Source: Cellulomonas endophytica (GTDB lineage Bacteria > Actinomycetota > Actinomycetes > Actinomycetales > Cellulomonadaceae). Taken from it: a stretch of DNA of 64,000 nt. How positions within the stretch are numbered: the stretch's first letter is position 1; every line of letters begins with the position of its first letter. Shown here piece after piece: positions 1-64,000 of this stretch. The position numbers and the translations under genes were made by a program. The notes below the pieces were generated by a model. It did not search any database and was not told where the DNA came from. It was given only the letters and a program-made list of their open reading frames with translations. The stretch is taken from positions 1 through 64,000 of the forward strand of contig NZ_RWJX01000007.1 of the NCBI RefSeq assembly GCF_004123805.1, given 5' to 3'.

Positions 1-2079
1 GGCGGTGCCGGCGGCGGTCGCGGCGGCTTCGGCGGCGGCGGTCGTCCGGGTGGTCCCGGCGGCGCCCCCGGCGGCGGCGGTGGCTACGGCCCCGCGCGTC
101 CCGGTGGCGGCGGCGGTCGTCCCGGCGGTGCCGGTCGCGGCTCCACGCAGGGCGCCTTCGGGCGCGCCGGCGGCCGTCCGGTCCGCGGGCGCAAGTCCAA
201 GCGGGCGAAGCGCCAGGAGTTCGAGCAGATGCAGGCGCCGTCGCTCGGCGGCGTCAGCGTCCCCCGCGGCAACGGCTCCACGGTCGTCCGCCTGCGGCAC
301 GGCTCGTCGCTGAACGACTTCGCGGACAAGATCGACGCGAACCCGGCGTCGCTGGTCACCGTCCTGTTCCACCTGGGCGAGATGGCGACCGCGACGCAGT
401 CTCTCGACGAGGACACGTTCGGCACGCTGGCGCAGGAGCTCGGCTACGTCATCGAGATGGTGTCGGCCGAGGAGGAGGACCGCGAGCTGCTCGAGTCCTT
501 CGACATGGACCTCGACGCCGAGCTCGAGGCCGAGGGCGACGACGAGCTGCAGGCGCGCCCGCCGGTCGTCACCGTCATGGGCCACGTCGACCACGGCAAG
601 ACCAAGCTCCTCGACGCCATCCGGTCCACGGACGTCGTCGCGGGCGAGGCCGGCGGCATCACCCAGCACATCGGTGCCTACCAGGTCCGTGCCGAGCACG
701 AGGGCCTCGACCGGGCCGTCACGTTCATCGACACCCCGGGCCACGAGGCGTTCACCGCCATGCGTGCCCGTGGTGCGCAGGTCACCGACATCGCGATCCT
801 CGTGGTCGCGGCGGACGACGGCGTGATGCCCCAGACGATCGAGGCGCTCAACCACGCCCAGGCGGCGAACGTGCCGATCGTGGTCGCGGTGAACAAGGTG
901 GACAAGGAGGGGGCCAACCCCGCCAAGATCCGCCAGCAGCTCACCGAGTACAACCTGGTCGCGGAGGAGTACGGCGGCGAGACGATGTTCGTCGACGTCT
1001 CGGCCAAGCAGGGTCAGGGCATCGACAGCCTCATCGAGGCCGTCCTCCTCACGGCGGACGCGGCGCTGGACCTGCGGGCGAACCCCGACAAGGACGCGCG
1101 CGGCGTGGCCATCGAGGCGAACCTCGACAAGGGCCGCGGTGCGGTCGCCACGGTGCTGGTCCAGTCCGGCACCCTGCGCGTCGGCGACGCGGTGGTCGCG
1201 GGCACGGCCCACGGCCGCGTCCGCGCCATGTTCGACGAGCACGGCGACCCCGTCGTCGAGGCCGGCCCGGCCCGTCCGGTGCAGGTCCTCGGGCTCACGT
1301 CCGTCCCGAGCGCCGGCGACACGTTCATCGTCGCCCGCGACGACCGGACCGCCCGTCAGATCGCCGAGAAGCGCGAGGCCGCCGAGCGCGCCGCCCTCCT
1401 GGCCAAGCGCCGCAAGCGCATCAGCCTCGAGGACTTCACGCAGGCCCTGCAGCAGGGCAAGGTCGAGACGCTCAACCTCGTCCTCAAGGGCGACGTGTCC
1501 GGTGCCGTCGAGGCGCTCGAGGACGCGCTGCTCAAGATCGACGTGGGCGAGGAGGTCGACCTGCGCGTCATCCACCGCGGCGTGGGTGCCATCACGCAGA
1601 ACGACGTCAACCTCGCCACGGTCGACAACGCGATCATCATCGGCTTCAACGTGAAGTTCGCGGAGCGCGTCGAGGACCTGGCGGACCGCGAGGGCGTCGA
1701 CGTGCGCTTCTACTCGGTCATCTACCAGGCGATCGACGACGTCGAGGCGGCCCTCAAGGGGATGCTCAAGCCGGAGTACGAGGAGGCCCAGCTCGGTTCC
1801 GCCGAGATCCGGGAGATCTTCCGCTCGTCGCGGTTCGGCAACATCGCCGGCTCGATCGTCCGCTCCGGCACGATCGTCCGGAACTCGAAGGCGCGCGTCA
1901 CCCGCAACGGCAAGGTCGTGGGGGACAACCTCACCATCGAGTCGCTCAAGCGGTTCAAGGACGACGCGACCGAGGTCCGCGAGGGCTTCGAGTGCGGCAT
2001 CGGCCTGGGGTCGTTCAACGACCTCGAGATCGGGGACGTCATCGAGACGTGGGAGATGCGCGAGAAGCCGCGCAGCTGA
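1..2079 (+). CDS. infB: Translation initiation factor IF-2 (5' end outside window)
   Basis: IF-2 is the GTPase that places initiator fMet-tRNA on the 30S subunit and promotes 50S joining. The reading frame is open from base 1, so the N-terminus lies upstream of the window. The first ~55 visible residues are a Gly/Arg/Pro-rich linker, typical of actinobacterial IF-2. The IF2_N region follows, then the G domain with GHVDHGKT (about 580-603), DTPGHEAF and NKVD motifs, and then the beta-barrel and C-terminal fMet-tRNA-binding domains. rbfA follows 54 bases downstream, the usual nusA-infB-rbfA order. The ATG at 229 is only an internal Met, not the start. Confidence 0.97.
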
Positions 2080-2133
2080 CACCGGCCGTCTGCAGCCCCG
2101 GGCCGTCGCCGGCCGGGGCAGAGGGGAGGACCC

Positions 2134-2592
2134 ATGGCCGACACGCCACGGGCACGCAAGATCGCCGAACGGATCCAGCAGGTCGTCGCGCAGATGCTCG
2201 ACACCCGGATCAAGGACCCGCGCCTCGGCTTCGTCACCGTCACGGAGGTCCGGGTCACCGGGGACCTCCAGCACGCGGACGTCTTCTACACCGTCCTGGG
2301 CGACGAGGAGGCCCGCACCGGCTCGGCCGCGGCCCTCGCCAGCGCGAAGGGCCTCATCCGCTCGGAGGTCGGCAAGGCGACGGGCATCCGCCTGACGCCC
2401 ACGATCGACTTCCACCTCGACGCCGTGCCCGAGACGGCCGCGCAGCTCGCGTCGGCGCTCGCCGAGGCGCAGCGCCGGGACGCCGAGGTGGCGGCCCTGG
2501 CCGCCCGCGCGTCCTACGCCGGCGAGGCCGACCCCTACCGCCGCCCGGTGGAGGACGACGAGGACGACGCGGGCACGGCCGACCGCGCCTGA
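2134..2592 (+). CDS. rbfA: 30S ribosome-binding factor A
   Basis: 152 residues, normal for an actinobacterial RbfA. It binds the 30S subunit and assists 16S rRNA 5' end maturation. The family pattern is visible: an N-terminal helix with [10 protein letters not shown], then [21 protein letters not shown], the KH-like core. The last ~30 residues form an acidic, variable tail. An AGGGGAGGA Shine-Dalgarno sits just before the ATG. It is probably co-transcribed with infB; a strong hairpin follows the stop. Confidence 0.95.
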
Positions 2593-2630
2593 GCGCGTCC
2601 GACCGGACCGACCGCACGACGCAGCACGAC

Positions 2631-2671
2631 CGACGCAGGGCCCGGGCCGCCACGGCCCGGGCCCTGCGTCG
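2631..2671. terminator. 18-bp perfect hairpin after rbfA
   Basis: Arms 2631-2648 and 2654-2671 are perfectly complementary around a five-base loop. There is no U-tract, as is common for actinobacterial terminators. It probably ends the infB-rbfA transcript. The rest of the gap to truB (to about 2860) shows no convincing gene. Confidence 0.75.
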
Positions 2672-2860
2672 TCCCCGACGTGCTCGCGCCGGCGTGAGGG
2701 CGCCCGCGTCGCCCGCGGGAACGGGTGCTGCACCGGCCGTCCGCCGCGCGGCGCCGGGACGGGCGGACCCCCGCGCGCCGGCCCGCCGGCGCAGCATCCC
2801 TCCGGGGACCGGACCGTGGCGGCGGCAGCGCCGGCGGTGCCCCGGGCGGCGGGTGAGAGC

Positions 2861-3832
2861 ATGGCGCGCGTGAGCAGCCCAACCGCACGTCCGCGCCGCC
2901 CGACCGCACCGGACGGGGTCGTCGTGGTCGACAAGCCGGCGGGCTGGACGAGCCACGACGTGGTGGCGCGGATGCGCCGGCTGGCGGGCACCCGCAAGGT
3001 CGGGCACGGCGGCACGCTCGACCCCATGGCGACGGGCGTGCTCGTCGTCGGCATCGGCCGTGCCACGCGCCTGCTCACGTGGGTCTCGGGCGCCGACAAG
3101 GAGTACACGGCCACCGTCCGCCTGGGGGTCAGCACCACGACGGACGACGCCGAGGGCGAGACCGTCGCGACCCCCGGCGCCGCCGGCACCACCCGCGCCG
3201 AGGTCGAGGCGGCGGCCCTGCCGCTCACGGGGCAGATCCTCCAGGTGCCCAGCGCCGTGTCGGCGATCAAGGTCGACGGGCAGCGCGCCTACGCCCGGGT
3301 GCGGGCGGGGGAGAGCGTCGAGCTGGCCGCCCGCCCCGTCACGGTCAGCGTGCTGGAGGTGGGGGAGATGCGCCCCGGACGGGTCGAGGACGGTGACGGC
3401 GACGGCGAGGGCACCGACGTGCTCGACGTCGACGTGCGGGTCGTGTGCACCTCGGGCACCTACGTGCGCGCGCTCGCCCGCGACCTCGGCGCCGCGCTGG
3501 GCACCGGCGGCCACCTCACGGCGCTGCGGCGCACGCGGGTCGGCGGCTTCGACCTGGCGCAGGCCCGGACCCTCGAGGCGCTGGCCGAGGTGCCGGAGGA
3601 CACGCCGCTGGCCGTCCTCGACCCCGCCGCCGCGGCGCGGGCCACCCTGCCCGTGCGCGACCTCGACGAGCGCGAGGCCCGCAGCCTCTCCTACGGGCAG
3701 CCCGTCGAGCTGCGCCCGGGCCGCTCCGGCCCCGCCGCCGCCATCGGCCCGGACGGCGTCCTCGTCGCCGTGCTCGAGCCCCGAGACGACCGCGACCGCC
3801 CTCTGCTGGTCCTCACCCCCGCGGGCTCCTGA
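2861..3832 (+). CDS. truB: tRNA pseudouridine-55 synthase
   Basis: 323 residues. TruB isomerises U55 of the tRNA T-loop to pseudouridine. Visible signatures are VVDKPAGWTSHDVV near residue 22 and GHGGTLDPMATGVL, in which Asp54 is the catalytic aspartate. The conserved KEYTATVRLG strand and a C-terminal RNA-binding region follow. I chose the ATG at 2861 because the frame's earlier start at 2816 adds an Ala-rich, non-conserved extension and 2861 has a weak GGTGAG-type RBS. ribF lies 164 bases downstream on the same strand, a common pairing. Confidence 0.95.
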   Translation: MARVSSPTARPRRPTAPDGVVVVDKPAGWTSHDVVARMRRLAGTRKVGHGGTLDPMATGVLVVGIGRATRLLTWVSGADKEYTATVRLGVSTTTDDAEGETVATPGAAGTTRAEVEAAALPLTGQILQVPSAVSAIKVDGQRAYARVRAGESVELAARPVTVSVLEVGEMRPGRVEDGDGDGEGTDVLDVDVRVVCTSGTYVRALARDLGAALGTGGHLTALRRTRVGGFDLAQARTLEALAEVPEDTPLAVLDPAAAARATLPVRDLDEREARSLSYGQPVELRPGRSGPAAAIGPDGVLVAVLEPRDDRDRPLLVLTPAGS

Positions 3833-3996
3833 GCCGGGTGGTGGACGGCGGCGCCGCGCCGACCGCCGGGACGGCGCCGCCCGCCGCCCGCACCGCCCCA
3901 CCGGCACCGCCGGGCGTGCGGCGCGTACCCGGACGGTCCTGCGGGGTGGCACCCTTGTCCGCTGGGCCGCACCGGGCGGCCGCGAGGGAGGCACGC

Positions 3997-5001
3997 GTGC
4001 ACGTCTGGCGGGGTCTGGCCCAGGTGCCGGCCGGCTGGGGGCCGTCCGTGGTGACGCTGGGCAACTTCGACGGCGTCCACCGCGGCCACGCGGGCGTGCT
4101 GGCGGAGATGGCGGCGGACGCCCGTGCCGCCGACCTGCGGTCCGTCGCGGTGACGTTCTCCCCGCACCCCGCGCAGGTGCACCGCCCCGACACGGCGCCG
4201 CCGCAGCTCACGGGCGACGCGGACCGGCTCGAGCTGCTCGCCGACTGCGGCCTCGACGCCGTGCTGCTCGAGCACTACACGCTCGCCTTCGCCCGCCAGA
4301 CGCCGCGGGAGTTCGTGCAGCGGTACCTCGTGGGGGCGCTGGGCGCCCGGGTCGTCGTCGTCGGGCGGGACGTGCGCTTCGGCTGGCAGAACAGCGGCGA
4401 CCTGGCGACGATGCGCGCGCTCGGCGCGGAGCTGGGCTTCACGGTGGACGTCGTGGACGACCTCGTCGACGAGGCGCCCGCCGACCCGGCGGACGGGCGG
4501 CGCCGGCTGTCGTCGACGTGGGTGCGCGAGCTGCTCGCGGCGGGGGACGTCGCCGGCGCCGCCGCCCTGCTGGGCCGGCCGCACCGGCTGCGCGGCCTCG
4601 TCGTCCACGGGGACGCCCGCGGCCGCGAGCTGGGCTACCCGACGGCCAACCTCGCGCAGGACGCCGCGGGCATGGTCCCCGCCGACGGCGTCTACGCCGG
4701 CCGGCTGCGGCGCGTGCGGCGCGCGGACGGCACGCCCTACGCCCCGGTCGACGCGGACGTCGTGCTGCCCGCCGCCGTCTCCATCGGGACGAACCCCACC
4801 TTCGACGGCGTGCAGCGCCGCGTGGAGGCCTACGTGCTCGACCGCACGGACCTCGACCTCTACGACGAGGAGGTCGTCGTGGAGCTGCTCGTCCGGCTGC
4901 GGCCCACGCTGCGCTTCGACGGCGTCGAGCCGCTCCTGGAGCAGATGGCCCGGGACGTGGCCGACGCGCGGGCGCTGCTGGGCGCCCCCGAGCCCGCGTA
5001 G
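3997..5001 (+). CDS. ribF: Bifunctional riboflavin kinase / FAD synthetase
   Basis: 334 residues. It converts riboflavin to FMN and then FAD. The N-terminal adenylyltransferase half shows LGNFDGVHRGH (residues 21-31), TFSPHP and GRDVRFG. The C-terminal flavokinase half shows GRELGYPTANL near residue 209 and SIGTNPTF. The GTG start at 3997 is preceded by a GAGGGAGG Shine-Dalgarno at 3984-3991; the same frame stays open far upstream only because it shadows truB. It is convergent with the minus-strand transsulfuration genes. Confidence 0.96.
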   Translation: MHVWRGLAQVPAGWGPSVVTLGNFDGVHRGHAGVLAEMAADARAADLRSVAVTFSPHPAQVHRPDTAPPQLTGDADRLELLADCGLDAVLLEHYTLAFARQTPREFVQRYLVGALGARVVVVGRDVRFGWQNSGDLATMRALGAELGFTVDVVDDLVDEAPADPADGRRRLSSTWVRELLAAGDVAGAAALLGRPHRLRGLVVHGDARGRELGYPTANLAQDAAGMVPADGVYAGRLRRVRRADGTPYAPVDADVVLPAAVSIGTNPTFDGVQRRVEAYVLDRTDLDLYDEEVVVELLVRLRPTLRFDGVEPLLEQMARDVADARALLGAPEPA

Positions 5002-5005
5002 GACC

Positions 5006-5041
5006 GGGCCGCCGCGCCGGGGTCCTCCCGGGCGGCGGCCC
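5006..5041. terminator. Hairpin between convergent ribF and metB
   Basis: A 10-bp perfect stem (5006-5015 with 5032-5041) lies just after the ribF stop and just before the metB stop, so it can serve both strands. Confidence 0.65.
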
Positions 5042-5061
5042 CTCCCGCGGGCCGGGCGGGG

Positions 5062-6384
5062 TCAGCCCTCGCGCGCCGCGACCTCGAGGGCCGCGTCGAC
5101 GTCCGCGACGAGGTCCGCGACGTCCTCGATGCCGACGGACAGCCGGACGAGGTCGTCCGGCACCTCCAGGGCCGACCCGGCGACGGACGCGTGCGTCATC
5201 GCCGCGGGCAGCTCGACGAGGGACTCGACGCCGCCGAGCGACTCGGCCAGCGTGAAGAGGCGCGTGGCGGCGCAGAAGGCCCGCGCCCGCGCCTCGCTGC
5301 CCAGGCGGAACGCCACCATGCCGCCGAAGGCGCGCATCTGCCGCGACGCGACCGCGTGCCCGGGGTCGTCGGGCAGCCCGGGGTAGTGCACCGCGGTGAC
5401 GGCGGGGTGCGCCTGCAGGTGCGCCGCGAGCTCGGCGGCGTTGGCGCTGTGCCGCTCCATGCGCACGGCCAGGGTGCGCAGCCCGCGCAGCGTGAGCCAC
5501 GCGTCGAACGGCCCGGCCACCGCCCCGGCGGCGTTCTGGAGGAAGCCCACGGCGTCGGCGACGGCGTCCGTGCCCGTCGGCCCGACGAGCCCGAGCGGCA
5601 GGCGCACGCCCGCGCCGACGACGAGCGCCCCGCCGACCACGTCCGAGTGCCCGCCGATGTACTTCGTCGTGGAGTGCACGACGACGTCCGCGCCGAGCGC
5701 GAGGGGCTGCTGCAGGTAGGGCGAGGCGAAGGTGTTGTCGACGACGAGGAGGGCGCCCGCGGCGTGGGCGATCTCGGCCAGGCGCGGGATGTCGGCGACG
5801 CCGAGCAGCGGGTTCGTCGGCGTCTCGACCCACACGACGCCGGTCTCACCGGGACGCACGGCGGCGGCCACCGCGTCGGGGTCGCCGAGGCGTGCCGGCG
5901 TGTGCGCGACGCCCCAGGGCTCGAGGACGCGCGCCACGAGGCGGTAGGTGCCGCCGTAGGCGTCGTCGGGGATGACGACGTGCCGCCCCGGGGTCAGCGT
6001 GGCGCGCAGGAGGACGTCCTCGGCGGCCAGGCCCGAGGAGAACGCGAAGGCGCGCTCGCCGCCCTCGACGGCCGCCAGGGCCGTCTGGAGGGCGTCCCGG
6101 GTCGGGTTGCCCGAGCGCGAGTACTCGTAGCCGTTGCGCAGGCCGCCGACGCCGTCCTGGGCGTAGGTGGACACCTGGTAGATCGGCGGCACGACCGCGC
6201 CCGTCGTCGGGTCGGGCTCGAGCCCGGCGTGCACGGCGCGGGTGGAGAACCCCGAGGGGCGCCCGTCGGGGGCGGTGGTGCTCGCGTCCGGGGTGCCGCC
6301 GGTGCTCGTGCCGGCGTCCGTGCCGCGGCCCTCGGAGGGCGTGCGGGGCTGGTGGGGCGCCGTCGCGCCGGGGTCGGTGGTCAC
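5062..6384 (-). CDS. metB: Cystathionine gamma-synthase / gamma-lyase (PLP enzyme)
   Basis: 440 residues, Cys/Met-metabolism PLP family. The frame shows the substrate and PLP-phosphate loop YSRSGNPTRDALQ, SSGLAAED, the VVDNTFASPY strand and the PLP-lysine motif HSTTKYIGGHSD (Lys near residue 241). The GTG start at 6384 is set by an AGGAG box five bases upstream; the longer frame reading is shadow sequence. The first ~45 residues are Thr/Gly-rich and not family-conserved. It lies 55 bases downstream of a cystathionine beta-synthase on the same strand, which argues for reverse transsulfuration (gamma-lyase activity). Sequence alone does not separate synthase from lyase. Confidence 0.88.
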   Translation of the reverse strand: MTTDPGATAPHQPRTPSEGRGTDAGTSTGGTPDASTTAPDGRPSGFSTRAVHAGLEPDPTTGAVVPPIYQVSTYAQDGVGGLRNGYEYSRSGNPTRDALQTALAAVEGGERAFAFSSGLAAEDVLLRATLTPGRHVVIPDDAYGGTYRLVARVLEPWGVAHTPARLGDPDAVAAAVRPGETGVVWVETPTNPLLGVADIPRLAEIAHAAGALLVVDNTFASPYLQQPLALGADVVVHSTTKYIGGHSDVVGGALVVGAGVRLPLGLVGPTGTDAVADAVGFLQNAAGAVAGPFDAWLTLRGLRTLAVRMERHSANAAELAAHLQAHPAVTAVHYPGLPDDPGHAVASRQMRAFGGMVAFRLGSEARARAFCAATRLFTLAESLGGVESLVELPAAMTHASVAGSALEVPDDLVRLSVGIEDVADLVADVDAALEVAAREG

Positions 6385-6439
6385 GGGGTCCTCCTGCGAG
6401 AGGTCGGCGGGGGCGTCGGGGGTCGGGGGTGGACGGCGG

Positions 6440-7840
6440 TCAGCGTGCGGCGTGCTCGAGGAGGTCGGCGCGCGTGAGGACGCCGGCGGGGCGCCCCTCG
6501 TCGACGACGAGCAGCGCGTCCGCGTCCTGCAGCGCGGCCGTGGCGGCGGCGACGGGCTCGCCCGCGCCGACCTGGGGGAGCGGGTCCGCGAGGTGCTTGC
6601 GGACGGGGTCGGACAGGCGCGCGGAGCCGCTCCACAGGGCGTCGAGCAGCCCGCGCTCGGTGACGGCACCCAGCACCTCGCCGAGCGTGACGGGCGGCTC
6701 CTCCGTGACGACGGGCAGCTGGGACACGCCGTACTCGCGCAGGATCTCGATGGCGTCGCGGACCGTCTCGTTCGGGTGGGTGTGCACGAGCGCGGGCAGG
6801 CCCCCGCTCTTGCCGCGCATCACGTCCCCGACGGTCGCGCCCGTGCCCTCCTCGCGCAGGAAGCCGTACGAGCGCATCCACGGGTCGGAGAAGATCTTCG
6901 ACAGGTAGCCGCGGCCGCTGTCGGGCAGCAGCACCACGACCACCGCCCGGGCGGCGGCCTCCGGGTCCTCGCGCTCGAGCCGCTCGGCCACGCGCAGCGC
7001 CGCGACGACCGCCATGCCGGAGGACCCCCCGACGAGGAGCGCCTCCTCGCGCGCGAGGCGACGGGTCATGGCGAAGGACTCCGCGTCGTCGACGGCGAGG
7101 ACCTCGTCGGGCACGGCCGGGTCGTAGGCGCTCGGCCAGAAGTCCTCGCCGACGCCCTCCACGAGGTACGGCCGGCCCGTGCCGCCCGAGTAGACCGAGC
7201 CCTCGGGGTCCGCGCCGACGACCACGACCGGCCCCTCCGGGCGGTCCCGGCTCACGTCGTGCAGGTAGCGCCCCGTGCCGCTGATGGTGCCGCCCGTGCC
7301 GACGCCGGTGACGAAGTGCGTGACGCGCCCCTCCGTCGCCGCCCAGATCTCGGGACCCGTCGACGCGTAGTGGCTCGCGGGCCCGTCGGGGTTGGCGTAC
7401 TGGTTCGGCTGCCAGGCGCCCGGCGTCTCGCGGACGATGCGGGAGGCGACGCCGTAGTACGAGTCGGGGCTGTCCGGCGGGACCGACGTGGGGGTGATGA
7501 CGACGTCCGCGCCGTAGGCCCGCAGCACGTCCCGCTTCTCGGGGCTCACCTTGTCCGGGCAGACGAACACGCAGCGGTAGCCGCGGCGCTGCGCGACGAG
7601 CGCCAGGCCGACGCCCGTGTTGCCGGAGGTGGGCTCGACGATCGTGCCGCCCGGGCGCAGGTCGCCCCGGCGCTCCGCCTCCGCGACGATGCGGGCCGCG
7701 ATCCGGTCCTTCACGGAGCCGCCGGGGTTGACGTACTCCACCTTCGCCAGCACGGTGGCGGAGAGGCCGGCCGTCACGGCGTGGAGGCGGACGAGCGGGG
7801 TGCCGCCGACGAGGTCGGCGACGTGGTCGACGTACTGCAC
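6440..7840 (-). CDS. cbs: Cystathionine beta-synthase with two CBS domains
   Basis: 466 residues. It condenses serine with homocysteine to cystathionine. The PLP fold-type II core has NPGGSVKDR (Lys44 as the PLP Schiff base), [18 protein letters not shown] and GGSSGMA. Two CBS modules (about residues 335-395 and 405-460) form a C-terminal Bateman domain, as in actinobacterial CBS. The start is a GTG at 7840, with no clear SD. It is first gene of a two-gene unit with the gamma-synthase/lyase; together they could move sulfur from homocysteine to cysteine. The absence of a haem-binding N-terminal extension fits bacterial enzymes. Confidence 0.93.
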
Positions 7841-7916
7841 GGGCTCTCAGGCCTCTCGTCCACGGGTCAGGTGCGTCCCGCCACTGTGCCACGACCGGCC
7901 CGGGCGCCCGTGCTGG

Positions 7917-7922
7917 TACTCT
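7917..7922 (+). promoter_or_regulatory. Probable -10 element of rpsO
   Basis: TACTCT fits TANNNT and would start transcription near 7929, giving a leader of about 80 bases before the rpsO GTG. The leader contains a short inverted repeat (CGTTC/GAACG), a possible S15 autoregulation structure. That function is inferred only from S15 leaders in other bacteria. Confidence 0.45.
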
Positions 7923-8009
7923 GGACGACGCCGTTCGATCGGCCGCGGAACGAGAGAGCCCGGGTGGACGTGCCCCGGAGCACCGCGCAACGAGACACCA
8001 GGGAGAGAC

Positions 8010-8279
8010 GTGCCGCTCGACAACGCCACGAAGCAGACCATCATGACCGAGTACGCCACGCACGAGGGCGACACCGGTTCCCCCGAGGTGCAGATCGCGG
8101 TGCTCACGCAGCGCATCAAGGACCTCACCGAGCACCTGAAGGCCCACAAGCACGACCACCACAGCCGCCGTGGGCTGCTGCTGCTGGTCGGCCGGCGTCG
8201 TCGCCTGCTGGGCTACCTGCAGAAGATCGACATCGCCCGCTACCGCTCGATCATCGAGCGGCTCGGCCTGCGCCGCTGA
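8010..8279 (+). CDS. rpsO: 30S ribosomal protein S15
   Basis: 89 residues, exactly the usual S15 size. It is a primary binder of 16S rRNA helices in the platform. Diagnostic stretches are [26 protein letters not shown] and [13 protein letters not shown] at the C-terminus. The GTG start at 8010 has a GGGAGAG Shine-Dalgarno. It sits upstream of pnp, the classic rpsO-pnp arrangement, separated here by a terminator-like hairpin and a short tandem repeat. Confidence 0.97.
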
Positions 8280-8285
8280 ACCACC

Positions 8286-8322
8286 GGACCAGCCCGGACC
8301 CCCCGCGGGTCCGGGCTGGTCC
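8286..8322. terminator. 15-bp hairpin after rpsO
   Basis: Arms 8286-8300 and 8308-8322 pair perfectly around a seven-base loop directly after the rpsO stop. It could be a terminator, or a processing or attenuation structure between rpsO and pnp. Confidence 0.7.
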
Positions 8323-8356
8323 CGCGTGAGGGCCGCAGGCCCACCGCACCACCGCT

Positions 8357-8441
8357 GAGCACCAGAGCACGACAGTCACCAGAGCACGACGAGCACCAGA
8401 GCACGACGAGCACCAGAGCACGACCGGCACCACCGCACGAC
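8357..8441. repeat. 17-bp tandem repeat in the rpsO-pnp gap
   Basis: Five head-to-tail 17-base units based on GAGCACCAGAGCACGAC. Units at 8357, 8391 and 8408 are identical, and those at 8374 and 8425 are degenerate. The tract is adenine-richer than its surroundings and lies in the 314-base gap between rpsO and pnp (8280-8593). No reading frame in the gap looks like a gene. Confidence 0.85.
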
Positions 8442-8593
8442 AGCACCACGTCACCACGCGAACCGCGCCGGCCCGCCTGCGCACGGTCCTCGGTAGTGGC
8501 CGCCAGCAGCCCCGACGCCGGGCGCTGCGACGGCCTCGATCGAAGACCGCCCGGGACCGGGCCGGCGCCCCCCGATCCTTAAGGAGGGCACCC

Positions 8594-10822
8594 GTGGAGG
8601 GTCCCGAGATCCAGTTCGCCGAGGCCGTCATCGACAACGGCTCCTTCGGCACGCGCACCGTCCGCTTCGAGACGGGCCGTCTCGCCAAGCAGGCCGCCGG
8701 TGCGGCCGTCGCCTACCTCGACGGCGACACGATGCTCCTGTCGGCCACGACGGCCGGCAAGCACCCCAAGGAGCAGTTCGACTTCTTCCCCCTGACGGTC
8801 GACGTCGAGGAGCGCCAGTACGCCGCGGGCAAGATCCCCGGCGCGTTCTTCCGCCGCGAGGGCCGCCCGTCCACGGACGCGATCCTCGCGTGCCGCCTCA
8901 TCGACCGCCCCCTGCGCCCCCTGTTCGTCAAGGGCCTGCGCAACGAGGTCCAGGTCGTCGTCACCGTCCTGTCGATCCACCCGGACGACTCCTACGACGT
9001 GCTGGCCATCAACGCCGCGTCGATCTCCACGCAGATCTCCGGCCTGCCCTTCTCCGGCCCGGTCGGCGCCACGCGCATCGCGCTCGTCGACGGCCAGTGG
9101 GTCGCCTTCCCCCGCTACTCCGAGCGCGCCCGCGCCACGTTCGACATGGTCGTGGCCGGCCGCGTCGTCGGCGACGACGTCGCCATCGCGATGATCGAGG
9201 CCGAGGCGCCGGACAAGAGCTGGGACCTCATCCACGGCGGCGGCGGCACCGCCCCGACCGAGGACGTCGTCGCGGCGGGCCTCGAGGCCGCCAAGCCGTT
9301 CATCCGCGCGCTCGTCGTCGCCCAGCAGGAGCTGGCGGCGAAGTCCGCGAAGGAGACGCAGTCCTTCCCGACGTTCCCGGACTACCAGGACGACGTCTTC
9401 GCCGCCGTCGAGCAGGCCTCCTCGGCCCGCCTCGGCGCCGCGCTGTCCATCGCGGACAAGCAGGAGCGCGAGGGCCGCCTGGACGAGATCAAGTCCGAGA
9501 TCCTCGACGAGCTGGCGGACGAGTTCGCCGGCCGCGAGAAGGAGGTCTCGGCGGCGTACCGCTCCGTGCAGAAGAAGCTCATCCGTCAGCGCATCCTCAC
9601 GGACGGCTTCCGCATCGACGGCCGCGGCCTGCGCGACATCCGCACGCTCTCGGCCGAGGTCGAGGTCCTGCCCCGCGTGCACGGCTCGGCGATCTTCGAG
9701 CGCGGCGAGACCCAGATCATGGGTGTCACCACGCTGAACATGCTCCGCATGGAGCAGCAGATCGACTCGCTCTCGCCCGAGACGCGCAAGCGGTACATGC
9801 ACCACTACAACTTCCCGCCCTACTCCACGGGCGAGACGGGCCGCGTCGGCTCCCCGAAGCGCCGCGAGATCGGCCACGGGGCGCTCGCCGAGCGCGCCAT
9901 CGTGCCGGTGCTCCCCAGCCGCGAGGACTTCCCCTACGCGATCCGCCAGGTCTCCGAGGCCCTCGGCTCCAACGGCTCGACCTCCATGGGCTCCGTCTGC
10001 GCCGCGACGCTGTCGCTGCTCAACGCGGGCGTCCCGCTGAAGGCGCCCGTCGCGGGCATCGCGATGGGCCTCGTGTCCGACACGGTGAACGGTGAGACCC
10101 GCTACGCGGCGCTCACCGACATCCTCGGTGCGGAGGACGCCTTCGGCGACATGGACTTCAAGGTCGCCGGCACGCGCGAGTTCGTCACGGCCATCCAGCT
10201 CGACACGAAGCTCGACGGCATCCCCGCCTCCGTCCTGGCCGGCGCGCTGACGCAGGCCAAGGAGGCGCGCCTGGCGATCCTCGACGTCATCTCCGAGGCG
10301 ATCGACGTGCCCGACGAGATGAGCCCCTTCGCCCCGCGGGTCATCTCGGTCAAGGTCCCGGTGGACAAGATCGGCGAGGTCATCGGCCCGAAGGGCAAGA
10401 TGATCAACCAGATCCAGGAGGAGACCGGCGCCGACATCTCCATCGAGGACGACGGCACGGTCTACATCGGCGCGGTGGACGGCCCGTCCGCCGAGGCCGC
10501 GCGGGCGGCGATCAACGCGATCGCCAACCCGCACATGCCCGAGGTGGGCGAGCGCTTCGTCGGGACGGTCGTCAAGACCACGACCTTCGGCGCCTTCGTC
10601 TCCCTGTCCCCGGGCAAGGACGGGCTCCTGCACATCTCGCAGATCCGCAAGCTGGTGGGCGGCCGCCGCGTCGAGAACGTCGAGGACGTGCTGGCCATCG
10701 GCCAGAAGGTCCAGGTCGAGATCGGCGAGATCGACCCCCGCGGCAAGCTCTCCCTGCACGCGGTCGTCGAGGAGGGCGCGGACGGCGAGGCCGCCCCCGC
10801 CGCCTCGACGGTCGACGCCTGA
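8594..10822 (+). CDS. pnp: Polyribonucleotide nucleotidyltransferase (PNPase)
   Basis: 742 residues. It is a phosphorolytic 3'-5' exoribonuclease and RNA 3'-tailing enzyme. It has two RNase PH-like domains (roughly residues 15-150 and 330-480; second-copy markers are [14 protein letters not shown] and [13 protein letters not shown]), an alpha-helical linker, a KH domain with [11 protein letters not shown] near residue 597 and an S1 domain from about 650 ([13 protein letters not shown]). The GTG start at 8594 has a strong AAGGAGG box at 8581-8587. The next gene starts two bases after the stop, so translation is probably coupled. Actinobacterial homologues also make or degrade (p)ppGpp-type nucleotides in vitro, which is not visible here. 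Confidence 0.97.
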
Positions 10823-10824
10823 CG

Positions 10825-12168
10825 GTGCCGCTGGACCTGCCGCTCGTCGCCCCGGGCGTCACCGGGGCGGAGCTGTCCGCCGGGCAGGAGGGTGACGGTC
10901 TCGTCCGTCGCTCCGTCCTGCCCGGCGGGGTCCGGGTGCTCACGGAGCACATGCCCGGGCTCCGCTCGGCCACCGTGGGCGCCTGGATCGGCGTCGGCTC
11001 GCGCGACGAGGAGTCGGGCCACCTCGGCTCGACGCACTTCCTCGAGCACCTGCTCTTCAAGGGGACCGCGCGGCGCACGGCGATGGACATCGCCGAGGCG
11101 TTCGACGCCGTCGGCGGCGAGGCCAACGCCGCCACCGGCAAGGAGCACACCTGCTACTACGCGCGGGTGCTGGACGAGGACCTGCCCATGGCCGTGGACG
11201 TCATCACGGACATGGTCACCTCGGCCAGGCTCGACACGGACGAGCTGGAGACCGAGCGCGGGGTGATCCTCGAGGAGCTCGCGATGAACGACGACGACCC
11301 GAGCGACGTCGTCCACGAGCAGTTCGCCCTCGTGGCGCTGGGGGAGCACCCGCTCGCCCGGCCCATCGGCGGCACGCCCGACCACATCCGGGCCGTGCCG
11401 CGCGACGCCGTGTGGGAGCACTACCGCGACCACTACCGGCCCGAGCGGCTCGTCGTGAGCGCGGCGGGCAACGTCGACCACGACGCCCTCTGCGCCCAGA
11501 TCGAGGCCGCGGTGGCCGCCGGCGGCTGGACCCTCGACCCGGCGGCGGCCCCCGCGGCGCGGCGCGTGGCGGGGCGCGACCTGCCGCCGGGCACCGGCGG
11601 CCTCCCGGCGGACGCGCGCGAGCGCACCGTGCGGCGGCAGACGGAGCAGGCGAACGTCGTCGTCGGGTGCGCCGGCCTCACGGCCACGGACCCGCGGCGC
11701 TTCACGCTCTCGGTCCTCAACGCCGTCCTCGGCGGCGGGATGTCCTCGCGCCTCTTCCAGGAGGTGCGCGAGAAGCGTGGCCTGGCGTACTCCACGTACT
11801 CCTTCTCCTCCGGCCACGCCGACACCGGCGTCTTCGGCCTCTACGCCGGCTGCACGCCCGCGAAGGTCGACGAGGTGACGGCGCTGCTCGTCGCCGAGTG
11901 GGAGCGCCTGGCGGACGGCGGGGTCGACGAGGCCGAGCTCGAGCGCGGCATCGGCCAGCTCTCGGGCGGGCTCGTGCTCGGCATGGAGGACACGGGCTCG
12001 CGCATGAGCCGGCTGGGCAAGGCCGAGCTCGTGCACGGGGAGCTGCTCAGCGTCGACGAGTCGCTGACCCGCGTCCGCGAGGTCACCGGCCGCGAGGTGC
12101 AGGAGCTCGCGGCCGAGCTGCTCGGCCGGCCCCGCACGGTCGTGCGCGTGGGCCCGCTCGGTGACTGA
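10825..12168 (+). CDS. M16 family zinc metallopeptidase
   Basis: 447 residues, insulinase/processing-peptidase family. The inverted zinc motif HFLEH is at residues 71-75, with the downstream glutamate helix TERGVILEEL. The C-terminal half carries the inactive second M16 module, with EVREKRGLAYSTYSF. This is the conserved actinobacterial gene that follows pnp and precedes dapB, related to Bacillus YmxG/MlpA. Its substrate is unknown. It starts two bases after pnp (GTG) and its last eight bases overlap dapB, so the three genes form one operon. Confidence 0.92.
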   Translation: MPLDLPLVAPGVTGAELSAGQEGDGLVRRSVLPGGVRVLTEHMPGLRSATVGAWIGVGSRDEESGHLGSTHFLEHLLFKGTARRTAMDIAEAFDAVGGEANAATGKEHTCYYARVLDEDLPMAVDVITDMVTSARLDTDELETERGVILEELAMNDDDPSDVVHEQFALVALGEHPLARPIGGTPDHIRAVPRDAVWEHYRDHYRPERLVVSAAGNVDHDALCAQIEAAVAAGGWTLDPAAAPAARRVAGRDLPPGTGGLPADARERTVRRQTEQANVVVGCAGLTATDPRRFTLSVLNAVLGGGMSSRLFQEVREKRGLAYSTYSFSSGHADTGVFGLYAGCTPAKVDEVTALLVAEWERLADGGVDEAELERGIGQLSGGLVLGMEDTGSRMSRLGKAELVHGELLSVDESLTRVREVTGREVQELAAELLGRPRTVVRVGPLGD

Positions 12169-12961
12169 GCACGCAGGCGCCCCGGCGCCGAGGACCGCGG
12201 CCCTCCGGGTCGCGGTCCTCGGCGCGTCCGGGCGCATGGGCGGCCACGTCGTCCGTGCCGTCCGCGCCGCCCCGGGGCTGGAGCTCGTCGCCGAGGTGAC
12301 CTCCTCGGCCGGTCTGGACGCCCTCCTCGACGCACCGGCCGGCGAGCGCCCCGACGTCGCCGTCGACTTCACCGTGCCGGGCGTGACCGAGATCAACGTG
12401 CAGGCCCTGGTCGGGGCGGGCGTGCACGCGGTCGTCGGCACGACGGGCTGGGACGCCGACGCCCTCGACCGCGTCCGGGGCGCGCTCGACGCGGCGCCCG
12501 GGGTCGGCGTGGTCGTCGCCCCGAACTTCGCGCTGTCGGCCGTGCTCGCCATGACCTTCGCGGCACGGGCGGCGCGCTTCTTCGAGTCCGTCGAGGTCGT
12601 CGAGCTCCACCACCCGGACAAGCTCGACGCCCCGTCCGGCACGGCGCTGCACACCGCACGGGCGGTCGCGGCGGCGCGCGCGGCGGCCGGCCTCGGGCCC
12701 GTCCCCGACGCCACGGCCTCGTCGCTCGACGGTGCCCGCGGTGCCGACGTCGACGGGGTCCGCGTCCATGCCGTCCGGCTGCGCGGGCTCGTCGCGCACG
12801 AGGAGATCCTCCTCGGCAACGCCGGCGAGCAGCTGACGATCCGCACGGACTCCTTCGACCGGTCGAGCTTCATGCCGGGCGTGCTGCTCGCCGTCCGCGA
12901 GGTCGTGCGCCGGCCCGGGCTCACCGTCGGGCTGGAGCACCTCCTGGACCTCGGGGCGTGA
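12161..12961 (+). CDS. dapB: 4-hydroxy-tetrahydrodipicolinate reductase
   Basis: 266 residues. It performs the NAD(P)H-dependent reduction in the diaminopimelate/lysine pathway. The Rossmann motif GASGRMGG lies near residue 20. The active-site segment ELHHPDKLDAPSGTA carries His150, His151 and Lys154. The C-terminal half shows the tetramer interface and LTIRTDSFDRSSFMPGV. The GTG at 12161 overlaps the end of the M16 gene by eight bases. The pathway partners dapA (30.9 kb) and dapF (60.9 kb) are also in this window. Confidence 0.96.
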   Translation: MTEHAGAPAPRTAALRVAVLGASGRMGGHVVRAVRAAPGLELVAEVTSSAGLDALLDAPAGERPDVAVDFTVPGVTEINVQALVGAGVHAVVGTTGWDADALDRVRGALDAAPGVGVVVAPNFALSAVLAMTFAARAARFFESVEVVELHHPDKLDAPSGTALHTARAVAAARAAAGLGPVPDATASSLDGARGADVDGVRVHAVRLRGLVAHEEILLGNAGEQLTIRTDSFDRSSFMPGVLLAVREVVRRPGLTVGLEHLLDLGA

Positions 12962-13455
12962 GCGCCGCCCGGCGCCGCGTGCCGGTCGCGCTGCTCGGCG
13001 CGCTGGCCCTGACGGCGCTGCTGGGGCTGTACGTCGTGCTCGTCGTGTCGCGCGCCTGGGCGCTCGTCACCTCCGGGCAGGCGGTCGGCGTCGCCCTCGG
13101 GCTCGCGTTCCTCGTGCTGCCGCTCGTCGTCCTCGTGCTCATCGCACGCGAGTGGCGCCTCGCGGCCGACGTGCAACGCATGGCCGACGCGCTGGCCGCC
13201 GCGGGGGAGCTGCCCGTCGACGACCTGCCGCGCTCGCCCGGCGGACGCGTGGACCGCACGGCGGCGCTGGCCGCGTTCGAGACGGCCCGCACGGAGGCCG
13301 AGGCGGACCCCGACAGCTGGGCCGTCCGGTACCGGCTGGCCTTCGCCTACGACGCCGCGGGCGACCGCCGCCGCGCCCGCGAGAACCTCCGGCTGGCCCG
13401 CACGCTGTGGCGGGCCGCGGGGGCGCCGGGTCCGGGCGGCGCCGGCAGGCGTTGA
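12958..13455 (+). CDS. Small two-helix membrane protein with TPR-like tail
   Basis: 165 residues. Two hydrophobic segments (about residues 8-32 and 41-62) are followed by a soluble domain. Its end, WAVRYRLAFAYDAAGDRRRARENLRLA, looks like one tetratricopeptide-type helix pair. The GTG start overlaps the dapB stop by four bases, so it is co-translated with dapB. I recognise the type, a hypothetical protein next to dapB in related actinobacteria, but know no function. It may act as an inner-membrane scaffold; this is a guess. Confidence 0.75.
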   Translation: MSAARRRVPVALLGALALTALLGLYVVLVVSRAWALVTSGQAVGVALGLAFLVLPLVVLVLIAREWRLAADVQRMADALAAAGELPVDDLPRSPGGRVDRTAALAAFETARTEAEADPDSWAVRYRLAFAYDAAGDRRRARENLRLARTLWRAAGAPGPGGAGRR

Positions 13456-13458
13456 CCA

Positions 13459-13486
13459 CCGTCGGGTGACGGGTTCACCCGGACGG
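13459..13486. terminator. Hairpin after the dapB operon
   Basis: A 10-bp stem with one bulged base surrounds a five-base loop (core arms 13463-13469 and 13475-13481). It closes the pnp-M16-dapB-membrane protein run before the secreted-protein gene. Confidence 0.5.
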
Positions 13487-13566
13487 CTCAGCCCGACACC
13501 CGTCCGGCCGATGGGACGGAGGACGGGGGCTGCGTCCGCGAGCCCCCCTGCCCGGAGGACCCGCAG

Positions 13567-15987
13567 ATGCCAGTGATCGCACGGACCCGTCCGACCGCCA
13601 CGAGGGCGAGGTCCGCCCGGCGGCCCCTCGCCGCGCTGGGCGTGCTCGCCCTGCTCGGGGTCGTGGTGCCTGCGGGCGCCGCGTCCGCGGCCAACAGCGG
13701 CTCCGTCAGCAAGGTGTCCGGCGAGGAGAAGGTGGACGGCACCGCCACCTACGGCTTCTCCTGCACCATGGACAGCGGCACCGGGAACGCCTTCTCGTGG
13801 CGCCTCATGAACACCGCGACGACCGTCGAGTACCAGCGGGGTGACGCGACGGACTACACGGTGAACACCGGGACGAGCCGCTCGGGCACCTTCTCGATCA
13901 CCTTCACGGGTCTGGCCGCGGGCACCTACCGCATCCAGGGCATGTGCTGGACGGACCCGACGCGGAGCTACGGCTACGTCCCGGCGGTCGCGTACGCCTC
14001 CGTCGCGCCCGGGTCGGTCGCCACGACCACGTCCCTGTCCGCGTCCCCGACGACCGTCGTGGCCGGTCGCAGCAGCACCCTCACGGCGTCCGTCCCCGGC
14101 GCCCCCGCCGGCGGCCAGGTCGAGTTCCTCGTGGACGGCGCCCCGGTCGGCACCGCGCCCCTCGGCACGGGCCGCACCGCGACCCTCACCCGCGCGTTCC
14201 CGACCACCGCCGCCGTGACCGCGCGGTACGTCGGCGCCTCCGGCTACCTGCCCTCGACCTCGGCGCCGCGCACCGTCACGGCGCTGACCACCGTCGTCGC
14301 GCCCTCCCCGGCCACCCTCTCGGCGCCCGTCGTCGTCGGCACCCCCGTCACCGTCGCGACCGGCACCTGGTCGCCGACCGTCGCCGACGGCACGGCGCTG
14401 ACCTACCGCTGGACCGTCGGCGGCGAGACCGTCGGGACCGGCGCCTCCTACACGCCGGTCCCCGCCGACCTGGGCCGCGACCTCGCCGTCGACGTCACTG
14501 GGACGCACCCCGAGCTCGCCCCGGGGACCTCGGCGACGGTGACGGGCGGCCCGCAGGCCGTCGGCCGGGGCACGCTCGCCGCGGGCGCGCTGACCCTGGA
14601 GGGCACGCAGGACGGGGCCGCCGTGCTGGGCACGCCGCTCGTCGTCGACCCCTCCGGCTGGGCGGCCGGCACCGGCTTCGTCCACCGCTGGAGCGTGGGC
14701 GGCGCCGACGTCCCCGGCGCGACCGGCCCCTCGTACACGCCGCGGCCGCAGGACCTCGGGCGACCCGTCGCCGTCACGGTGACCGCGCAGGCTCCCGGCA
14801 TGACGGACCTGGTCCGCACGCTCGACGCCGCGCCCGCCGTGGTCACCCCCACCCTCGCGGTCCGGCCTGACGGCGTCGTCGTCGGGCAGGACGCCCCCGT
14901 GCACGTGACGGTCGCCGGTCCCGAGGGCGGCCCGGTCCCGACCGGCACGGTCCAGGTGACGCTGACCGCCCCCGACGGGGCCACCACGGTCCTCGCGGCC
15001 CCGCTCGTCGGTGGCGCGGCCGACGTGACGGCCCCCGCGCCGGCCGTGGGCGATCACGCCGTCACCGCCGTCTACACCCCGGACGCCGGCGCGCTGCCCG
15101 ACGGCGGCACGACGGCGGTCGCGCCCTACACGACGGCGACCGGCTCCGCGACGCTGTCGGTCGCGAAGGCGTCGCCGACCGTCACCGTGCCGACAGGCGT
15201 CTCCGTCCCCGTCGCCACCGCGGGCATCGTCGTCGCCCGCGTCGCCGGAGCCCGGCTCCCGGAGACCTTCGTCCTCGAGGAGGGCGGTGCCCCGGTCCTC
15301 GAGGGCACCGTGCCCGTCGACGGGGTGCTGGAGCTGACGCTGCCCGTCCTCGCGCCGGGCACGCACGAGCTCGTGCTGCGCTTCCCCGAGGGCGCCTCGA
15401 CGCTCGCGGCGGAGTCGGCGCTGCGCGTCTCCGTCCAGGGCGAGCCGGAGCGCGAGGGGCTGCTCCCGACCGCCGCGCTCGCGACGCCCGAGAAGGCCAC
15501 CGCGCCGGGGCAGCCGATGGAGCTCGTCGCCGAGGGCTTCGACGAGGGCGAGACGGTCGCCTTCTACCTGCACTCCGACCCGGTCCTCCTCGGCACCGCC
15601 GTGGCGGGTGCTGACGGCACGGCCCGACTGCTCGTCACGGTCCCCGACACCGCGCCGACCGGTGAGCACACGGTGGTCGCCACCGGTGGGACGTCGGGGC
15701 GCTGGGCCGCGCTCGAGCTCGAGCTCGCCGTGGCGTCCGCACCGGCCCCGGGCACCCCGACGGCGCCCACGACCGGGACCAGCCCGGTGACGGCGACCGT
15801 GACGGAGGCGACGGTCCCGGCGACCGCCGCCGGCGCGGGGACGCGCCCCGCGGCGACCACGACGCGGACGGCGGCGCGGCTGGCCGCGACCGGGGCCGAG
15901 ACGGGTGCCGTCACCGCGCTCGCCTGGGGCATGGTGCTCCTGGGCGGTGCCCTGGTGGTCGTGCGCCGCCGCCGGGCCCACGCCTGA
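13567..15987 (+). CDS. Secreted Ig-like repeat surface protein with LAxTG sortase signal
   Basis: 806 residues. An Arg-rich start and hydrophobic core lead to a signal-peptidase site near AGAASA (about residue 42). An N-terminal ~100-residue domain has two cysteines. From about 150 there are repeated Ig-like modules: one bacterial Ig-like type 3 module (TTTSLSASPTTVVAGRSSTLTA), two PKD-like modules with TYRWTVGGETV and HRWSVGGADV, and further Big-like repeats. A Thr/Pro-rich spacer follows, then LAATG at 772-776, a membrane helix and an Arg-rich tail. LAxTG is the signal of class E sortases in high-GC actinobacteria, so wall anchoring is likely. A GGAGGA box precedes the ATG. Ligand and role are unknown. 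Confidence 0.85.
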   Translation: MPVIARTRPTATRARSARRPLAALGVLALLGVVVPAGAASAANSGSVSKVSGEEKVDGTATYGFSCTMDSGTGNAFSWRLMNTATTVEYQRGDATDYTVNTGTSRSGTFSITFTGLAAGTYRIQGMCWTDPTRSYGYVPAVAYASVAPGSVATTTSLSASPTTVVAGRSSTLTASVPGAPAGGQVEFLVDGAPVGTAPLGTGRTATLTRAFPTTAAVTARYVGASGYLPSTSAPRTVTALTTVVAPSPATLSAPVVVGTPVTVATGTWSPTVADGTALTYRWTVGGETVGTGASYTPVPADLGRDLAVDVTGTHPELAPGTSATVTGGPQAVGRGTLAAGALTLEGTQDGAAVLGTPLVVDPSGWAAGTGFVHRWSVGGADVPGATGPSYTPRPQDLGRPVAVTVTAQAPGMTDLVRTLDAAPAVVTPTLAVRPDGVVVGQDAPVHVTVAGPEGGPVPTGTVQVTLTAPDGATTVLAAPLVGGAADVTAPAPAVGDHAVTAVYTPDAGALPDGGTTAVAPYTTATGSATLSVAKASPTVTVPTGVSVPVATAGIVVARVAGARLPETFVLEEGGAPVLEGTVPVDGVLELTLPVLAPGTHELVLRFPEGASTLAAESALRVSVQGEPEREGLLPTAALATPEKATAPGQPMELVAEGFDEGETVAFYLHSDPVLLGTAVAGADGTARLLVTVPDTAPTGEHTVVATGGTSGRWAALELELAVASAPAPGTPTAPTTGTSPVTATVTEATVPATAAGAGTRPAATTTRTAARLAATGAETGAVTALAWGMVLLGGALVVVRRRRAHA

Positions 15988-16002
15988 CCGGAGCACAAGG
16001 AG

Positions 16003-16041
16003 CGGAGCAGGGCCCCGGGCAGCCGCCCGGGCCCTGCTCCG
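16003..16041. terminator. Hairpin after the surface-protein gene
   Basis: Long stem (16003-16020 with 16025-16041, one bulged C) around a four-base loop, 15 bases after the stop codon. Confidence 0.75.
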
Positions 16042-16115
16042 TCGTGCCTCCCGTTCCCGCATCCCGTGGCGGCACCTTGGACGCGTCGGCGCCCGGCGGG
16101 GTGCGACCCCCGCGC

Positions 16116-16121
16116 TAGCGT
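16116..16121 (+). promoter_or_regulatory. -10 element for a leaderless VOC gene
   Basis: TAGCGT lies seven bases before the ATG at 16129. With no Shine-Dalgarno, transcription would start at or next to the start codon. Confidence 0.55.
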
Positions 16122-16128
16122 CGGCGGC

Positions 16129-16506
16129 ATGGCCTGCCGACTGAGCGAGCTCGTCCTCGACTGCCGTGACCCCCGGGCTCTGGCGGACTTCTGGTGCGCC
16201 GTCCTGGGGTACGTCGTGCTCGACGAGGACGACGGCGCCCTCGAGATCGGCCCGACGGCCGGGTTCGGCGGCCCGGCCCCGACGATCATCCTGTCGCCCT
16301 CGTCGGAGCCGCGGACGGGCAAGCTCCGGCTGCACCTGGACGTGAACCCGACGGACCGCGACCAGGACGCGGAGCTGGAGCGCCTGCTCGCCCTCGGGGC
16401 GCGGCGCGCGGACGTCGGGCAGACGGGCGAGGAGTCCTGGCACGTGCTGGCCGACCCGGAGGGCAACGAGTTCTGCCTGCTTCGCCGGCGCCTCGACCCG
16501 CTCTAG
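16129..16506 (+). CDS. VOC (glyoxalase-like) family protein
   Basis: 125 residues, a single vicinal-oxygen-chelate fold. The pattern LSELVLDCRDPRALADFWCAVLGY and the end WHVLADPEGNEFCLL are typical of the PhnB/glyoxalase-like subgroup often annotated as 'VOC family protein'. Family members include dioxygenases, isomerases and antibiotic-binding proteins; the substrate cannot be told here. The ATG at 16129 is preferred over 16066 because the fold begins there and a -10 element sits seven bases upstream. It converges on a second, different VOC gene only 21 bases away. Confidence 0.85.
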   Translation: MACRLSELVLDCRDPRALADFWCAVLGYVVLDEDDGALEIGPTAGFGGPAPTIILSPSSEPRTGKLRLHLDVNPTDRDQDAELERLLALGARRADVGQTGEESWHVLADPEGNEFCLLRRRLDPL

Positions 16507-16527
16507 GTCCCGACCGCTGCAGGGGCG

Positions 16528-16971
16528 TCAGCCGAGGCGCTGCGCCAGCGAGACGAGGAGGCCCTCCGGGCCGCGCACGTAGGCCATGCGCCACGCGTCC
16601 TCATACCGCCCCACCCCGCCGACGAGGCCCCAGCCGTCGGCCGCGAGCCGCTCGACGAGCCCGTCGAGGTCGTCGACCTCGAAGGCCACGTTGCGCAGGC
16701 CGAGCGCGTTCGCCATGGCCCCCGGCTGGCTGGGGGCGTGGTCGGGGCGCTCGAAGGTCGACAGCTCCAGGCACGTGCCGCCCCCGGGCGGGCGCAGCAT
16801 GACGATCCGGGTCCGCGCACCGGTCATGCCGATCACGGTGTCGAGGAACTCGCCCTCGATCGGCATCGGCCCGCCGTCGACCTCGAGCCCGATCCCGACG
16901 AAGAACGCCGTGACCGCGCCGAGGTCGGCGACGGTGATGCCGACGTGGTCGAAGCGACGGACCTGCGCCAT
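16528..16971 (-). CDS. VOC (glyoxalase-like) family protein
   Basis: 147 residues. It starts RRFDHVGITVADL and continues through FFVGIGLEVDGG, FEVDDLDGLVERL and YVRGPEGLLVSLAQ, a complete VOC module with a His in the first metal position and a C-terminal Glu. The ATG at 16971 is chosen over 16998 because a GGAGGT box lies upstream of it. It is divergent from the WYL regulator at 17079, which is therefore its most likely regulator. Substrate unknown. Confidence 0.85.
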   Translation of the reverse strand: MAQVRRFDHVGITVADLGAVTAFFVGIGLEVDGGPMPIEGEFLDTVIGMTGARTRIVMLRPPGGGTCLELSTFERPDHAPSQPGAMANALGLRNVAFEVDDLDGLVERLAADGWGLVGGVGRYEDAWRMAYVRGPEGLLVSLAQRLG

Positions 16972-17078
16972 GGGGACCTCCGGGACGACGGGGCGCACGC
17001 CGGCGGCGTGCCCTCACGGGGTCCAGACCGGCGGGGCGTGCCGTCCTCATCGGCCCCGGCCGCCGCATGATGGCGGTC

Positions 17079-18110
17079 ATGGCCACCACCTCGGCCCGCG
17101 CGCTGCGGCTGCTGTCGACGCTCGCCGGCGGGCGGGTGTGGCCGGCGGCGGACCTCGCCCAGCGCCTGGAGGTGTCCGCACGGACGCTGCGGCGCGACGT
17201 CGACACGCTGCGCGGCCTCGGGTACACGGTCCAGCCCGTCAAGGGCGTCGGGGGCGGCTACCGCCTCGTCGGGGGCGCCCGGCTCCCGCCGCTGGTCCTC
17301 GACGAGGAGCAGGTCGTCGCGATCGCCGTGTCCCTGCAGGCGGCGCCGCGGGTGCTCGCGGGGCTCGACGGCGCCGCCGCGTCCGCCCTGGCGAGCGTGC
17401 GACAGGTCATGCCGGAGCGGCTGCGGCTGGAGTCCGACGCCCTCGTCGTCACCGCGCTGCCCAACCTGTGGGAGTTCCCGGCGGACCTCATCGACGCGGG
17501 CGTCGTGCGCGCGGTCGGCGCGGCGGTCCGGCGCCGCCACCTCCTGCGCGTCGTGGTCGACGGCGGGGACGGCGGGGCTGACGGCGCGGGGGAGGCCGTG
17601 CTGCTCGAGCCGTACGCCGTCGTCGTGTGGGCGGCGCGGTGGTACCTCGTGGCCGCCGACCCCGCCGGGTCCTCGGACGGCCGGTGGCGGGTCCTGCGGC
17701 TCGACCGCCTGACCGTGCGTGCACCGACGGGGACGCCCTTCGCGCCGCGCCCGCTCCCGCCCGGCGGGATTGCGACGCTCGTGCAGGAGACGCCCGACCG
17801 CGGCGACGTCCTCGCGTCCTGGCCGTGCCAGGGGTCGGCGGAGCTGGCGGTGCCCGCGCCGCTCGCGGCCCGGTTCGCGCCCGGAGGAGCGGTCGTCGAG
17901 CACGTGACGGAGGGCGTGTGCCGGCTGCGCATGGGCGCGTGGTCGTGGACCGGCCTGGCCGGCCTCTACCTCACGTTCGCGGCGGAGCTGCGTGCGGTCG
18001 AGCCCGACGAGCTGCGGGCGGCGCTGCGCGGGATCCGCGAGCGCGTCGACCGGTCGGAGGCGGCCACGGCCGACGACGCCGGTCGCGTCGACGACCGCCG
18101 AGGTCCGTGA
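17079..18110 (+). CDS. WYL-domain transcriptional regulator (DeoR-type HTH)
   Basis: 343 residues. An N-terminal winged helix-turn-helix (ATTSARALRLLSTLAG, then LEVSARTLRRDVDTLRGLGY) is followed by a WYL domain (about residues 135-235; the local motif is VVWAARWYLVAAD) and a WCX C-terminal region. WYL domains sense ligands or single-stranded nucleic acid. It is divergent from the VOC gene at 16971 with a 107-base gap, suggesting local control of that gene. Alternative in-frame ATGs are at 17067 and 17070. It does not look like PafB or PafC, which occur as a pair. Confidence 0.85.
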   Translation: MATTSARALRLLSTLAGGRVWPAADLAQRLEVSARTLRRDVDTLRGLGYTVQPVKGVGGGYRLVGGARLPPLVLDEEQVVAIAVSLQAAPRVLAGLDGAAASALASVRQVMPERLRLESDALVVTALPNLWEFPADLIDAGVVRAVGAAVRRRHLLRVVVDGGDGGADGAGEAVLLEPYAVVVWAARWYLVAADPAGSSDGRWRVLRLDRLTVRAPTGTPFAPRPLPPGGIATLVQETPDRGDVLASWPCQGSAELAVPAPLAARFAPGGAVVEHVTEGVCRLRMGAWSWTGLAGLYLTFAAELRAVEPDELRAALRGIRERVDRSEAATADDAGRVDDRRGP

Positions 18111-18219
18111 GCCCTGCGGCCATCCGGTGTCCGCTCCGCCTGCCACCGTCGACCCCGCGACCGGTGACCGCCGCGTCGAGGCCGTCGGCACCCGCGCCGG
18201 GCGGCACGGAGGGACGACC

Positions 18220-19518
18220 ATGCGGACGATCATCATCGGCGGCGGCATCGGGGGCCTGGCGCTCGCGGCCGGCCTGCGGCGCCACGGCCTCGACGTCACC
18301 GTGCACGAACGGGACACGGACCTCGCCGCCACCGGCGGGTACCACATCACGCTCGACACGGCGGCCCTGGCGGCGCTGCGCGCGCTCGTCGGTCCGGAGC
18401 ACCTCGAGCGGCTCCTGGCCTCGGCGTCCGCGGTCCGGCGCCGCCCGCCGGACGTCTGGTGGGACTGGCGCGCCCGCCCGCTCGGCCCGGTCGAGGTGAA
18501 GGGCCTCGACCGCGACAGCGTCGACGTCGACCGCATCACCCTGCGGCTGCTGCTCGCGGAGGCCGCCGGCGACGCGCTCCACGTGGGCCGGACCTGCGTC
18601 GGGGTGGAGCGGGAGCTCGCGCCGGGCCCGGCCACCGGGGTCGGCGCGACCGGTGGGGGCGGTCCCGTGCGCGCCCGGTTCGCCGACGGCACCGTCGAGC
18701 ACGGGGACCTGCTCGTCGGCGCCGACGGGACGGGCTCCCTCGTGGCGCGGCACCTCGCCGGCGGCCCCACGTCGCGCCCGGCGGGCGTCCTCGGGGTCTC
18801 GGGCCGCACGGCCGCCGCCGCCCTCGACCCCGACGAGCGCGAGCGCCTCGGCCCGCGCTCCAGCCTCGGCGTCGGCCCGGCCGGCACGGCGCTGTACGCC
18901 GGCTTCCTCGACCCCGAGGGGTTCGCCGTGCTCGACGCGGCACCGCAGCGCGCGGCCGTCACGGTCGGCCCCACGTACATCTGGGGCGTGATGGTGCCCG
19001 ACACCCCGGACTCGGCGGCGTGGCGCGGGCTGTCCGGTGCCGAGCTGCGGGACGCGACGCTGGGGGCGCTGCGCCGCGTCGGGTGGTCCGAGCGCGCGCT
19101 GCAGGTCGTCGCCCGCACGGGCACGGACGGGGTCGCGGCCTACCGCTTCCACGCCGGGCCGGACGACGTGCGCGAGATGGCGCCCTGGCCGGCCGGGCCG
19201 ATCACCGCGCTCGGCGACGCCGTCCACGCCACGCCGCCCACCGCGGGCAAGGGGGCGGGCACGGCCCTCGTCGACGCCGCCGCCCTGCTCGAGGGGCTGC
19301 TCGCCGTCCGGGCCGGCACCACCACGCCGCTCCTGGCGGTCAGCGCCTTCGAGCAGGCCATGCGCCACCGCGGCACGGCCGTGGTCGCGCTGTCCATGGT
19401 CACCGTCCGCCGCGTGCTCGCCAGCAGCACCCCGGCCGGCTCGGCGCTGACCCGCGCGTCCCTGCCCCTGCTCGCGGGCGCCACCGCGCTGCGCACCCGA
19501 CGGGAGCGCCGTGGCTGA
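18220..19518 (+). CDS. FAD-dependent monooxygenase
   Basis: 432 residues, p-hydroxybenzoate-hydroxylase-type flavoprotein. It has the N-terminal FAD Rossmann motif IIIGGGIGGLALAAGLRRHG, DGTGS in the middle (GADGTGSLVARHL) and the second FAD motif GDAVHATPPTAGKGAGTALVDA near residue 330. Such enzymes hydroxylate or epoxidise small aromatics or antibiotics; the substrate is not evident. The ATG at 18220 has an ACGGAGGGA Shine-Dalgarno. It follows the WYL regulator by 109 bases on the same strand. Confidence 0.85.
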   Translation: MRTIIIGGGIGGLALAAGLRRHGLDVTVHERDTDLAATGGYHITLDTAALAALRALVGPEHLERLLASASAVRRRPPDVWWDWRARPLGPVEVKGLDRDSVDVDRITLRLLLAEAAGDALHVGRTCVGVERELAPGPATGVGATGGGGPVRARFADGTVEHGDLLVGADGTGSLVARHLAGGPTSRPAGVLGVSGRTAAAALDPDERERLGPRSSLGVGPAGTALYAGFLDPEGFAVLDAAPQRAAVTVGPTYIWGVMVPDTPDSAAWRGLSGAELRDATLGALRRVGWSERALQVVARTGTDGVAAYRFHAGPDDVREMAPWPAGPITALGDAVHATPPTAGKGAGTALVDAAALLEGLLAVRAGTTTPLLAVSAFEQAMRHRGTAVVALSMVTVRRVLASSTPAGSALTRASLPLLAGATALRTRRERRG

Positions 19519-19739
19519 CCGGGCCCTCCCGGGGGCCGCCGTGCGGCAGGATGCCCCGCGAGCGGGACGGGGCAGGGACGGGGCGGTCCGAGCCCGGTCG
19601 CCGGGGCGGTCAGGACCGCGGTCCTCGTCGCGGTCGGCTCCTTCGCCGCAGGCGTGGTCCTCGCCGGGGTCCGGCTGACGCGGCCGACGCAGCGGACGTC
19701 CCCGGCACGGCGGGGCCCCGCGGGTGGCAGGCTGCGGCC
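19519..19739. other. Intergenic region with a hydrophobic start-less frame
   Basis: One plus-strand frame (about 19600-19742) reads a hydrophobic run, TAVLVAVGSFAAGVVLAGV, and stops in a TGA that overlaps the next gene's GTG. I find no start codon in phase before the hydrophobic part. It may be chance, or a remnant of a small membrane protein. The CAGGCT at 19728-19733 resembles a -10 for the next gene, six bases before its start. Confidence 0.3.
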
Positions 19740-20516
19740 GTGATCCCTCCCGCCCCGCCGCCTGCCCGGCTCGAGGCCGCCCGGTACCTCGCCGCGCTGC
19801 GGGCGGACGCGGCCCGGCTGCGCGCCCTGGCGCTCCGGGCGGACCCCGCCTCGCCCGTCCCCGCCTGCCCGGGGTGGACGGTCGACGACCTCCTCCGCCA
19901 CGTCGCCGACGTCCACCTGCGGCAGGCGGCGGCGATCGCGGAGGGGCAACGCGTGCCGCCCGGCGACCCGGCGGGGGCGGCGGCGCCCGAGGAGAGCACC
20001 GTCGCGCACCTCGACCGGGCCGCCGCCCGCATCCTCGCGGCCGTCGACCGGCCCGCGAGCACCCCCTGCTGGACGTGGCCGGAGCCCCGCGGGCGGCTGG
20101 CGTTCTGGCAGCGGCGGATGGCGCAGGAGACGCTGATCCACCGGGTCGACCTGGAGCAGGCGACGGGCGAGCCGTCCGACCTCGCCGACGACCTCGCGCT
20201 GGACGGCGTCGACGAGGTGCTGACGGTCTTCCTCCCGCTCTCCCTGCCGTCCGACGGCCCGGGGCTCGGCATCGGCCCGGACCTGCGGGCGTCGGTCCTC
20301 GTCGGGTCCGGTGCCGTGGCCTGGGGCGTGGAGGTCACGGGGGCGACGGCCCGGGTCGCGGCCGGCGCACCGGCGGGTGCCGCGCAGGTCCGGGGGGACC
20401 CGGCGGCGCTGCTGCTGTGGCTGTGGGGCAGGGGCGGTGAGGAGGGGCTGGACGTCCAGGGGGACCGGGGCCAGGTCGCCGCGCTGCGGCGGGCCCTCGT
20501 CGCGGCGACGCAGTAG
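19740..20516 (+). CDS. Maleylpyruvate isomerase / DinB-fold mycothiol-type protein
   Basis: 258 residues, actinobacterial TIGR03083-type family. The N-terminal DinB-like helical bundle has CPGWTVDDLLRHVADVH, with the metal-ligand histidines, and ETLIHRVDLEQATG, with the third His. A C-terminal MDMPI-like domain follows. Related proteins are zinc-dependent, mycothiol-using isomerases or transferases; the reaction here is unknown. The GTG at 19740 matches the conserved N-terminal region (RYLAALRADAARL) and may be leaderless, since CAGGCT lies six bases upstream. Confidence 0.82.
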   Translation: MIPPAPPPARLEAARYLAALRADAARLRALALRADPASPVPACPGWTVDDLLRHVADVHLRQAAAIAEGQRVPPGDPAGAAAPEESTVAHLDRAAARILAAVDRPASTPCWTWPEPRGRLAFWQRRMAQETLIHRVDLEQATGEPSDLADDLALDGVDEVLTVFLPLSLPSDGPGLGIGPDLRASVLVGSGAVAWGVEVTGATARVAAGAPAGAAQVRGDPAALLLWLWGRGGEEGLDVQGDRGQVAALRRALVAATQ

Positions 20517-20592
20517 GCGGGGCGGACCCACCCTTGCCCGTGCCGGTCGGGCCACGGCAGGCTGGGGCCCCCGGTCCGGTCGGAGGAACCCC

Positions 20593-21159
20593 ATGGGCAC
20601 GCTCGTGTACGCGGCCAACGCCTCGCTCGACGGCTACCTCGAGGACGAGGAGGGCCGGTTCGACTGGTCGGAGCCCGACGAGGCCGTGCACGCGTTCTGG
20701 AACGGGCACGAGGAGCGGGTCGGCACCTCGCTCTACGGCCGCCGGATGTACGAGACGATGCGCGTCTGGGAGACCCACGACTGGCTCGCCGACGAGCCGC
20801 AGGTGGTGCGCGACTACGCCGGCATCTGGCGCGACGCCGACAAGGTCGTCTACTCCACGACGCTCGAGAGGGTCACGACCGCCCGCACCCGCCTCGAGCG
20901 CCGCTTCGACCCCGACGCCGTCCGGGCGCTGAAGCAGGGGTCCAGCCGGGAGCTGAGCGTCGGCGGCGCGACGATCGCCGCCGAGGCGTTCCGGCACGGC
21001 CTCGTCGACGAGTGCGTGCTCGTCCTGTGCCCCGTCGTGGTGGGCGGCGGGAAGCCGGCGCTCCCCCGGGGCCTCCGGCTCGACCTGGAGCTGCTCGACG
21101 AGGGGCGCTTCGCCAACGGCTGGGTCCACCTGCGCTACCGCGTGGGGAACGCCCGCTGA
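20593..21159 (+). CDS. Dihydrofolate reductase-like (RibD C-terminal) protein
   Basis: 188 residues, DHFR-superfamily RibD_C type. Signatures are YAANASLDGYLEDEEGRFDW, LYGRRMYETMRVWE and the NADPH-loop SVGGATIAAEAF. It ends LVLCPVVVGGGKPALP. These small reductases are widespread in actinobacteria and usually uncharacterised; a true folate role is unlikely because a canonical DHFR is at 29.6 kb. The ATG at 20593 has a CGGAGGA box at 20581-20587. Confidence 0.85.
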   Translation: MGTLVYAANASLDGYLEDEEGRFDWSEPDEAVHAFWNGHEERVGTSLYGRRMYETMRVWETHDWLADEPQVVRDYAGIWRDADKVVYSTTLERVTTARTRLERRFDPDAVRALKQGSSRELSVGGATIAAEAFRHGLVDECVLVLCPVVVGGGKPALPRGLRLDLELLDEGRFANGWVHLRYRVGNAR

Positions 21160-21218
21160 CCCACCGTGCGGACCCTGGGCGGCTCGCGCAGGGGCGTCCG
21201 GGCGTCCGGGCGTCCGGC

Positions 21219-22604
21219 TCAGGGTGTCGCGGTCGCGTCCTCCTCGGCGGCCCCGACCACGACCCGGGGCCGTGGGACCGGCGTGCCGTACCCGAGGAGC
21301 CGGGCGCGCGCGGCGGCCGCGAGCAGCCGCGGGTGCAGCAGGACCAGCGGCGGCGCCATGAGGTGGAAGACGCCGGCCACCCGCTCCTGGGTGGCGGTGT
21401 CGCCGTGCGCCGCCAGCCGCCCCAGCTCGCGGGTCCAGCGGCCCAGCAGCGCCGGCACCCGGCCCTCGCGACCGGGCACCGTGGCGTAGCGGCGGTCCTC
21501 GCCGGTCGCCATCGCCCACGGCAGGGCGGTGAGGCGGCCGAACCTGCGCTGCAGCCGGCGCGTGCTGCGCCCGGGACGCCACCCGCGGCGCACCTCGTCG
21601 CGCAGCGCGACCGCCTCGAGCGCGGCGACCGCCACGCCCTGCCCGTAGATGGGGTTGAACGCGCACAGGGCGTCCCCGAGCATGAGGACGCCGTCGGGCA
21701 GCGCCGTGCGGCGGCCCGGCCGGTGGCGTCGGTTGGCGGTCCGGCGGTGGACGACCACCTCCGTCACGGGCTCCCCGGCGGCGGCCAGCTCGGCCAGCAC
21801 CGGGTCGGGCAGCGCCGCGAGCCCGGCCCGGAACGCCTCCGGGTCGCGCCCGGGCCGCCGGTCCCCGATCCCGACGGCGCCGACGAGCCACCGGCCGTCC
21901 TCGACCGGCAGCGCGATCCCGCCCACCGGCCGCCCGGGGGAGGCGAGGACGATCACGCCGGCGGTGAGGACGCGGTCCCGGCTCAGGGCGTAGGCCCGGC
22001 TGGCGTACCCGACGCCGGCGTCGACCTCCTCCGTCGGCGGGACGGGCAGGCCGAGCGCGCGGAGCCACACCGGCAGGCGGGAGGCCCGCCCGGACGCGTC
22101 GACGACGAGGTCGGCCGGCACCGTGCCGCCGTCCGCCAGGTGCACCTCCCACAGGGCGTCGGGCCCCCCGCGGACGAGCCCGTCGACCCGGACGCCGTCG
22201 CGGACCACGACCCCGGGCAGGGCGCGGACCCGGGTGCGCAGCACGTGCTCGAGCAGGGGCCGGGTCGCCGAGAGGACCTCGTACTGCCGGCTCGGCGGCG
22301 CCCACCCCTGCTCCCCGAGCCACGCGAGCCTCCCCGTGTCGACGGGCAGCGCCCCGGCCGCCCGCAGGTCCGCCTGCAGGCCCGGCAGCAGGTTCTCGGC
22401 GGCCAGGAGCCCGCGGTGGAGCAGGACGTGGGGGTGCCGGTCCTGCGGCGTGCCCGGCCGGGACCGCGGCGCCGTCTGGAGCGTGTCCTTCTCGAGCAGC
22501 GTCACCTGCCGGCCCGGCTCCGCGAGCGCGGCGGCGACGAGCAGCCCGGAGACGCTGGCGCCCACGACGACGACCCGGGCCGGTGCCGCTCCGCGTCGGG
22601 TCAC
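21219..22604 (-). CDS. FAD-dependent oxidoreductase
   Basis: 461 residues. The N-terminal dinucleotide fold is RVVVVGASVSGLLVAAALAE. DLVVDASGRASRLPVWL is in the middle, and the second FAD motif, GDALCAFNPIYGQGVAVAALEAV, is near residue 315. This pattern matches the geranylgeranyl-reductase/epoxidase-like group often called 'FAD-binding monooxygenase' in actinobacteria. Its substrate is unknown. The start is the GTG at 22604. It is transcribed toward the DHFR-like gene and shares no obvious operon. Confidence 0.82.
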   Translation of the reverse strand: MTRRGAAPARVVVVGASVSGLLVAAALAEPGRQVTLLEKDTLQTAPRSRPGTPQDRHPHVLLHRGLLAAENLLPGLQADLRAAGALPVDTGRLAWLGEQGWAPPSRQYEVLSATRPLLEHVLRTRVRALPGVVVRDGVRVDGLVRGGPDALWEVHLADGGTVPADLVVDASGRASRLPVWLRALGLPVPPTEEVDAGVGYASRAYALSRDRVLTAGVIVLASPGRPVGGIALPVEDGRWLVGAVGIGDRRPGRDPEAFRAGLAALPDPVLAELAAAGEPVTEVVVHRRTANRRHRPGRRTALPDGVLMLGDALCAFNPIYGQGVAVAALEAVALRDEVRRGWRPGRSTRRLQRRFGRLTALPWAMATGEDRRYATVPGREGRVPALLGRWTRELGRLAAHGDTATQERVAGVFHLMAPPLVLLHPRLLAAAARARLLGYGTPVPRPRVVVGAAEEDATATP

Positions 22605-22719
22605 CGGTGCATCGTCGCGCCCGGCGGGCGGCGCCGGAAGGGCCGGGTCCGGAGGCGCTCGCGGGTGGTTCTCAGCGGGCTGCGGTGCGGGGCGTGCGCG
22701 GGCGCGCCGCGCACGGTCG

Positions 22720-23760
22720 TCAGCCGAGCCAGCGCCACCAGCGCGAGGGCTCGGGACCGGCGTCGGCGGCCTCGTCCTCGTCGCCCTCCTCGCCGAGCGC
22801 CCGCGCGGCCCCGGCGAGGTCCTCCGCGGTGAGCGTCATGACGTCGAGACGCTCGAGCGCCTCGAGGCCGTCGGCGCCCCCGCCCGCGTCCCGGGTGAGG
22901 CGCAGCGCCTGGCGGTTGAGCGCCTGCTCGAACAGGGTACGGACGAAGCGCGCGTTCCCGGACTCCTCCCCGTGGCGCAGCCCGGCGAGGACGCCCCGGA
23001 GGGTCTCCTCGGCGTCGGGCTCGAGCACGTACTCGTGCTGGGTCAGGACGCGCGCGAAGATCTCCCGCAGCTCCTGCGTCGAGTAGTCCGGGAAGCTGAT
23101 CTCGCGCGCGAACCGGGAGCGCAGCCCCGGGTTGGACAGCAGGAAGGCGTCCATGAGCCGGGGGTAGCCGGCGACGATGACCACGAGCCGGTGGCGGTGG
23201 TCCTCCATGCGCTTGAGCAGCACCTCGATGGCCTCGGACCCGAAGTCGACGCGGCCGTCGCCCTCGGGGGTCAGGGAGTACGCCTCGTCGATGAAGAGCA
23301 CGCCGTCCAGCGCCCGGCGGATCACCGCGTCGGTCTTGATCGCGGTGGCGCCCACGTACTGCCCGACGAGGGCGGCCCGGTCCACCTCGACGAGGTGGCC
23401 CTTCTGCAGCAGGCCGACCGCCCGGTACATCTCCGCCAGCAGCCGCGCGACCGTGGTCTTGCCCGTGCCGGGGTTGCCCAGGAAGACGAGGTGCTGGGAG
23501 GTCGCGACCTCGGGGAGCCCGTGGGCCTTGCGGCGCGCCTGGACCTGCAGGAGGGCGACGAGCGCCCGCACCTGCTCCTTCACGGACTCGAGCCCGACGA
23601 GCGCGTCGAGCTCCGCCTGCACCGCGGCGAGCGGCCGGGCCGGTCCGGGACGGGCGCCGAAGAGGTCGTCCACGCCCGGCAGGCCGGACCGCGGCAGGCG
23701 GTCCCCGAGGCGGCCGACCGTCTCGCGCAGCTCGTCCAGCGGTGTGCGGCGGGAGGCCAT
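22720..23760 (-). CDS. CbbX/SpoVK-like AAA ATPase
   Basis: 346 residues. The AAA+ module has Walker [10 protein letters not shown] (near residue 95), Walker [11 protein letters not shown] (near 150), a [12 protein letters not shown] pore-loop region and an arginine-finger segment NPGLRSRF. It resembles the AAA domain of CbbX (rubisco activase), SpoVK and mycobacterial EccA, but has neither a TPR N-terminus nor type VII secretion neighbours. The ATG at 23760 is leaderless-like (TACGCT at 23767-23772). The acidic C-terminus ends in Trp-rich WWRWLG. Client protein unknown. Confidence 0.85.
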
Positions 23761-23766
23761 GCGACG

Positions 23767-23772
23767 AGCGTA
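23767..23772 (-). promoter_or_regulatory. -10 element for the AAA ATPase gene
   Basis: Reads TACGCT on the minus strand, six bases before the ATG at 23760, with no Shine-Dalgarno: leaderless arrangement. Confidence 0.5.
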
Positions 23773-23821
23773 CGGCGGGCGGCGGGACGCGCCCCTCCGG
23801 ACCTCCACGCCCCCGCGGCGC

Positions 23822-24304
23822 CTAGCCCGCGGCGACCACGACCGGCAGCTCCGCCGTGCCGGCCCGCAGGGTCGCGGGCCCAGGGGTCACCTCGCCCGGG
23901 AGCCGGACCTGCCACGACACGGTGAAGTCCGCGTCGGCGTCGGCGGTGCCGAGCTCCCACGAGCGGTCCCCCTGCTCGAGGACGAGGGGGATGTCGGTCT
24001 CCGGCTGCGGCTCGCCGACGTCAGGTCTCGAGGGCGGCTCCGGACCGCTGCACCCCGGGCCGGTGACGGTGCTGGAGGTGTCCGCGCACCGGTCCATGAA
24101 GGGCTCGCCGACGACGACGACAGGGCCGTCGCGGGCGAGCTCGACCGGGGCGACGTCGGTGACCTCGCCCGAGGGGGGAGCGGCGCCGTCGACCGCGAGC
24201 ACCGGCGCCGGGCAGCCCGCGCGCGCCGGGGCGGGGACGAACGTCCCGAGCCCGGCCGCGACCACGCCCGCGACGAGGCAGGCGCGGACCGTTCGGCTCC
24301 CCAT
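23822..24304 (-). CDS. Secreted hypothetical protein
   Basis: 160 residues. A clear Sec signal peptide ([21 protein letters not shown]..., predicted cut after ARA near residue 29) precedes a small, Pro-rich, acidic exported domain with four cysteines (two disulfides possible). It ends in a beta-rich part ([14 protein letters not shown]). I do not recognise the family. It is divergent from the lipoprotein gene at 24450 and lies directly upstream of the AAA ATPase gene on the same strand, 61 bases away. Confidence 0.65.
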
Positions 24305-24417
24305 ACCCGCATGCTGTCGCGACGGGTCGCGGCCGTGCAACGACCCGTCGCCGGCCAGAGGTCCTCGGGGGCCCGGAGGCGATGGACACCGCGCGGCTCG
24401 ATCAGGATGATCGGACC

Positions 24418-24433
24418 CGGGACGCGCGTCCCG
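24418..24433. promoter_or_regulatory. 16-bp palindrome upstream of the lipoprotein gene
   Basis: CGGGACGCGCGTCCCG is a perfect palindrome 17 bases before the GTG at 24450, in the 145-base gap between two divergent exported-protein genes. It could be an operator or merely a GC hairpin. Confidence 0.35.
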
Positions 24434-24449
24434 ACCGGACGGGGGAACC

Positions 24450-25040
24450 GTGGTGCGTCGAGCAGCGGGAGCCGGGGCCGTGGCCGTCCTGCTCGCGGCG
24501 GGCTGCACCGTCGCACCCGTGACGCAGGGGCTGCCGGAACCCGACCGGGCCGTCCCCACGCTGGCGAAGCTCGAGGGGCACGCACCGGAGCTGAGGCTGC
24601 CCGCGGACGCCTTCGCGGCCCTCGAGATCGCATACGACGAGAGCACCGCCCTGCAGCTCTGGGTCCTGTCCCGGGCGGACGACCTGCCCGCGGCCGACGG
24701 CGACCCGGACGAGCCCGGGCGGTACGGCTCCCTGGCCGACGTGGACTTCGACAGCCACGTCGTGGCGCTGTGGTCCTCGGGGCAGTCCGGCACGTGCCCC
24801 TCCTGGCTGGCCTCCGTGGAGGGCGACCCGGACGGGGTGACGCTCCGCGAGGCGGACCTGGTCTCGGGTGGCTGCACCGAGGACTACGTCCCCTACCGGT
24901 CCGTCGTCGCGGTCCCGCGGGACCGCCTGCCGGAGGTCGGCTCCGCCGACGCCACGGGCGACGCCCGCCTCCTCGCGTACCCGGCCCAGCACGACGACCT
25001 GCGGGTCGTCCTGCGCCCGTGGACGCCGCCCGCGGCCTGA
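24450..25040 (+). CDS. Putative lipoprotein
   Basis: 196 residues. A basic N-terminus, a hydrophobic core and the lipobox LLAAGC (Cys19) predict a lipid-anchored exported protein. The mature domain has two further cysteines (in GTCPSWL and GGCTEDY), probably a disulfide, and no recognised motif. The start is a GTG-GTG pair at 24450. It is divergent from another secreted protein of unknown function. Confidence 0.7.
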   Translation: MVRRAAGAGAVAVLLAAGCTVAPVTQGLPEPDRAVPTLAKLEGHAPELRLPADAFAALEIAYDESTALQLWVLSRADDLPAADGDPDEPGRYGSLADVDFDSHVVALWSSGQSGTCPSWLASVEGDPDGVTLREADLVSGGCTEDYVPYRSVVAVPRDRLPEVGSADATGDARLLAYPAQHDDLRVVLRPWTPPAA

Positions 25041-25110
25041 CGGTCCTCAGCAGGGCGTCCCGCCGTCGACGGATGACGTCCCGTTCCCGCCCCACGGGGC
25101 GCGTCGACCT

Positions 25111-25133
25111 CGGCGGCCCCGTCAGGGCCGCCG
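25111..25133. terminator. Hairpin between convergent lipoprotein and nucleotidyltransferase genes
   Basis: A 9-bp perfect stem (25111-25119 with 25125-25133) with a five-base loop overlaps the stop codon of the minus-strand gene. Confidence 0.55.
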
Positions 25134-25904
25134 GACCCAGCCGAGCCGGAGCGCGACCGCGTCGGCGACCGCCGTCGGGAAGGCGGGCCAGTCAGGCTCG
25201 AGCCGGGCGCGCGCGAGACGGAACAGCGCCAGCGCCGCCTCCTCGACGGGCCAGGCCAAAGCGTCGTCGATCTCCGCGGCGACGTCCGGGACCGCCGCCT
25301 CGAGCCGCCGCGACGGGTCGAGGGGCTCGGGGTGGGCGCCGGCGGGGGCCAGACGGGCGCGGACCGCCCGCAGCAGGTGGCCCAGCGCCCACGCGCGGAC
25401 CATGAGTCCCGCAGCGACGCGCTCGCCGCGGCGGGCGCGGCCGACCCCGATGAGGAGCTTCACCAGCGCGAGCGTCGTCTCGTTCGCGGCGTCGACCGCC
25501 GGCGCGGGCTGCGCGGCGCCCGCCGCCACGAGCCGGGCCGCGGTGCCGTCCACGTCGAGCACGACGCGGTGGTCGTCGCCGACCGGGGCGCCGGCGAGCT
25601 CGGTCTCCGTGGCGGCGGCGAACTCCAGGACGTGGCCGTCGTCGTAGAGGGCGGTGAAGCCCACGGCACCCTCGCGGGCGACGCCGACGAGGTGCTCGGG
25701 GTCGGGCAGCCAGCGGTGCACGTCGCGCAGGCGCTCGACCGCGTCGGGCGCGGCGAGCACGAAGAAGTCGTGGTCGGACCACTCGTCCCGTCGGCTCGGC
25801 TCGGCCGCCGACCCGAGCAGCAGGAGGGCCACGACGCCGGGCTGGGCGCGGACCGCCGCCCTCAGCGCGGCCGTGCGCTCCTCGAAGGGTCGTCGCTGGT
25901 CCAT
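25122..25904 (-). CDS. Nucleotidyltransferase-fold protein (AadK-like)
   Basis: 260 residues. The polymerase-beta-type motif LLLGSAAEPSRRDEWSDHDFFVLA supplies the GS and D-x-D metal site. A helical C-terminal half (NETTLALVKLLIGVGRARRGE) resembles kanamycin-type adenylyltransferase C-domains. Such proteins include aminoglycoside adenylyltransferases and many uncharacterised homologues; a resistance role is not demonstrated by sequence. The ATG at 25904 has a GAGAGG box. Confidence 0.75.
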   Translation of the reverse strand: MDQRRPFEERTAALRAAVRAQPGVVALLLLGSAAEPSRRDEWSDHDFFVLAAPDAVERLRDVHRWLPDPEHLVGVAREGAVGFTALYDDGHVLEFAAATETELAGAPVGDDHRVVLDVDGTAARLVAAGAAQPAPAVDAANETTLALVKLLIGVGRARRGERVAAGLMVRAWALGHLLRAVRARLAPAGAHPEPLDPSRRLEAAVPDVAAEIDDALAWPVEEAALALFRLARARLEPDWPAFPTAVADAVALRLGWVRRP

Positions 25905-26022
25905 CCGGGCCTCTCGTCCGCAGGGGTGGGTGTCAGGAGCGGTGCAGCAGCACCGGGGAAGGCGGGTCTGCGAGAGGGTCGAGCAGCACGGTCGTCCCTC
26001 GTCCCTCGTCCCGCGTCCGGCG

Positions 26023-26424
26023 TCAGGCCTCCGGAGCGGGGTGCTCCTGGAGCCACGCCTTGCGGACGCGGACCTGGGCCCGGTCGAGCCAGGCGTCCGT
26101 CACGAGCTCGGCCAGCAGGTCGACCGGCAGCGCGTCGAGGCGCAGGAGGACCACGGGGTAGCCGACGAAGTGCGGGGTGGTGAAGGCGACCTCGGGCCGC
26201 TCCTGGATCAGCGCCGCCTTCTCCTCCTCGTCGGCGACGCGCACGGCGAGGACGGGGCCGTCGGGTGCGGCGTCGCCGAGGTGCTCGAGGTCGGCGCGCC
26301 GCAGCGGGCGCTCCCACGTGACGAGCCGGCCGTGCGTGCTCCACCGCCGCGCGCCCTGCACCGTCTCGGCGACGACCTCGGGCATCGCCTCCGCCGCGCG
26401 CGCCACGTCCTCCCACGTCGCCAT
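26023..26424 (-). CDS. MmcQ/YjbR family protein
   Basis: 133 residues, CyaY-like fold of the YjbR/MmcQ group, often called 'DNA-binding' from its structure. Signatures are ATWEDVARAAEAMPEVVAE at the start, VRVADEEEKAALI, and FVGYPVVLLRLDALPVDLLAELVTDAW toward the C-terminus. Function unknown. A TAGCCT -10 element (26431-26436) sits six bases before the ATG, so it is probably leaderless. Confidence 0.85.
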   Translation of the reverse strand: MATWEDVARAAEAMPEVVAETVQGARRWSTHGRLVTWERPLRRADLEHLGDAAPDGPVLAVRVADEEEKAALIQERPEVAFTTPHFVGYPVVLLRLDALPVDLLAELVTDAWLDRAQVRVRKAWLQEHPAPEA

Positions 26425-26430
26425 GCGCCG

Positions 26431-26436
26431 AGGCTA
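26431..26436 (-). promoter_or_regulatory. -10 element for the YjbR gene
   Basis: Reads TAGCCT on the minus strand, six bases from the ATG at 26424, with no Shine-Dalgarno. Confidence 0.5.
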
Positions 26437-26464
26437 GGGGCGCGGGGACCGGGGGAGAAGGCCC

Positions 26465-27139
26465 TCAGATGGTGGCGGCCCACCGCTCCTCGCGGACGGT
26501 CCGCGGCGCCCCGTCCGGCCCGGTGCCGGTGGCGAGGGTGCGCCGGACGCCCTGGGGCCCGAGGCCGGCACCGCGCAGGAAGGCGCGGCGCCCCTCGTCG
26601 CCGTCGAGGACCCACGTGTGGACCTGGTCCGCGCCGTCCGTGCGCAGGGTGTCGACGGCGGCCGCCAGCAGCCGGGAGCCGTGGCCCGCGCGCCGGTGCC
26701 CGGGGTCGACCTCGAGCGCCAGGAGGACGCCGCCGGGCGCGCCGCGGCCCGGGGGTCCCTCGGGGCCGGGCTCGTCGGGGACGAGGCCGAGCGAGACGAG
26801 GCCGACCACGCGGGGCCCGTCGCAGGCGACGAGGACCCGGTAGCCGCCGGCGGGCGGCGCGGTGACGGCCGCTGCCCACTGCTCCGTCATCGCCGTCTCG
26901 TCGAGGCGGTCGAGCACGTCGGGGCCGAGCACCTCGGTGTGCGTGCCGCGCCACGCGGCCACCTGGACGCGGGCGAGCGCCCGCTCGTCGCCGGGGACCG
27001 CGGGTCGCACGGAGACGTCGGCCGTGGGGCCGGACAGGAGCCCGGACGGCAGCGCGTCGTGGCCGTGCCCCGCGTGGGGGTCGGGTGCGGGGGCGGCCCC
27101 GTCGCCGGAGCCGGTCCGGCCGCCGGTCGGGTCGCTCAC
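26465..27139 (-). CDS. GNAT family N-acetyltransferase
   Basis: 224 residues. The Gcn5-type fold includes VSVRPAVPGDERALARVQVAAW, LLALEVDPGHRRAGHGSRLLAAAV (motif A, acetyl-CoA pyrophosphate binding) and a C-terminal HTWVLDGDEGRRAFLRGAGL strand-helix pair. The first ~35 residues are Gly/His-rich and disordered. The GTG start overlaps the stop of the aldehyde dehydrogenase gene by four bases, so the two are co-translated. Acceptor unknown. Confidence 0.82.
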   Translation of the reverse strand: MSDPTGGRTGSGDGAAPAPDPHAGHGHDALPSGLLSGPTADVSVRPAVPGDERALARVQVAAWRGTHTEVLGPDVLDRLDETAMTEQWAAAVTAPPAGGYRVLVACDGPRVVGLVSLGLVPDEPGPEGPPGRGAPGGVLLALEVDPGHRRAGHGSRLLAAAVDTLRTDGADQVHTWVLDGDEGRRAFLRGAGLGPQGVRRTLATGTGPDGAPRTVREERWAATI

Positions 27140-28617
27140 AGCGCCACGTACACGGGCTCGAGGTACTCCTCGATGCCCGCCTCGCCGCCCTCGCGGCCCA
27201 TGCCGGAGGACTTCACGCCGCCGAACGGCGCCGAGGCGTCCGACACCATCCCGCGGTTGATCCCCAGCATGCCGGTCTCCAGGTCCTCGGCCAGGCGCAT
27301 GACCCGCCCGACGTCGCGCGTGAAGGCGTAGGCGACGAGCCCGTACTCCGTGCCGTTCGCGAGCGCGACGCCCTCGGCCTCCGAGCCGAACGTCACGACG
27401 GGCGCGACCGGCCCGAAGATCTCCTCCGTGACGACCCGCTGGTCCGGCTGCACGTCGGACAGCACCGTCGGTGCGTAGAAGTAGCCGCGCCGGCCCACGC
27501 GCTCGCCGCCGGTGCGGATCGTCGCACCGCCGTCGGCCGCCTCCGTCACGAGCGCCTCGACGTGGTCGACCGCGTCCGCCTCGATGAGCGGCCCCACCGT
27601 GACGCCGTCCTGCGCGCCGTGCCCGACGACGAGGCGGTCGAACGCCTCCGTCAGGCGCGCGGTGAACTCCGCGGCGACCCCCCTCTGCACGAGGAAGCGG
27701 TTCGCCGCGACGCACGTCTGCCCCGCGTTGCGCATCTTCGCCGCGACGGCGCCCTCGACCGCGGCGTCGAGGTCCGCGTCGTCGAAGACGAGGAACGGCG
27801 CGTTGCCGCCGAGCTCCATCGACGTGCGCAGCACCCCGTCGGCCGCGGCCTTGAGCAGCGTGCGCCCGACCTCCGTCGACCCCGTGAACGACAGCTTGCG
27901 CAGCCGCGGGTCGGGCAGCAGGGCCCCGGAGATCCGGCGGGCCGACGAGGACGGCACCACGTTGACCACGCCGGCGGGCAGGTCCCGCGCCTCGAGCTCG
28001 GCGCGCACGATCTCCGCGACGGCCGCGGTCGTCAGCGGCGTGAGCTGCGCGGGCTTCACGACGACGGGGCAGCCGGCCGCGAGGGCGGGCGCGAGCTTGC
28101 GGGCGATCATCGCGATGGGGAAGTTCCACGGCGTGATGAGCAGCGCCGGCCCGACGGGGCGCCGCAGCACGAGCTGGTGGTGCGTGCCCGCGGGCGCGCG
28201 GCGCGTCAGGCCCTCCAGGCGCACCGCCTCCTCGGAGTACCAGCGCACGTACTCCGCGGCGTAGAGCACCTCCGCGCGCGCCTCGGCCAGCGGCTTGCCG
28301 CCCTCGGCCGTGATGATCGCGGCGAGGTCGTCGGCGCGGGCGCGCATCTCGTCGAACACCGCCCGCAGCAGGTCCGAGCGCACCCGGGGGGCCGTCCGCC
28401 GCCAGGGCTCCGCGGCGGCCGCCGCCGCCGTCAGCGCGTCGAGGGCGTCCCTCTCCGTCCCGTCCGCGACGTCCGCCAGGACCTCCTCCGTGCCCGGGTC
28501 GGAGACCGTGAACGTGCCGCCGCCGTGGGCGGGCCGCCAGCGTCCGTCGACGAGGACGCCGGTCGGCAGGTGCGCCGCCACCGTCGGGGGCAGGGTCGAG
28601 GTCCTCGTCGCGCTCAT
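27136..28617 (-). CDS. gabD: NAD(P)-dependent aldehyde dehydrogenase (succinate-semialdehyde type)
   Basis: 493 residues. ALDH landmarks are [23 protein letters not shown], the catalytic glutamate in ELGGNAPF, the catalytic cysteine in [12 protein letters not shown] and [10 protein letters not shown] near the C-terminus. Overall it resembles succinate-semialdehyde/glutarate-semialdehyde dehydrogenases. I use the ATG at 28617; the frame's earlier Met at 28659 adds a non-conserved stretch. A GNAT acetyltransferase is co-translated downstream. The substrate assignment is by family resemblance only. Confidence 0.82.
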
Positions 28618-28729
28618 GGCGCCATCCTCGCCCTGCGGCCCGACGGGCGCCACGACCACCCGGGGCCGGGGGCGGCTCGTCGTCCCCCGAGGCGGCCGCC
28701 GGTGCGCCGCCGGACCCCGGGCCCACCCC

Positions 28730-28735
28730 TAGAGT
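28730..28735 (+). promoter_or_regulatory. -10 element for thyA
   Basis: TAGAGT sits seven bases before the thyA ATG; there is no Shine-Dalgarno, so thyA is probably leaderless. Confidence 0.55.
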
Positions 28736-28742
28736 GAGCGGC

Positions 28743-29549
28743 ATGACGGACCGCGTGCCGACGCCGTACGAGGACCTCCTCCGGCTCGTGCTGGAGACGG
28801 GGACGCCGAAGGCGGACCGGACGGGGACGGGGACGCGCAGCCTCTTCGGCCACCAGATCCGCTTCGACCTCGCCCAGGGCTTCCCGCTCGTCACGACGAA
28901 GCGGGTCCACCTGCGCTCGGTCGTCTACGAGCTCCTGTGGTTCCTGCGCGGCGACTCCAACGTCCGCTGGCTCCAGGAGCACGGCGTGAGCATCTGGGAC
29001 GAGTGGGCGGACGCCGACGGCGAGCTCGGGCCGGTCTACGGCGTGCAGTGGCGGTCGTGGCCGACCCCGGACGGCGGCCACGTCGACCAGATCACGCGCG
29101 TGGTGGAGGACCTGCGCCGCGACCCCGACTCCCGGCGGCTCGTCGTGTCCGCCTGGAACGTCGCGGACGTGCCCCGGATGGCGCTGGCGCCCTGCCACGC
29201 GCTCTTCCAGTTCTACGTCGCCGACGGCCGGCTCTCCTGCCAGCTCTACCAGCGCTCGGCGGACATGTTCCTCGGCGTGCCGTTCAACATCGCCTCGTAC
29301 GCCCTCCTCACGCACATGGTCGCGCAGCAGGCGGGGCTCGAGGTCGGCGACTTCGTCTGGACGGGCGGGGACTGCCACGTCTACGACAACCACGTGGACC
29401 AGGTGCGCGAGCAGCTCTCGCGCGAGCCCTTCCGGTACCCCGCCCTGCGGCTGCGGCCGGCCCCGTCGATCCTCGAGTACGCGTTCGAGGACGTCGAGGT
29501 CCTCGACTACCTCCACCACCCGGGCATCAAGGCCCCCGTGGCCGTCTGA
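28743..29549 (+). CDS. thyA: Thymidylate synthase (ThyA)
   Basis: 268 residues, close to the standard length. It methylates dUMP with methylene-tetrahydrofolate, giving dihydrofolate. Signatures are [19 protein letters not shown], the catalytic cysteine in [14 protein letters not shown] and [18 protein letters not shown]. It ends [10 protein letters not shown]. The next gene, starting two bases after the stop, encodes a dihydrofolate reductase that would recycle the product. It has a leaderless-type promoter. Confidence 0.97.
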
Positions 29550-29551
29550 CC

Positions 29552-30862
29552 ATGGGCCTCAAGCTCATCTGGGCCCAGACGCCCGACGGCGTCATCGGCC
29601 TCGACAACGACCTGCCGTGGCGGATCCCCGAGGACCTCGCCCGGTTCCGGCGGCTCACCTCCGGGCACCCCGTCGTCATGGGCCGGCGCACCTGGGAGTC
29701 GCTGCCCGAGATCTACCGGCCGCTGCCCGGACGCGACAACGTCGTGCTCACGCACGACCGCGGCTACGACGCCCCCGGGGCGGTCGTCGCGACGAGCCTC
29801 GACGACGCGCTCGCGGTCGTCGGCGACCGCGACGCCTGGGTCATCGGCGGCGGCACGCTCTACGCGGACGCGCTGACGCACGCCGACACCGTCGAGGTGA
29901 CGATCGTCGACCGGGCCACGGTGGGGGACACCTTCGCCCCCGTGCTCGACGAGCGGCGCTGGGTGCAGACGGCCCACGAGCCGGCCGAGGGCTGGTACTC
30001 CTCCGTCACGGAGGGCACCCGCTACCGCTTCATCACCTACGGCCACCGGCCGCAGTCGCAGCCGGCCGTCGACCCGCGCCTGCAGGCCCCGCACGCGGTG
30101 CGCTGCGACTGGGGCCGGGCCGGCGCGCGCGCCGTGGCGGCCGGGTCCGACCGGATCGCCGTCGTCGTCGACGTGCTGACGTTCACGACGACGGTGGCCG
30201 CGGCCTGCGCCGCGGGCATCGAGGTGGCGCCCTTCCGCTGGCACGACCCCCGCGCCGCCGGGTACGCCGAGCGGGAGAGCGCGGTGCTCGCGGGGTCGCG
30301 CTCGACGGGCGGGCCCAGCCTGTCCCCGGGGTCCGTGCGCGCGTCGGGGCTCTCGCGTCTCGTCCTGCCCTCGCCGAACGGCGCCACCACGGCGCTGACC
30401 ATCGCCGCCACGGGCGCGGAGGTCGTGGCGGGGAGCATCCGCAACGCCGACGCCGTCGCCCGGTGGTGCGCCGCCCGGCTGGCGACGGACCCGCACCTCG
30501 TCGTCGGGGTCGTGCCGGCGGGGGAGGGCTGGCCGGACGGCGCCTTCCGCCCGAGCGTCGAGGACCTGTGGGGGGCGGGCGCCGTCATCGAGGCGCTGCG
30601 CCGCCACGGCGTCACCGACCGCTCCGTCGAGGCCGAGGCCGCGCGCCAGGCGTGGCTGGCCGTCGCGGACGACCCGGTGGGGGCGCTGCGGGAGTCGGCG
30701 TCCGGGCGGGAGCTGTCCGAGCGCGGCTGGGCGGACGACGTCGTGGCGGCGGCGGACCTGGACGCCGACGGGGTCGCGCCCGTGCTCGTCGACGGCTGGT
30801 TCCGAGGTCGCACCCCGGAGGCGGCCGGCGCGGCCGGGCCGGGCGGCGGGACGGTAGCCTGA
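29552..30862 (+). CDS. folA: Dihydrofolate reductase fused to a ComB-like (2-phosphosulfolactate phosphatase) domain
   Basis: 436 residues in one uninterrupted frame. Residues 1-163 are a complete type I DHFR: LIWAQTPDGVIGLDNDLPW, catalytic Asp28 in WRIPEDL, MGRRTWESLP and WVIGGGTLYADAL. After a ~20-residue linker, residues 183-420 form a ComB-like domain (RIAVVVDVLTFTTTVAAACAAG, SPNGATTAL, ED-LWGAGAVIEAL). ComB hydrolyses 2-phosphosulfolactate in coenzyme M synthesis, a pathway not expected here, so that half's role is unknown. A GTG at 30098 could start a separate ComB-like protein, but there is no stop between the parts and no Shine-Dalgarno before it. Translation is probably coupled to thyA. 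Confidence 0.88.
   Translation: MGLKLIWAQTPDGVIGLDNDLPWRIPEDLARFRRLTSGHPVVMGRRTWESLPEIYRPLPGRDNVVLTHDRGYDAPGAVVATSLDDALAVVGDRDAWVIGGGTLYADALTHADTVEVTIVDRATVGDTFAPVLDERRWVQTAHEPAEGWYSSVTEGTRYRFITYGHRPQSQPAVDPRLQAPHAVRCDWGRAGARAVAAGSDRIAVVVDVLTFTTTVAAACAAGIEVAPFRWHDPRAAGYAERESAVLAGSRSTGGPSLSPGSVRASGLSRLVLPSPNGATTALTIAATGAEVVAGSIRNADAVARWCAARLATDPHLVVGVVPAGEGWPDGAFRPSVEDLWGAGAVIEALRRHGVTDRSVEAEAARQAWLAVADDPVGALRESASGRELSERGWADDVVAAADLDADGVAPVLVDGWFRGRTPEAAGAAGPGGGTVA
30855..30860 (+). promoter_or_regulatory. -10 element for dapA
   Basis: TAGCCT lies seven bases before the dapA ATG and overlaps the stop codon of the preceding fusion gene. dapA may therefore have its own leaderless transcript inside the operon. 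Confidence 0.5.
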
Positions 30863-30867
30863 CGCCC

Positions 30868-31788
30868 ATGCCTCCCGTCGCCACCCCCGGGCGGCCCTTC
30901 GGGGCCGTGCTCACCGCCATGGTGACCCCGATGCACGCCGACGGCTCCCTCGACCTGGCGTCGGCGGTCGCGCTCGCGCGGCACCTCGTCGACGAGGGGA
31001 ACGACGGGCTGGTGCTCAACGGCACCACCGGCGAGGCGCCCACCACGCACGCGCCGGAGAAGGCCGACCTCGTCGCCGCCGTCGTCGAGGCGGTCGGCGA
31101 CCGCGCCTGGGTCGTCGCCGGGGCGGGCTCGAACGACACCCTGCACGCCGCCCGCATGGCCGAACAGGCGGCGGCCGCCGGGGCGCACGGCCTGCTGGTG
31201 GTGTCCCCGTACTACTCCCGCCCCTCCCAGGCGGGGATCGTCGCCCACGTGGAGGCGGTCGCGGACGCGGGGGGTGGCCTGCCCGTCATGCTCTACGACG
31301 TCCCCGGGCGCACCGGCGTCCGGCTCGCGCCCGCGACCGTCGACCACCTGGCCGGCCACCCCGCGGTCGTCGCCGTCAAGGACGCGACCGGGGACGTGCT
31401 CGCCGCGGCCGCCGCCATCCAGCGCACCGGCCTGGCCTGGTACTCCGGCGACGACGGGCTCTACCTCTCCCTGCTCGCCCACGGCGGCGTCGGCATCGTC
31501 TCCGTCGTGGGGCACGTCGCCTCCCGCGGGCTGGCGCAGCTGACCCGCTGCTGGGACGCGGGCGACACCGCGGGCGCCCTCGCCGCGTTCCGGGCCGTCA
31601 TGCCCGCCGTGGTGGCGCTCAACGGCGCCGGCTTCCAGGCCGTCGCCTCCAAGGCCGCGCTCGAGGTCCTCGGCCGCCTGCCGAACCGCGTGCTGCGCCT
31701 GCCGTACCTGCCGGCGACCGAGGAGGAGGTGGCCGCCGTCCGTGACGGGCTGCGGGCCGCCGGGCTCCTGGAGCCGGTCGTCTCCTGA
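30868..31788 (+). CDS. dapA: 4-hydroxy-tetrahydrodipicolinate synthase
   Basis: 306 residues. It condenses pyruvate and aspartate semialdehyde, the first committed lysine/diaminopimelate step. Visible are LNGTTGEAPTT, YYSRPSQAGI, MLYDVPGRTG (Tyr of the proton relay) and the Schiff-base lysine in VVAVKDATGD near residue 170. dapB and dapF are elsewhere in the window. It is followed after 67 bases by rnj, a conserved dapA-rnj pairing in actinobacteria. Confidence 0.96.
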   Translation: MPPVATPGRPFGAVLTAMVTPMHADGSLDLASAVALARHLVDEGNDGLVLNGTTGEAPTTHAPEKADLVAAVVEAVGDRAWVVAGAGSNDTLHAARMAEQAAAAGAHGLLVVSPYYSRPSQAGIVAHVEAVADAGGGLPVMLYDVPGRTGVRLAPATVDHLAGHPAVVAVKDATGDVLAAAAAIQRTGLAWYSGDDGLYLSLLAHGGVGIVSVVGHVASRGLAQLTRCWDAGDTAGALAAFRAVMPAVVALNGAGFQAVASKAALEVLGRLPNRVLRLPYLPATEEEVAAVRDGLRAAGLLEPVVS

Positions 31789-31855
31789 CCACCGCGCCGG
31801 CGCGCCCCGTCGGCGGCGCGCCCGGACCCCGCCCCGCCGACCTGCGAGGAGCCCT

Positions 31856-33538
31856 GTGAGCCACCCCCATCCCGAGCTGACCCTTCCCCCGCCCCTGCCC
31901 CGGGGCGGCCTGCGCGTCGTCGCGCTCGGCGGGCTGGGCGAGGTCGGGCGCAACATGGCCGTGCTCGAGCACGCCGGACGCCTGCTGATCATCGACTGCG
32001 GCGTCCTCTTCCCCGAGGACCACCAGCCCGGCGTCGACCTCATCCTCCCGGACTTCGACTACATCCGGGACCGCCTCGACGACATCGAGGCCATCGTCCT
32101 CACGCACGGCCACGAGGACCACATCGGCGCCGTGCCGTACCTGCTCCGTCTGCGCCGGGACATCCCGGTGGTCGGGTCGCAGCTCACGCTCGCGTTCCTC
32201 GAGGCCAAGCTCAAGGAGCACGGCATCACCCCCCTCACCCTGGCGGTGAAGGAGGGGCAGGTCGAGCAGCTCGGCCCGTTCGGCTGCGAGTTCGTCGCGG
32301 TGAACCACTCCATCCCCGACGCGCTCGCCGTGGCCGTGCGCACCGCCGCCGGCCTCGTGCTGCACACCGGCGACTTCAAGATGGACCAGCTGCCGCTCGA
32401 CGGGCGCATCACGGACCTGCGCGCCTTCGCCCGCCTCGGCGAGGAGGGCGTCGACCTCTTCATGGTCGACTCCACCAACGCCGAGGTCCCGGGCTTCGTC
32501 GCGCAGGAGCGCGGCATCGGGCCGGTGCTCGACAACGTCTTCCAGGACTCCGCGCGCCGGATCATCGTGGCGTCGTTCGCCTCGCACGTGCACCGCGTGC
32601 AGCAGGTGCTCGACGCGGCCGCCGCGCACGGCCGCCGCGTGGCGCTCGTCGGGCGGTCCATGGTCCGCAACATGCAGATCGCCGCCGACCTGGGCTACCT
32701 CAAGGTGCCGGACGGCGTGCTCATCGACATCAAGCGCGTGGACTCCCTGCGCGACGACGAGATCGTCCTCATGTGCACCGGCTCCCAGGGCGAGCCCATG
32801 GCGGCGCTGTCGCGCATGGCCAACGGGGACCACCGCGTCACCGTGGGACGCGGCGACACCGTCATCCTCGCCTCCTCGCTCATCCCGGGGAACGAGAACG
32901 CCGTCTTCCGCGTCATCAACGGCCTCACCCGGCTCGGCGCCCGCGTCGTGCACTCCGGCAACGCCAAGGTGCACGTGTCCGGCCACGCCAGCGCCGGGGA
33001 GCTGCAGTACTGCTACAACATCCTCAAGCCGCGCAACGTCATGCCCGTGCACGGCGAGGTGCGCCACCTCGTGGCCAACGGCGCCATCGCGGTGCAGACC
33101 GGCGTCCCGGCCGACCGGGTCGTGCTCGCCGAGGACGGCGTGGTCGTCGACCTCGTCGACGGGGTGGCGCGCGTCGTCGGGGCGGTGCCCTGCGGGTACG
33201 TCTACGTCGACGGCTCCAGCGTCGGCGGCGTCACCGAGGCCCAGCTCAAGGACCGTCGGGTGCTCGGCGTCGAGGGCTTCGTGTCCATCTTCGCGGTCGT
33301 GAGCTCGCAGGACGGCAAGGTGCTCGCGGGCCCGCAGATCACGGCCCGCGGGTTCGCGGAGCCGGACGCGGTCTTCGACGACGTGCTGCCCGAGCTCACG
33401 CGCGCCCTCGAGGAGGCCGCGCGCACCGGGACGGACTCCTACGGGCTGCAGCAGGTCATGCGCCGCGTCGTGGGCCGCTGGGTGTCGGGTCGCCTGCGCC
33501 GCCGCCCGATGATCATCCCCGTGGTGGTCGAGGCCTGA
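31856..33538 (+). CDS. rnj: Ribonuclease J
   Basis: 560 residues. It is a metallo-beta-lactamase/beta-CASP nuclease with 5'-3' exo- and endonuclease activity in mRNA decay and rRNA maturation. The zinc motif is LTHGHEDHIGAVPYLL. Others are HTGDFKMD, the beta-CASP markers CTGSQGEPMAALSRMA and SSLIPGNENAVFRVING, and HVSGHAS. The GTG at 31856 has a GCGAGGA box; the earlier in-frame ATG at 31742 lies inside dapA. PNPase and an RNase Y are in the same window. Confidence 0.96.
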   Translation: MSHPHPELTLPPPLPRGGLRVVALGGLGEVGRNMAVLEHAGRLLIIDCGVLFPEDHQPGVDLILPDFDYIRDRLDDIEAIVLTHGHEDHIGAVPYLLRLRRDIPVVGSQLTLAFLEAKLKEHGITPLTLAVKEGQVEQLGPFGCEFVAVNHSIPDALAVAVRTAAGLVLHTGDFKMDQLPLDGRITDLRAFARLGEEGVDLFMVDSTNAEVPGFVAQERGIGPVLDNVFQDSARRIIVASFASHVHRVQQVLDAAAAHGRRVALVGRSMVRNMQIAADLGYLKVPDGVLIDIKRVDSLRDDEIVLMCTGSQGEPMAALSRMANGDHRVTVGRGDTVILASSLIPGNENAVFRVINGLTRLGARVVHSGNAKVHVSGHASAGELQYCYNILKPRNVMPVHGEVRHLVANGAIAVQTGVPADRVVLAEDGVVVDLVDGVARVVGAVPCGYVYVDGSSVGGVTEAQLKDRRVLGVEGFVSIFAVVSSQDGKVLAGPQITARGFAEPDAVFDDVLPELTRALEEAARTGTDSYGLQQVMRRVVGRWVSGRLRRRPMIIPVVVEA

Positions 33539-33576
33539 CCGCTCCGCCGGTCCCGCGGGGGACCGGACCGACGACC

Positions 33577-33621
33577 GCCCCGGCCGGGTCGCCGCGCCCT
33601 GCGCGCCGACCCGGCCGGGGC
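33577..33621. terminator. Large hairpin after rnj
   Basis: A 15-bp perfect stem (33577-33591 with 33607-33621) around a 15-base loop, with further pairing outside it. It separates rnj from the convergent TetR gene. Confidence 0.75.
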
Positions 33622-33698
33622 GTCGTCGTCCGCGGCGGGCGGGTCCGGGTGAGGTCCCTGCCGGTGCACGGTGCTCCTGCTCCACCGCCCGGGGGCCC

Positions 33699-34409
33699 TC
33701 AGCGGCTGCTGCCGGCGACCCCGCCGGCCGGGTCGTCGGCCACCGCGTCCGTCCGGCCGGTCGCGGCGGTGCGGCCCGTCCCGCCGGTGCCGTCGGCCGT
33801 CGCGACCGTCCCGGTCCCCCCGCCGAGTCCGAGGGCCACGACGCCCGGGCCGGCGGCCGCCAGCAGGTCGGCGTAGCGGTCGGCGCGCTCGGCCTCCTCG
33901 CCCGGGAGCAGACCGGACAGCTCGAGCGAGACCGCCCCGTGCACGAGCGCCCACAGGTCGAGGGCGATCCGCAGGTGGGCCGGGCTGGGGGCGTCGGGGA
34001 GGGTGCGGGCGACCGCGGCGCGCAGCAGCGAGAAGGACGCGGTCCCGGTGGGCTCGGGACGGTCGGCGGCGGGGACGGCCGCCTCGAACATCGCGCGGTA
34101 GGCGTGGGGCGCGTCCAGGGCGTGCGCGCGGTAGGCCAGGCCCAGCGCGAGGAGGTCGGCGCGGGCGTCGCCCGTGGCGGGGACCTGCGCCAGCCGCGCG
34201 GCGAAGGCGTCCTGGGCGGAGCGGCCCACCGCCCGCACGAGGTCCTCCCGGCTGCCGAACAGCGCGTACACCGCCGAGGCGGAGGTGCCCACGCGCGCCG
34301 CGACGTCCCGGACCGTGAGGGCGGCGCTGCCCCCCTGGGCGACGACGTCCGTCGCCTCGGCGAGCAGGCGCGCGCGCAGGGCCTCGTCGTGGCTCTTGGG
34401 TCGGGGCAC
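33699..34409 (-). CDS. TetR family transcriptional regulator
   Basis: 236 residues. The N-terminal HTH is LTVRDVAARVGTSASAVYALFGSREDLVRAV. The ligand domain of the WHG (TetR_C_33-like) type follows, with ALDLWALVHGAVSLELSG. A Gly/Thr-rich, repetitive C-terminal tail of ~45 residues is variable and probably disordered. The GTG start at 34409 lies six bases from a TAGACT -10, so the mRNA is likely leaderless. It is divergent from a small membrane protein; a 22-bp palindrome in the gap is the probable autoregulatory operator. Confidence 0.88.
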   Translation of the reverse strand: MPRPKSHDEALRARLLAEATDVVAQGGSAALTVRDVAARVGTSASAVYALFGSREDLVRAVGRSAQDAFAARLAQVPATGDARADLLALGLAYRAHALDAPHAYRAMFEAAVPAADRPEPTGTASFSLLRAAVARTLPDAPSPAHLRIALDLWALVHGAVSLELSGLLPGEEAERADRYADLLAAAGPGVVALGLGGGTGTVATADGTGGTGRTAATGRTDAVADDPAGGVAGSSR

Positions 34410-34415
34410 GGCGGG

Positions 34416-34421
34416 AGTCTA
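34416..34421 (-). promoter_or_regulatory. -10 element of the TetR gene
   Basis: Reads TAGACT on the minus strand, six bases before the GTG. A TTACAG -35-like hexamer about 18 bases upstream touches the edge of the operator palindrome. Confidence 0.5.
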
Positions 34422-34443
34422 GCGATCCGTGACGTCGTTCTGT

Positions 34444-34465
34444 AACACTGTTCTGGAAAGGTGTT
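34444..34465. promoter_or_regulatory. Putative TetR operator, 22-bp palindrome
   Basis: The sequence reads AACAC-TG-TTC-TG-GAA-AG-GTGTT: three nested inverted blocks (AACAC/GTGTT, TTC/GAA) with mismatched two-base spacers, centred between the divergent TetR and membrane-protein genes. It is AT-rich in a GC-rich genome, which makes chance symmetry less likely. Binding by the adjacent TetR protein is inferred. Confidence 0.7.
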
Positions 34466-34503
34466 CGGAATCGGCGGGCGCTGCGGGCGCACGGAGGTGC
34501 ACG

Positions 34504-34914
34504 GTGCTGGAGCTCACGGGGGACGCGCGGACCACGGCGGGGGTCGTCCTGCTCACGGTGGTCGCCATCGAGTCCGGCGGGGTGTTCCTCCTCCGGCTGC
34601 TGCTGGGCCGCGAGGAGGCGACGGACTTCCAGCGCAGCGCCTACCGGGCGGGGCACGCCCACGCCGGCGTGCTCGTCCTGCTGGGGCTGCTGTGCGTGCT
34701 GCTGGCGGAGGCGACGACGCTCGACGGGCTCGCCCGCTGGTACGGGGCCACGGGGGCGCTCGTCGCCGCGGTCCTCATGCCCGCGGGTTTCTTCCTCGGC
34801 GCCGCCGGCCGGGGGCGCACGCGACCGAACCGGCTGTTCGCCCTCGTCCCGGTCGGGGCCGTCGTGCTCGCCGGAGGGGTCGTGACGCTCGCCGTCGGCC
34901 TGCTGCGCGGCTGA
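34504..34914 (+). CDS. Small integral membrane protein under TetR control
   Basis: 136 residues with four hydrophobic segments (about 9-30, 48-70, 79-98 and 112-134). A conserved-looking segment, [20 protein letters not shown], contains two histidines at the membrane edge, a pattern reminiscent of small haem- or metal-binding membrane proteins; no family is claimed. The GTG at 34504 has a GGAGGT box at 34493-34498; the earlier in-frame ATG at 34429 would place coding sequence over the operator. It is the likely target of the divergent TetR regulator. Confidence 0.72.
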
Positions 34915-34998
34915 GGGCCCCGCGGGTGCCCCGGCGGGTCGTCCGACGACCGCCGACACGCGCGACCCGGGCTGGGGGGCGCGGCGCCGGGTCGTGGC

Positions 34999-35004
34999 TA
35001 CGGT
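34999..35004 (+). promoter_or_regulatory. -10 element for ftsK
   Basis: TACGGT lies seven bases before the ATG at 35012, with no Shine-Dalgarno. It supports the 35012 start over 34994. Confidence 0.5.
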
Positions 35005-35011
35005 GAGCACC

Positions 35012-37951
35012 ATGGCCTCCCGTCCGTCCACGACCGCCGTGCGGTCCGCCCGCACGACGACGGGGCGCGCCGGGAGCACCCGTCCGCCGGCGCGCCCGTC
35101 CGGCGCGCACCCGGTCGGCGCGCCGCACCGCAGCGCGCTGCCCGTCCGGATGCTCCGCGGCGCGTTCATGGGCGTCGCGCACGTCGTCGGCGGGACGGCC
35201 CGGCGCGTGGGGCGCGGCGCCCGCGACCTCGACCCGGCGCACCGCCGCGACGGGATCGCCTTCACGCTGCTCGGGCTGGCGGTCGTGGTCGCGGCACGCG
35301 AGTGGTGGGCGCTGTCGGGCACCGCCGGGGACGTCATCCACGCCGTGGTCGCCGGGACGTTCGGCGTCGTCGGCGTCGCCGTGCCGATCGGCCTGCTCGC
35401 CCTCGCCGTCCGCCTCATGCGGCACCCCGAGCAGGGCGAGACCACGTCGCGGCGCTCCATCGGCGTCGGTGCGCTCGTCGTCGCGGTCTGCGGCCTCGTC
35501 CACCTCGAGCGCGGGCTCCCCGCGCCGGCGGACGGGTTCGCGCCCGTGCGCGCCGCCGGCGGCGTCGTCGGCTACCTCGTCGCGACGCCGCTGGAGCACC
35601 TCGTCTCCGCCGTCCCGACGGTGCTGCTCCTGCTCCTGCTGGCGTTCTTCGGGCTGCTCGTCGTCACGGCGACGCCCGTCCACCTCGTCGTGCCCCGGCT
35701 GCGGGCGGCCTACCACTGGCTCACCGGCGGCCGGCGGGGCGCCGCCGCGGACGCGGACGCCGCCGGCGGGACGGACGCGGCGGGGGAGGACGACGCGCCG
35801 ACCGCCGTGCTCGGCCGCGCGCGCGGCGGCCGCACCCGCGTCCTCGGCACCGCCGGCCGGGCGGGCGGGGACCCCGACGACGAGGACGCCCCCGACGTCC
35901 CGCTGCCCGCACCCGGCAGCCTGCGCGGCACGCCGTCCGGCGCCACGGCCCTCGAGCCGGCGACGCCGAGCCGCAGCCTGCGCGACCGTCTGCTCCGCCG
36001 GGGCGGCACGTCGCGTGCGCAGGAGCCCCCCGCCGACGCCGACGGCCCCCTGGACCGCTACGAGGGCGACGAGGCATACGCGCAGGCCGTCGCCGTCGAG
36101 GGCGGCGAGGCCCCGGCCGCCGACGGGCCGGACGGGCCGGGTGGTCCCGGTGCGCGGGGGGTCGGGGGCCGGACGGGTCGCGGACGCGGCGTGCCCGCCG
36201 GCCTCGGGGCGACGGCCGTCCCCCCGGTGCCCGACCCCGAGGCGACCGCCGTGCTCGGTGCGGGGGCCGCGGCCGCCGGCGCGCCCGACACCGTGCCCCA
36301 CGGCGTCCCCGTGACGGACGTGTGGCGCGAGCCGGAGGTCGACGAGCCCCTCGTCGCCCCGCCCACGAGCGGCGTGCCCGCCGGCGTCCAGCCCATGCTC
36401 GAGGGCGACGTCCTCTACACGCTGCCCTCCGACGACGTCCTCGCCCCGGGCGCCCCGCACAAGGTGCGCTCGGCGGCGAACGACCGGGTCGTCGCCTCCC
36501 TCACCTCCGTCCTCGAGCAGTTCGAGATCGACGCGCAGGTCACCGGCTTCACCCGCGGCCCGACGGTCACGCGCTACGAGGTCGAGCTGGGCCCGGGCGT
36601 GAAGGTCGAGCGCGTCACGGCGCTGTCGCGGAACATCGCCTACGCGGTGGCGAGCGCGGACGTCCGGATCCTCTCGCCGATCCCCGGCAAGTCGGCCATC
36701 GGCATCGAGATCCCCAACACGGACCGCGAGACGGTCTCGCTCGGCGACGTGCTGCGCTCCGGCGCCGCCCGCCGCGTCGAGCACCCCATGGCGATCGGCG
36801 TCGGCAAGGACGTCGAGGGCGGCTACGTCGTCGCGAACCTCGCCAAGATGCCCCACCTGCTCGTCGCCGGCGCCACCGGTGCGGGCAAGTCGAGCTTCGT
36901 CAACTCGATGATCGTCTCCATCCTCATGCGGGCCACGCCCGAGCAGGTGCGGATGGTGCTCGTCGACCCCAAGCGCGTCGAGCTGACCCTCTACGAGGGC
37001 ATCCCGCACCTCATCACCCCGATCATCACGAACCCCAAGAAGGCCGCCGAGGCGCTCGAGTGGGTCGTGCGGGAGATGGAGGCGCGCTACGACGACCTCG
37101 CGATGTTCGGGTTCAAGCACATCGACGACTTCAACGCCGCCGTCCGCGCCGGCAAGGTCAAGCCGCTCCCGGGGTCCGAGCGCAAGATCGCGACGTACCC
37201 GTACCTGCTGGTCATCGTCGACGAGCTCGCCGACCTCATGATGGTCGCCCCCCGCGACGTCGAGGCGTCCATCCAGCGCATCACGCAGCTCGCGCGCGCG
37301 GCCGGCATCCACCTCGTGCTCGCGACGCAGCGGCCGTCCGTCGACGTGGTCACCGGCCTCATCAAGGCCAACGTGCCGTCCCGCCTGGCCTTCGCCACGT
37401 CGTCGCTCACCGACTCCCGCGTCGTGCTGGACCAGCCCGGCGCCGAGAAGCTCATCGGTCAGGGCGACGCGCTGTTCCTGCCCATGGGCGCCGCCAAGCC
37501 CATGCGCACCCAGGGCGCCTGGGTGGCCGAGTCCGAGATCCACGCCGTCGTCGAGCACGTGAAGACGCAGCTCAAGCCGACCTACCGGCCCGACGTCATC
37601 GCGGCGGCGCCGAAGAAGCAGGTCGACGACGACATCGGCGACGACCTGGACCTGCTGCTGCAGGCCGCGGAGCTCGTCGTGACCTCGCAGTTCGGGTCGA
37701 CCTCCATGCTGCAGCGCAAGCTGCGCGTCGGGTTCGCCAAGGCGGGCCGCCTCATGGACCTGCTCGAGTCCCGGGAGATCGTCGGCCCGTCCGAGGGGTC
37801 GAAGGCCCGCGAGGTGCTCGTGCAGCCCGACGACCTGCCCGCCGCCCTGGCCATGCTGCGCGGCGCCGACCTCGCCGGCGGCGACGACGCGGACGAGGGC
37901 TTCCCCGGCGACCCGCCGGTGGCGCGGGACTACTACGACGACGAGGCGTAG
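35012..37951 (+). CDS. ftsK: DNA translocase FtsK/SpoIIIE
   Basis: 979 residues. It is a septal motor that pumps chromosome DNA during division. The N-terminal ~230 residues hold four membrane helices. An Ala/Gly/Asp-rich linker (about 245-455) follows, then the alpha and beta motor domains with Walker [12 protein letters not shown], Walker [14 protein letters not shown] and [13 protein letters not shown]. The C-terminal gamma winged-helix domain ([22 protein letters not shown]) reads orientation sequences. It is normal in length for actinobacteria. The stop codon itself forms the loop of a small hairpin. Confidence 0.96.
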
Positions 37952-37961
37952 CGCCTCGTCG
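37939..37961. terminator. 10-bp hairpin with the ftsK stop codon as its loop
   Basis: Arms 37939-37948 and 37952-37961 are perfectly complementary, and the three-base loop is exactly the TAG stop of ftsK. It may act as a terminator or simply reflect local repetition. Confidence 0.5.
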
Positions 37962-38101
37962 GACGTCGGGCGTCGGACGTCGGGCGGCCCGGACCCGCGG
38001 GCCTCCGCGGACGGGCGGCCGGACCCACGCGGGCGGCCGGACCCATCCGGGTCGCCCGACCCACCCGGGCCGCCGGACCCATCCGGGCCGCCGGTCCCAC
38101 C
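37958..38101. repeat. Short tandem repeats after ftsK
   Basis: A 14-base unit is duplicated at 37958-37971 and 37972-37985. Further on, five 18-base units (38013, 38031, 38049, 38067, 38085) follow the pattern GGGCGGCCGGACCCATCC with a few substitutions. The gap to the convergent CapA-like gene (37952-38205) holds these repeats plus a long inverted repeat (38106-38115 with 38155-38164), and no credible gene. Confidence 0.8.
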
Positions 38102-38205
38102 TTCGACGAGATGCCGGTCCCGGTCGGGTCGCAGGGGCCTGTGCGGCCCGGAGAGGCATCTCGTGGGCCGGGACCGCCTGCGGGGCCGTGGCCACGCGCG
38201 GGTGG

Positions 38206-39564
38206 TCAGGGGGCCGCGGGGCGCGGGACCGCCTCGACGCGGGCACGGGTGCCGTCGGCGAAGGGGTCGGGCGGGGACGTCGCCTCCGGCGCGGTCGTGC
38301 CGACGGCGGCCGCGACGCGGGCGCGCCGGTCCTGCACCTCGGGCACGGGCAGGGTCGGCGTCCCGGCGGTGAGGTCGGCGAGGGCGTGGACGCGGTGGCC
38401 GCCGTGCCGGTCGACGGTGACGCCCGTCCAGGTCACCCCGACGACCCGGGGCGGTCCCGCGGGCGTCCCGGTGGCCGGGTCCGCGCCCGTCGCGCGCACC
38501 GTCGCGGTGAGCAGGAGGCCCGACGAGGTCTCGGGCACGCAGCACTCCGCGTCCTGGTTGGACACGAGGTTGCCCAGGCCGTACGCCACCCACATGCCCG
38601 TGCCGTCGACGCCGCCGGGGAGCCTCTCCACGGGCTGCGGGACGTGCGCGTGGTGGCCCAGGACGAGGTCGACGACGCCCGAGCCCGCCAGCTCCCGGGC
38701 CGCGGCCCGCTGCTCGGGGGCCGGCTCCGTCCGGTACTCGACGCAGCAGTGGAGGCTGACCACGACGAGGTCCGCCCCGCCGGCACGGGCCGCACCGGCC
38801 GCCGCGACGAGCGCGGGCACGTCGATGCGGTCGACGGACCACGGGGCGGCCACCGGCATCCCGTTCGTCCCGTACGTGGCCGCCAGGTGCGCCACGGTGA
38901 TCGTCCGCCCGGCGTCCTCGACCCGGTAGAGCTGCGGCAGCGCCGCCTCCGCCGCGGAGCGGGCCGTCCCGACGTGGCCCAGGCCCGCCGCGTCCAGCGC
39001 GTCGAGCGTCGCGGTGACCCCGGCGGCGCCGCGGTCGACGGCGTGGTTCGAGGCGGTCGAGCACCCGTCCCACCCGGCCTGCGCGAGGTCGCCGACGAGC
39101 GCGGCCGGCGCACCGAAGAGCGGGTACCCGGTCGGGGCGACCCCGGGCGGTGCGACCGGCACCTCGAGGTGGCAGAGCGCGAGGTCCGCGCCGCGCACCC
39201 AGGGGTCGAGCGGTGCCAGCAGGGGCGAGAAGTCGACGGTGCCGTCCGGGGCGGTGGCCGACGCGAGGACGGGCTCGTGCGGCAGCACGTCCCCGGCGGC
39301 CACGATCGTGACGGTGGCGTCCGGCTCGGGGACCGGCTCCGGCGCCGGGGCGGGGGCCGGGGTCGGGGCCGTCGCGGAGGGCGTGGCACCGGGGGAGCCG
39401 GTGCCGTCCACGGTGCCGCTGCCGCCGCCCGACGGTGCACCCGGGGTCGCCACGTCGGCGGCGCCGGCGGTGCGGAGGGCGAGGACCGCCACCGCCACGA
39501 CGAGGACCACGAGGACGGCGAGCAGGCCGACGACCACGCCGGCGCGGCGCGGACGAGGGACCAT
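38206..39564 (-). CDS. CapA-family (poly-gamma-glutamate synthesis type) metallophosphatase-like protein
   Basis: 452 residues. One N-terminal membrane helix (about residues 9-33) and a Pro/Ala/Thr-rich spacer anchor an extracytoplasmic CapA domain. That domain shows VTIVAAGDVLPHEPV, STASNHAVDRG, VVVSLHCCVEYRTEP and LVLGHHAHVPQPVE, the calcineurin-like metal-ligand pattern of PGA_cap proteins. There is no capB/capC nearby, so capsule synthesis is not implied; a cell-envelope hydrolase role is possible. A TACCGT -10 (39571-39576) lies six bases before the ATG. Confidence 0.85.
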   Translation of the reverse strand: MVPRPRRAGVVVGLLAVLVVLVVAVAVLALRTAGAADVATPGAPSGGGSGTVDGTGSPGATPSATAPTPAPAPAPEPVPEPDATVTIVAAGDVLPHEPVLASATAPDGTVDFSPLLAPLDPWVRGADLALCHLEVPVAPPGVAPTGYPLFGAPAALVGDLAQAGWDGCSTASNHAVDRGAAGVTATLDALDAAGLGHVGTARSAAEAALPQLYRVEDAGRTITVAHLAATYGTNGMPVAAPWSVDRIDVPALVAAAGAARAGGADLVVVSLHCCVEYRTEPAPEQRAAARELAGSGVVDLVLGHHAHVPQPVERLPGGVDGTGMWVAYGLGNLVSNQDAECCVPETSSGLLLTATVRATGADPATGTPAGPPRVVGVTWTGVTVDRHGGHRVHALADLTAGTPTLPVPEVQDRRARVAAAVGTTAPEATSPPDPFADGTRARVEAVPRPAAP

Positions 39565-39570
39565 GGCGGG

Positions 39571-39576
39571 ACGGTA
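39571..39576 (-). promoter_or_regulatory. -10 element for the CapA-like gene
   Basis: Reads TACCGT on the minus strand, six bases before the ATG at 39564; leaderless arrangement. Confidence 0.5.
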
Positions 39577-39674
39577 CCGGGGCGGGCGGCTGCGCCGGTC
39601 CGCGCGGCCCCAGCGCGTCGCGACCGCCCGGCCGAGCGCGTCGGGGCCCGGGAGGCCGGTCCGGGCGTCGCCGT

Positions 39675-39680
39675 TAGGCT
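39675..39680 (+). promoter_or_regulatory. -10 element for pgsA
   Basis: TAGGCT lies six bases before the pgsA GTG at 39687, with no Shine-Dalgarno. Confidence 0.55.
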
Positions 39681-39686
39681 GGGGCC

Positions 39687-40325
39687 GTGCCCGCCGCCCC
39701 GTCCCCGTGGACGGCCGCGAACGTCGTCACGATGCTGCGGATCCTGCTCGTGCCGGCCTTCGCCGCCGCCCTCGTCGTCGACGGCGGGCGGGACGGGGTG
39801 TGGCGCTGGGCCGCGCTGGGCGTCTTCGTCCTCGCCGCCGCGACGGACCGCGTGGACGGCTGGCTCGCGCGGCGCTCGGACTCGGTCACCGACCTCGGCA
39901 AGCTCCTGGACCCCATCGCGGACAAGCTCCTCATGGGCGCCGCTCTCGTGCTCCTCTCGTGGCAGGGCGAGCTGTGGTGGTGGGTGACGGCGGTGGTCCT
40001 CGTCCGCGAGCTCGGCATCACGCTCCTGCGGCTGGCGCTGCTGCGCATGGTGGTCCTGCCCGCGTCCCGCGGCGGCAAGGCGAAGACCGTGCTGCAGACC
40101 GTCGCCCTCGGCCTGTACCTGCTGCCGCTGGACCGGCTCCCCGCGCTCGTGGGCGTGGTGGCGGCCGTCGTCATGGCGGCGGCCCTGCTGGTCACGGTCC
40201 TCACGGGGCTCGACTACGTCCGGACCGCCCTGCGCGTGCGGGCGCAGGACCGGCGTGCGCGGGCGGACGGCCGGCCGGCCGCCGGTCCCGTCCCCGGCGC
40301 CGCCGGGCCGGGCGCCCCGCGGTGA
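39687..40325 (+). CDS. pgsA: CDP-diacylglycerol-glycerol-3-phosphate 3-phosphatidyltransferase
   Basis: 212 residues. It makes phosphatidylglycerophosphate at the membrane. The CDP-alcohol phosphatidyltransferase signature D-x2-DG-x2-AR-x8-G-x3-D-x3-D is complete in DRVDGWLARRSD...LGKLLDPIADK. Several hydrophobic helices follow, and an Arg/Ala-rich tail is cytoplasmic. The GTG start is leaderless-like. It overlaps cinA by four bases, the conserved actinobacterial pgsA-cinA-clgR order. Confidence 0.93.
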   Translation: MPAAPSPWTAANVVTMLRILLVPAFAAALVVDGGRDGVWRWAALGVFVLAAATDRVDGWLARRSDSVTDLGKLLDPIADKLLMGAALVLLSWQGELWWWVTAVVLVRELGITLLRLALLRMVVLPASRGGKAKTVLQTVALGLYLLPLDRLPALVGVVAAVVMAAALLVTVLTGLDYVRTALRVRAQDRRARADGRPAAGPVPGAAGPGAPR

Positions 40326-40846
40326 CGGGGGCGGGTCCCGCGGCGACCGACGCGACCGCCCGTCGCCTCCTGCAGGCGCTGGAGGAGCGGGGCCTGACGG
40401 TGGCCGCGGCCGAGTCGCTCACGGGTGGGCTCGTCGTCGCGGCGCTCGTCGCCGTGCCCGGGGCCTCGACGGTCCTGCGCGGCGGCGTCGTCGCGTACGC
40501 GACCGACCTCAAGGCCCGCCTGCTCGGCGTCGACGCGCGCCTGCTCGACGAGCGCGGCCCGGTCGACCCCGACGTCGCCCGCGCCATGGCCGAGGGCGTC
40601 CGGGACCGGCTCCGCGCCGACGTCGGCCTCGCGACGACCGGGGTGGCCGGACCCGGCCCGCAGGACGGGCACCCGGCGGGCGAGGTGCACGTCGCGGTGG
40701 CGCTCCCCGGGCGCACGGAGGTCGCCTCCCACCGTCTGGCCGGGGAGCGGCCGGAGGTCCGGGACGCGACGGTGGGGGCGGTGCTGGAGCTCGCCGTGCG
40801 GCTCGTCGCGCCGGACGGCGGCCGGGGCCTGCCCGGTCCGGCCTGA
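40322..40846 (+). CDS. cinA: CinA C-terminal (nicotinamide-nucleotide amidohydrolase) family protein
   Basis: 174 residues: only the C-terminal CinA/PncC domain, with no molybdopterin-like N-terminal domain. Signatures are VAAAESLTGGLVVAALVAVPGAS, VVAYATDLKARLLGV and TTGVAGPGPQDGHPAGEV. The family deamidates nicotinamide mononucleotide, a pyridine-nucleotide salvage step. The GTG overlaps the pgsA stop (GTGA). The name reflects competence-induced genes in other bacteria; no competence role is implied. Confidence 0.93.
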   Translation: MTGAGPAATDATARRLLQALEERGLTVAAAESLTGGLVVAALVAVPGASTVLRGGVVAYATDLKARLLGVDARLLDERGPVDPDVARAMAEGVRDRLRADVGLATTGVAGPGPQDGHPAGEVHVAVALPGRTEVASHRLAGERPEVRDATVGAVLELAVRLVAPDGGRGLPGPA

Positions 40847-41220
40847 GGCCGGGCTGAGGTGCGGCCGTCTACCGGCTGCGGAGCGGCCGCCGGGGGAACA
40901 CCGTCGTCGGGAGGGGCGTTAGGCCGCTCGTGATGGTGACGAAGCTGCCGATGGAACGGTCCGGCGCGTACCACAGGGCACCGGGGTACGGTGGGTCCTC
41001 CACCGCTCCCGTCGCCGCGGGCCGCGGTCCGGCGGCCCGACCGGCCGACGGACGGGGCCCGACAGGACGCGGACCGGTGGTGCGCACGGCAGCGGTGCAG
41101 GTGACAGGACGTCGGTCAGGGCGTGGTGGGGCAGGGCAGGCGGTCGGCGACCGGTCGGTCGTGACCCGCGACCCCGGTCGGACCTCGGACGAGGATCGTG
41201 GCACGAGAGGGGGAGCCCAG
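40847..41220. other. clgR upstream region
   Basis: A 374-base gap between cinA and clgR. A frame from 40930 joins clgR in phase but is Gly/Arg-rich and unlike the family, so I treat it as non-coding. The gap has a 6-bp inverted repeat (CGTACC at 40967-40972 with GGTACG at 40985-40990) overlapping a TACGGT -10-like hexamer (40987-40992). This is a plausible clgR promoter with a long leader. Confidence 0.4.
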
Positions 41221-41562
41221 ATGGTCGTACTGCGTCGAGAGATCGGTGACGTGCTGCGCGATGCGCGGCAGCGGCAGGGGCGGACCCTGCGTGAGGTGTC
41301 GTCGGCGGCCCGGGTGTCCCTGGGCTACCTGAGCGAGGTGGAGCGCGGCCAGAAGGAGGCCTCGTCGGAGCTGCTGCAGAGCATCTGCGCGGCGCTGTCG
41401 GTGCCCATGTCGATCGTGCTCCGCGAGGTCAGCGACCGCATCGCGGTGGCCGAGGGGCTGTTCGTGCCCGACACGGTGCCCGCCGACCTCGAGGTCCGCG
41501 TGGGGCGCACGCCGGACGACGACTGGGACCGTCCCCGGTCGGAGCTCGCACCCGTCGGCTGA
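41221..41562 (+). CDS. clgR: XRE-family regulator ClgR
   Basis: 113 residues. The N-terminal HTH ([45 protein letters not shown]) is nearly invariant in actinobacterial ClgR. ClgR activates Clp protease, recX-type and stress genes and is itself degraded by Clp. A C-terminal acidic tail ends AELAPVG-like residues (SELAPVG), resembling a hydrophobic degradation end. The ATG at 41221 has an AGAGGGGGA purine box. Location between cinA and recA is the standard context. Confidence 0.93.
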
Positions 41563-41619
41563 GAGCCGCACGGACGGCAGGACCCTGCGGTCCGCGGGCG
41601 GCGCCGCCGCGGACCACCG

Positions 41620-41657
41620 GACGAGCCCGTCACCCCGCCGGGGGTGGCGGGCTCGTC
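41620..41657. terminator. 17-bp hairpin between convergent clgR and nei
   Basis: Arms 41620-41636 and 41641-41657 pair throughout with one G-U pair and a four-base loop. Confidence 0.75.
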
Positions 41658-41737
41658 GCTGTCCAGGGTGCCGGCGCGGCGGCCGGGTGCGGGGCCGGTC
41701 GCGGCGGCGCCTGCCTGCTGCGGCGGGGCCGGCCGGG

Positions 41738-42643
41738 TCAGCGGGTCGTCCGAGCCCAGCGGTGGACCGTCGGGGGAGCCGCCCGGCCCTCGGGGTCGGC
41801 CTGGCAGCGCGGGCACCAGGTGACGGGGCGCGCGGTGGGCATGACGCCCGCCGAACCCTCCAGCAGCGGCGTCCGGCACCGGGTGCACGGCGCACCGGCG
41901 CGGGCGTGGACCCGTCCGGGCCCGTCCCCGGTGACCACGGAGCGGCGCATCTGCAGCCGTGCGACCCGCAGGACCGCCTCCGGCTCCGGCACGTCGCGAG
42001 CCGGCGTCCACGGCCACACGCGGCGCGCGAAGAGCGACTCGGCCATGTAGACGGTGCCCAGCCCCGCGACGACCGTCTGGTCGAGGAGCACCTCGGCGAC
42101 GGGCCGGCGTCCCTGGGCCTCCCACCGTCGCAGGGCCTCCGCCAGGCCCGGGCCGTCCCAGCGGCGTGCCCCGGGGGCGTCGATGCCGAGCCCTGGCCAG
42201 GTGACCCGGGGGAGCGCCGCGGTGGGCTCCTCGGGCTCGGGCAGGAAGTCGTCGTCCAGCACGTCGGGGCCGAGGTGCCCGACGAGGCCTCCCTCGTCCG
42301 CCGTGGGCACGACGTCGAGCATGCCGAGGAGCAGGCCCAGCGCCGTCCAGCCGGCGCCCGCCACGACGGCGCGGACCCGGGGCGAGCGGCCCGCCGCCTC
42401 GGGCGAGCCGGTGCGCACGATCCGCCACGAGCCGTCCATGCGCAGGTGCGTGTGGAGGGTGCGGCCGTCGGAGAAGCGGGTGAGCAGGTGCTTGCCGTAG
42501 GGCCGGGTGCCGACGACCGTCGCGCCCGTGAACGTCGCGGTCGCCGCCGACGGCCACCGCAGGTCCGTGCGGACCACCCCCTGGCCCGCGAGGGCGAGGT
42601 CGAGCCGCTGCCCCGTCCGTCGCAGGACGTCACCCTCGGGCAC
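41738..42643 (-). CDS. nei: Fpg/Nei DNA glycosylase (endonuclease VIII type)
   Basis: 301 residues. It starts MPEGD, with Pro2 and Glu3 as catalytic residues; the Asp after PEG marks the Nei branch rather than Fpg (PELPEV). YGKHLL holds the beta-turn lysine and GLGTVYMAESLF the helix-two-turn-helix. The C-terminal zinc finger is CTRC...CPRC. It removes oxidised pyrimidines from DNA. It starts 18 bases after the lhr stop, so lhr-nei form one unit; the same pairing occurs in other actinobacteria. Confidence 0.93.
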   Translation of the reverse strand: MPEGDVLRRTGQRLDLALAGQGVVRTDLRWPSAATATFTGATVVGTRPYGKHLLTRFSDGRTLHTHLRMDGSWRIVRTGSPEAAGRSPRVRAVVAGAGWTALGLLLGMLDVVPTADEGGLVGHLGPDVLDDDFLPEPEEPTAALPRVTWPGLGIDAPGARRWDGPGLAEALRRWEAQGRRPVAEVLLDQTVVAGLGTVYMAESLFARRVWPWTPARDVPEPEAVLRVARLQMRRSVVTGDGPGRVHARAGAPCTRCRTPLLEGSAGVMPTARPVTWCPRCQADPEGRAAPPTVHRWARTTR

Positions 42644-42661
42644 GTCGCCCCCGCACGGCGG

Positions 42662-45600
42662 TCACGACTGCCCCCGGATCGAGAGGCCGCGCGGGGTGGC
42701 CAGGAACCCGGCGGCGAGGAACGCCTCGCCGATCGCGGACCGCAGCACCTCGCCCGCCAGCACCTCCGCTCCGTCCGCCCGCGCCACCGTCAGCCGCCCG
42801 GTGCCGCGCGTCCGGATCGCCGCCACGAGCGCCTGGGCGGCCAGCAGGAGGACCGGGGCCTCGTCCGTGAACGACAGGACCGTCCTGCCGCCGCGCTCGA
42901 GGTACAGGACCAGGGCGCCGTCGACGAGGACGACGAGCGCGCCCGCCTTGCGCCCGGGCCGGTGCCGACCGGTCGCGGCGGGGTCCTCGCGCCCCTCGGG
43001 CGGGTCCGGCCACGCCAGCGCGGCGCCGTAGGGGTTCGCCGGGTCGGTGGCGGCGAGCACCACGGGGTAGGTCCCGCCTTCCTCGCCCGTGCCCTCCGCG
43101 CCCGTGGGTGGCAGCTGCCAGGGCAGCGCCGGCCCCTCCGACCGCCGCTCCGCCGCGAGCGTGAGCCGCTCCCGGCTGCGGGTGACGGTCTCCGCATCCG
43201 TCCGCAGCCGGTCGACGGCACCGGGCAGCGCGAACTGGGAGCCGCCGAGCCCCTCGACGAAGTACCCACGGCGCACCTGCCCGCCCGCCTCGAGCGCGAC
43301 GAGCACGCGGTACACGTCCGCGAAGCGGCCGCCGATGCCCTCGGCGGGGGCGACCGCCCGGGTGAGCACGCCGTGGCGGTCGAGGAGCTGGGCCGCCAGC
43401 GCGTGGGCGCGCACGGTCGGGTCGGGCTCGCGCCCGGGGAGCACGGACCAGCGGCCCCCTGCCGCCCCGGCCGCCAGCGCGGCCGCGAGGGCGGCCGTGC
43501 CTCCGGGCGTGTCGTCGTGGACCGGGCCCTCCGCGGACGCCCGGGCGGCACCGTCGGCCGCTGCCGCGTGCCCCGGGGGCTCGGCCCCCGCCGCACGGGG
43601 CAGCGGCATCCCGCCGAGCCGTCCGACGGTGCGCAGGCCCAGTCGGGGCCGCAGCGCGCGGCTGCGCGGCGGCGCCTGCCGGGTGCGGTGCGCGGTGGAG
43701 CCCGTGCCGAGCCAGGCGCGCAGCGGGGCGAGGCTGTCGTTCGTCACGCGGCCGGCCCAGACGAGGTCCCAGAGGGCGGTCGCCAGCCGGCCCGACGGCA
43801 CGGGTCCGCCGTCCTCGAGCAGGGTGGCCACCCGGCTGCCCAGCGCCGACAGGAACCAGGCGCCGCCGCCCTCGAGCGCCGCGAGCGCCGCGGTGTGCAG
43901 CGGGGTGGGTGCGAAGGCCTCGTCGACGGGTGGCAGGGTGAGGTCGGCGACGGCGGCAGGGTGCAGGGCGACGAGCCCGTCGTGCCCGCTCAGCGTGCCG
44001 TGCCCGGACCAGACGACCTCGCCGGCCGCGATGAGCTCGTCGAGCATCGCGGGGACGTAGTCCGCGACCCGGGCGGGCAGGACGTGCGTCTCGAGGGCCG
44101 AGGCCGGCACGACCGCGCCGGCGAGCTGCTCGACGACGCGGGCCACCCCGTCGACCCCGCGGTGGGTCGCGGCGCCCGCGGAGCGCCCCGGGCCCACCGT
44201 GGGTCGCACGCCGTGCCAGCGGGGCAGGAAGACGCCGAGCGCGGCGGGCTCGACGGGCTCGACCTGCGCGCGCAGCACGGCGAGGCTGCGGCGGCGCAGC
44301 GTGCGCAGCACCTCGGCGTCGCAGTACTCGTCGCCCGTGCCGCCCAGCACCTCGGGGCGCAGACGCCCCTGCACGAGGACGCGCGAGGACTCCAGACGGC
44401 GCAGCACGTCCGTCACGACGGCGACGCCCAGCCCGAACCGGGACGCGACCGCCTGGGCCGGGAAAGGGCCGTGGGTGCGCGCGTACCGCCGGACGAGGTC
44501 GCCGAGGGGGTCGGGCAGGACCTCGGTGAACACCTCCGGGACCCCGACGGGGAGGGCGACCCCCAGCGCGTCGCGCAGGCGGCCCGCGTCCTCGACGGCC
44601 GCCCACTGGGCCGCGTCCTCGGCGGGCACGCCGCCGAGGCGGACGGACAGGGCACGCCGGGAGCGCTCGAGCTCGGCGAGCCAGCCCGGGACGGCCTCGG
44701 CGTGCTCGGCCTCCGTGCGTGCCCGGACGCCGGCGAGGGTGAGGGGCCCGTGGCGGCGCAGGACGTCCGCGACGCCCTCCATCGAGCGCGCGCGCCGGTC
44801 GGGCGCCGTGCCCGCCAGCTCCGCCTCCGTCCGCTCGACCGCCGAGGGGTCGAGCAGGTCGGCGAGCTGCGACTCCCCGCCCTGGCCGAGCAGCTCCGCG
44901 AGCAGGGTCGGGTCCAGGGTGAGGGCGGCCGCCCGGCGCTCGGCCAGGGGGGCGTCCCCGTCGTAGAGGAACTGCGCGGTGTAGCCGAACAGCAGGGACT
45001 GCGCGAACGGCGACGGGTGCGGGGTGGTGACCTCGACGACCCGGATGCGGCGCGCCGCGACGTCCCGCATGAGCTCGGCCAGCGCGGCGGTGTCGAAGTC
45101 GTCCTGCAGGCACTCGCGCACGGCCTCGAGCAGGATCGGGAACTCGGGGTACTGGGCCGCCACCTGGAGCAGCTGGGCGGAGCGCTGGCGCTGCTGCCAC
45201 AGGGGCTGGCGGCGGTCGGGCCGGCGCCGCGGCAGGAGCAGAGCACGGCTGGCGGCCTCGCGGAAGCGCGCGCCGAACATCGCCGAGCCTCCGAGCTCGG
45301 AGCGGACGAGGTCGAGCACCTCCTCCGGCTCGACCAGCAGGTCCGCCACCGTGATGCCCGGCCCGTCGCCGCCGGAGCCGTCGGAGTCGGGGTCCCAGGC
45401 GTCGGTGTCGAGCACGTCGGGCAGCCGCAGGACGATGCCGTCGTCGCTGTGCAGCGCGGCCGCGTCGACCCCGAAGCGCTCCCGCAGCCGCGCGCCGATC
45501 ACCAGCGCCCAGGGCGCGTGGACGCGGGCGCCGTAGGGGGAGTGCAGCACCACGCGCCAGTCGCCCAGCTCGTCGCGGAACCGCTCGAGGACGAGGGTCC

Positions 45601-47764
45601 GGTCCGTCGGCACCTGGCCGGTCGCCTCCGCCTGCTCGCGCACGTAGGTCAGGAGGTTGTCCGCGGCCCACGCGTCGAGGCCCGCCCCCTCCACCTGCGT
45701 GCGCGCCTCGGCGTCCGGCTTGCCGACGAGCTCGCGCACCCAGCCGCCCATGGCGCGGCCGAGCTCCGCCGGGCGGCCGGGGGAGTCGCCCTTCCAGAAG
45801 GGCAGGCGCCCGGGCACCCCGGGGGCCGGGACGACGAGCACCCGGTCGGGGGTGATGTCCTCGATGCGCCAGGTGCTGGAGCCGAGCGTGAAGGTGTCGC
45901 CGACGCGCGACTCGTAGACCATCTCCTCGTCGAGCTCCCCGACGCGCCGCCCGCCGCGCTGGCGCCCCACGCCGCCGCGCTCGGCGTCGACGGGGACGTC
46001 GGAGGTCGTCGAGCCCGCAGCGAGGAAGACGCCGAACAGGCCGCGGTCGGGGATCGTCCCGCCGCTGGTGACCGCCAGGCGCAGGGCCCCCGGCCGCGCG
46101 GTGAGCACGTCCGTGACGCGGTCCCACACGAGCCGGGGCCGCAGCTCCGCGAACTCCTCGCTCGGGTAGCGGCCGGCGAGCATGTCGAGGACCGCGCGCA
46201 GGGTGGCCTCGCCCAGGCCCACGTACGGCGCCGACCGGCGCACGACGCGGGCGAGGTCGGGCACGGACCAGTCGTCGACCGCGACCATCGCGACGACCTG
46301 CTGCGCGAGCACGTCGAGCGGGTTGGCGGGGACGGCGAGCGACTCCAGCTCGCCCCGGCGCATCCGCTCGGCCGTCACGGCCGCCGGCACGAGCTCGCCG
46401 CGGAAGGTCGGGAACACGACGCCGTGCGAGACGGCTCCCACCTGGTGCCCGGCACGCCCGACGCGCTGGAGGCCGCTCGCGACCGACGGGGGCGCCCCCA
46501 CCTGCACCACGAGGTCGATGGCCCCCATGTCGATGCCGAGCTCGAGCGAGCTCGTCGCGACGACCGCCGGCAGCCGGCCGGCCTTGAGCTCCGACTCCGT
46601 CCGCGTGCGCTCCGCCCGGCTCATGGAGCCGTGGTGGGCGCGCGCGAGGACCGTCGCGGCGTCGCGCGTGTCGACGCCGGCCGCCGCCCCGGACTGCGCC
46701 GGCACCGCGGCGGGCTGCACGGTGCCCGGGTCGGGCACGTCCACGCCCTGCCGCTCCGCCCAGACCTCGTTGACCCGGGCGGTCAGCCGCTCCGCGCCCC
46801 GGCGCGAGTTCGTGAAGACGAGGGTGGAGCGGTGCTCGGCCACGAGGTCGACGACGCGCTCCTCCACGTGCGGCCACACGGACGGCCGGGGCGTCGTCCC
46901 GCCGCCCTGCCCCGTGAGGTCGAGCTCGCCGGCCGGCACGGAGCCCTCGGGCTGCGGCCGGTCGTGCGCCGGCCCGGCGGACCCCAGGTCGCCGAGGTCC
47001 GGCACGGGCACGACGACGTCGACCTCGATGGTCTTCGTCGAGGGCGGCTGCACGACGCGCACGCGGCGGCCCCCCTCCTCGGGAGGACGGGCGCCCCCGA
47101 GGAACGCGGCCACCGCGTCGACCGGGCGCACCGTGGCCGAGAGCCCCACGCGCTGGGCCGGCCCGGGCCCGCCCGGGACCTCCAGCAGCGCGTCGAGGCG
47201 CTCGAGCGAGAGGGCCAGGTGCGCGCCGCGCTTCGTCCCCGCGACGGCGTGGATCTCGTCGACGATCACCGTGCGCACCCCGGACAGGCCCGCCCGGGCC
47301 GCCGAGGTGAGCACGAGGTAGAGGGACTCCGGCGTGGTGATGAGGACGTCCGGGGGCGTCGTGGCGAACGCCCGCCGCTCCTGCGGCGGCGTGTCCCCGG
47401 TGCGGATCCCGACCGTCACGTCGGGCAGCGTGCGCCCCAGCCGCTGCGCCGCCTGGCGGATCCCGACGAGCGGCGAGCGCAGGTTGCGCTCCACGTCCGT
47501 GGCGAGGGCCTTCAGGGGGGAGACGTACACGACGCGGCACCGGCGCACGGCCTCCTCCGCCGGCGGCCCCGTGAGCAGGCCGTCGAGGGCCCAGAGGAAC
47601 GCGGCGAGCGTCTTGCCCGAGCCCGTGGGCGCCACGACGAGCGCGTGCTCGCCGCCGGCGACCGCCTCCCACGCCCCCGTCTGCGCGGCCGTGGGCGCGG
47701 CGAACGCGCCCGTGAACCACGCCCGGGTGGGCTCGGAGAAGCGGTCGGTCACCACGCCGGTCAT
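42662..47764 (-). CDS. lhr: Lhr-type ATP-dependent DNA helicase
   Basis: 1700 residues, slightly longer than mycobacterial Lhr. The SF2 core shows the Q-motif region FAAPTAAQTGAWEAV, Walker A APTGSGKTLAAFL, DEIH box VIVDEIHAVAGTKRG, and motif VI LQRVGRAGHQVGAVS. The Lhr-specific winged-helix/beta-barrel and a large C-terminal part follow. Lhr translocates 3'-5' on DNA and prefers RNA:DNA hybrids; mycobacterial lhr is induced by DNA damage. The ATG at 47764 begins the conserved TDRFSEPTRAWFTGAF region; a GTG seven codons earlier is an alternative. It lies upstream of nei. Confidence 0.94.
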   Translation of the reverse strand: MTGVVTDRFSEPTRAWFTGAFAAPTAAQTGAWEAVAGGEHALVVAPTGSGKTLAAFLWALDGLLTGPPAEEAVRRCRVVYVSPLKALATDVERNLRSPLVGIRQAAQRLGRTLPDVTVGIRTGDTPPQERRAFATTPPDVLITTPESLYLVLTSAARAGLSGVRTVIVDEIHAVAGTKRGAHLALSLERLDALLEVPGGPGPAQRVGLSATVRPVDAVAAFLGGARPPEEGGRRVRVVQPPSTKTIEVDVVVPVPDLGDLGSAGPAHDRPQPEGSVPAGELDLTGQGGGTTPRPSVWPHVEERVVDLVAEHRSTLVFTNSRRGAERLTARVNEVWAERQGVDVPDPGTVQPAAVPAQSGAAAGVDTRDAATVLARAHHGSMSRAERTRTESELKAGRLPAVVATSSLELGIDMGAIDLVVQVGAPPSVASGLQRVGRAGHQVGAVSHGVVFPTFRGELVPAAVTAERMRRGELESLAVPANPLDVLAQQVVAMVAVDDWSVPDLARVVRRSAPYVGLGEATLRAVLDMLAGRYPSEEFAELRPRLVWDRVTDVLTARPGALRLAVTSGGTIPDRGLFGVFLAAGSTTSDVPVDAERGGVGRQRGGRRVGELDEEMVYESRVGDTFTLGSSTWRIEDITPDRVLVVPAPGVPGRLPFWKGDSPGRPAELGRAMGGWVRELVGKPDAEARTQVEGAGLDAWAADNLLTYVREQAEATGQVPTDRTLVLERFRDELGDWRVVLHSPYGARVHAPWALVIGARLRERFGVDAAALHSDDGIVLRLPDVLDTDAWDPDSDGSGGDGPGITVADLLVEPEEVLDLVRSELGGSAMFGARFREAASRALLLPRRRPDRRQPLWQQRQRSAQLLQVAAQYPEFPILLEAVRECLQDDFDTAALAELMRDVAARRIRVVEVTTPHPSPFAQSLLFGYTAQFLYDGDAPLAERRAAALTLDPTLLAELLGQGGESQLADLLDPSAVERTEAELAGTAPDRRARSMEGVADVLRRHGPLTLAGVRARTEAEHAEAVPGWLAELERSRRALSVRLGGVPAEDAAQWAAVEDAGRLRDALGVALPVGVPEVFTEVLPDPLGDLVRRYARTHGPFPAQAVASRFGLGVAVVTDVLRRLESSRVLVQGRLRPEVLGGTGDEYCDAEVLRTLRRRSLAVLRAQVEPVEPAALGVFLPRWHGVRPTVGPGRSAGAATHRGVDGVARVVEQLAGAVVPASALETHVLPARVADYVPAMLDELIAAGEVVWSGHGTLSGHDGLVALHPAAVADLTLPPVDEAFAPTPLHTAALAALEGGGAWFLSALGSRVATLLEDGGPVPSGRLATALWDLVWAGRVTNDSLAPLRAWLGTGSTAHRTRQAPPRSRALRPRLGLRTVGRLGGMPLPRAAGAEPPGHAAAADGAARASAEGPVHDDTPGGTAALAAALAAGAAGGRWSVLPGREPDPTVRAHALAAQLLDRHGVLTRAVAPAEGIGGRFADVYRVLVALEAGGQVRRGYFVEGLGGSQFALPGAVDRLRTDAETVTRSRERLTLAAERRSEGPALPWQLPPTGAEGTGEEGGTYPVVLAATDPANPYGAALAWPDPPEGREDPAATGRHRPGRKAGALVVLVDGALVLYLERGGRTVLSFTDEAPVLLLAAQALVAAIRTRGTGRLTVARADGAEVLAGEVLRSAIGEAFLAAGFLATPRGLSIRGQS

Positions 47765-47823
47765 CGTCGCAGGGGCCGCCGACACGTGCGCGCCGCCCCT
47801 CAGCGGGGTGGCAGGCTGGTGCC

Positions 47824-48057
47824 GTGACCTACCGCGAGTTCTGGGCCCTCGTCGACGAGGTGCTCGGGCGCGCCCAGGGCCGGGTGCTCGTGCGCGAGCT
47901 CGTCCTGGGACCGGTGGGCGACCGCACGGCGCAGGCCGCCCTCGACGACGGGGTGCCGCCGCGCGAGGTGTGGCACGCGCTGTGCGACGCCCTCGAGGTC
48001 CCCGACGCCCGCCGGTTCGGCGCCTCGCACCGCCCCGCGCCGCCGCGTCGGCGCTGA
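47824..48057 (+). CDS. DUF3046 family protein
   Basis: 77 residues beginning TYREFWALVDEVLG, with a conserved ALDDGVPPREVWHALCDALEVP core, the standard DUF3046 profile. The family is actinobacterial, small and almost always next to recA; its function is unknown. The GTG start at 47824 has CAGGCT six bases before it, a weak leaderless -10. It is divergent from lhr and followed by a strong terminator hairpin. Confidence 0.88.
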   Translation: MTYREFWALVDEVLGRAQGRVLVRELVLGPVGDRTAQAALDDGVPPREVWHALCDALEVPDARRFGASHRPAPPRRR

Positions 48058-48062
48058 AGGGC

Positions 48063-48093
48063 GGACGCCGGCCGGGCGCCCCGGCCGGCGTCC
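48063..48093. terminator. 14-bp perfect hairpin after DUF3046
   Basis: Arms 48063-48076 and 48080-48093, three-base loop, six bases after the stop. It insulates DUF3046 from the recA promoters. Confidence 0.8.
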
Positions 48094-48152
48094 CCGTCCC
48101 CCGCCGGGCCCGACGCCCTCGTCGCGTGCACCCCCCGGCGTGTCGGACGACC

Positions 48153-48175
48153 TCGAACACCTGTTCGGCTAGCGT
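48153..48175 (+). promoter_or_regulatory. LexA (SOS) box and -10 of the distal recA promoter
   Basis: TCGAACACCTGTTCGG (48153-48168) matches the actinobacterial/Gram-positive SOS box TCGAAC-N4-GTTCGA at all but the last base. TAGCGT at 48170-48175 is the -10, so LexA would block RNA polymerase directly. The resulting leader is ~175 bases. Confidence 0.82.
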
Positions 48176-48267
48176 GGGCCACGGCTGACGACGATCCCTG
48201 CGCCGAGCCGCCCCCAGCCCGTCCCCGAGACGGGCCCTCCCGGGGGTGGCGGCCGGGCCGGGACCGC

Positions 48268-48290
48268 GTGTCGGTGGTCGGGCATACCGT
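48268..48290 (+). promoter_or_regulatory. Proximal recA promoter resembling the RecA-NDp (PafBC) motif
   Basis: GTGTCGGTG (48268-48276), exactly eight bases, then TACCGT (48285-48290). The mycobacterial LexA-independent DNA-damage motif is TTGTCRGTG-N8-TANNNT, so only the first base differs. It lies between the LexA box and the recA start, as in Mycobacterium. The 301-base gap 48058-48358 is thus almost wholly regulatory. Confidence 0.65.
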
Positions 48291-48358
48291 CAGCCGCGTC
48301 GCAGACCAGCCCCCGCAGGCGCAGCGATCCCGCTGCTCGAGACCGACAGGTGGACACC

Positions 48359-49402
48359 ATGCCCGTAGCACCCAAGGACCGCGAGAAGGCCCTCGAGGTC
48401 GCCCTCAGCCAGATCGACCGCCAGTTCGGCAAGGGGTCGATCATGCGTCTCGGCGAGGACAACCGTCCCCCCGTCGAGGTCATCCCGACGGGCTCCATCG
48501 CGCTGGACGTCGCGCTCGGCATCGGCGGGCTGCCCCGCGGCCGCGTCATCGAGATCTACGGCCCCGAGTCCTCCGGCAAGACGACGGTCGCGCTCCACGC
48601 CGTCGCCAACGCGCAGCGGGCCGGCGGCATCGCGGCCTTCATCGACGCGGAGCACGCCCTCGACCCGGAGTACGCCAAGAAGCTCGGCGTCGACACGGAC
48701 GCGCTCCTGGTGTCGCAGCCGGACACGGGGGAGCAGGCCCTCGAGATCATGGACATGCTGATCCGCTCCGGCGCGATCGACATCGTGGTCATCGACTCCG
48801 TCGCGGCGCTCGTGCCGAAGGCGGAGATCGAGGGCGAGATGGGCGACAGCCACGTCGGTCTCCAGGCCCGCCTCATGTCCCAGGCGCTCCGCAAGATCAC
48901 CGGTGCGCTGAACGCCTCGGGCACCACGGCGATCTTCATCAACCAGCTGCGCGAGAAGATCGGCGTGTTCTTCGGCTCGCCCGAGACGACGACCGGTGGC
49001 AAGGCGCTGAAGTTCTACGCCTCCGTGCGCATGGACATCCGCCGCATCGAGACCCTCAAGGAGGGCACGGAGGCGGTCGGCAACCGGACCCGGGTCAAGG
49101 TCGTGAAGAACAAGATGGCCCCGCCCTTCAAGCAGGCGGAGTTCGACATCCTCTACGGCGTGGGGATCTCCCGCGAGGGAAGCCTCATCGACATGGGCGT
49201 CGAGCACGGGTTCGTGCGCAAGTCCGGCTCCTGGTTCACCTACGAGGGCGACCAGCTCGGCCAGGGCAAGGAGAACGCCCGCGCCTTCCTTCGGGACAAC
49301 CCCGACCTGGCGGAGGAGCTGGACAAGAAGATCAAGGAGAAGCTCGGCGTCGGGGTGCGGGTCGAGGCGCCCGCCGCCGAGGCCGTCCCGGTCGACTTCT
49401 GA
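48359..49402 (+). CDS. recA: Recombinase A
   Basis: 347 residues, standard length and no intein. RecA forms the strand-exchange filament and is the co-protease for LexA cleavage. Walker A is GPESSGKTT; loop L1 has [18 protein letters not shown], and L2 [22 protein letters not shown] prefer the ATG at 48359 ([13 protein letters not shown]); a GTG three codons earlier is possible. It has two upstream promoter motifs (LexA box and RecA-NDp-like). recX follows after 11 bases. Confidence 0.98.
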
Positions 49403-49413
49403 CCGGACGAGCC

Positions 49414-50004
49414 GTGACCGCACGGACGGGCGGAGGTCGTCGGGGGCGGCGCGGGGACGAGCCGCCCCCGACGGGTGCCGCGGCGGAGGACCGGGAACCC
49501 GACCCGGAGGGTGTGGCGCGCGCGGTGGCCCTGCGGATGCTCACGGGGGCTCCCCGCAGCCGGCACCAGCTCGAGGAGGCGCTCGCGCGGCGGGAGGTGC
49601 CCGAGGAGGTCGCCGGCCGCGTCCTCGACCGCTTCACCGAGGTCGGGCTCGTCGACGACGAGGAGTACGCCCGCATGCTCGTGCGGTCGCGCCACAGCGA
49701 GCGGGGGCTCTCGCGCCGCGCCCTCGGCGTCGAGCTGCGCCGCAAGGGCGTCGACGACGAGACCGCCCAGGCGGCCCTGGCGACCATCGACGGGGACGAC
49801 GAGGAGCGGGCCGCCCGGGTGCTCGTCCGCAAGCGGCTCGCGGGCACCCGGGGTCTCGAGCGCGAGGTGCGCGTCCGTCGCACGCTCGCCGCGCTCGGGC
49901 GCAAGGGATACGCCCCGGGGCTCGTGCTGGGCCTCGTCCGGGAGGAGCTCGCGCTCGAGGGCGAGGAGTCGGACGACGACGCCTGGCCCCTGCCCGAGGA
50001 CTGA
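49414..50004 (+). CDS. recX: RecX regulatory protein
   Basis: 196 residues. It binds and limits RecA filaments. Three helical RecX repeats are visible: ALRMLTGAPRSRHQLEEALARREVPEEV, GLVDDEEYARMLVRSRHSERGLSRRALGVELRRKGV and a third C-terminal one. It has an Arg/Gly-rich N-terminus and an acidic tail. GTG start at 49414, 11 bases after recA, so it is in the recA operon. Confidence 0.93.
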   Translation: MTARTGGGRRGRRGDEPPPTGAAAEDREPDPEGVARAVALRMLTGAPRSRHQLEEALARREVPEEVAGRVLDRFTEVGLVDDEEYARMLVRSRHSERGLSRRALGVELRRKGVDDETAQAALATIDGDDEERAARVLVRKRLAGTRGLEREVRVRRTLAALGRKGYAPGLVLGLVREELALEGEESDDDAWPLPED

Positions 50005-50069
50005 GCGGCGGCGGAGGGGGCACGACGGGCGTCGGTGCGCCCCTCGTGCCCGGTCCGTAGCCGCGCCGG

Positions 50070-50188
50070 CCTCGCGGGGCTCGTCGCTCCGTCCACCGGA
50101 CGATCCGGCGCAGGAGGGTGTCGACCTCGCGGGCTCGTCGCTCCGTCCACCGGACGAGCCGGCGCAGGAGGGTCCGGTGACCTCGCGG
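50070..50188. repeat. 55-bp tandem duplication between recX and rny
   Basis: Units 50070-50124 and 50125-50180 are nearly identical (one inserted G and a few substitutions); the first eight bases of a third copy occur at 50181. The second unit contains an 8-bp inverted repeat (50132-50139 with 50153-50160), so the transcript would form serial hairpins. The recX-rny gap (50005-50309) holds no credible gene. Confidence 0.85.
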
Positions 50189-50309
50189 CGGACGGGCCGG
50201 CTGGACGGCGGCCGGCTCGGTGTGCGCGAGGATGAGCGCGGGTCGGCGCCGGTCGCGGACCCGTCCCGGCGGTGGCCCCGTGCGGGGGTGGTGGCGCTCG
50301 GGAGGTGCG

Positions 50310-52154
50310 GTGGAGGACAGGGTCCTGCTCGTGACGGCGGTCGTGGCGGCACTCGTCGCCGTCGTGGGCGTGCTGCTGGTGCTCGTCGTCGTCGTGCGCG
50401 GCGGCGGTGCCGGGGGTCGCGCGCCCTCGCGCTCCCCCCGACCGGGCACGGTGCCGGCCGCCCAGGGCGGCTCGGGCGGGCAGGTGCACAGCCCCCCGGC
50501 CCCGGCCACGGCCCCCGTCGCGGCTCCACGCCCCGCGAGCGGCGCGGGCGTGGGCAGCAGCGAGGAGCGCGACCGGCTCCTCCTCGGAGCCCGGAGCGAG
50601 GCGGAGCAGGTCGTCGCGGCGGCGCGGTCGGAGGCCGAGGGCCTGCGCGCGAAGGCGGAGCAGGTCACCGCGGCGGCGCTGGCGGAGGCGGCGCGCCTGC
50701 GGGACGAGGCCGCGGCCGCCGTGGAGCAGCTCCGGGAGGCGGTGGCGCGGGACGCGCGCGACGACGCCGCGCGCGAGGCGGCACAGGTGCGGGAGGCGGC
50801 GCTGCTCGCGGCCGCGGCGACGCGCGAGGAGGCGCTCCGGTCGGCGGCCGCCGAGCGCGACGCGGCGCTGCGCGAGGCGGCGGGCCTGCGGGAGGACGCC
50901 CTGCGGGACGCGGCGGGGGTGCGGGAGGCGGCCGCCCGGGAGACGGCCGAGCTGCGCGCCGCGGCCGACCGCGATGCGACGCGCACCCGGGAGGGCGCGG
51001 ACGCGGAGGTCGCCCGACGGCTGGAGGAGCTCTCGGGCCTGGACGCCACGTCCGCCCGGGAGGAGCTGGTCCGGCGGCTCACGACGGAGGCCGAGCGGGC
51101 CGGAGCTGCGTCGGTCCGTCGCGCGGAGGCGGCGGCGCGCCGCACCGCCCAGGCGCGGGCGCTCCGCGTCGTCACGACGGCCGTCCAGCGGCTGGCGGTG
51201 CCGACCAGCCGCGAGGTGTCCGTCGTGACGCTGACGCTGCCCGCGCCGGAGCTCAAGGGCCGCATCATCGGCAAGGAGGGGCGGAACATCCGCACGTTCG
51301 AAGCGCTGACGGGGGTCAACGTGCTCGTCGACGAGACCCCGGGCGTCGTGGTGCTCTCGTGCTTCGACCCCGAGCGGCGGGAGGTCGCCCAGATCGCGCT
51401 CGAGGCGCTCCTGCTCGACGGCCGCATCACCCCGCCGCGCATCGAGGCGGCCTACGCGGAGGCGCTCGCCGGCGCGGACGAGAGGGCGGAGGCCGCGGGC
51501 CACGACGCCGCCGAGCGCGCCGGCGTCACGGGCCTGCACCCCGAGCTCGTGCGCACCCTGGGCCGGCTGCGCCTGCGGACCTCGTACGGCCAGAACGTGC
51601 TGGAGCACCTCGTCGAGAGCGCGCTGCTCGCGGCCACCATGGCGGGCGAGGTGGGGGCGGACGTCACCGTCGCCCGGCGCGGGGCGTTCCTGCACGACGT
51701 CGGCAAGGCGCTCACGGGCGAGGTGCCGGGCACGCACGCCGTCGTGGGGGCGGCCCTGGTGCGCCGCTGCGACGAGGGCGAGGACGTCGCCAACGCGGTC
51801 GAGGCCCACCACGACGAGGTCCCGGCGCGCACGGTGGAGGCGGTCCTCGTGCAGGCGGCCGACGCGATCTCGGCCGCCCGCCCCGGCGCGCGCCACGACG
51901 AGCTCGACCAGCTTGTGGAGCGGCTCGGCCGGCTGGAGGCGCTCGTGTCCGAGCACAGCGGCGTGCGCCGCGTCCTGGCGATGTCGGCGGGCCGCGAGGT
52001 GCGGGTCCTCGTCGAGCCGAGCGAGGTCGACGACGCCGCGATGCACCCCCTGGCGGAGGCCGTCGCGCGGCACATCGAGGAGGAGCTCACCTACCCCGGG
52101 GAGATCAAGGTGACGGTGGTCCGGGAGCTGCGCGCGAGCGCGACCGCCGGCTGA
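50310..52154 (+). CDS. rny: Ribonuclease Y-like endoribonuclease
   Basis: 614 residues, against about 520 in Bacillus RNase Y. It has an N-terminal membrane helix (about residues 6-30), a low-complexity linker, a long Ala/Glu/Arg coiled coil (about 95-300), a KH domain with GRIIGKEGRNIRTFEALTGV, and an HD domain with NVLEHLVESALLAATMAGEV and the HD pair in AFLHDVGKAL. It ends GEIKVTVVRE, the family C-terminus. It initiates mRNA decay at the membrane in Firmicutes. The GTG start has a GGAGGT box at 50301-50306. Confidence 0.92.
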   Translation: MEDRVLLVTAVVAALVAVVGVLLVLVVVVRGGGAGGRAPSRSPRPGTVPAAQGGSGGQVHSPPAPATAPVAAPRPASGAGVGSSEERDRLLLGARSEAEQVVAAARSEAEGLRAKAEQVTAAALAEAARLRDEAAAAVEQLREAVARDARDDAAREAAQVREAALLAAAATREEALRSAAAERDAALREAAGLREDALRDAAGVREAAARETAELRAAADRDATRTREGADAEVARRLEELSGLDATSAREELVRRLTTEAERAGAASVRRAEAAARRTAQARALRVVTTAVQRLAVPTSREVSVVTLTLPAPELKGRIIGKEGRNIRTFEALTGVNVLVDETPGVVVLSCFDPERREVAQIALEALLLDGRITPPRIEAAYAEALAGADERAEAAGHDAAERAGVTGLHPELVRTLGRLRLRTSYGQNVLEHLVESALLAATMAGEVGADVTVARRGAFLHDVGKALTGEVPGTHAVVGAALVRRCDEGEDVANAVEAHHDEVPARTVEAVLVQAADAISAARPGARHDELDQLVERLGRLEALVSEHSGVRRVLAMSAGREVRVLVEPSEVDDAAMHPLAEAVARHIEEELTYPGEIKVTVVRELRASATAG

Positions 52155-52159
52155 CGCGG

Positions 52160-52189
52160 GACGGCCGGGTGCGCGAGCCCCCGGCCGTC
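52160..52189. terminator. Hairpin between convergent rny and gluD
   Basis: A 10-bp perfect stem (52160-52169 with 52180-52189) just after the rny stop. Confidence 0.55.
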
Positions 52190-52224
52190 GGCGCCCGCCG
52201 CCCGCGCGCCCTCGGCGCGGCGCG

Positions 52225-53088
52225 TCAGTCGGGGTCGACGACGAGGCTCGGCGCCTCGGCCCGCGCGGCGCCCGCCGTCCGGCGGTCGACGGACGTGGCC
52301 AGCCGCTCCGCGAAGCGCGTCAGCAGGTAGTTGAGCGCGATGAACACCAGTGCGGCGACGAGCAGCGCCTGGAGGATGTTGCCCTGGCCGGACCCCAGGC
52401 GGCGGGCGGAGTCGAGCAGCTCGCCGTAGGTGATGATCTGCCCGAGCGCCGTGTCCTTGAGGATGACGACGAGCTGGCTGGCGATCGCGGGCAGCATGGC
52501 GATGAGGGCCTGCGGCACCTCCACCAGGCGCAGCGACTGCGGCGGGCGGAGCCCGATGGCCAGGGCCGCCTCGCGCTGGCCGCGAGGGAGGTTGTGCACG
52601 CCGGAGCGCACGAGCTCGGCGAACACGGACCCGTTGTAGAGGGTCAGGCCCAGCACGACCGCGAGGAACGGGGCGTCGGGCGCCTCGACGAGGTCGGAGT
52701 ACCCCAGGGCCAGCCAGAAGAAGATCATCATGAGCAGCACGGGGACGGCGCGGAAGAACTCCACGACCAGGCCGGACACCCAGCGCACGGCAGCGACCTG
52801 GGACAGCCGCCCGAGGCCGAAGACGAGGCCGAAGAGGCCGGACGTCACGATCGCGACGGCGGCGGCGCGCAGGGTGTCGAGCAGGCCGGGCAGGAGGAAG
52901 TTCGTCCACGTGCTCGGGTCGAGGAACGGCGTCCACAGGCTCGCGGCGAGCTGGCCCTTGTCCGCCAGGCGCCACAGGGCGAGGACGGCGATGCCCGCCA
53001 CCACGACGGTGGCCACCACGTTGAACACGCGCATCCGCCGGCGGGCGGCGGGTCCGGGGGCGTCGAAGAGGACGCTGCGGGCGCTCAC
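52225..53088 (-). CDS. gluD: Glutamate-type ABC transporter permease GluD
   Basis: 287 residues, HisM/GlnP-type permease with about five membrane helices. The coupling-loop motif EAALAIGLRPPQSLRLVEVPQALIAMLPAI contacts the ATPase. An N-terminal ~45-residue extension (ARRRMRVFNVVATVVVAGIAV) and length match actinobacterial GluD. The start overlaps the gluC stop by four bases. It would form a heterodimeric channel with GluC. Confidence 0.9.
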   Translation of the reverse strand: MSARSVLFDAPGPAARRRMRVFNVVATVVVAGIAVLALWRLADKGQLAASLWTPFLDPSTWTNFLLPGLLDTLRAAAVAIVTSGLFGLVFGLGRLSQVAAVRWVSGLVVEFFRAVPVLLMMIFFWLALGYSDLVEAPDAPFLAVVLGLTLYNGSVFAELVRSGVHNLPRGQREAALAIGLRPPQSLRLVEVPQALIAMLPAIASQLVVILKDTALGQIITYGELLDSARRLGSGQGNILQALLVAALVFIALNYLLTRFAERLATSVDRRTAGAARAEAPSLVVDPD

Positions 53089-53774
53089 CGCGCCACCGAC
53101 AGCCGGCGCGACAGCGCGGTCGTGGCCAGGCCCACGGGCACGACGACGACGACGTACCCGAGGGCGAAGGTGGCGAAGATCGCGAGGATCACGTCGGGGC
53201 GGTTCTCGATCATGGTGCGCATGAGCCCCGAGGTCTCCGGGACGGACGCCGCGGCGGCGACCGTCGAGTTCTTGATGAGGGCGATGAGCACGTTGCCCAG
53301 GGGCGCCACGGCACCGCGGAAGGCCTGGGGCAGGATGACGAGGCGCGCGGACTGCCCGAAGCCCAGGCCGATCGCCCGGGCCGCCTCGGCCTGGCCCACC
53401 GGGACGGTGTTGACGCCGGAGCGCAGCGCCTCGCAGACGAAGGCGGCGTGATAGACGGCGAGGCCGAGGACGGCGAGCCGGAAGAAGTTCGTCTGGAAGT
53501 CGCTGCTCAGCGTGATGCCGAGCTGGCCCCAGAGCCCGAGGGCGCAGAACACGATGATGATCGTCAGGGGCGTGTTGCGCAGGAACGTGACGTAGGTGCC
53601 GCCGGCCCAGCGCAGGCTCGGCACCGGGCTGATCCGCATGACGGCCAGGACGGTGCCGATCGCGAGGCTGCCGATGGCGGCGAAGAACGTCAGCGCGAGG
53701 TTGGTCCCGAAGGCGCCCAGCACGTCGAACTGCGAGAACAGCGACGAGAACTGCGCGAGGTAGCCGTCGTCCAC
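53085..53774 (-). CDS. gluC: Glutamate-type ABC transporter permease GluC
   Basis: 229 residues, polar-amino-acid permease. The coupling loop is EAARAIGLGFGQSARLVILPQAFRGAVAPLGN. Several hydrophobic helices begin at NLALTFFAAIGSLAIGTVLAV. The GTG start has a strong CCTCC-complement Shine-Dalgarno. It is preceded by a 15-bp hairpin that separates it from gluB. Confidence 0.9.
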   Translation of the reverse strand: MDDGYLAQFSSLFSQFDVLGAFGTNLALTFFAAIGSLAIGTVLAVMRISPVPSLRWAGGTYVTFLRNTPLTIIIVFCALGLWGQLGITLSSDFQTNFFRLAVLGLAVYHAAFVCEALRSGVNTVPVGQAEAARAIGLGFGQSARLVILPQAFRGAVAPLGNVLIALIKNSTVAAAASVPETSGLMRTMIENRPDVILAIFATFALGYVVVVVPVGLATTALSRRLSVAR

Positions 53775-53825
53775 GCGGCCCTCCTGTCGTCGGCTCGGGC
53801 GCCCGGGGTCGCCGGGCGCGGGGGA

Positions 53826-53860
53826 CGGCCCCGCCCGCGGGGGTGCCGCGGGCGGGGCCG
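53826..53860. terminator. 15-bp hairpin between gluB and gluC
   Basis: Arms 53826-53840 and 53846-53860 are perfect around a five-base loop. Inside one operon, it likely stops part of the transcription or protects the gluB message, giving more binding protein than permease. That effect is inferred from analogous ABC operons. Confidence 0.65.
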
Positions 53861-53865
53861 GACGG

Positions 53866-54732
53866 TCAGGCGCAGGCGGCCGGCGTGGGCGGGTTGAGCT
53901 CCTCGTTGGCGCTGTAGCCGGAGGCGCCGACGTTGTCCTCGAGGATCTGCTCCCAGCTGCCGTCCTCGATCATCGTGGTGATCGCCTCGTTCACGGCCTC
54001 GCACTGGTCGCTGTCCAGCGGCAGGCCGACGCCGTAGTTCTCCTCGGAGAACGGGTTGCCGACGACCTTGACCTTGCCCTCGTTGGCGGGCTGGGCGGCC
54101 AGGCCCGCGAGGATGATGTCGTCCGTCGTGACGGCGTCCACCTGCCCGGCGGTCAGGGCGGTGACGCACTCGGCGTAGCCCGGCTGCTCCAGCAGGTTCG
54201 TGCCCGTGGCGTACTCGTCCTTGATGCGCTGGGCGGAGGTGGAGCCCGTGACGGAGCACAGGTTCTTGCCCTCGAGGTCCTCGGGGCCGGAGATGGAGTC
54301 GTCGTCCGCCGCGACGAGGAGGTCCTGGCCGGCGACGAAGTACGGCCCGGCGAAGGAGACGACCTCCTTGCGGGTGTCGGTGATGGAGTAGGTCGCGAAG
54401 ATCATGTCGACCTGGCCCGTCTGCAGCATCGTCTCGCGCTGCGCGGACGGGGCCTGGACCCACTCGATCTGGTCCTCGGCGTAGCCGAGCTGCTCCGCGA
54501 CGTAGCGGGCGACGTCGACGTCGAAGCCCGTGTACTCGCTGCCGTCCTGGTAGCCCAGGCCGGGCTGGTCGAACTTGATGCCGATGCGGATGCTCTCGCC
54601 GCCGCCGGAGCCCTCGCTGCTCCCGGCGCCGGTGGTCTCGTCGGCGCCGGCGTCGCTGCCGCCCCCGCTGGAGCAGGCGGCGAGCGTGAGCGTCGCCGCG
54701 GCGGTCATGGCCAGGGCCAGTCGTGCGCGCAT
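53866..54732 (-). CDS. gluB: Glutamate-type ABC transporter substrate-binding lipoprotein GluB
   Basis: 288 residues. The lipobox LTLAAC places the lipidated Cys at residue 20, and a Gly/Ser-rich spacer follows. The SBP-family 3 core has IRIGIKFDQPGLGYQ, YTGFDVDVARYVAEQLGY and MIFATYSITDTRKEVVSFAGPYF, the amino-acid binding signature. Ligand is glutamate or a related polar amino acid by operon context. Conserved Cys pairs are possible (NLCSV, YAECV, DQCEAV). Confidence 0.92.
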   Translation of the reverse strand: MRARLALAMTAAATLTLAACSSGGGSDAGADETTGAGSSEGSGGGESIRIGIKFDQPGLGYQDGSEYTGFDVDVARYVAEQLGYAEDQIEWVQAPSAQRETMLQTGQVDMIFATYSITDTRKEVVSFAGPYFVAGQDLLVAADDDSISGPEDLEGKNLCSVTGSTSAQRIKDEYATGTNLLEQPGYAECVTALTAGQVDAVTTDDIILAGLAAQPANEGKVKVVGNPFSEENYGVGLPLDSDQCEAVNEAITTMIEDGSWEQILEDNVGASGYSANEELNPPTPAACA

Positions 54733-54893
54733 GGTGGGTGCCCTTCGGGTGTCGGGTGCCGGGGTTCCGGCGCGGTGGTCCGGGTCGGGCCCGGGGACCG
54801 GTCGGTCGACCGGGCGTCGGTCGGGTCGTGCGGCCCGCGGTGGCGGGACGGGTGGCGTCCGGGGCGGCGGAGGTGCACCGCGCCGGGGCGGGG

Positions 54894-55709
<816 letters not shown>

Positions 55710-55715
55710 GCGATG

Positions 55716-55736
55716 AAACTAGGCGCTGGCCAGCGC
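55716..55736 (-). promoter_or_regulatory. gluA promoter with adjacent 14-bp palindrome
   Basis: TAGTTT (minus strand, 55716-55721) is six bases before the gluA ATG. Immediately upstream, GCGCTGGCCAGCGC (55723-55736) is a perfect palindrome, well placed as an operator for glutamate/nitrogen control of the transporter. The regulator is unknown. Confidence 0.5.
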
Positions 55737-55967
55737 GCGGGCCAGCACCGACGGGTGCGTCCCCGGTCACGGTCGTGCAACGCCGGGGTACGCCGACGAC
55801 CTCCGCCGCGTCCGCGGACGCGGCGGGCACGCGGCGGGGACGCGCCCGACGGCGCCGGGCGTGGCGGACGGGCTCGGGCACGCGCGGGCACGAGCGGGCG
55901 GGTGGGGCCGTGGCCGGCGGCGGGAGGGCCGCCGCACGGGGACGGCGGGCGGCGCCGACGCGCGTCG

Positions 55968-55973
55968 TACCCT
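55968..55973 (+). promoter_or_regulatory. -10 element for miaB
   Basis: TACCCT lies eight bases before the miaB ATG at 55982, with no Shine-Dalgarno. Confidence 0.4.
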
Positions 55974-55981
55974 GGACCGCG

Positions 55982-57664
55982 ATGTCCACCACCCTGCCCG
56001 CGCCCCTGCTCGCGCCCCTGCCCGGCACCGCGTCGAGCAGCCCGCCCCCGACCGCCGGCACCGCGACCGGACCCGGCGCGGGGCCCGCCGCCGTCGCCGC
56101 GACGGCCGGTCCCGCGCCCGCGCGGACGTACCTGGTGAAGACGCTGGGCTGCCAGATGAACGTCCACGACTCCGAGCACATGGCCGGCATGCTCGAGGCG
56201 GCGGGCTACGTGGCGGCCGACCCCGCCCGCGCCGCCGCGGAGGACGCCGACGTCATCGTCATCAACACGTGCGCGGTCCGCGAGAACGCGGCGGACAAGC
56301 TCTACGGCAACCTCGGGCGGCTCGCCGGCCTCAAGCGTGAGCGGCCGGGCCTGCAGATCGCCGTCGGCGGCTGCCTCGCGCAGAAGGACCGGTCCGGCAT
56401 CGTCGAGCGGGCGCCGTGGGTGGACGTCGTCTTCGGCACGCACAACCTGGACGTGCTGCCGGTGCTCCTCGAGCGCGCGCGCCACAACGCGCGGGCCGAG
56501 GTGGAGATCGCCGAGAGCCTGCAGGTCTTCCCCTCGACGCTGCCCACCCGCCGCGAGTCCGTCTACGCGGGGTGGGTGTCCATCAGCGTCGGGTGCAACA
56601 ACACCTGCACCTTCTGCATCGTGCCGCACCTGCGCGGCAAGGAGCGCGACCGGCGTCCGGGCGACGTGCTCGCCGAGGTCGAGGCCCTCGTCGCCCAGGG
56701 CGCGGTGGAGGTGACGCTGCTCGGCCAGAACGTCAACTCCTACGGCGTGGAGTTCGGCGACCGCGGCGCCTTCGCGTCGCTGCTGCGCGCGGCGGGGGCC
56801 GTCGAGGGCCTCGAGCGCCTGCGGTTCACGAGCCCGCACCCCGCGTCCTTCACCGACGACGTCATCGAGGCGATGGCGGTCACGCCGGCGGTGATGCCGC
56901 AGCTGCACATGCCGCTGCAGTCGGGCTCCGACCGCGTCCTGCGCGCGATGCGCCGGTCCTACCGGGCGGAGCGCTTCCTCGGCATCCTCGACCGGGTCCG
57001 GGCCGCGATCCCCGACGCCGCCATCACGACGGACGTCATCGTCGGGTTCCCGGGCGAGACGGAGGAGGACTTCGCCGCCACGCTCGACGTGGTGGAGCGC
57101 TCGCGCTTCGCCTCCGCCTTCACCTTCCAGTACTCGCCGCGGCCGGGGACGCCCGCCGCCGACCTGCCGGACCAGCTGCCCAAGGCGGTGGTGCAGGAGC
57201 GGTACGAGCGGCTCGCCGCGCTGCAGGAGCGGATCTCCCTCGAGGAGAACGCCGCCCAGGTCGGCCGGACGGTCGAGGTGCTGGTCGCCGAGGGGGAGGG
57301 CCGCAAGGACGGCGCCTCCCGCCGCATCTCCGGCCGGGCCCGGGACAACCGCCTCGTGCACCTCGCGCTGCCCGCGGGCCTGGCCCCGGTCGACGCCCCG
57401 CGCCCGGGGGACCTCGTGCGCGTCACGGTCACGCACGGCGCGCCCCACCACCTCGTCGCCGACTCCGCCCTGGACGGGGGGACCTTCGCCGTCCGCCGCA
57501 CCCGGGCCGGGGACGCGTGGGCCGCCCGCGCCGCCGCGGGGACCCCCGGGGAGGGGACGGCCCCGGCCGCCGACGAGGCCCACGGCGGCTGCGGCACCTC
57601 CGGACCGGCCGGGCCCGTCGTGCTCGGCCTGCCCCTCGTCGGGCGCCCGGCCACGCGTCCCTAG
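55982..57664 (+). CDS. miaB: tRNA-2-methylthio-N6-dimethylallyladenosine synthase
   Basis: 560 residues. It is a radical-SAM methylthiotransferase acting on i6A37 made by MiaA (same window). The N-terminal UPF0004 domain has [22 protein letters not shown] and GGCLAQK, three cysteines for the second 4Fe-4S cluster. The radical-SAM motif is [14 protein letters not shown]-terminal TRAM domain precedes a Gly/Pro-rich tail. A ~45-residue Pro/Ala/Thr extension is at the N-terminus. ATG at 55982. Confidence 0.95.
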
Positions 57665-57711
57665 GACCCGCGGCGGGCCGCGGCGCCGCTCCGTGGGCGG
57701 CCGCACGTCGC

Positions 57712-58239
57712 TCAGTTGTCGGGGATGTCCGTCGGCCCGGGCACGTCCTCGTCGTCCCGCGGGAGCAGGGCGTCCAGCGCCGTGAACATGTGCACGCCCG
57801 TGCCGAGGCCGCACGCGAGCAGCTGGGCGAGCTGGCGGTCGGTGACCCCGGCCTCGAGGTCCGCCGACACCTCGCTGTAGAGCGCGAGGCGGCCCTCCTC
57901 CTCGCGGACGTAGGCCTTGGGCCAGATGCGCTCGCGGTTCCAGTCGTTGAGCGCCAGGCCGACGGCGCCGCGCTGCTCGAGCGGGAGCTGGCGGTGCCAC
58001 CGGCCCCGGACCTGGAGGATCTCGCCGGCGTCGCCCAGGGTGAGGAACCAGAAGCGCGAGCCGTCCCAGGTGCCGGTGAGGTCGCCGTCGTCGTCGACCG
58101 CGAACCGGTAGCCGCGCGCCGACAGGTGCTCGCCGATGCGGTCACGGGTCAGGGGCGTCGGCGGGTCCCGCCGCACGGGCCGCTTGACGGGCTTCGGGCG
58201 GCCGCCGAGCACCCGCAGCAGCCACTCGGGGCTCGTCAC
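57712..58239 (-). CDS. YbjN-domain protein, downstream copy
   Basis: 175 residues, YbjN-type fold. Core: RYRFAVDDDGDLTGTWDGSRFWF-like region, GEILQVRGRWHRQLPLE, LNDWNRERIWPKAYVREEEG, SEVSADLEAGVTDRQLAQLLACGL. YbjN proteins resemble type III secretion chaperones in fold and are of unclear function. It is a paralogue of the gene just upstream and overlaps its stop by four bases (GTGA), so the pair is co-translated. It lies between miaB and the extradiol-like gene on the opposite strand, a context seen in Micrococcales. Confidence 0.82.
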   Translation of the reverse strand: MTSPEWLLRVLGGRPKPVKRPVRRDPPTPLTRDRIGEHLSARGYRFAVDDDGDLTGTWDGSRFWFLTLGDAGEILQVRGRWHRQLPLEQRGAVGLALNDWNRERIWPKAYVREEEGRLALYSEVSADLEAGVTDRQLAQLLACGLGTGVHMFTALDALLPRDDEDVPGPTDIPDN

Positions 58240-58823
58240 GGGGCCACCACCGCCGGGTCCGGGTAGCGCTCGTCCAGCGCGTCGAAGAGCAGCGACCCGG
58301 TCGACAGCCCGCAGTGCAGGAGCTGCCCGAGCTGGGCGTCGGTCGCGCCGTGCTCGAGGTCGACCGCGACCTCGGACACCACGTGCACGCGCCCGTTGTC
58401 CCGCACCCGCACGTAGGCCTTGGGCCAGATGCGGTCGGCGTTCCACTCGTTGCACAGGTCGAGGACCTCCTCGAGGCGCTCGATCGTCGCCTCGCGGTGC
58501 CACTGGCCGCGCACCTGGAGGATCTCGGAGCGCTCCCCGAAGAGGAAGAAGTAGAAGAGGCGGCCGCGCCACAGGCCCCCGAGGTCGCCGTCGTTGTCGA
58601 CGAAGTAGCTGAAGTCGTGGTCCGTCATCCACGCCGCGATGCGGGCGGGCGTCACGGGCGTGGGGTGCTCCTCGCCGGGCGCGGCCGGGCCCAGCTCCGC
58701 CGCGAGCAGCGCGGCCACCCGGTCCTGGAGCTCCGTGTCGCTGAGCTCCTCGGGGTCGAGGGGCGGCGGCACCGGGGAGGGCCGCTGCGCCCACCACCGT
58801 CGGCCGCGTTCGAACAGACCCAT
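58236..58823 (-). CDS. YbjN-domain protein, upstream copy
   Basis: 195 residues. A basic/aromatic N-terminus (GLFERGRRWWAQR) and an acidic region precede the YbjN core. That core has DFSYFVDNDGDLGGLWRGRLFYFF, SEILQVRGQWHREATIE, CNEWNADRIWPKAYVRV and SEVAVDLEHGATDAQLGQLL. It shares the same block order with its partner at 57712 and probably arose by tandem duplication. The ATG at 58823 has TAGGGT (58831-58836) seven bases upstream, a leaderless promoter back-to-back with that of the next gene. Confidence 0.82.
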   Translation of the reverse strand: MGLFERGRRWWAQRPSPVPPPLDPEELSDTELQDRVAALLAAELGPAAPGEEHPTPVTPARIAAWMTDHDFSYFVDNDGDLGGLWRGRLFYFFLFGERSEILQVRGQWHREATIERLEEVLDLCNEWNADRIWPKAYVRVRDNGRVHVVSEVAVDLEHGATDAQLGQLLHCGLSTGSLLFDALDERYPDPAVVAP

Positions 58824-58830
58824 GGGGGCG

Positions 58831-58853
58831 ACCCTACCGGGGGCGGCTACGGT
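58831..58853. promoter_or_regulatory. Back-to-back leaderless promoters
   Basis: TAGGGT (minus, 58831-58836) serves the YbjN pair, and TACGGT (plus, 58848-58853) serves the gene at 58861. Each is seven bases from its start codon; only 37 bases separate the two start codons. Confidence 0.55.
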
Positions 58854-58860
58854 CGGGCGC

Positions 58861-59877
58861 GTGCTCCGCTCCGCCGTCCTCCTGCCCGACACCGCGCTGC
58901 TCGTGCCCGGCGTCGCGGGGCGCGCCGACCCGCTCGCGGGGCTGCGGGTCGCGGCCGTGACGGCCCTGCGGCGGGCGCTGGCCGACGCCGCCGCGGACGC
59001 GGGGCGCACCGGGGGGGCCGGTGGCACGACGGGTGCCGCGGGTGCCGCCGGTGCCGCGGGTGCCGGAGGTGCCGTCCGGGTGGTGCTCGTCGCCGCGGGG
59101 CCGCGGGACCGGGTGCGTAGCGGGCCGCTGCGGGCCGAGCTGGCGTCGGCGGGCGTCCCGGACGGGGCGCTCGGTGTGCCGGTGCCCTCGGCCGCGCCGG
59201 CGGGGGGCGCGGGGCAGGACGGGCGGGGCGCGCCGTGGGGGAGCGGGCCGCACGACGAGGGGCCCGCCGCGCCGGCCACCGGCACCGCCGTGGGGCTGCA
59301 CCTGCTCGCCGCGGCCCTCGGCGACGACGCCCCCGACCCCCTGCCCGTGGCGCACGCGGTCGAGGTCGGCCCGCCCCGGTCCGCACCCGACGGGACCGCC
59401 GGTGCGGGCGCCGCTGCGGGTGCCGGTCCGGGGGCCGGTGCGGGCGGCGGTGGCGTCGCGTCCGGCGACGGGCCCGCGGACGACCGCCGGGGCGCCGACC
59501 TGCGCGCGCTGGGGGCGGGGCTCGTCGCCGGTGACGTGCCGGTCGTGCTCCTCGTCGTGGGGTCCGGCTCCGCCCGGCACGGGCCGGCGGCCCCGCTCGC
59601 CGACGACCCGCGCGCCCCGGACGTCGACGCGGGTCTCGTCGCCGACCTCGCGGACGCGTCGCCGGCCGCGCGCGCCCGCCTCGCCGCGGCCGACGAGGCG
59701 CTGCACGCCGCCCTGGCCGTGAGCGGGTGGGGGCCGTGGCAGGTCCTCGTCGGCGCGGCGGGCGCGGCCGCCGTGGCGGGGGCGGTCGAGGCCGCCGACA
59801 CCTCGCTGGGCGCCCTGCACCTCGTCGGGACCTGGACGGTCGCGGCACCCGCCGACGTGCCGGGGGACGCGGCGTGA
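58861..59877 (+). CDS. Class III extradiol dioxygenase-like protein between miaB and miaA
   Basis: 338 residues, Ala/Gly/Pro-rich. The LLPDTALLVPGVAG start, VRVVLVAAGP strand, VPVVLLVVGSGSARHGP with a His, and ADLADASPAARARLAAADEALHAAL match the actinobacterial LigB-like/class III extradiol family found next to miaA. The usual iron ligands are not all evident, so an enzymatic role is doubtful. Two low-complexity inserts (Ala-Gly runs near residues 55-75 and 180-205) come from short DNA repeats. It overlaps miaA by four bases. Confidence 0.7.
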   Translation: MLRSAVLLPDTALLVPGVAGRADPLAGLRVAAVTALRRALADAAADAGRTGGAGGTTGAAGAAGAAGAGGAVRVVLVAAGPRDRVRSGPLRAELASAGVPDGALGVPVPSAAPAGGAGQDGRGAPWGSGPHDEGPAAPATGTAVGLHLLAAALGDDAPDPLPVAHAVEVGPPRSAPDGTAGAGAAAGAGPGAGAGGGGVASGDGPADDRRGADLRALGAGLVAGDVPVVLLVVGSGSARHGPAAPLADDPRAPDVDAGLVADLADASPAARARLAAADEALHAALAVSGWGPWQVLVGAAGAAAVAGAVEAADTSLGALHLVGTWTVAAPADVPGDAA

Positions 59878-60920
59878 CGGCGTCGGGGGCGCCCGCACCC
59901 GACGGGCCCGCACCCGACGAGGGCGTGGCCCGGGGGACCGCCGCGGGCGCCGGCGAGGCCGGGCACCCCCTCGTCGTGGCGGTCGTCGGGCCCACGGCCA
60001 CCGGCAAGTCGGACCTGGGCATCGCGCTGGCGCAGGCCCTGGACGGGGAGGTCGTCAACGCGGACGCGCTGCAGCTCTACCGCGGCATGGACGTCGGCAC
60101 GGCCAAGGTGCCGCCGGGGGAGCGCGGCGGCGTCCCGCACCACGTGCTAGACGTCCTCGACCCGACGCAGGAGGCGTCCGTCGCGGACTACCAGGTGCTC
60201 GCGCGCGCCGCGGTCGCGGACGTGCGCGCCCGCGGCCGCCGTCCCGTGGTCGTCGGCGGGTCGGGGCTCTACGTGCGGGCGCTGCTCGACCGCCTCGAGT
60301 TCCCCGGGACGGACCCGGAGGTGCGCGCCCGGCTGGAGGCGCGCGTCGAGGCGGAGGGCAGCCGCGCCCTGCACGCCGAGCTCTCCCGCGCCGACCCGGC
60401 CGCGGCCGCCCGCATCGAGCCCCGCAACGCGCGTCGCGTGGTGCGGGCGCTGGAGGTCATCGCCCTCACCGGCCGGCCGTACTCGGCGCACCTGCCGGAC
60501 CACACCTACGCCCTCCCGGCGCTCCAGCTCGGCCTCGACTGCGACCGCGCCGTCCTCGACGACCGCGTCGCCCGCCGGACCGCCCGGATGTGGGAGACGG
60601 GGCTCGTCGACGAGGTGCGGCGGCTGCGGGCGGGCGGACTGGGGCGCACCGCCGCCCGGGCCACGGGCTACGCGGAGGTCCTGGCGCTCCTCGCGGGCGG
60701 TCTCGACGAGGACGCGGCCCGCTCGGCCGTCACCGCGGGGACCCGCCGCCTGGCCCGCCGCCAGATGGGCTGGTTCGGCCGGGACCCGCGCGTGCACTGG
60801 CTCGACGCGCAGGACCCGGACCTCGCGGAGCACGCGCTCGCGGCGGTCCGCGCCGCCGACGCCGGCACCCTGGTCAGCGCCGAGGGCGCCGCGCCGACGC
60901 ACCGTACGCTGGGCTCGTGA
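59874..60920 (+). CDS. miaA: tRNA dimethylallyltransferase
   Basis: 348 residues. It adds the dimethylallyl group to A37, the substrate for MiaB. The P-loop GPTATGKSDLGIALA (near residue 38), VNADALQLYRGMDVGTAK, VVVGGSGLYVRALLD and RMWETGLVDEVRRL are diagnostic. A ~33-residue acidic/Pro-rich N-terminal extension follows the GTG start, which overlaps the preceding stop. dapF overlaps its end by four bases. Confidence 0.95.
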   Translation: MTASGAPAPDGPAPDEGVARGTAAGAGEAGHPLVVAVVGPTATGKSDLGIALAQALDGEVVNADALQLYRGMDVGTAKVPPGERGGVPHHVLDVLDPTQEASVADYQVLARAAVADVRARGRRPVVVGGSGLYVRALLDRLEFPGTDPEVRARLEARVEAEGSRALHAELSRADPAAAARIEPRNARRVVRALEVIALTGRPYSAHLPDHTYALPALQLGLDCDRAVLDDRVARRTARMWETGLVDEVRRLRAGGLGRTAARATGYAEVLALLAGGLDEDAARSAVTAGTRRLARRQMGWFGRDPRVHWLDAQDPDLAEHALAAVRAADAGTLVSAEGAAPTHRTLGS

Positions 60921-61942
60921 GCCTCCCGGGAGCCCCGGCCGTCGCGCCCGGCGTGCCGTCGTCCGCCGCCCCGGCCGCCCCCGGCGGGCCCCGCAGGGTC
61001 CTGGCGGTGACGAAGGGCCACGGCACCCGGAACGACTTCGTGCTCCTCGTCGACCCCGCGGGCGAGGTCGCCCTCACGCCCGGCGCGGTGCGCGCGCTGG
61101 CGGACCGGCGCGGCGGCGTGGGCGGGGACGGCGTCATCCGGGTCGTCGGCAGCGGGCACCTGCCCGAGGGCGCCGCGGCGCTCGCGGACGACCCCGCGGC
61201 GACGCTGTTCATGGACTACCGCAACGCGGACGGCTCCGTCGCGGAGATGTGCGGGAACGGCGTGCGGGTCACCGCCGCGCTCCTCGAGCGGCACGGCCTG
61301 TGGGACGCCGCCCTGGGTGACCTCGCCCTCGGCACCCGCGCGGGCGTCAAGCGGGTCCGACGCGTGGCGCCGCCCGCCGCCGCCGGCCCGTCCGGCGACC
61401 CCTGGTACGCCGTCGACATGGGCGCCTGGCGGCTGCCGGGCGGCGACGCGGCCGCCCGTGCGGGCGGGGACGCGGAGGTCCTCGTGGCCGGGCTGCCCGT
61501 GGCGCGGCCCGCCCTGTCCGTCGACCTGGGGAACCCGCACACCGTGCTCGCGCTCGCGGGCGAGGACGAGCTCGTCGCCGCGGACCTGCGGGAGGCCCCC
61601 CAGGTCGTGCCGGTGCCGCCGGCGGGCACGAACACCGAGCTCGTCGTCCCGCTGGGCGAGCTCGAGGACCCCGTCCTCGGGACGGTCGGCCGGGTCCGCA
61701 TGCGCGTGCACGAGCGCGGCGTCGGGGAGACCCCGTCGTGCGGGACGGGCGCGTGCGCCGCGGCGCTGGCCGTGCGGACCTGGGCGGGCGCCGGGGCGCC
61801 GAGCACCTGGCTCGTCGACGTGCCCGGGGGCACCGTGCTGGTCACCGCGCGGCCGGACGGCCACGTGGAGCTCGCGGGACCGGCGGTCCTCGTCGCCGAG
61901 GCCGATGTGGACCTGGGCGTCCTGGAGGCGGCCGACCGCTGA
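60917..61942 (+). CDS. dapF: Diaminopimelate epimerase
   Basis: 341 residues. It interconverts LL- and meso-diaminopimelate. The two catalytic cysteines are in EMCGNGVRVTAALL and SCGTGACAAALAV; TKGHGTRNDFVLL is the N-terminal signature. A ~30-residue Ala/Pro leader precedes the fold. GTG overlaps the miaA stop; a TACGCT hexamer six bases upstream may give it its own leaderless promoter too. It is convergent with the methyltransferase gene (10-base gap). Confidence 0.95.
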   Translation: MSLPGAPAVAPGVPSSAAPAAPGGPRRVLAVTKGHGTRNDFVLLVDPAGEVALTPGAVRALADRRGGVGGDGVIRVVGSGHLPEGAAALADDPAATLFMDYRNADGSVAEMCGNGVRVTAALLERHGLWDAALGDLALGTRAGVKRVRRVAPPAAAGPSGDPWYAVDMGAWRLPGGDAAARAGGDAEVLVAGLPVARPALSVDLGNPHTVLALAGEDELVAADLREAPQVVPVPPAGTNTELVVPLGELEDPVLGTVGRVRMRVHERGVGETPSCGTGACAAALAVRTWAGAGAPSTWLVDVPGGTVLVTARPDGHVELAGPAVLVAEADVDLGVLEAADR

Positions 61943-61952
61943 GCCCGGGGCG

Positions 61953-62576
61953 TCAGCCGGCCACGGGCCCCTCGTCGCCCGCCCGGACCTCGAGCACGCG
62001 GAACCCGCGCGCGGACGCGGTGCGCTCCACCGCCCAGCCCTCGCCCTCGAGCCAGCGGTGCAGGGAGTCGGCGCCCAGGTTCTTCCCGACGACGAGGTGC
62101 GCCGCCGCCCCCGGCGCCAGCCGCGGCAACCACCGCAGCAGGAGGGCGTGCAGGGCCGGCTTGCCCACCCGGACGGGCGGGTTGGACCACAGCGCGGCGA
62201 ACCGGACGTCGTCCGGCACGTCGTCCGGGCGGGCGGCGACCACGCCGGTCAGGGCGAGGTCCGCGGCGTTGCGCCGGACGAGGTCGAGCGCGCGCTCGTT
62301 GACGTCCACGGCCCACACGCGGGCCCCGGGCGAGCGCAGCGCCAGCGTCAGCGCGACCGGCCCCCAACCGCAGCCGAGGTCGAGGAGGTCGCCGTCCGGG
62401 GGCGGCGGCGGGACGTGGTCGAGCAGGACGGCGGTGGCGTGGTCGACGTGGTCCGGCGAGAAGACGCCGCCGGCGGTGCGCACGGACAGCTCGCGGCCGG
62501 CGAGCACCACCTGCCGCGTCCGCAGCTCGGCGGGGGAGGCCGGCGCGGCGGTGAAGTAGTGGTCGGGCTCGCTCAC
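61953..62576 (-). CDS. RsmC-like class I SAM methyltransferase
   Basis: 207 residues. SAM motif I is DLLDLGCGWGPVALTLA, motif II VWAVDVNERAL, and the NPP motif ALWSNPPVRVGK is typical of rRNA/N-directed methylases of the RsmC (guanine N2) type. It is a single domain, shorter than E. coli RsmC, like other actinobacterial copies. The GTG at 62576 begins EPDHYFTA, the family start; TAGCCT (62585-62590) is eight bases upstream. Divergent from hflX. Confidence 0.88.
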   Translation of the reverse strand: MSEPDHYFTAAPASPAELRTRQVVLAGRELSVRTAGGVFSPDHVDHATAVLLDHVPPPPPDGDLLDLGCGWGPVALTLALRSPGARVWAVDVNERALDLVRRNAADLALTGVVAARPDDVPDDVRFAALWSNPPVRVGKPALHALLLRWLPRLAPGAAAHLVVGKNLGADSLHRWLEGEGWAVERTASARGFRVLEVRAGDEGPVAG

Positions 62577-62728
62577 GGACGCCGAGGCTAGCGGGCGGGT
62601 GGCGGGCGGCAGGGGGCGGGCGGCTCGCGGGCTGTCGGCCTGCGGCGAAATCTGTGGTGCCGCGCAGGGCCCCGTGCGACCCTGGACGGGCCGCCGCACC
62701 GGTGGCGCCCCCGGTCGAGAGGACCTGC

Positions 62729-64000
62729 GTGAACGACCCCCGCACCACACCTGGCACCACGGCTGACCGCACGCCGCAGGAGGTGGCCGACGACGTGGTG
62801 GCCCGCGTCCTCGCCCGCGCCGGCACCGCGCTGCAGGCGGGGGAGACCGTCCACTCCTCCTACGACGGCGAGCAGCTCGACCTGGAGGAGCGCAGCTCCC
62901 TGCGGCGCGTCGCAGGGCTGTCCACCGAGCTCGAGGACGTCACCGAGGTCGAGTACCGGCAGCTGCGCCTGGAGAAGGTCGTCCTCGTCGGGCTCTGGTC
63001 CGGCGGCAGCTCGACCGACGCCGAGATCTCGCTGCGCGAGCTCGCCGCCCTCGCCGAGACGGCGGGCTCGGAGGTGCTCGACGGGCTGCTCCAGCGCCGG
63101 GCGACGCCCGACCCGAGCACGTACCTCGGCTCGGGCAAGGCCGCCGAGCTGGCGTCCCTCGTCGCGTCGGCCGGCGCCGACACCGTGGTCGTCGACGGCG
63201 AGCTCGCGCCCTCCCAGCGCCGCGCGCTCGAGGACGTCGTCCGCGTCAAGGTCGTCGACCGCACGGCCCTCATCCTCGACATCTTCGCCCAGCACGCGAA
63301 GAGCCGGGAGGGCAAGGCGCAGGTCGAGCTGGCGCAGCTGGAGTACCTGCTCCCGCGCCTGCGCGGCTGGGGCGAGTCCATGTCCCGCCAGGCCGGTGGC
63401 CAGGTCGGCGGCGCGGGCGCCGGGATGGGCTCGCGCGGCCCGGGCGAGACGAAGATCGAGCTCGACCGCCGCCGCATCCGCGACCGCATGGCCAAGCTGC
63501 GCCGCGAGATCGCCGCGATGGCTCCCGCGCGGCAGACGAAGCGCGCCGGCCGCCGCCGCAACGCGGTGCCGTCCGTCGCCATCGCCGGGTACACGAACGC
63601 GGGCAAGTCCTCGCTGCTCAACCGGCTGACGGGCGCGGGGGTCCTCGTCGAGAACGCGCTGTTCGCGACGCTGGACCCGACCGTCCGGCGCGCGCAGACG
63701 CCCGACGGCCGCACCTACACGCTGTCCGACACCGTCGGCTTCGTGCGGGCGCTGCCGCACCAGCTCGTCGAGGCGTTCCGCTCGTCGCTGGAGGAGGTGG
63801 CCGAGGCCGACCTCATCCTCCACGTCGTCGACGCGGCGCACCCGGACCCCGAGGGCCAGATCGCGGCCGTGCGCCACGTCTTCGCGGACATCCCCGGGGC
63901 GATGGACGTGCCCGAGATCATCGTGCTCAACAAGGTGGACGCCGCCGACCCGGCGGTCGTCGCCCGGCTGCGCTCGCGCGAGGTGCACTCCGTGGTCGTC
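62729..64000 (+). CDS. hflX: GTPase HflX (3' end outside window)
   Basis: 424 residues are visible and the frame is still open at the window end. HflX is a ribosome-associated GTPase that splits stalled or heat-damaged 70S ribosomes. The N-terminal HflX domain has RRATPDPSTYLGSGKAAEL and the glycine-rich GGAGAGMGSRGPGETKIELDRRRI linker. The G domain has G1 GYTNAGKSSLLNRL and the DTVGF G3. GTG at 62729 with a GAGAGGA box. An N-terminal extension of ~45 residues precedes the conserved part. Next to dapF/methyltransferase as usual. Confidence 0.95.
   Translation, partial: MNDPRTTPGTTADRTPQEVADDVVARVLARAGTALQAGETVHSSYDGEQLDLEERSSLRRVAGLSTELEDVTEVEYRQLRLEKVVLVGLWSGGSSTDAEISLRELAALAETAGSEVLDGLLQRRATPDPSTYLGSGKAAELASLVASAGADTVVVDGELAPSQRRALEDVVRVKVVDRTALILDIFAQHAKSREGKAQVELAQLEYLLPRLRGWGESMSRQAGGQVGGAGAGMGSRGPGETKIELDRRRIRDRMAKLRREIAAMAPARQTKRAGRRRNAVPSVAIAGYTNAGKSSLLNRLTGAGVLVENALFATLDPTVRRAQTPDGRTYTLSDTVGFVRALPHQLVEAFRSSLEEVAEADLILHVVDAAHPDPEGQIAAVRHVFADIPGAMDVPEIIVLNKVDAADPAVVARLRSREVHSVVV

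Follow-up and report, generated by a model that had tools for sequence, protein, structure and literature searches.

Dihydrofolate reductase (DHFR, the product of folA), a core enzyme that also serves as a drug target, is normally a single-domain protein in bacteria. In the DHFR-thymidylate synthase fusions of plants and protists, DHFR forms one half of a two-domain protein. This is also true of the gene described here, which lies in a 64,000-nucleotide stretch of the Cellulomonas endophytica genome (the window), but its partner is not thymidylate synthase, which is encoded by a separate upstream gene. Instead, the DHFR is joined to a domain of the family typified by ComB, the 2-phosphosulfolactate phosphatase. 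What is, by Pfam scores, the only canonical DHFR of six species carries this extra enzyme-like domain, drawn from a family that is annotated as belonging to coenzyme M synthesis but whose named substrate has no known source in these genomes. A search of the open-access literature found no paper that brings together 2-phosphosulfolactate phosphatase, dihydrofolate reductase and a fusion, and none that pairs phosphosulfolactate with dihydrofolate reductase.

The fused gene and its distribution

The window contains a single open frame on the forward strand, running from the ATG at 29552 to the TGA at 30862, which upon translation gives 436 amino acids with no internal stops. A Pfam search of this protein recovered DHFR_1 (PF00186) at residues 3-146 (E 1.5e-45) and 2-ph_phosp (ComB, PF04029) at residues 200-414 (E 9.8e-21). 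An initial annotation had described a DHFR and a ComB-like domain that follow each other across a short linker without an intervening stop; the open frame and the Pfam matches confirm this, and the folA::comB-like fusion is real and in frame. The limits it had drawn for the two parts (DHFR 1-163, ComB-like 183-420) are about right, and the neighborhood of thyA and dapA that it names is borne out by the ORF calls: the thyA stop lies 2 bases ahead of the fusion ATG and the dapA start, at 30868, 5 bases past the fusion stop. The features of the locus are as follows:

28743 to 29549, forward strand: thyA, thymidylate synthase-like, 268 amino acids (ORF call and sequence; homologues a short way upstream of folA in most compared loci)
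29552 to 30862, forward strand: the folA::comB-like fusion gene, 436 amino acids (matched over its full length in 6 of the 81 Cellulomonas genomes)
29558 to 29989, forward strand: DHFR domain, PF00186, residues 3-146 (Pfam; predicted structure mostly confident)
30041 to 30097, forward strand: linker, residues 164-182, 19 residues with DPRLQAP invariant in the six copies (alignment; equal length in all six)
30098 to 30805, forward strand: ComB-like phosphatase-family domain, residues 183-418, with PF04029 at 200-414 (Pfam and alignments)
30806 to 30859, forward strand: C-terminal tail, residues 419-436, exceeding that of the other five copies (alignment)
30868 to 31788, forward strand: dapA, the next gene 3' of the fusion (ORF call and locus comparison)

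The complete fusion protein has one match in the window's own genome, and full-length copies are present in 6 of 81 Cellulomonas genomes, namely that of the window and those that we designate G070, G061, G012, G088 and G082, which are 85%, 76%, 75%, 76% and 70% identical to the window copy. The six copies align without gaps across residues 1-418. As regards the survey for DHFR-ComB fusions that the initial annotation had proposed, it yielded these six genus genomes and, with a profile built from the six copies, 6 of 221 family genomes. With this profile, in an order sample of 248 genomes the fusion was seen in the window's own genome only, among the E-value-sorted matches listed, where any further fusion would rank first, and the same was the case in a class sample of 394 genomes; both sets are even samples. 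The class and family searches used strict cut-offs (1e-59 and 1e-75), which a strongly diverged fusion could escape. As far as sampled, the fusion is confined to the genus Cellulomonas. A named scan with two DHFR patterns only returned at least four fusions among its best 80 matches, the carriers among the matches listed being Cellulomonas citrea Ao-9, a Cellulomonas MAG and MAGs labelled Micrococcales and Actinomycetota. The setting is likewise conserved: thyA lies close upstream in five of the six carriers, with two other genes between thyA and folA in G082, and dapA lies 3' of the fusion in five of the six, the contig of G088 stopping short of it.

These occurrences bear on whether the fusion might be an assembly error or a chance readthrough in one genome. 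The stop between the domains that would have undone the initial annotation is absent from the translated DNA of the five other copies, and since these five run through without a stop, a local assembly error is excluded; with the same join in six separate genomes, this explanation is refuted and its probability negligible. The related idea that the fusion is an accident of adjacent genes does not agree with its presence in six species, with the conserved join, or with purifying selection; indeed, a conserved join under selection is found in more than one species.

The DHFR domain scores 155 bits against a Pfam cut-off of 25, and the PED at residues 26-28, whose acid we take to be the active-site acid corresponding to E. 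coli D27, is invariant in the six fusions and 32 aligned rows. In each of the six carriers the fusion is the one PF00186 match above cut-off; the window genome has a further match below it (23.1 of 25 bits). By this measure the fusion is the sole canonical DHFR predicted in the six carriers, with the qualification that G012 and G088 are 89% and 81% complete and a second DHFR gene could be absent from their assemblies. The window also encodes, at 20593-21159, a protein with a RibD_C domain (PF01872), presumably a distant relative of the DHFR fold. As a separate observation, 17 of the 81 Cellulomonas genomes are without a PF00186 match at E 0.001, and 15 of these 17 are at least 90% complete (G009, G062, G017, G068, G069, G028, G081, G083 and G085, and further G001, G086, G089, G091, G092, G094, G097 and G035).

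The ComB-like domain and its relatives

The second domain lies above the Pfam PF04029 cut-off (74 bits against 26.4) and far under the NCBIfam equivalog cut-offs, with 48 of 332 bits for NF010700 and 45 of 175 for TIGR00298. ComA (PF02679) was found in none of eight genomes, comprising the six carriers, of which G012 and G088 are only 89% and 81% complete, and two relatives, while the search controls, B. subtilis and M. jannaschii, were positive. The coenzyme M/sulfolactate pathway was rejected on this account, in agreement with the initial annotation, which had not expected coenzyme M synthesis in this organism. Since ComA was not found in the eight genomes and the canonical motifs are missing from the domain, 'ComB' is best taken from these sequences as the name of a family and not of a function.

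We aligned the six fused domains with 45 standalone ComB-like proteins, five divergent actinobacterial PF04029 rows and stretches of the solved structures 2z0j and 2yyv; 45 of 46 standalone rows could be used, with L148 left out for a stop in its N-terminal extension. By its sequence the second domain is assigned to an actinobacterial subfamily of PF04029. D207, N276, G277, G324, E325, E337 and D338 are invariant in the fused and standalone rows, and D207, T213, S258, P259, N276, G277, G324, E337 and D338 are present in all six fusions and at least 44 of the 45 standalone proteins, most of them being shared with the two solved ComBs. Of 61 positions that are at least 90% conserved in the 45 standalone ComBs, the six fusions all retain 54; for five standalone clades given the same treatment, the corresponding figures are 50/57, 55/64, 55/62, 52/56 and 52/67. 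Retention of the kind seen in standalone clades argues that the fused domain is not decaying. It has neither the DVLRATT nor the LGNSP motif seen in both solved chains: the R of DVLR is replaced by T in the fusions (S in 40 and R in 5 of the 45 standalone proteins), and the GN of LGNSP by SL. Further, N298, an asparagine in 45 of 45 standalone proteins and both solved chains and a valine in the five divergent rows, is kept by two of the fusions and lost from four, and position 326, the R of GER in 39 of 45 standalone proteins, is G in all six. These features suggest that the fused domain has probably remained an enzyme whose pocket has changed, and the substitutions at N298 and R326 could mean altered or lost catalysis.

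Across the 81 Cellulomonas genomes, 23 have a separate comB-like match, 52 have no ComB match and none has both the fused and the separate form; a PF04029 search of the six carriers gave one match each. In the class, PF04029 has a patchy distribution, being found in 37 of 118 genomes, the window included. Relatives of the domain are also present on 41 plasmid records from Actinomycetota and Enterobacterales, with hosts such as Pseudonocardia, Rhodococcus, Pantoea and Rahnella; these matches span no more than 71% of the query and are less than 60% identical to it. All seven plasmid relatives examined, the enterobacterial ones included, carry the subfamily motifs (SF after DV[LM], LSP, PSPNG, RN and GE[RK]W), which indicates that the comB-like gene has moved widely. 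Among viral contigs, 52 pattern hits included no relative.

Twenty standalone loci with flanks of about 7 kb gave no constant partner, and an operon partner as a clue to the substrate was rejected. The commonest neighbor family (8 of 20 loci) lumps together dissimilar ABC ATPases at 0.6-5.8 kb and the next (6 of 20) LacI-like regulators, as judged by eye, and most other families in common come from syntenic close relatives. Genes in the neighboring loci, here and in the other locus comparisons, were called with a simple script whose scores use codon-position G+C; in this set it missed the ComB gene itself in 2 of the 20 loci (L162 and L163). The immediate neighbors differ: the gene lies behind ispE in family f43 (one of three tested), behind an ABC-F-like ATPase gene in family f27 (one tested), and just downstream of a YycE-like gene on a Pantoea plasmid. 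On a Pseudonocardia plasmid (L209:4937-6600), an APH-family kinase gene lies just upstream and overlaps the comB-like gene by 4 bases. No DHFR or thyA hit was obtained in 43 of 44 standalone loci (20 with about 7 kb per side and 24 with at most 1.5 kb). In the remaining locus, a glyoxalase-like gene separates the comB-like gene from a second DHFR copy about 0.6 kb upstream. This locus belongs to G352, an actinobacterium of another family, where L240:6547-8963 comprises, on a single strand, a NUDIX gene overlapping the second DHFR and then a Glyoxalase_6 gene overlapping the comB-like one; this cluster is a single case, found after looking.

The possibility that the domain dephosphorylates a pterin, such as 7,8-dihydroneopterin monophosphate, is best weighed against these loci. 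A 2007 account (PMC1971073) gives dihydroneopterin monophosphate dephosphorylation to an unassigned nonspecific phosphatase, leaving the step without an assigned enzyme as of that year. The G352 arrangement, with a NUDIX-DHFR pair followed by glyoxalase-like and comB-like genes, would be in keeping with such a role. Against it, DHFR catalyzes a step at the opposite end of this pathway, and the 52 genus genomes without a ComB match must still make or obtain folate. The standalone loci, probed for the DHFR and thyA families, speak against it as well: the pterin-linked phosphatase role raised by the initial annotation is conceivable and finds no support in 43 of 44 of them, and we consider it very unlikely. 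The ring-opening role raised alongside has no basis in the families found.

Probable origin and spread within Cellulomonas

The fused ComB domains form one clade in a tree of 51 rows (100/100). In a DHFR tree of 41 rows, whose 33 standalone rows are those with kept loci rather than the whole genus and include two from other families, the six fused proteins group with those of G004 and G084 in one clade (100/100). These two genomes encode a DHFR alone, which ends in a stub resembling the start of the linker, and neither has a PF04029 match. A tree of the flanking genes (thyA, dapA and rnj) groups G004 and G084 with G082, and an OmpA-like gene (family judged by eye) between thyA and folA is common to G004 and G082. 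The same tree places the window and G070 apart from the other carriers. In AU tests, thyA, dapA and rnj together reject a tree that unites all carriers with the stub species (p 0.0009); PNPase, from 29 of 30 genomes as G088 gave no full match, rejects it barely (p 0.047); and two converse groupings are rejected on the evidence of DHFR, with p values of 0.037 and 0.0022. The groups compared in these tests were named after the trees had been seen.

From these trees, the accessory phosphatase gene was most likely fused to folA just once, a mobile comB-like gene having presumably inserted between folA and dapA in an ancestral Cellulomonas. Because the flank and PNPase trees conflict with the DHFR clade, a single transfer of the fused gene between two Cellulomonas lineages is probable, with folA replaced in place in the second. 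The simplest reading of the stub species is that two descendants, G004 and G084, probably lost the phosphatase part and kept a short remnant of the linker; alternatively, an ancestor may have had a DHFR with a tail, with the fusion transferred later into G082.

The folA-dapA junction looks like a frequent place of insertion across species and genera. At L053, L054, L056, L080 and L122 the extra genes there are, by eye, short-chain dehydrogenase-like, a GntR-like regulator with neighbors, and ThyX-like. In G084 (L035 / L165) the 3' end of folA shares a GTGA junction with an overlapping gene for an HD_4-domain protein, which precedes dapA and takes the position that the ComB part has in the fusion. 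With unrelated genes also found there in other species and genera, it may be seen as another insertion at this junction.

Selection and the possible roles of the fusion

We counted dN/dS by the Nei-Gojobori method for the 15 pairs of the six copies, taking DHFR, codons 161-185 and ComB apart. For the three closest copies (G061, G012 and G088), the DHFR values are 0.04-0.07 and the ComB values 0.05-0.08, with 0.09-0.13 in codons 161-185. The twelve more distant pairs give 0.23-0.48 for DHFR and 0.18-0.32 for ComB, along with 0.18-0.82 for codons 161-185, a short and noisy stretch, where values above DHFR come mostly from pairs involving the window or G070. From these ranges, the ComB-like domain is under purifying selection and as firmly held as DHFR, and the linker is constrained, but less evenly than the domains.

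Another matter is whether the gene gives rise to two separate proteins without joint function, by internal initiation at or near the GTG at 30098 or by cleavage of the linker. This GTG encodes V183; it is followed by CGC TGC GAC, all four codons being identical in the six species, and homology to standalone ComBs starts at about this point. Mean synonymous difference over the 15 pairs is 0.37 for codons 161-185, against 0.39 for DHFR and 0.45 for ComB. Being at most slightly lowered, it gives no clear sign of a hidden internal start, which is neither demonstrated nor strictly disproved thereby. The initial annotation had noted that this start is without a Shine-Dalgarno sequence, and by eye the best run is AGG, 11 nt upstream, with nothing more like one; in addition, the linker upstream of the GTG is conserved as protein. 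We regard two products as distinctly unlikely.

Some residues might reflect contact between the halves. Thirteen residues common to the six fused DHFRs occur in at most a quarter of the 33 standalone DHFRs, and one or both stub species retain 11 of the 13, which fits common descent. The other two differ: Y149, which all six fusions have and none of the 33 standalone DHFRs, is replaced by H in each stub species, and E143, found in all six fusions and 4 of the 33, is replaced there by D. In the modelled DHFR these residues lie at a strand end and in the loop leading into the last strand, a segment that we take, by comparison with E. coli DHFR, to be the GH loop. This gives a hint, from two losses only, that the DHFR and ComB-like domains may touch near Y149 and E143 instead of being simply tethered. 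In the AF2 model, the DHFR part is good and the ComB part, for which the alignment has five rows (the window and four other fusions), is mostly below pLDDT 70.

Such contact would suit a ComB-like domain that is mainly non-enzymatic, packing on DHFR to tune or stabilize it. The single length of the linker with its invariant DPRLQAP core, the differences at Y149 and E143 between fused proteins and both stub species, and the loss of N298 in four and R326 in all six fusions are consistent with this proposal. However, the fused domain keeps the 54 of 61 conserved family residues much as standalone clades do, its invariant acidic residues are intact, and two relatives manage without it, which makes the proposal rather unlikely. 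A bolder reading supposes a bifunctional DHFR-phosphatase whose second domain, docked on the loop that precedes the final DHFR strand, controls turnover or product fate; its phosphorylated substrate would be linked to folate or one-carbon metabolism, and the fused gene would spread between species as a unit. This appears decidedly unlikely to us.

The reading that we prefer, with middling confidence, is that the DHFR gene carries an active phosphatase of the ComB family. The cell's only canonical DHFR and a C-terminal ComB-family phosphatase domain would then be made as one polypeptide, in which DHFR probably works as usual. The ComB-like domain would be an active metal-dependent phosphatase, acting on a small phosphorylated metabolite other than 2-phosphosulfolactate, and its tie to DHFR might mainly give it steady co-expression with thyA-folA. 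Within one genus there are fused, separate, absent and truncated states, a natural contrast that allows a direct test of what this orphan phosphatase subfamily does.

Both halves of the protein may finally be set against their closest known counterparts. The second half resembles the ComB 2-phosphosulfolactate phosphatases (2z0j and 2yyv) in matching PF04029 across the domain and in having D207, S258, P259, N276, G277, G324 and D338 in common with both chains. It differs from them in being without the R of DVLR and the GN of LGNSP, in scoring below the equivalog cut-offs, and in occurring where no ComA was found. The first half is like bacterial FolA (PF00186) in comprising a complete domain and in the thyA-folA-dapA setting of most compared loci of the genus. 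In contrast, it bears a C-terminal phosphatase-family domain, whereas the translated standalone folA genes of the genus end soon after residue 163.
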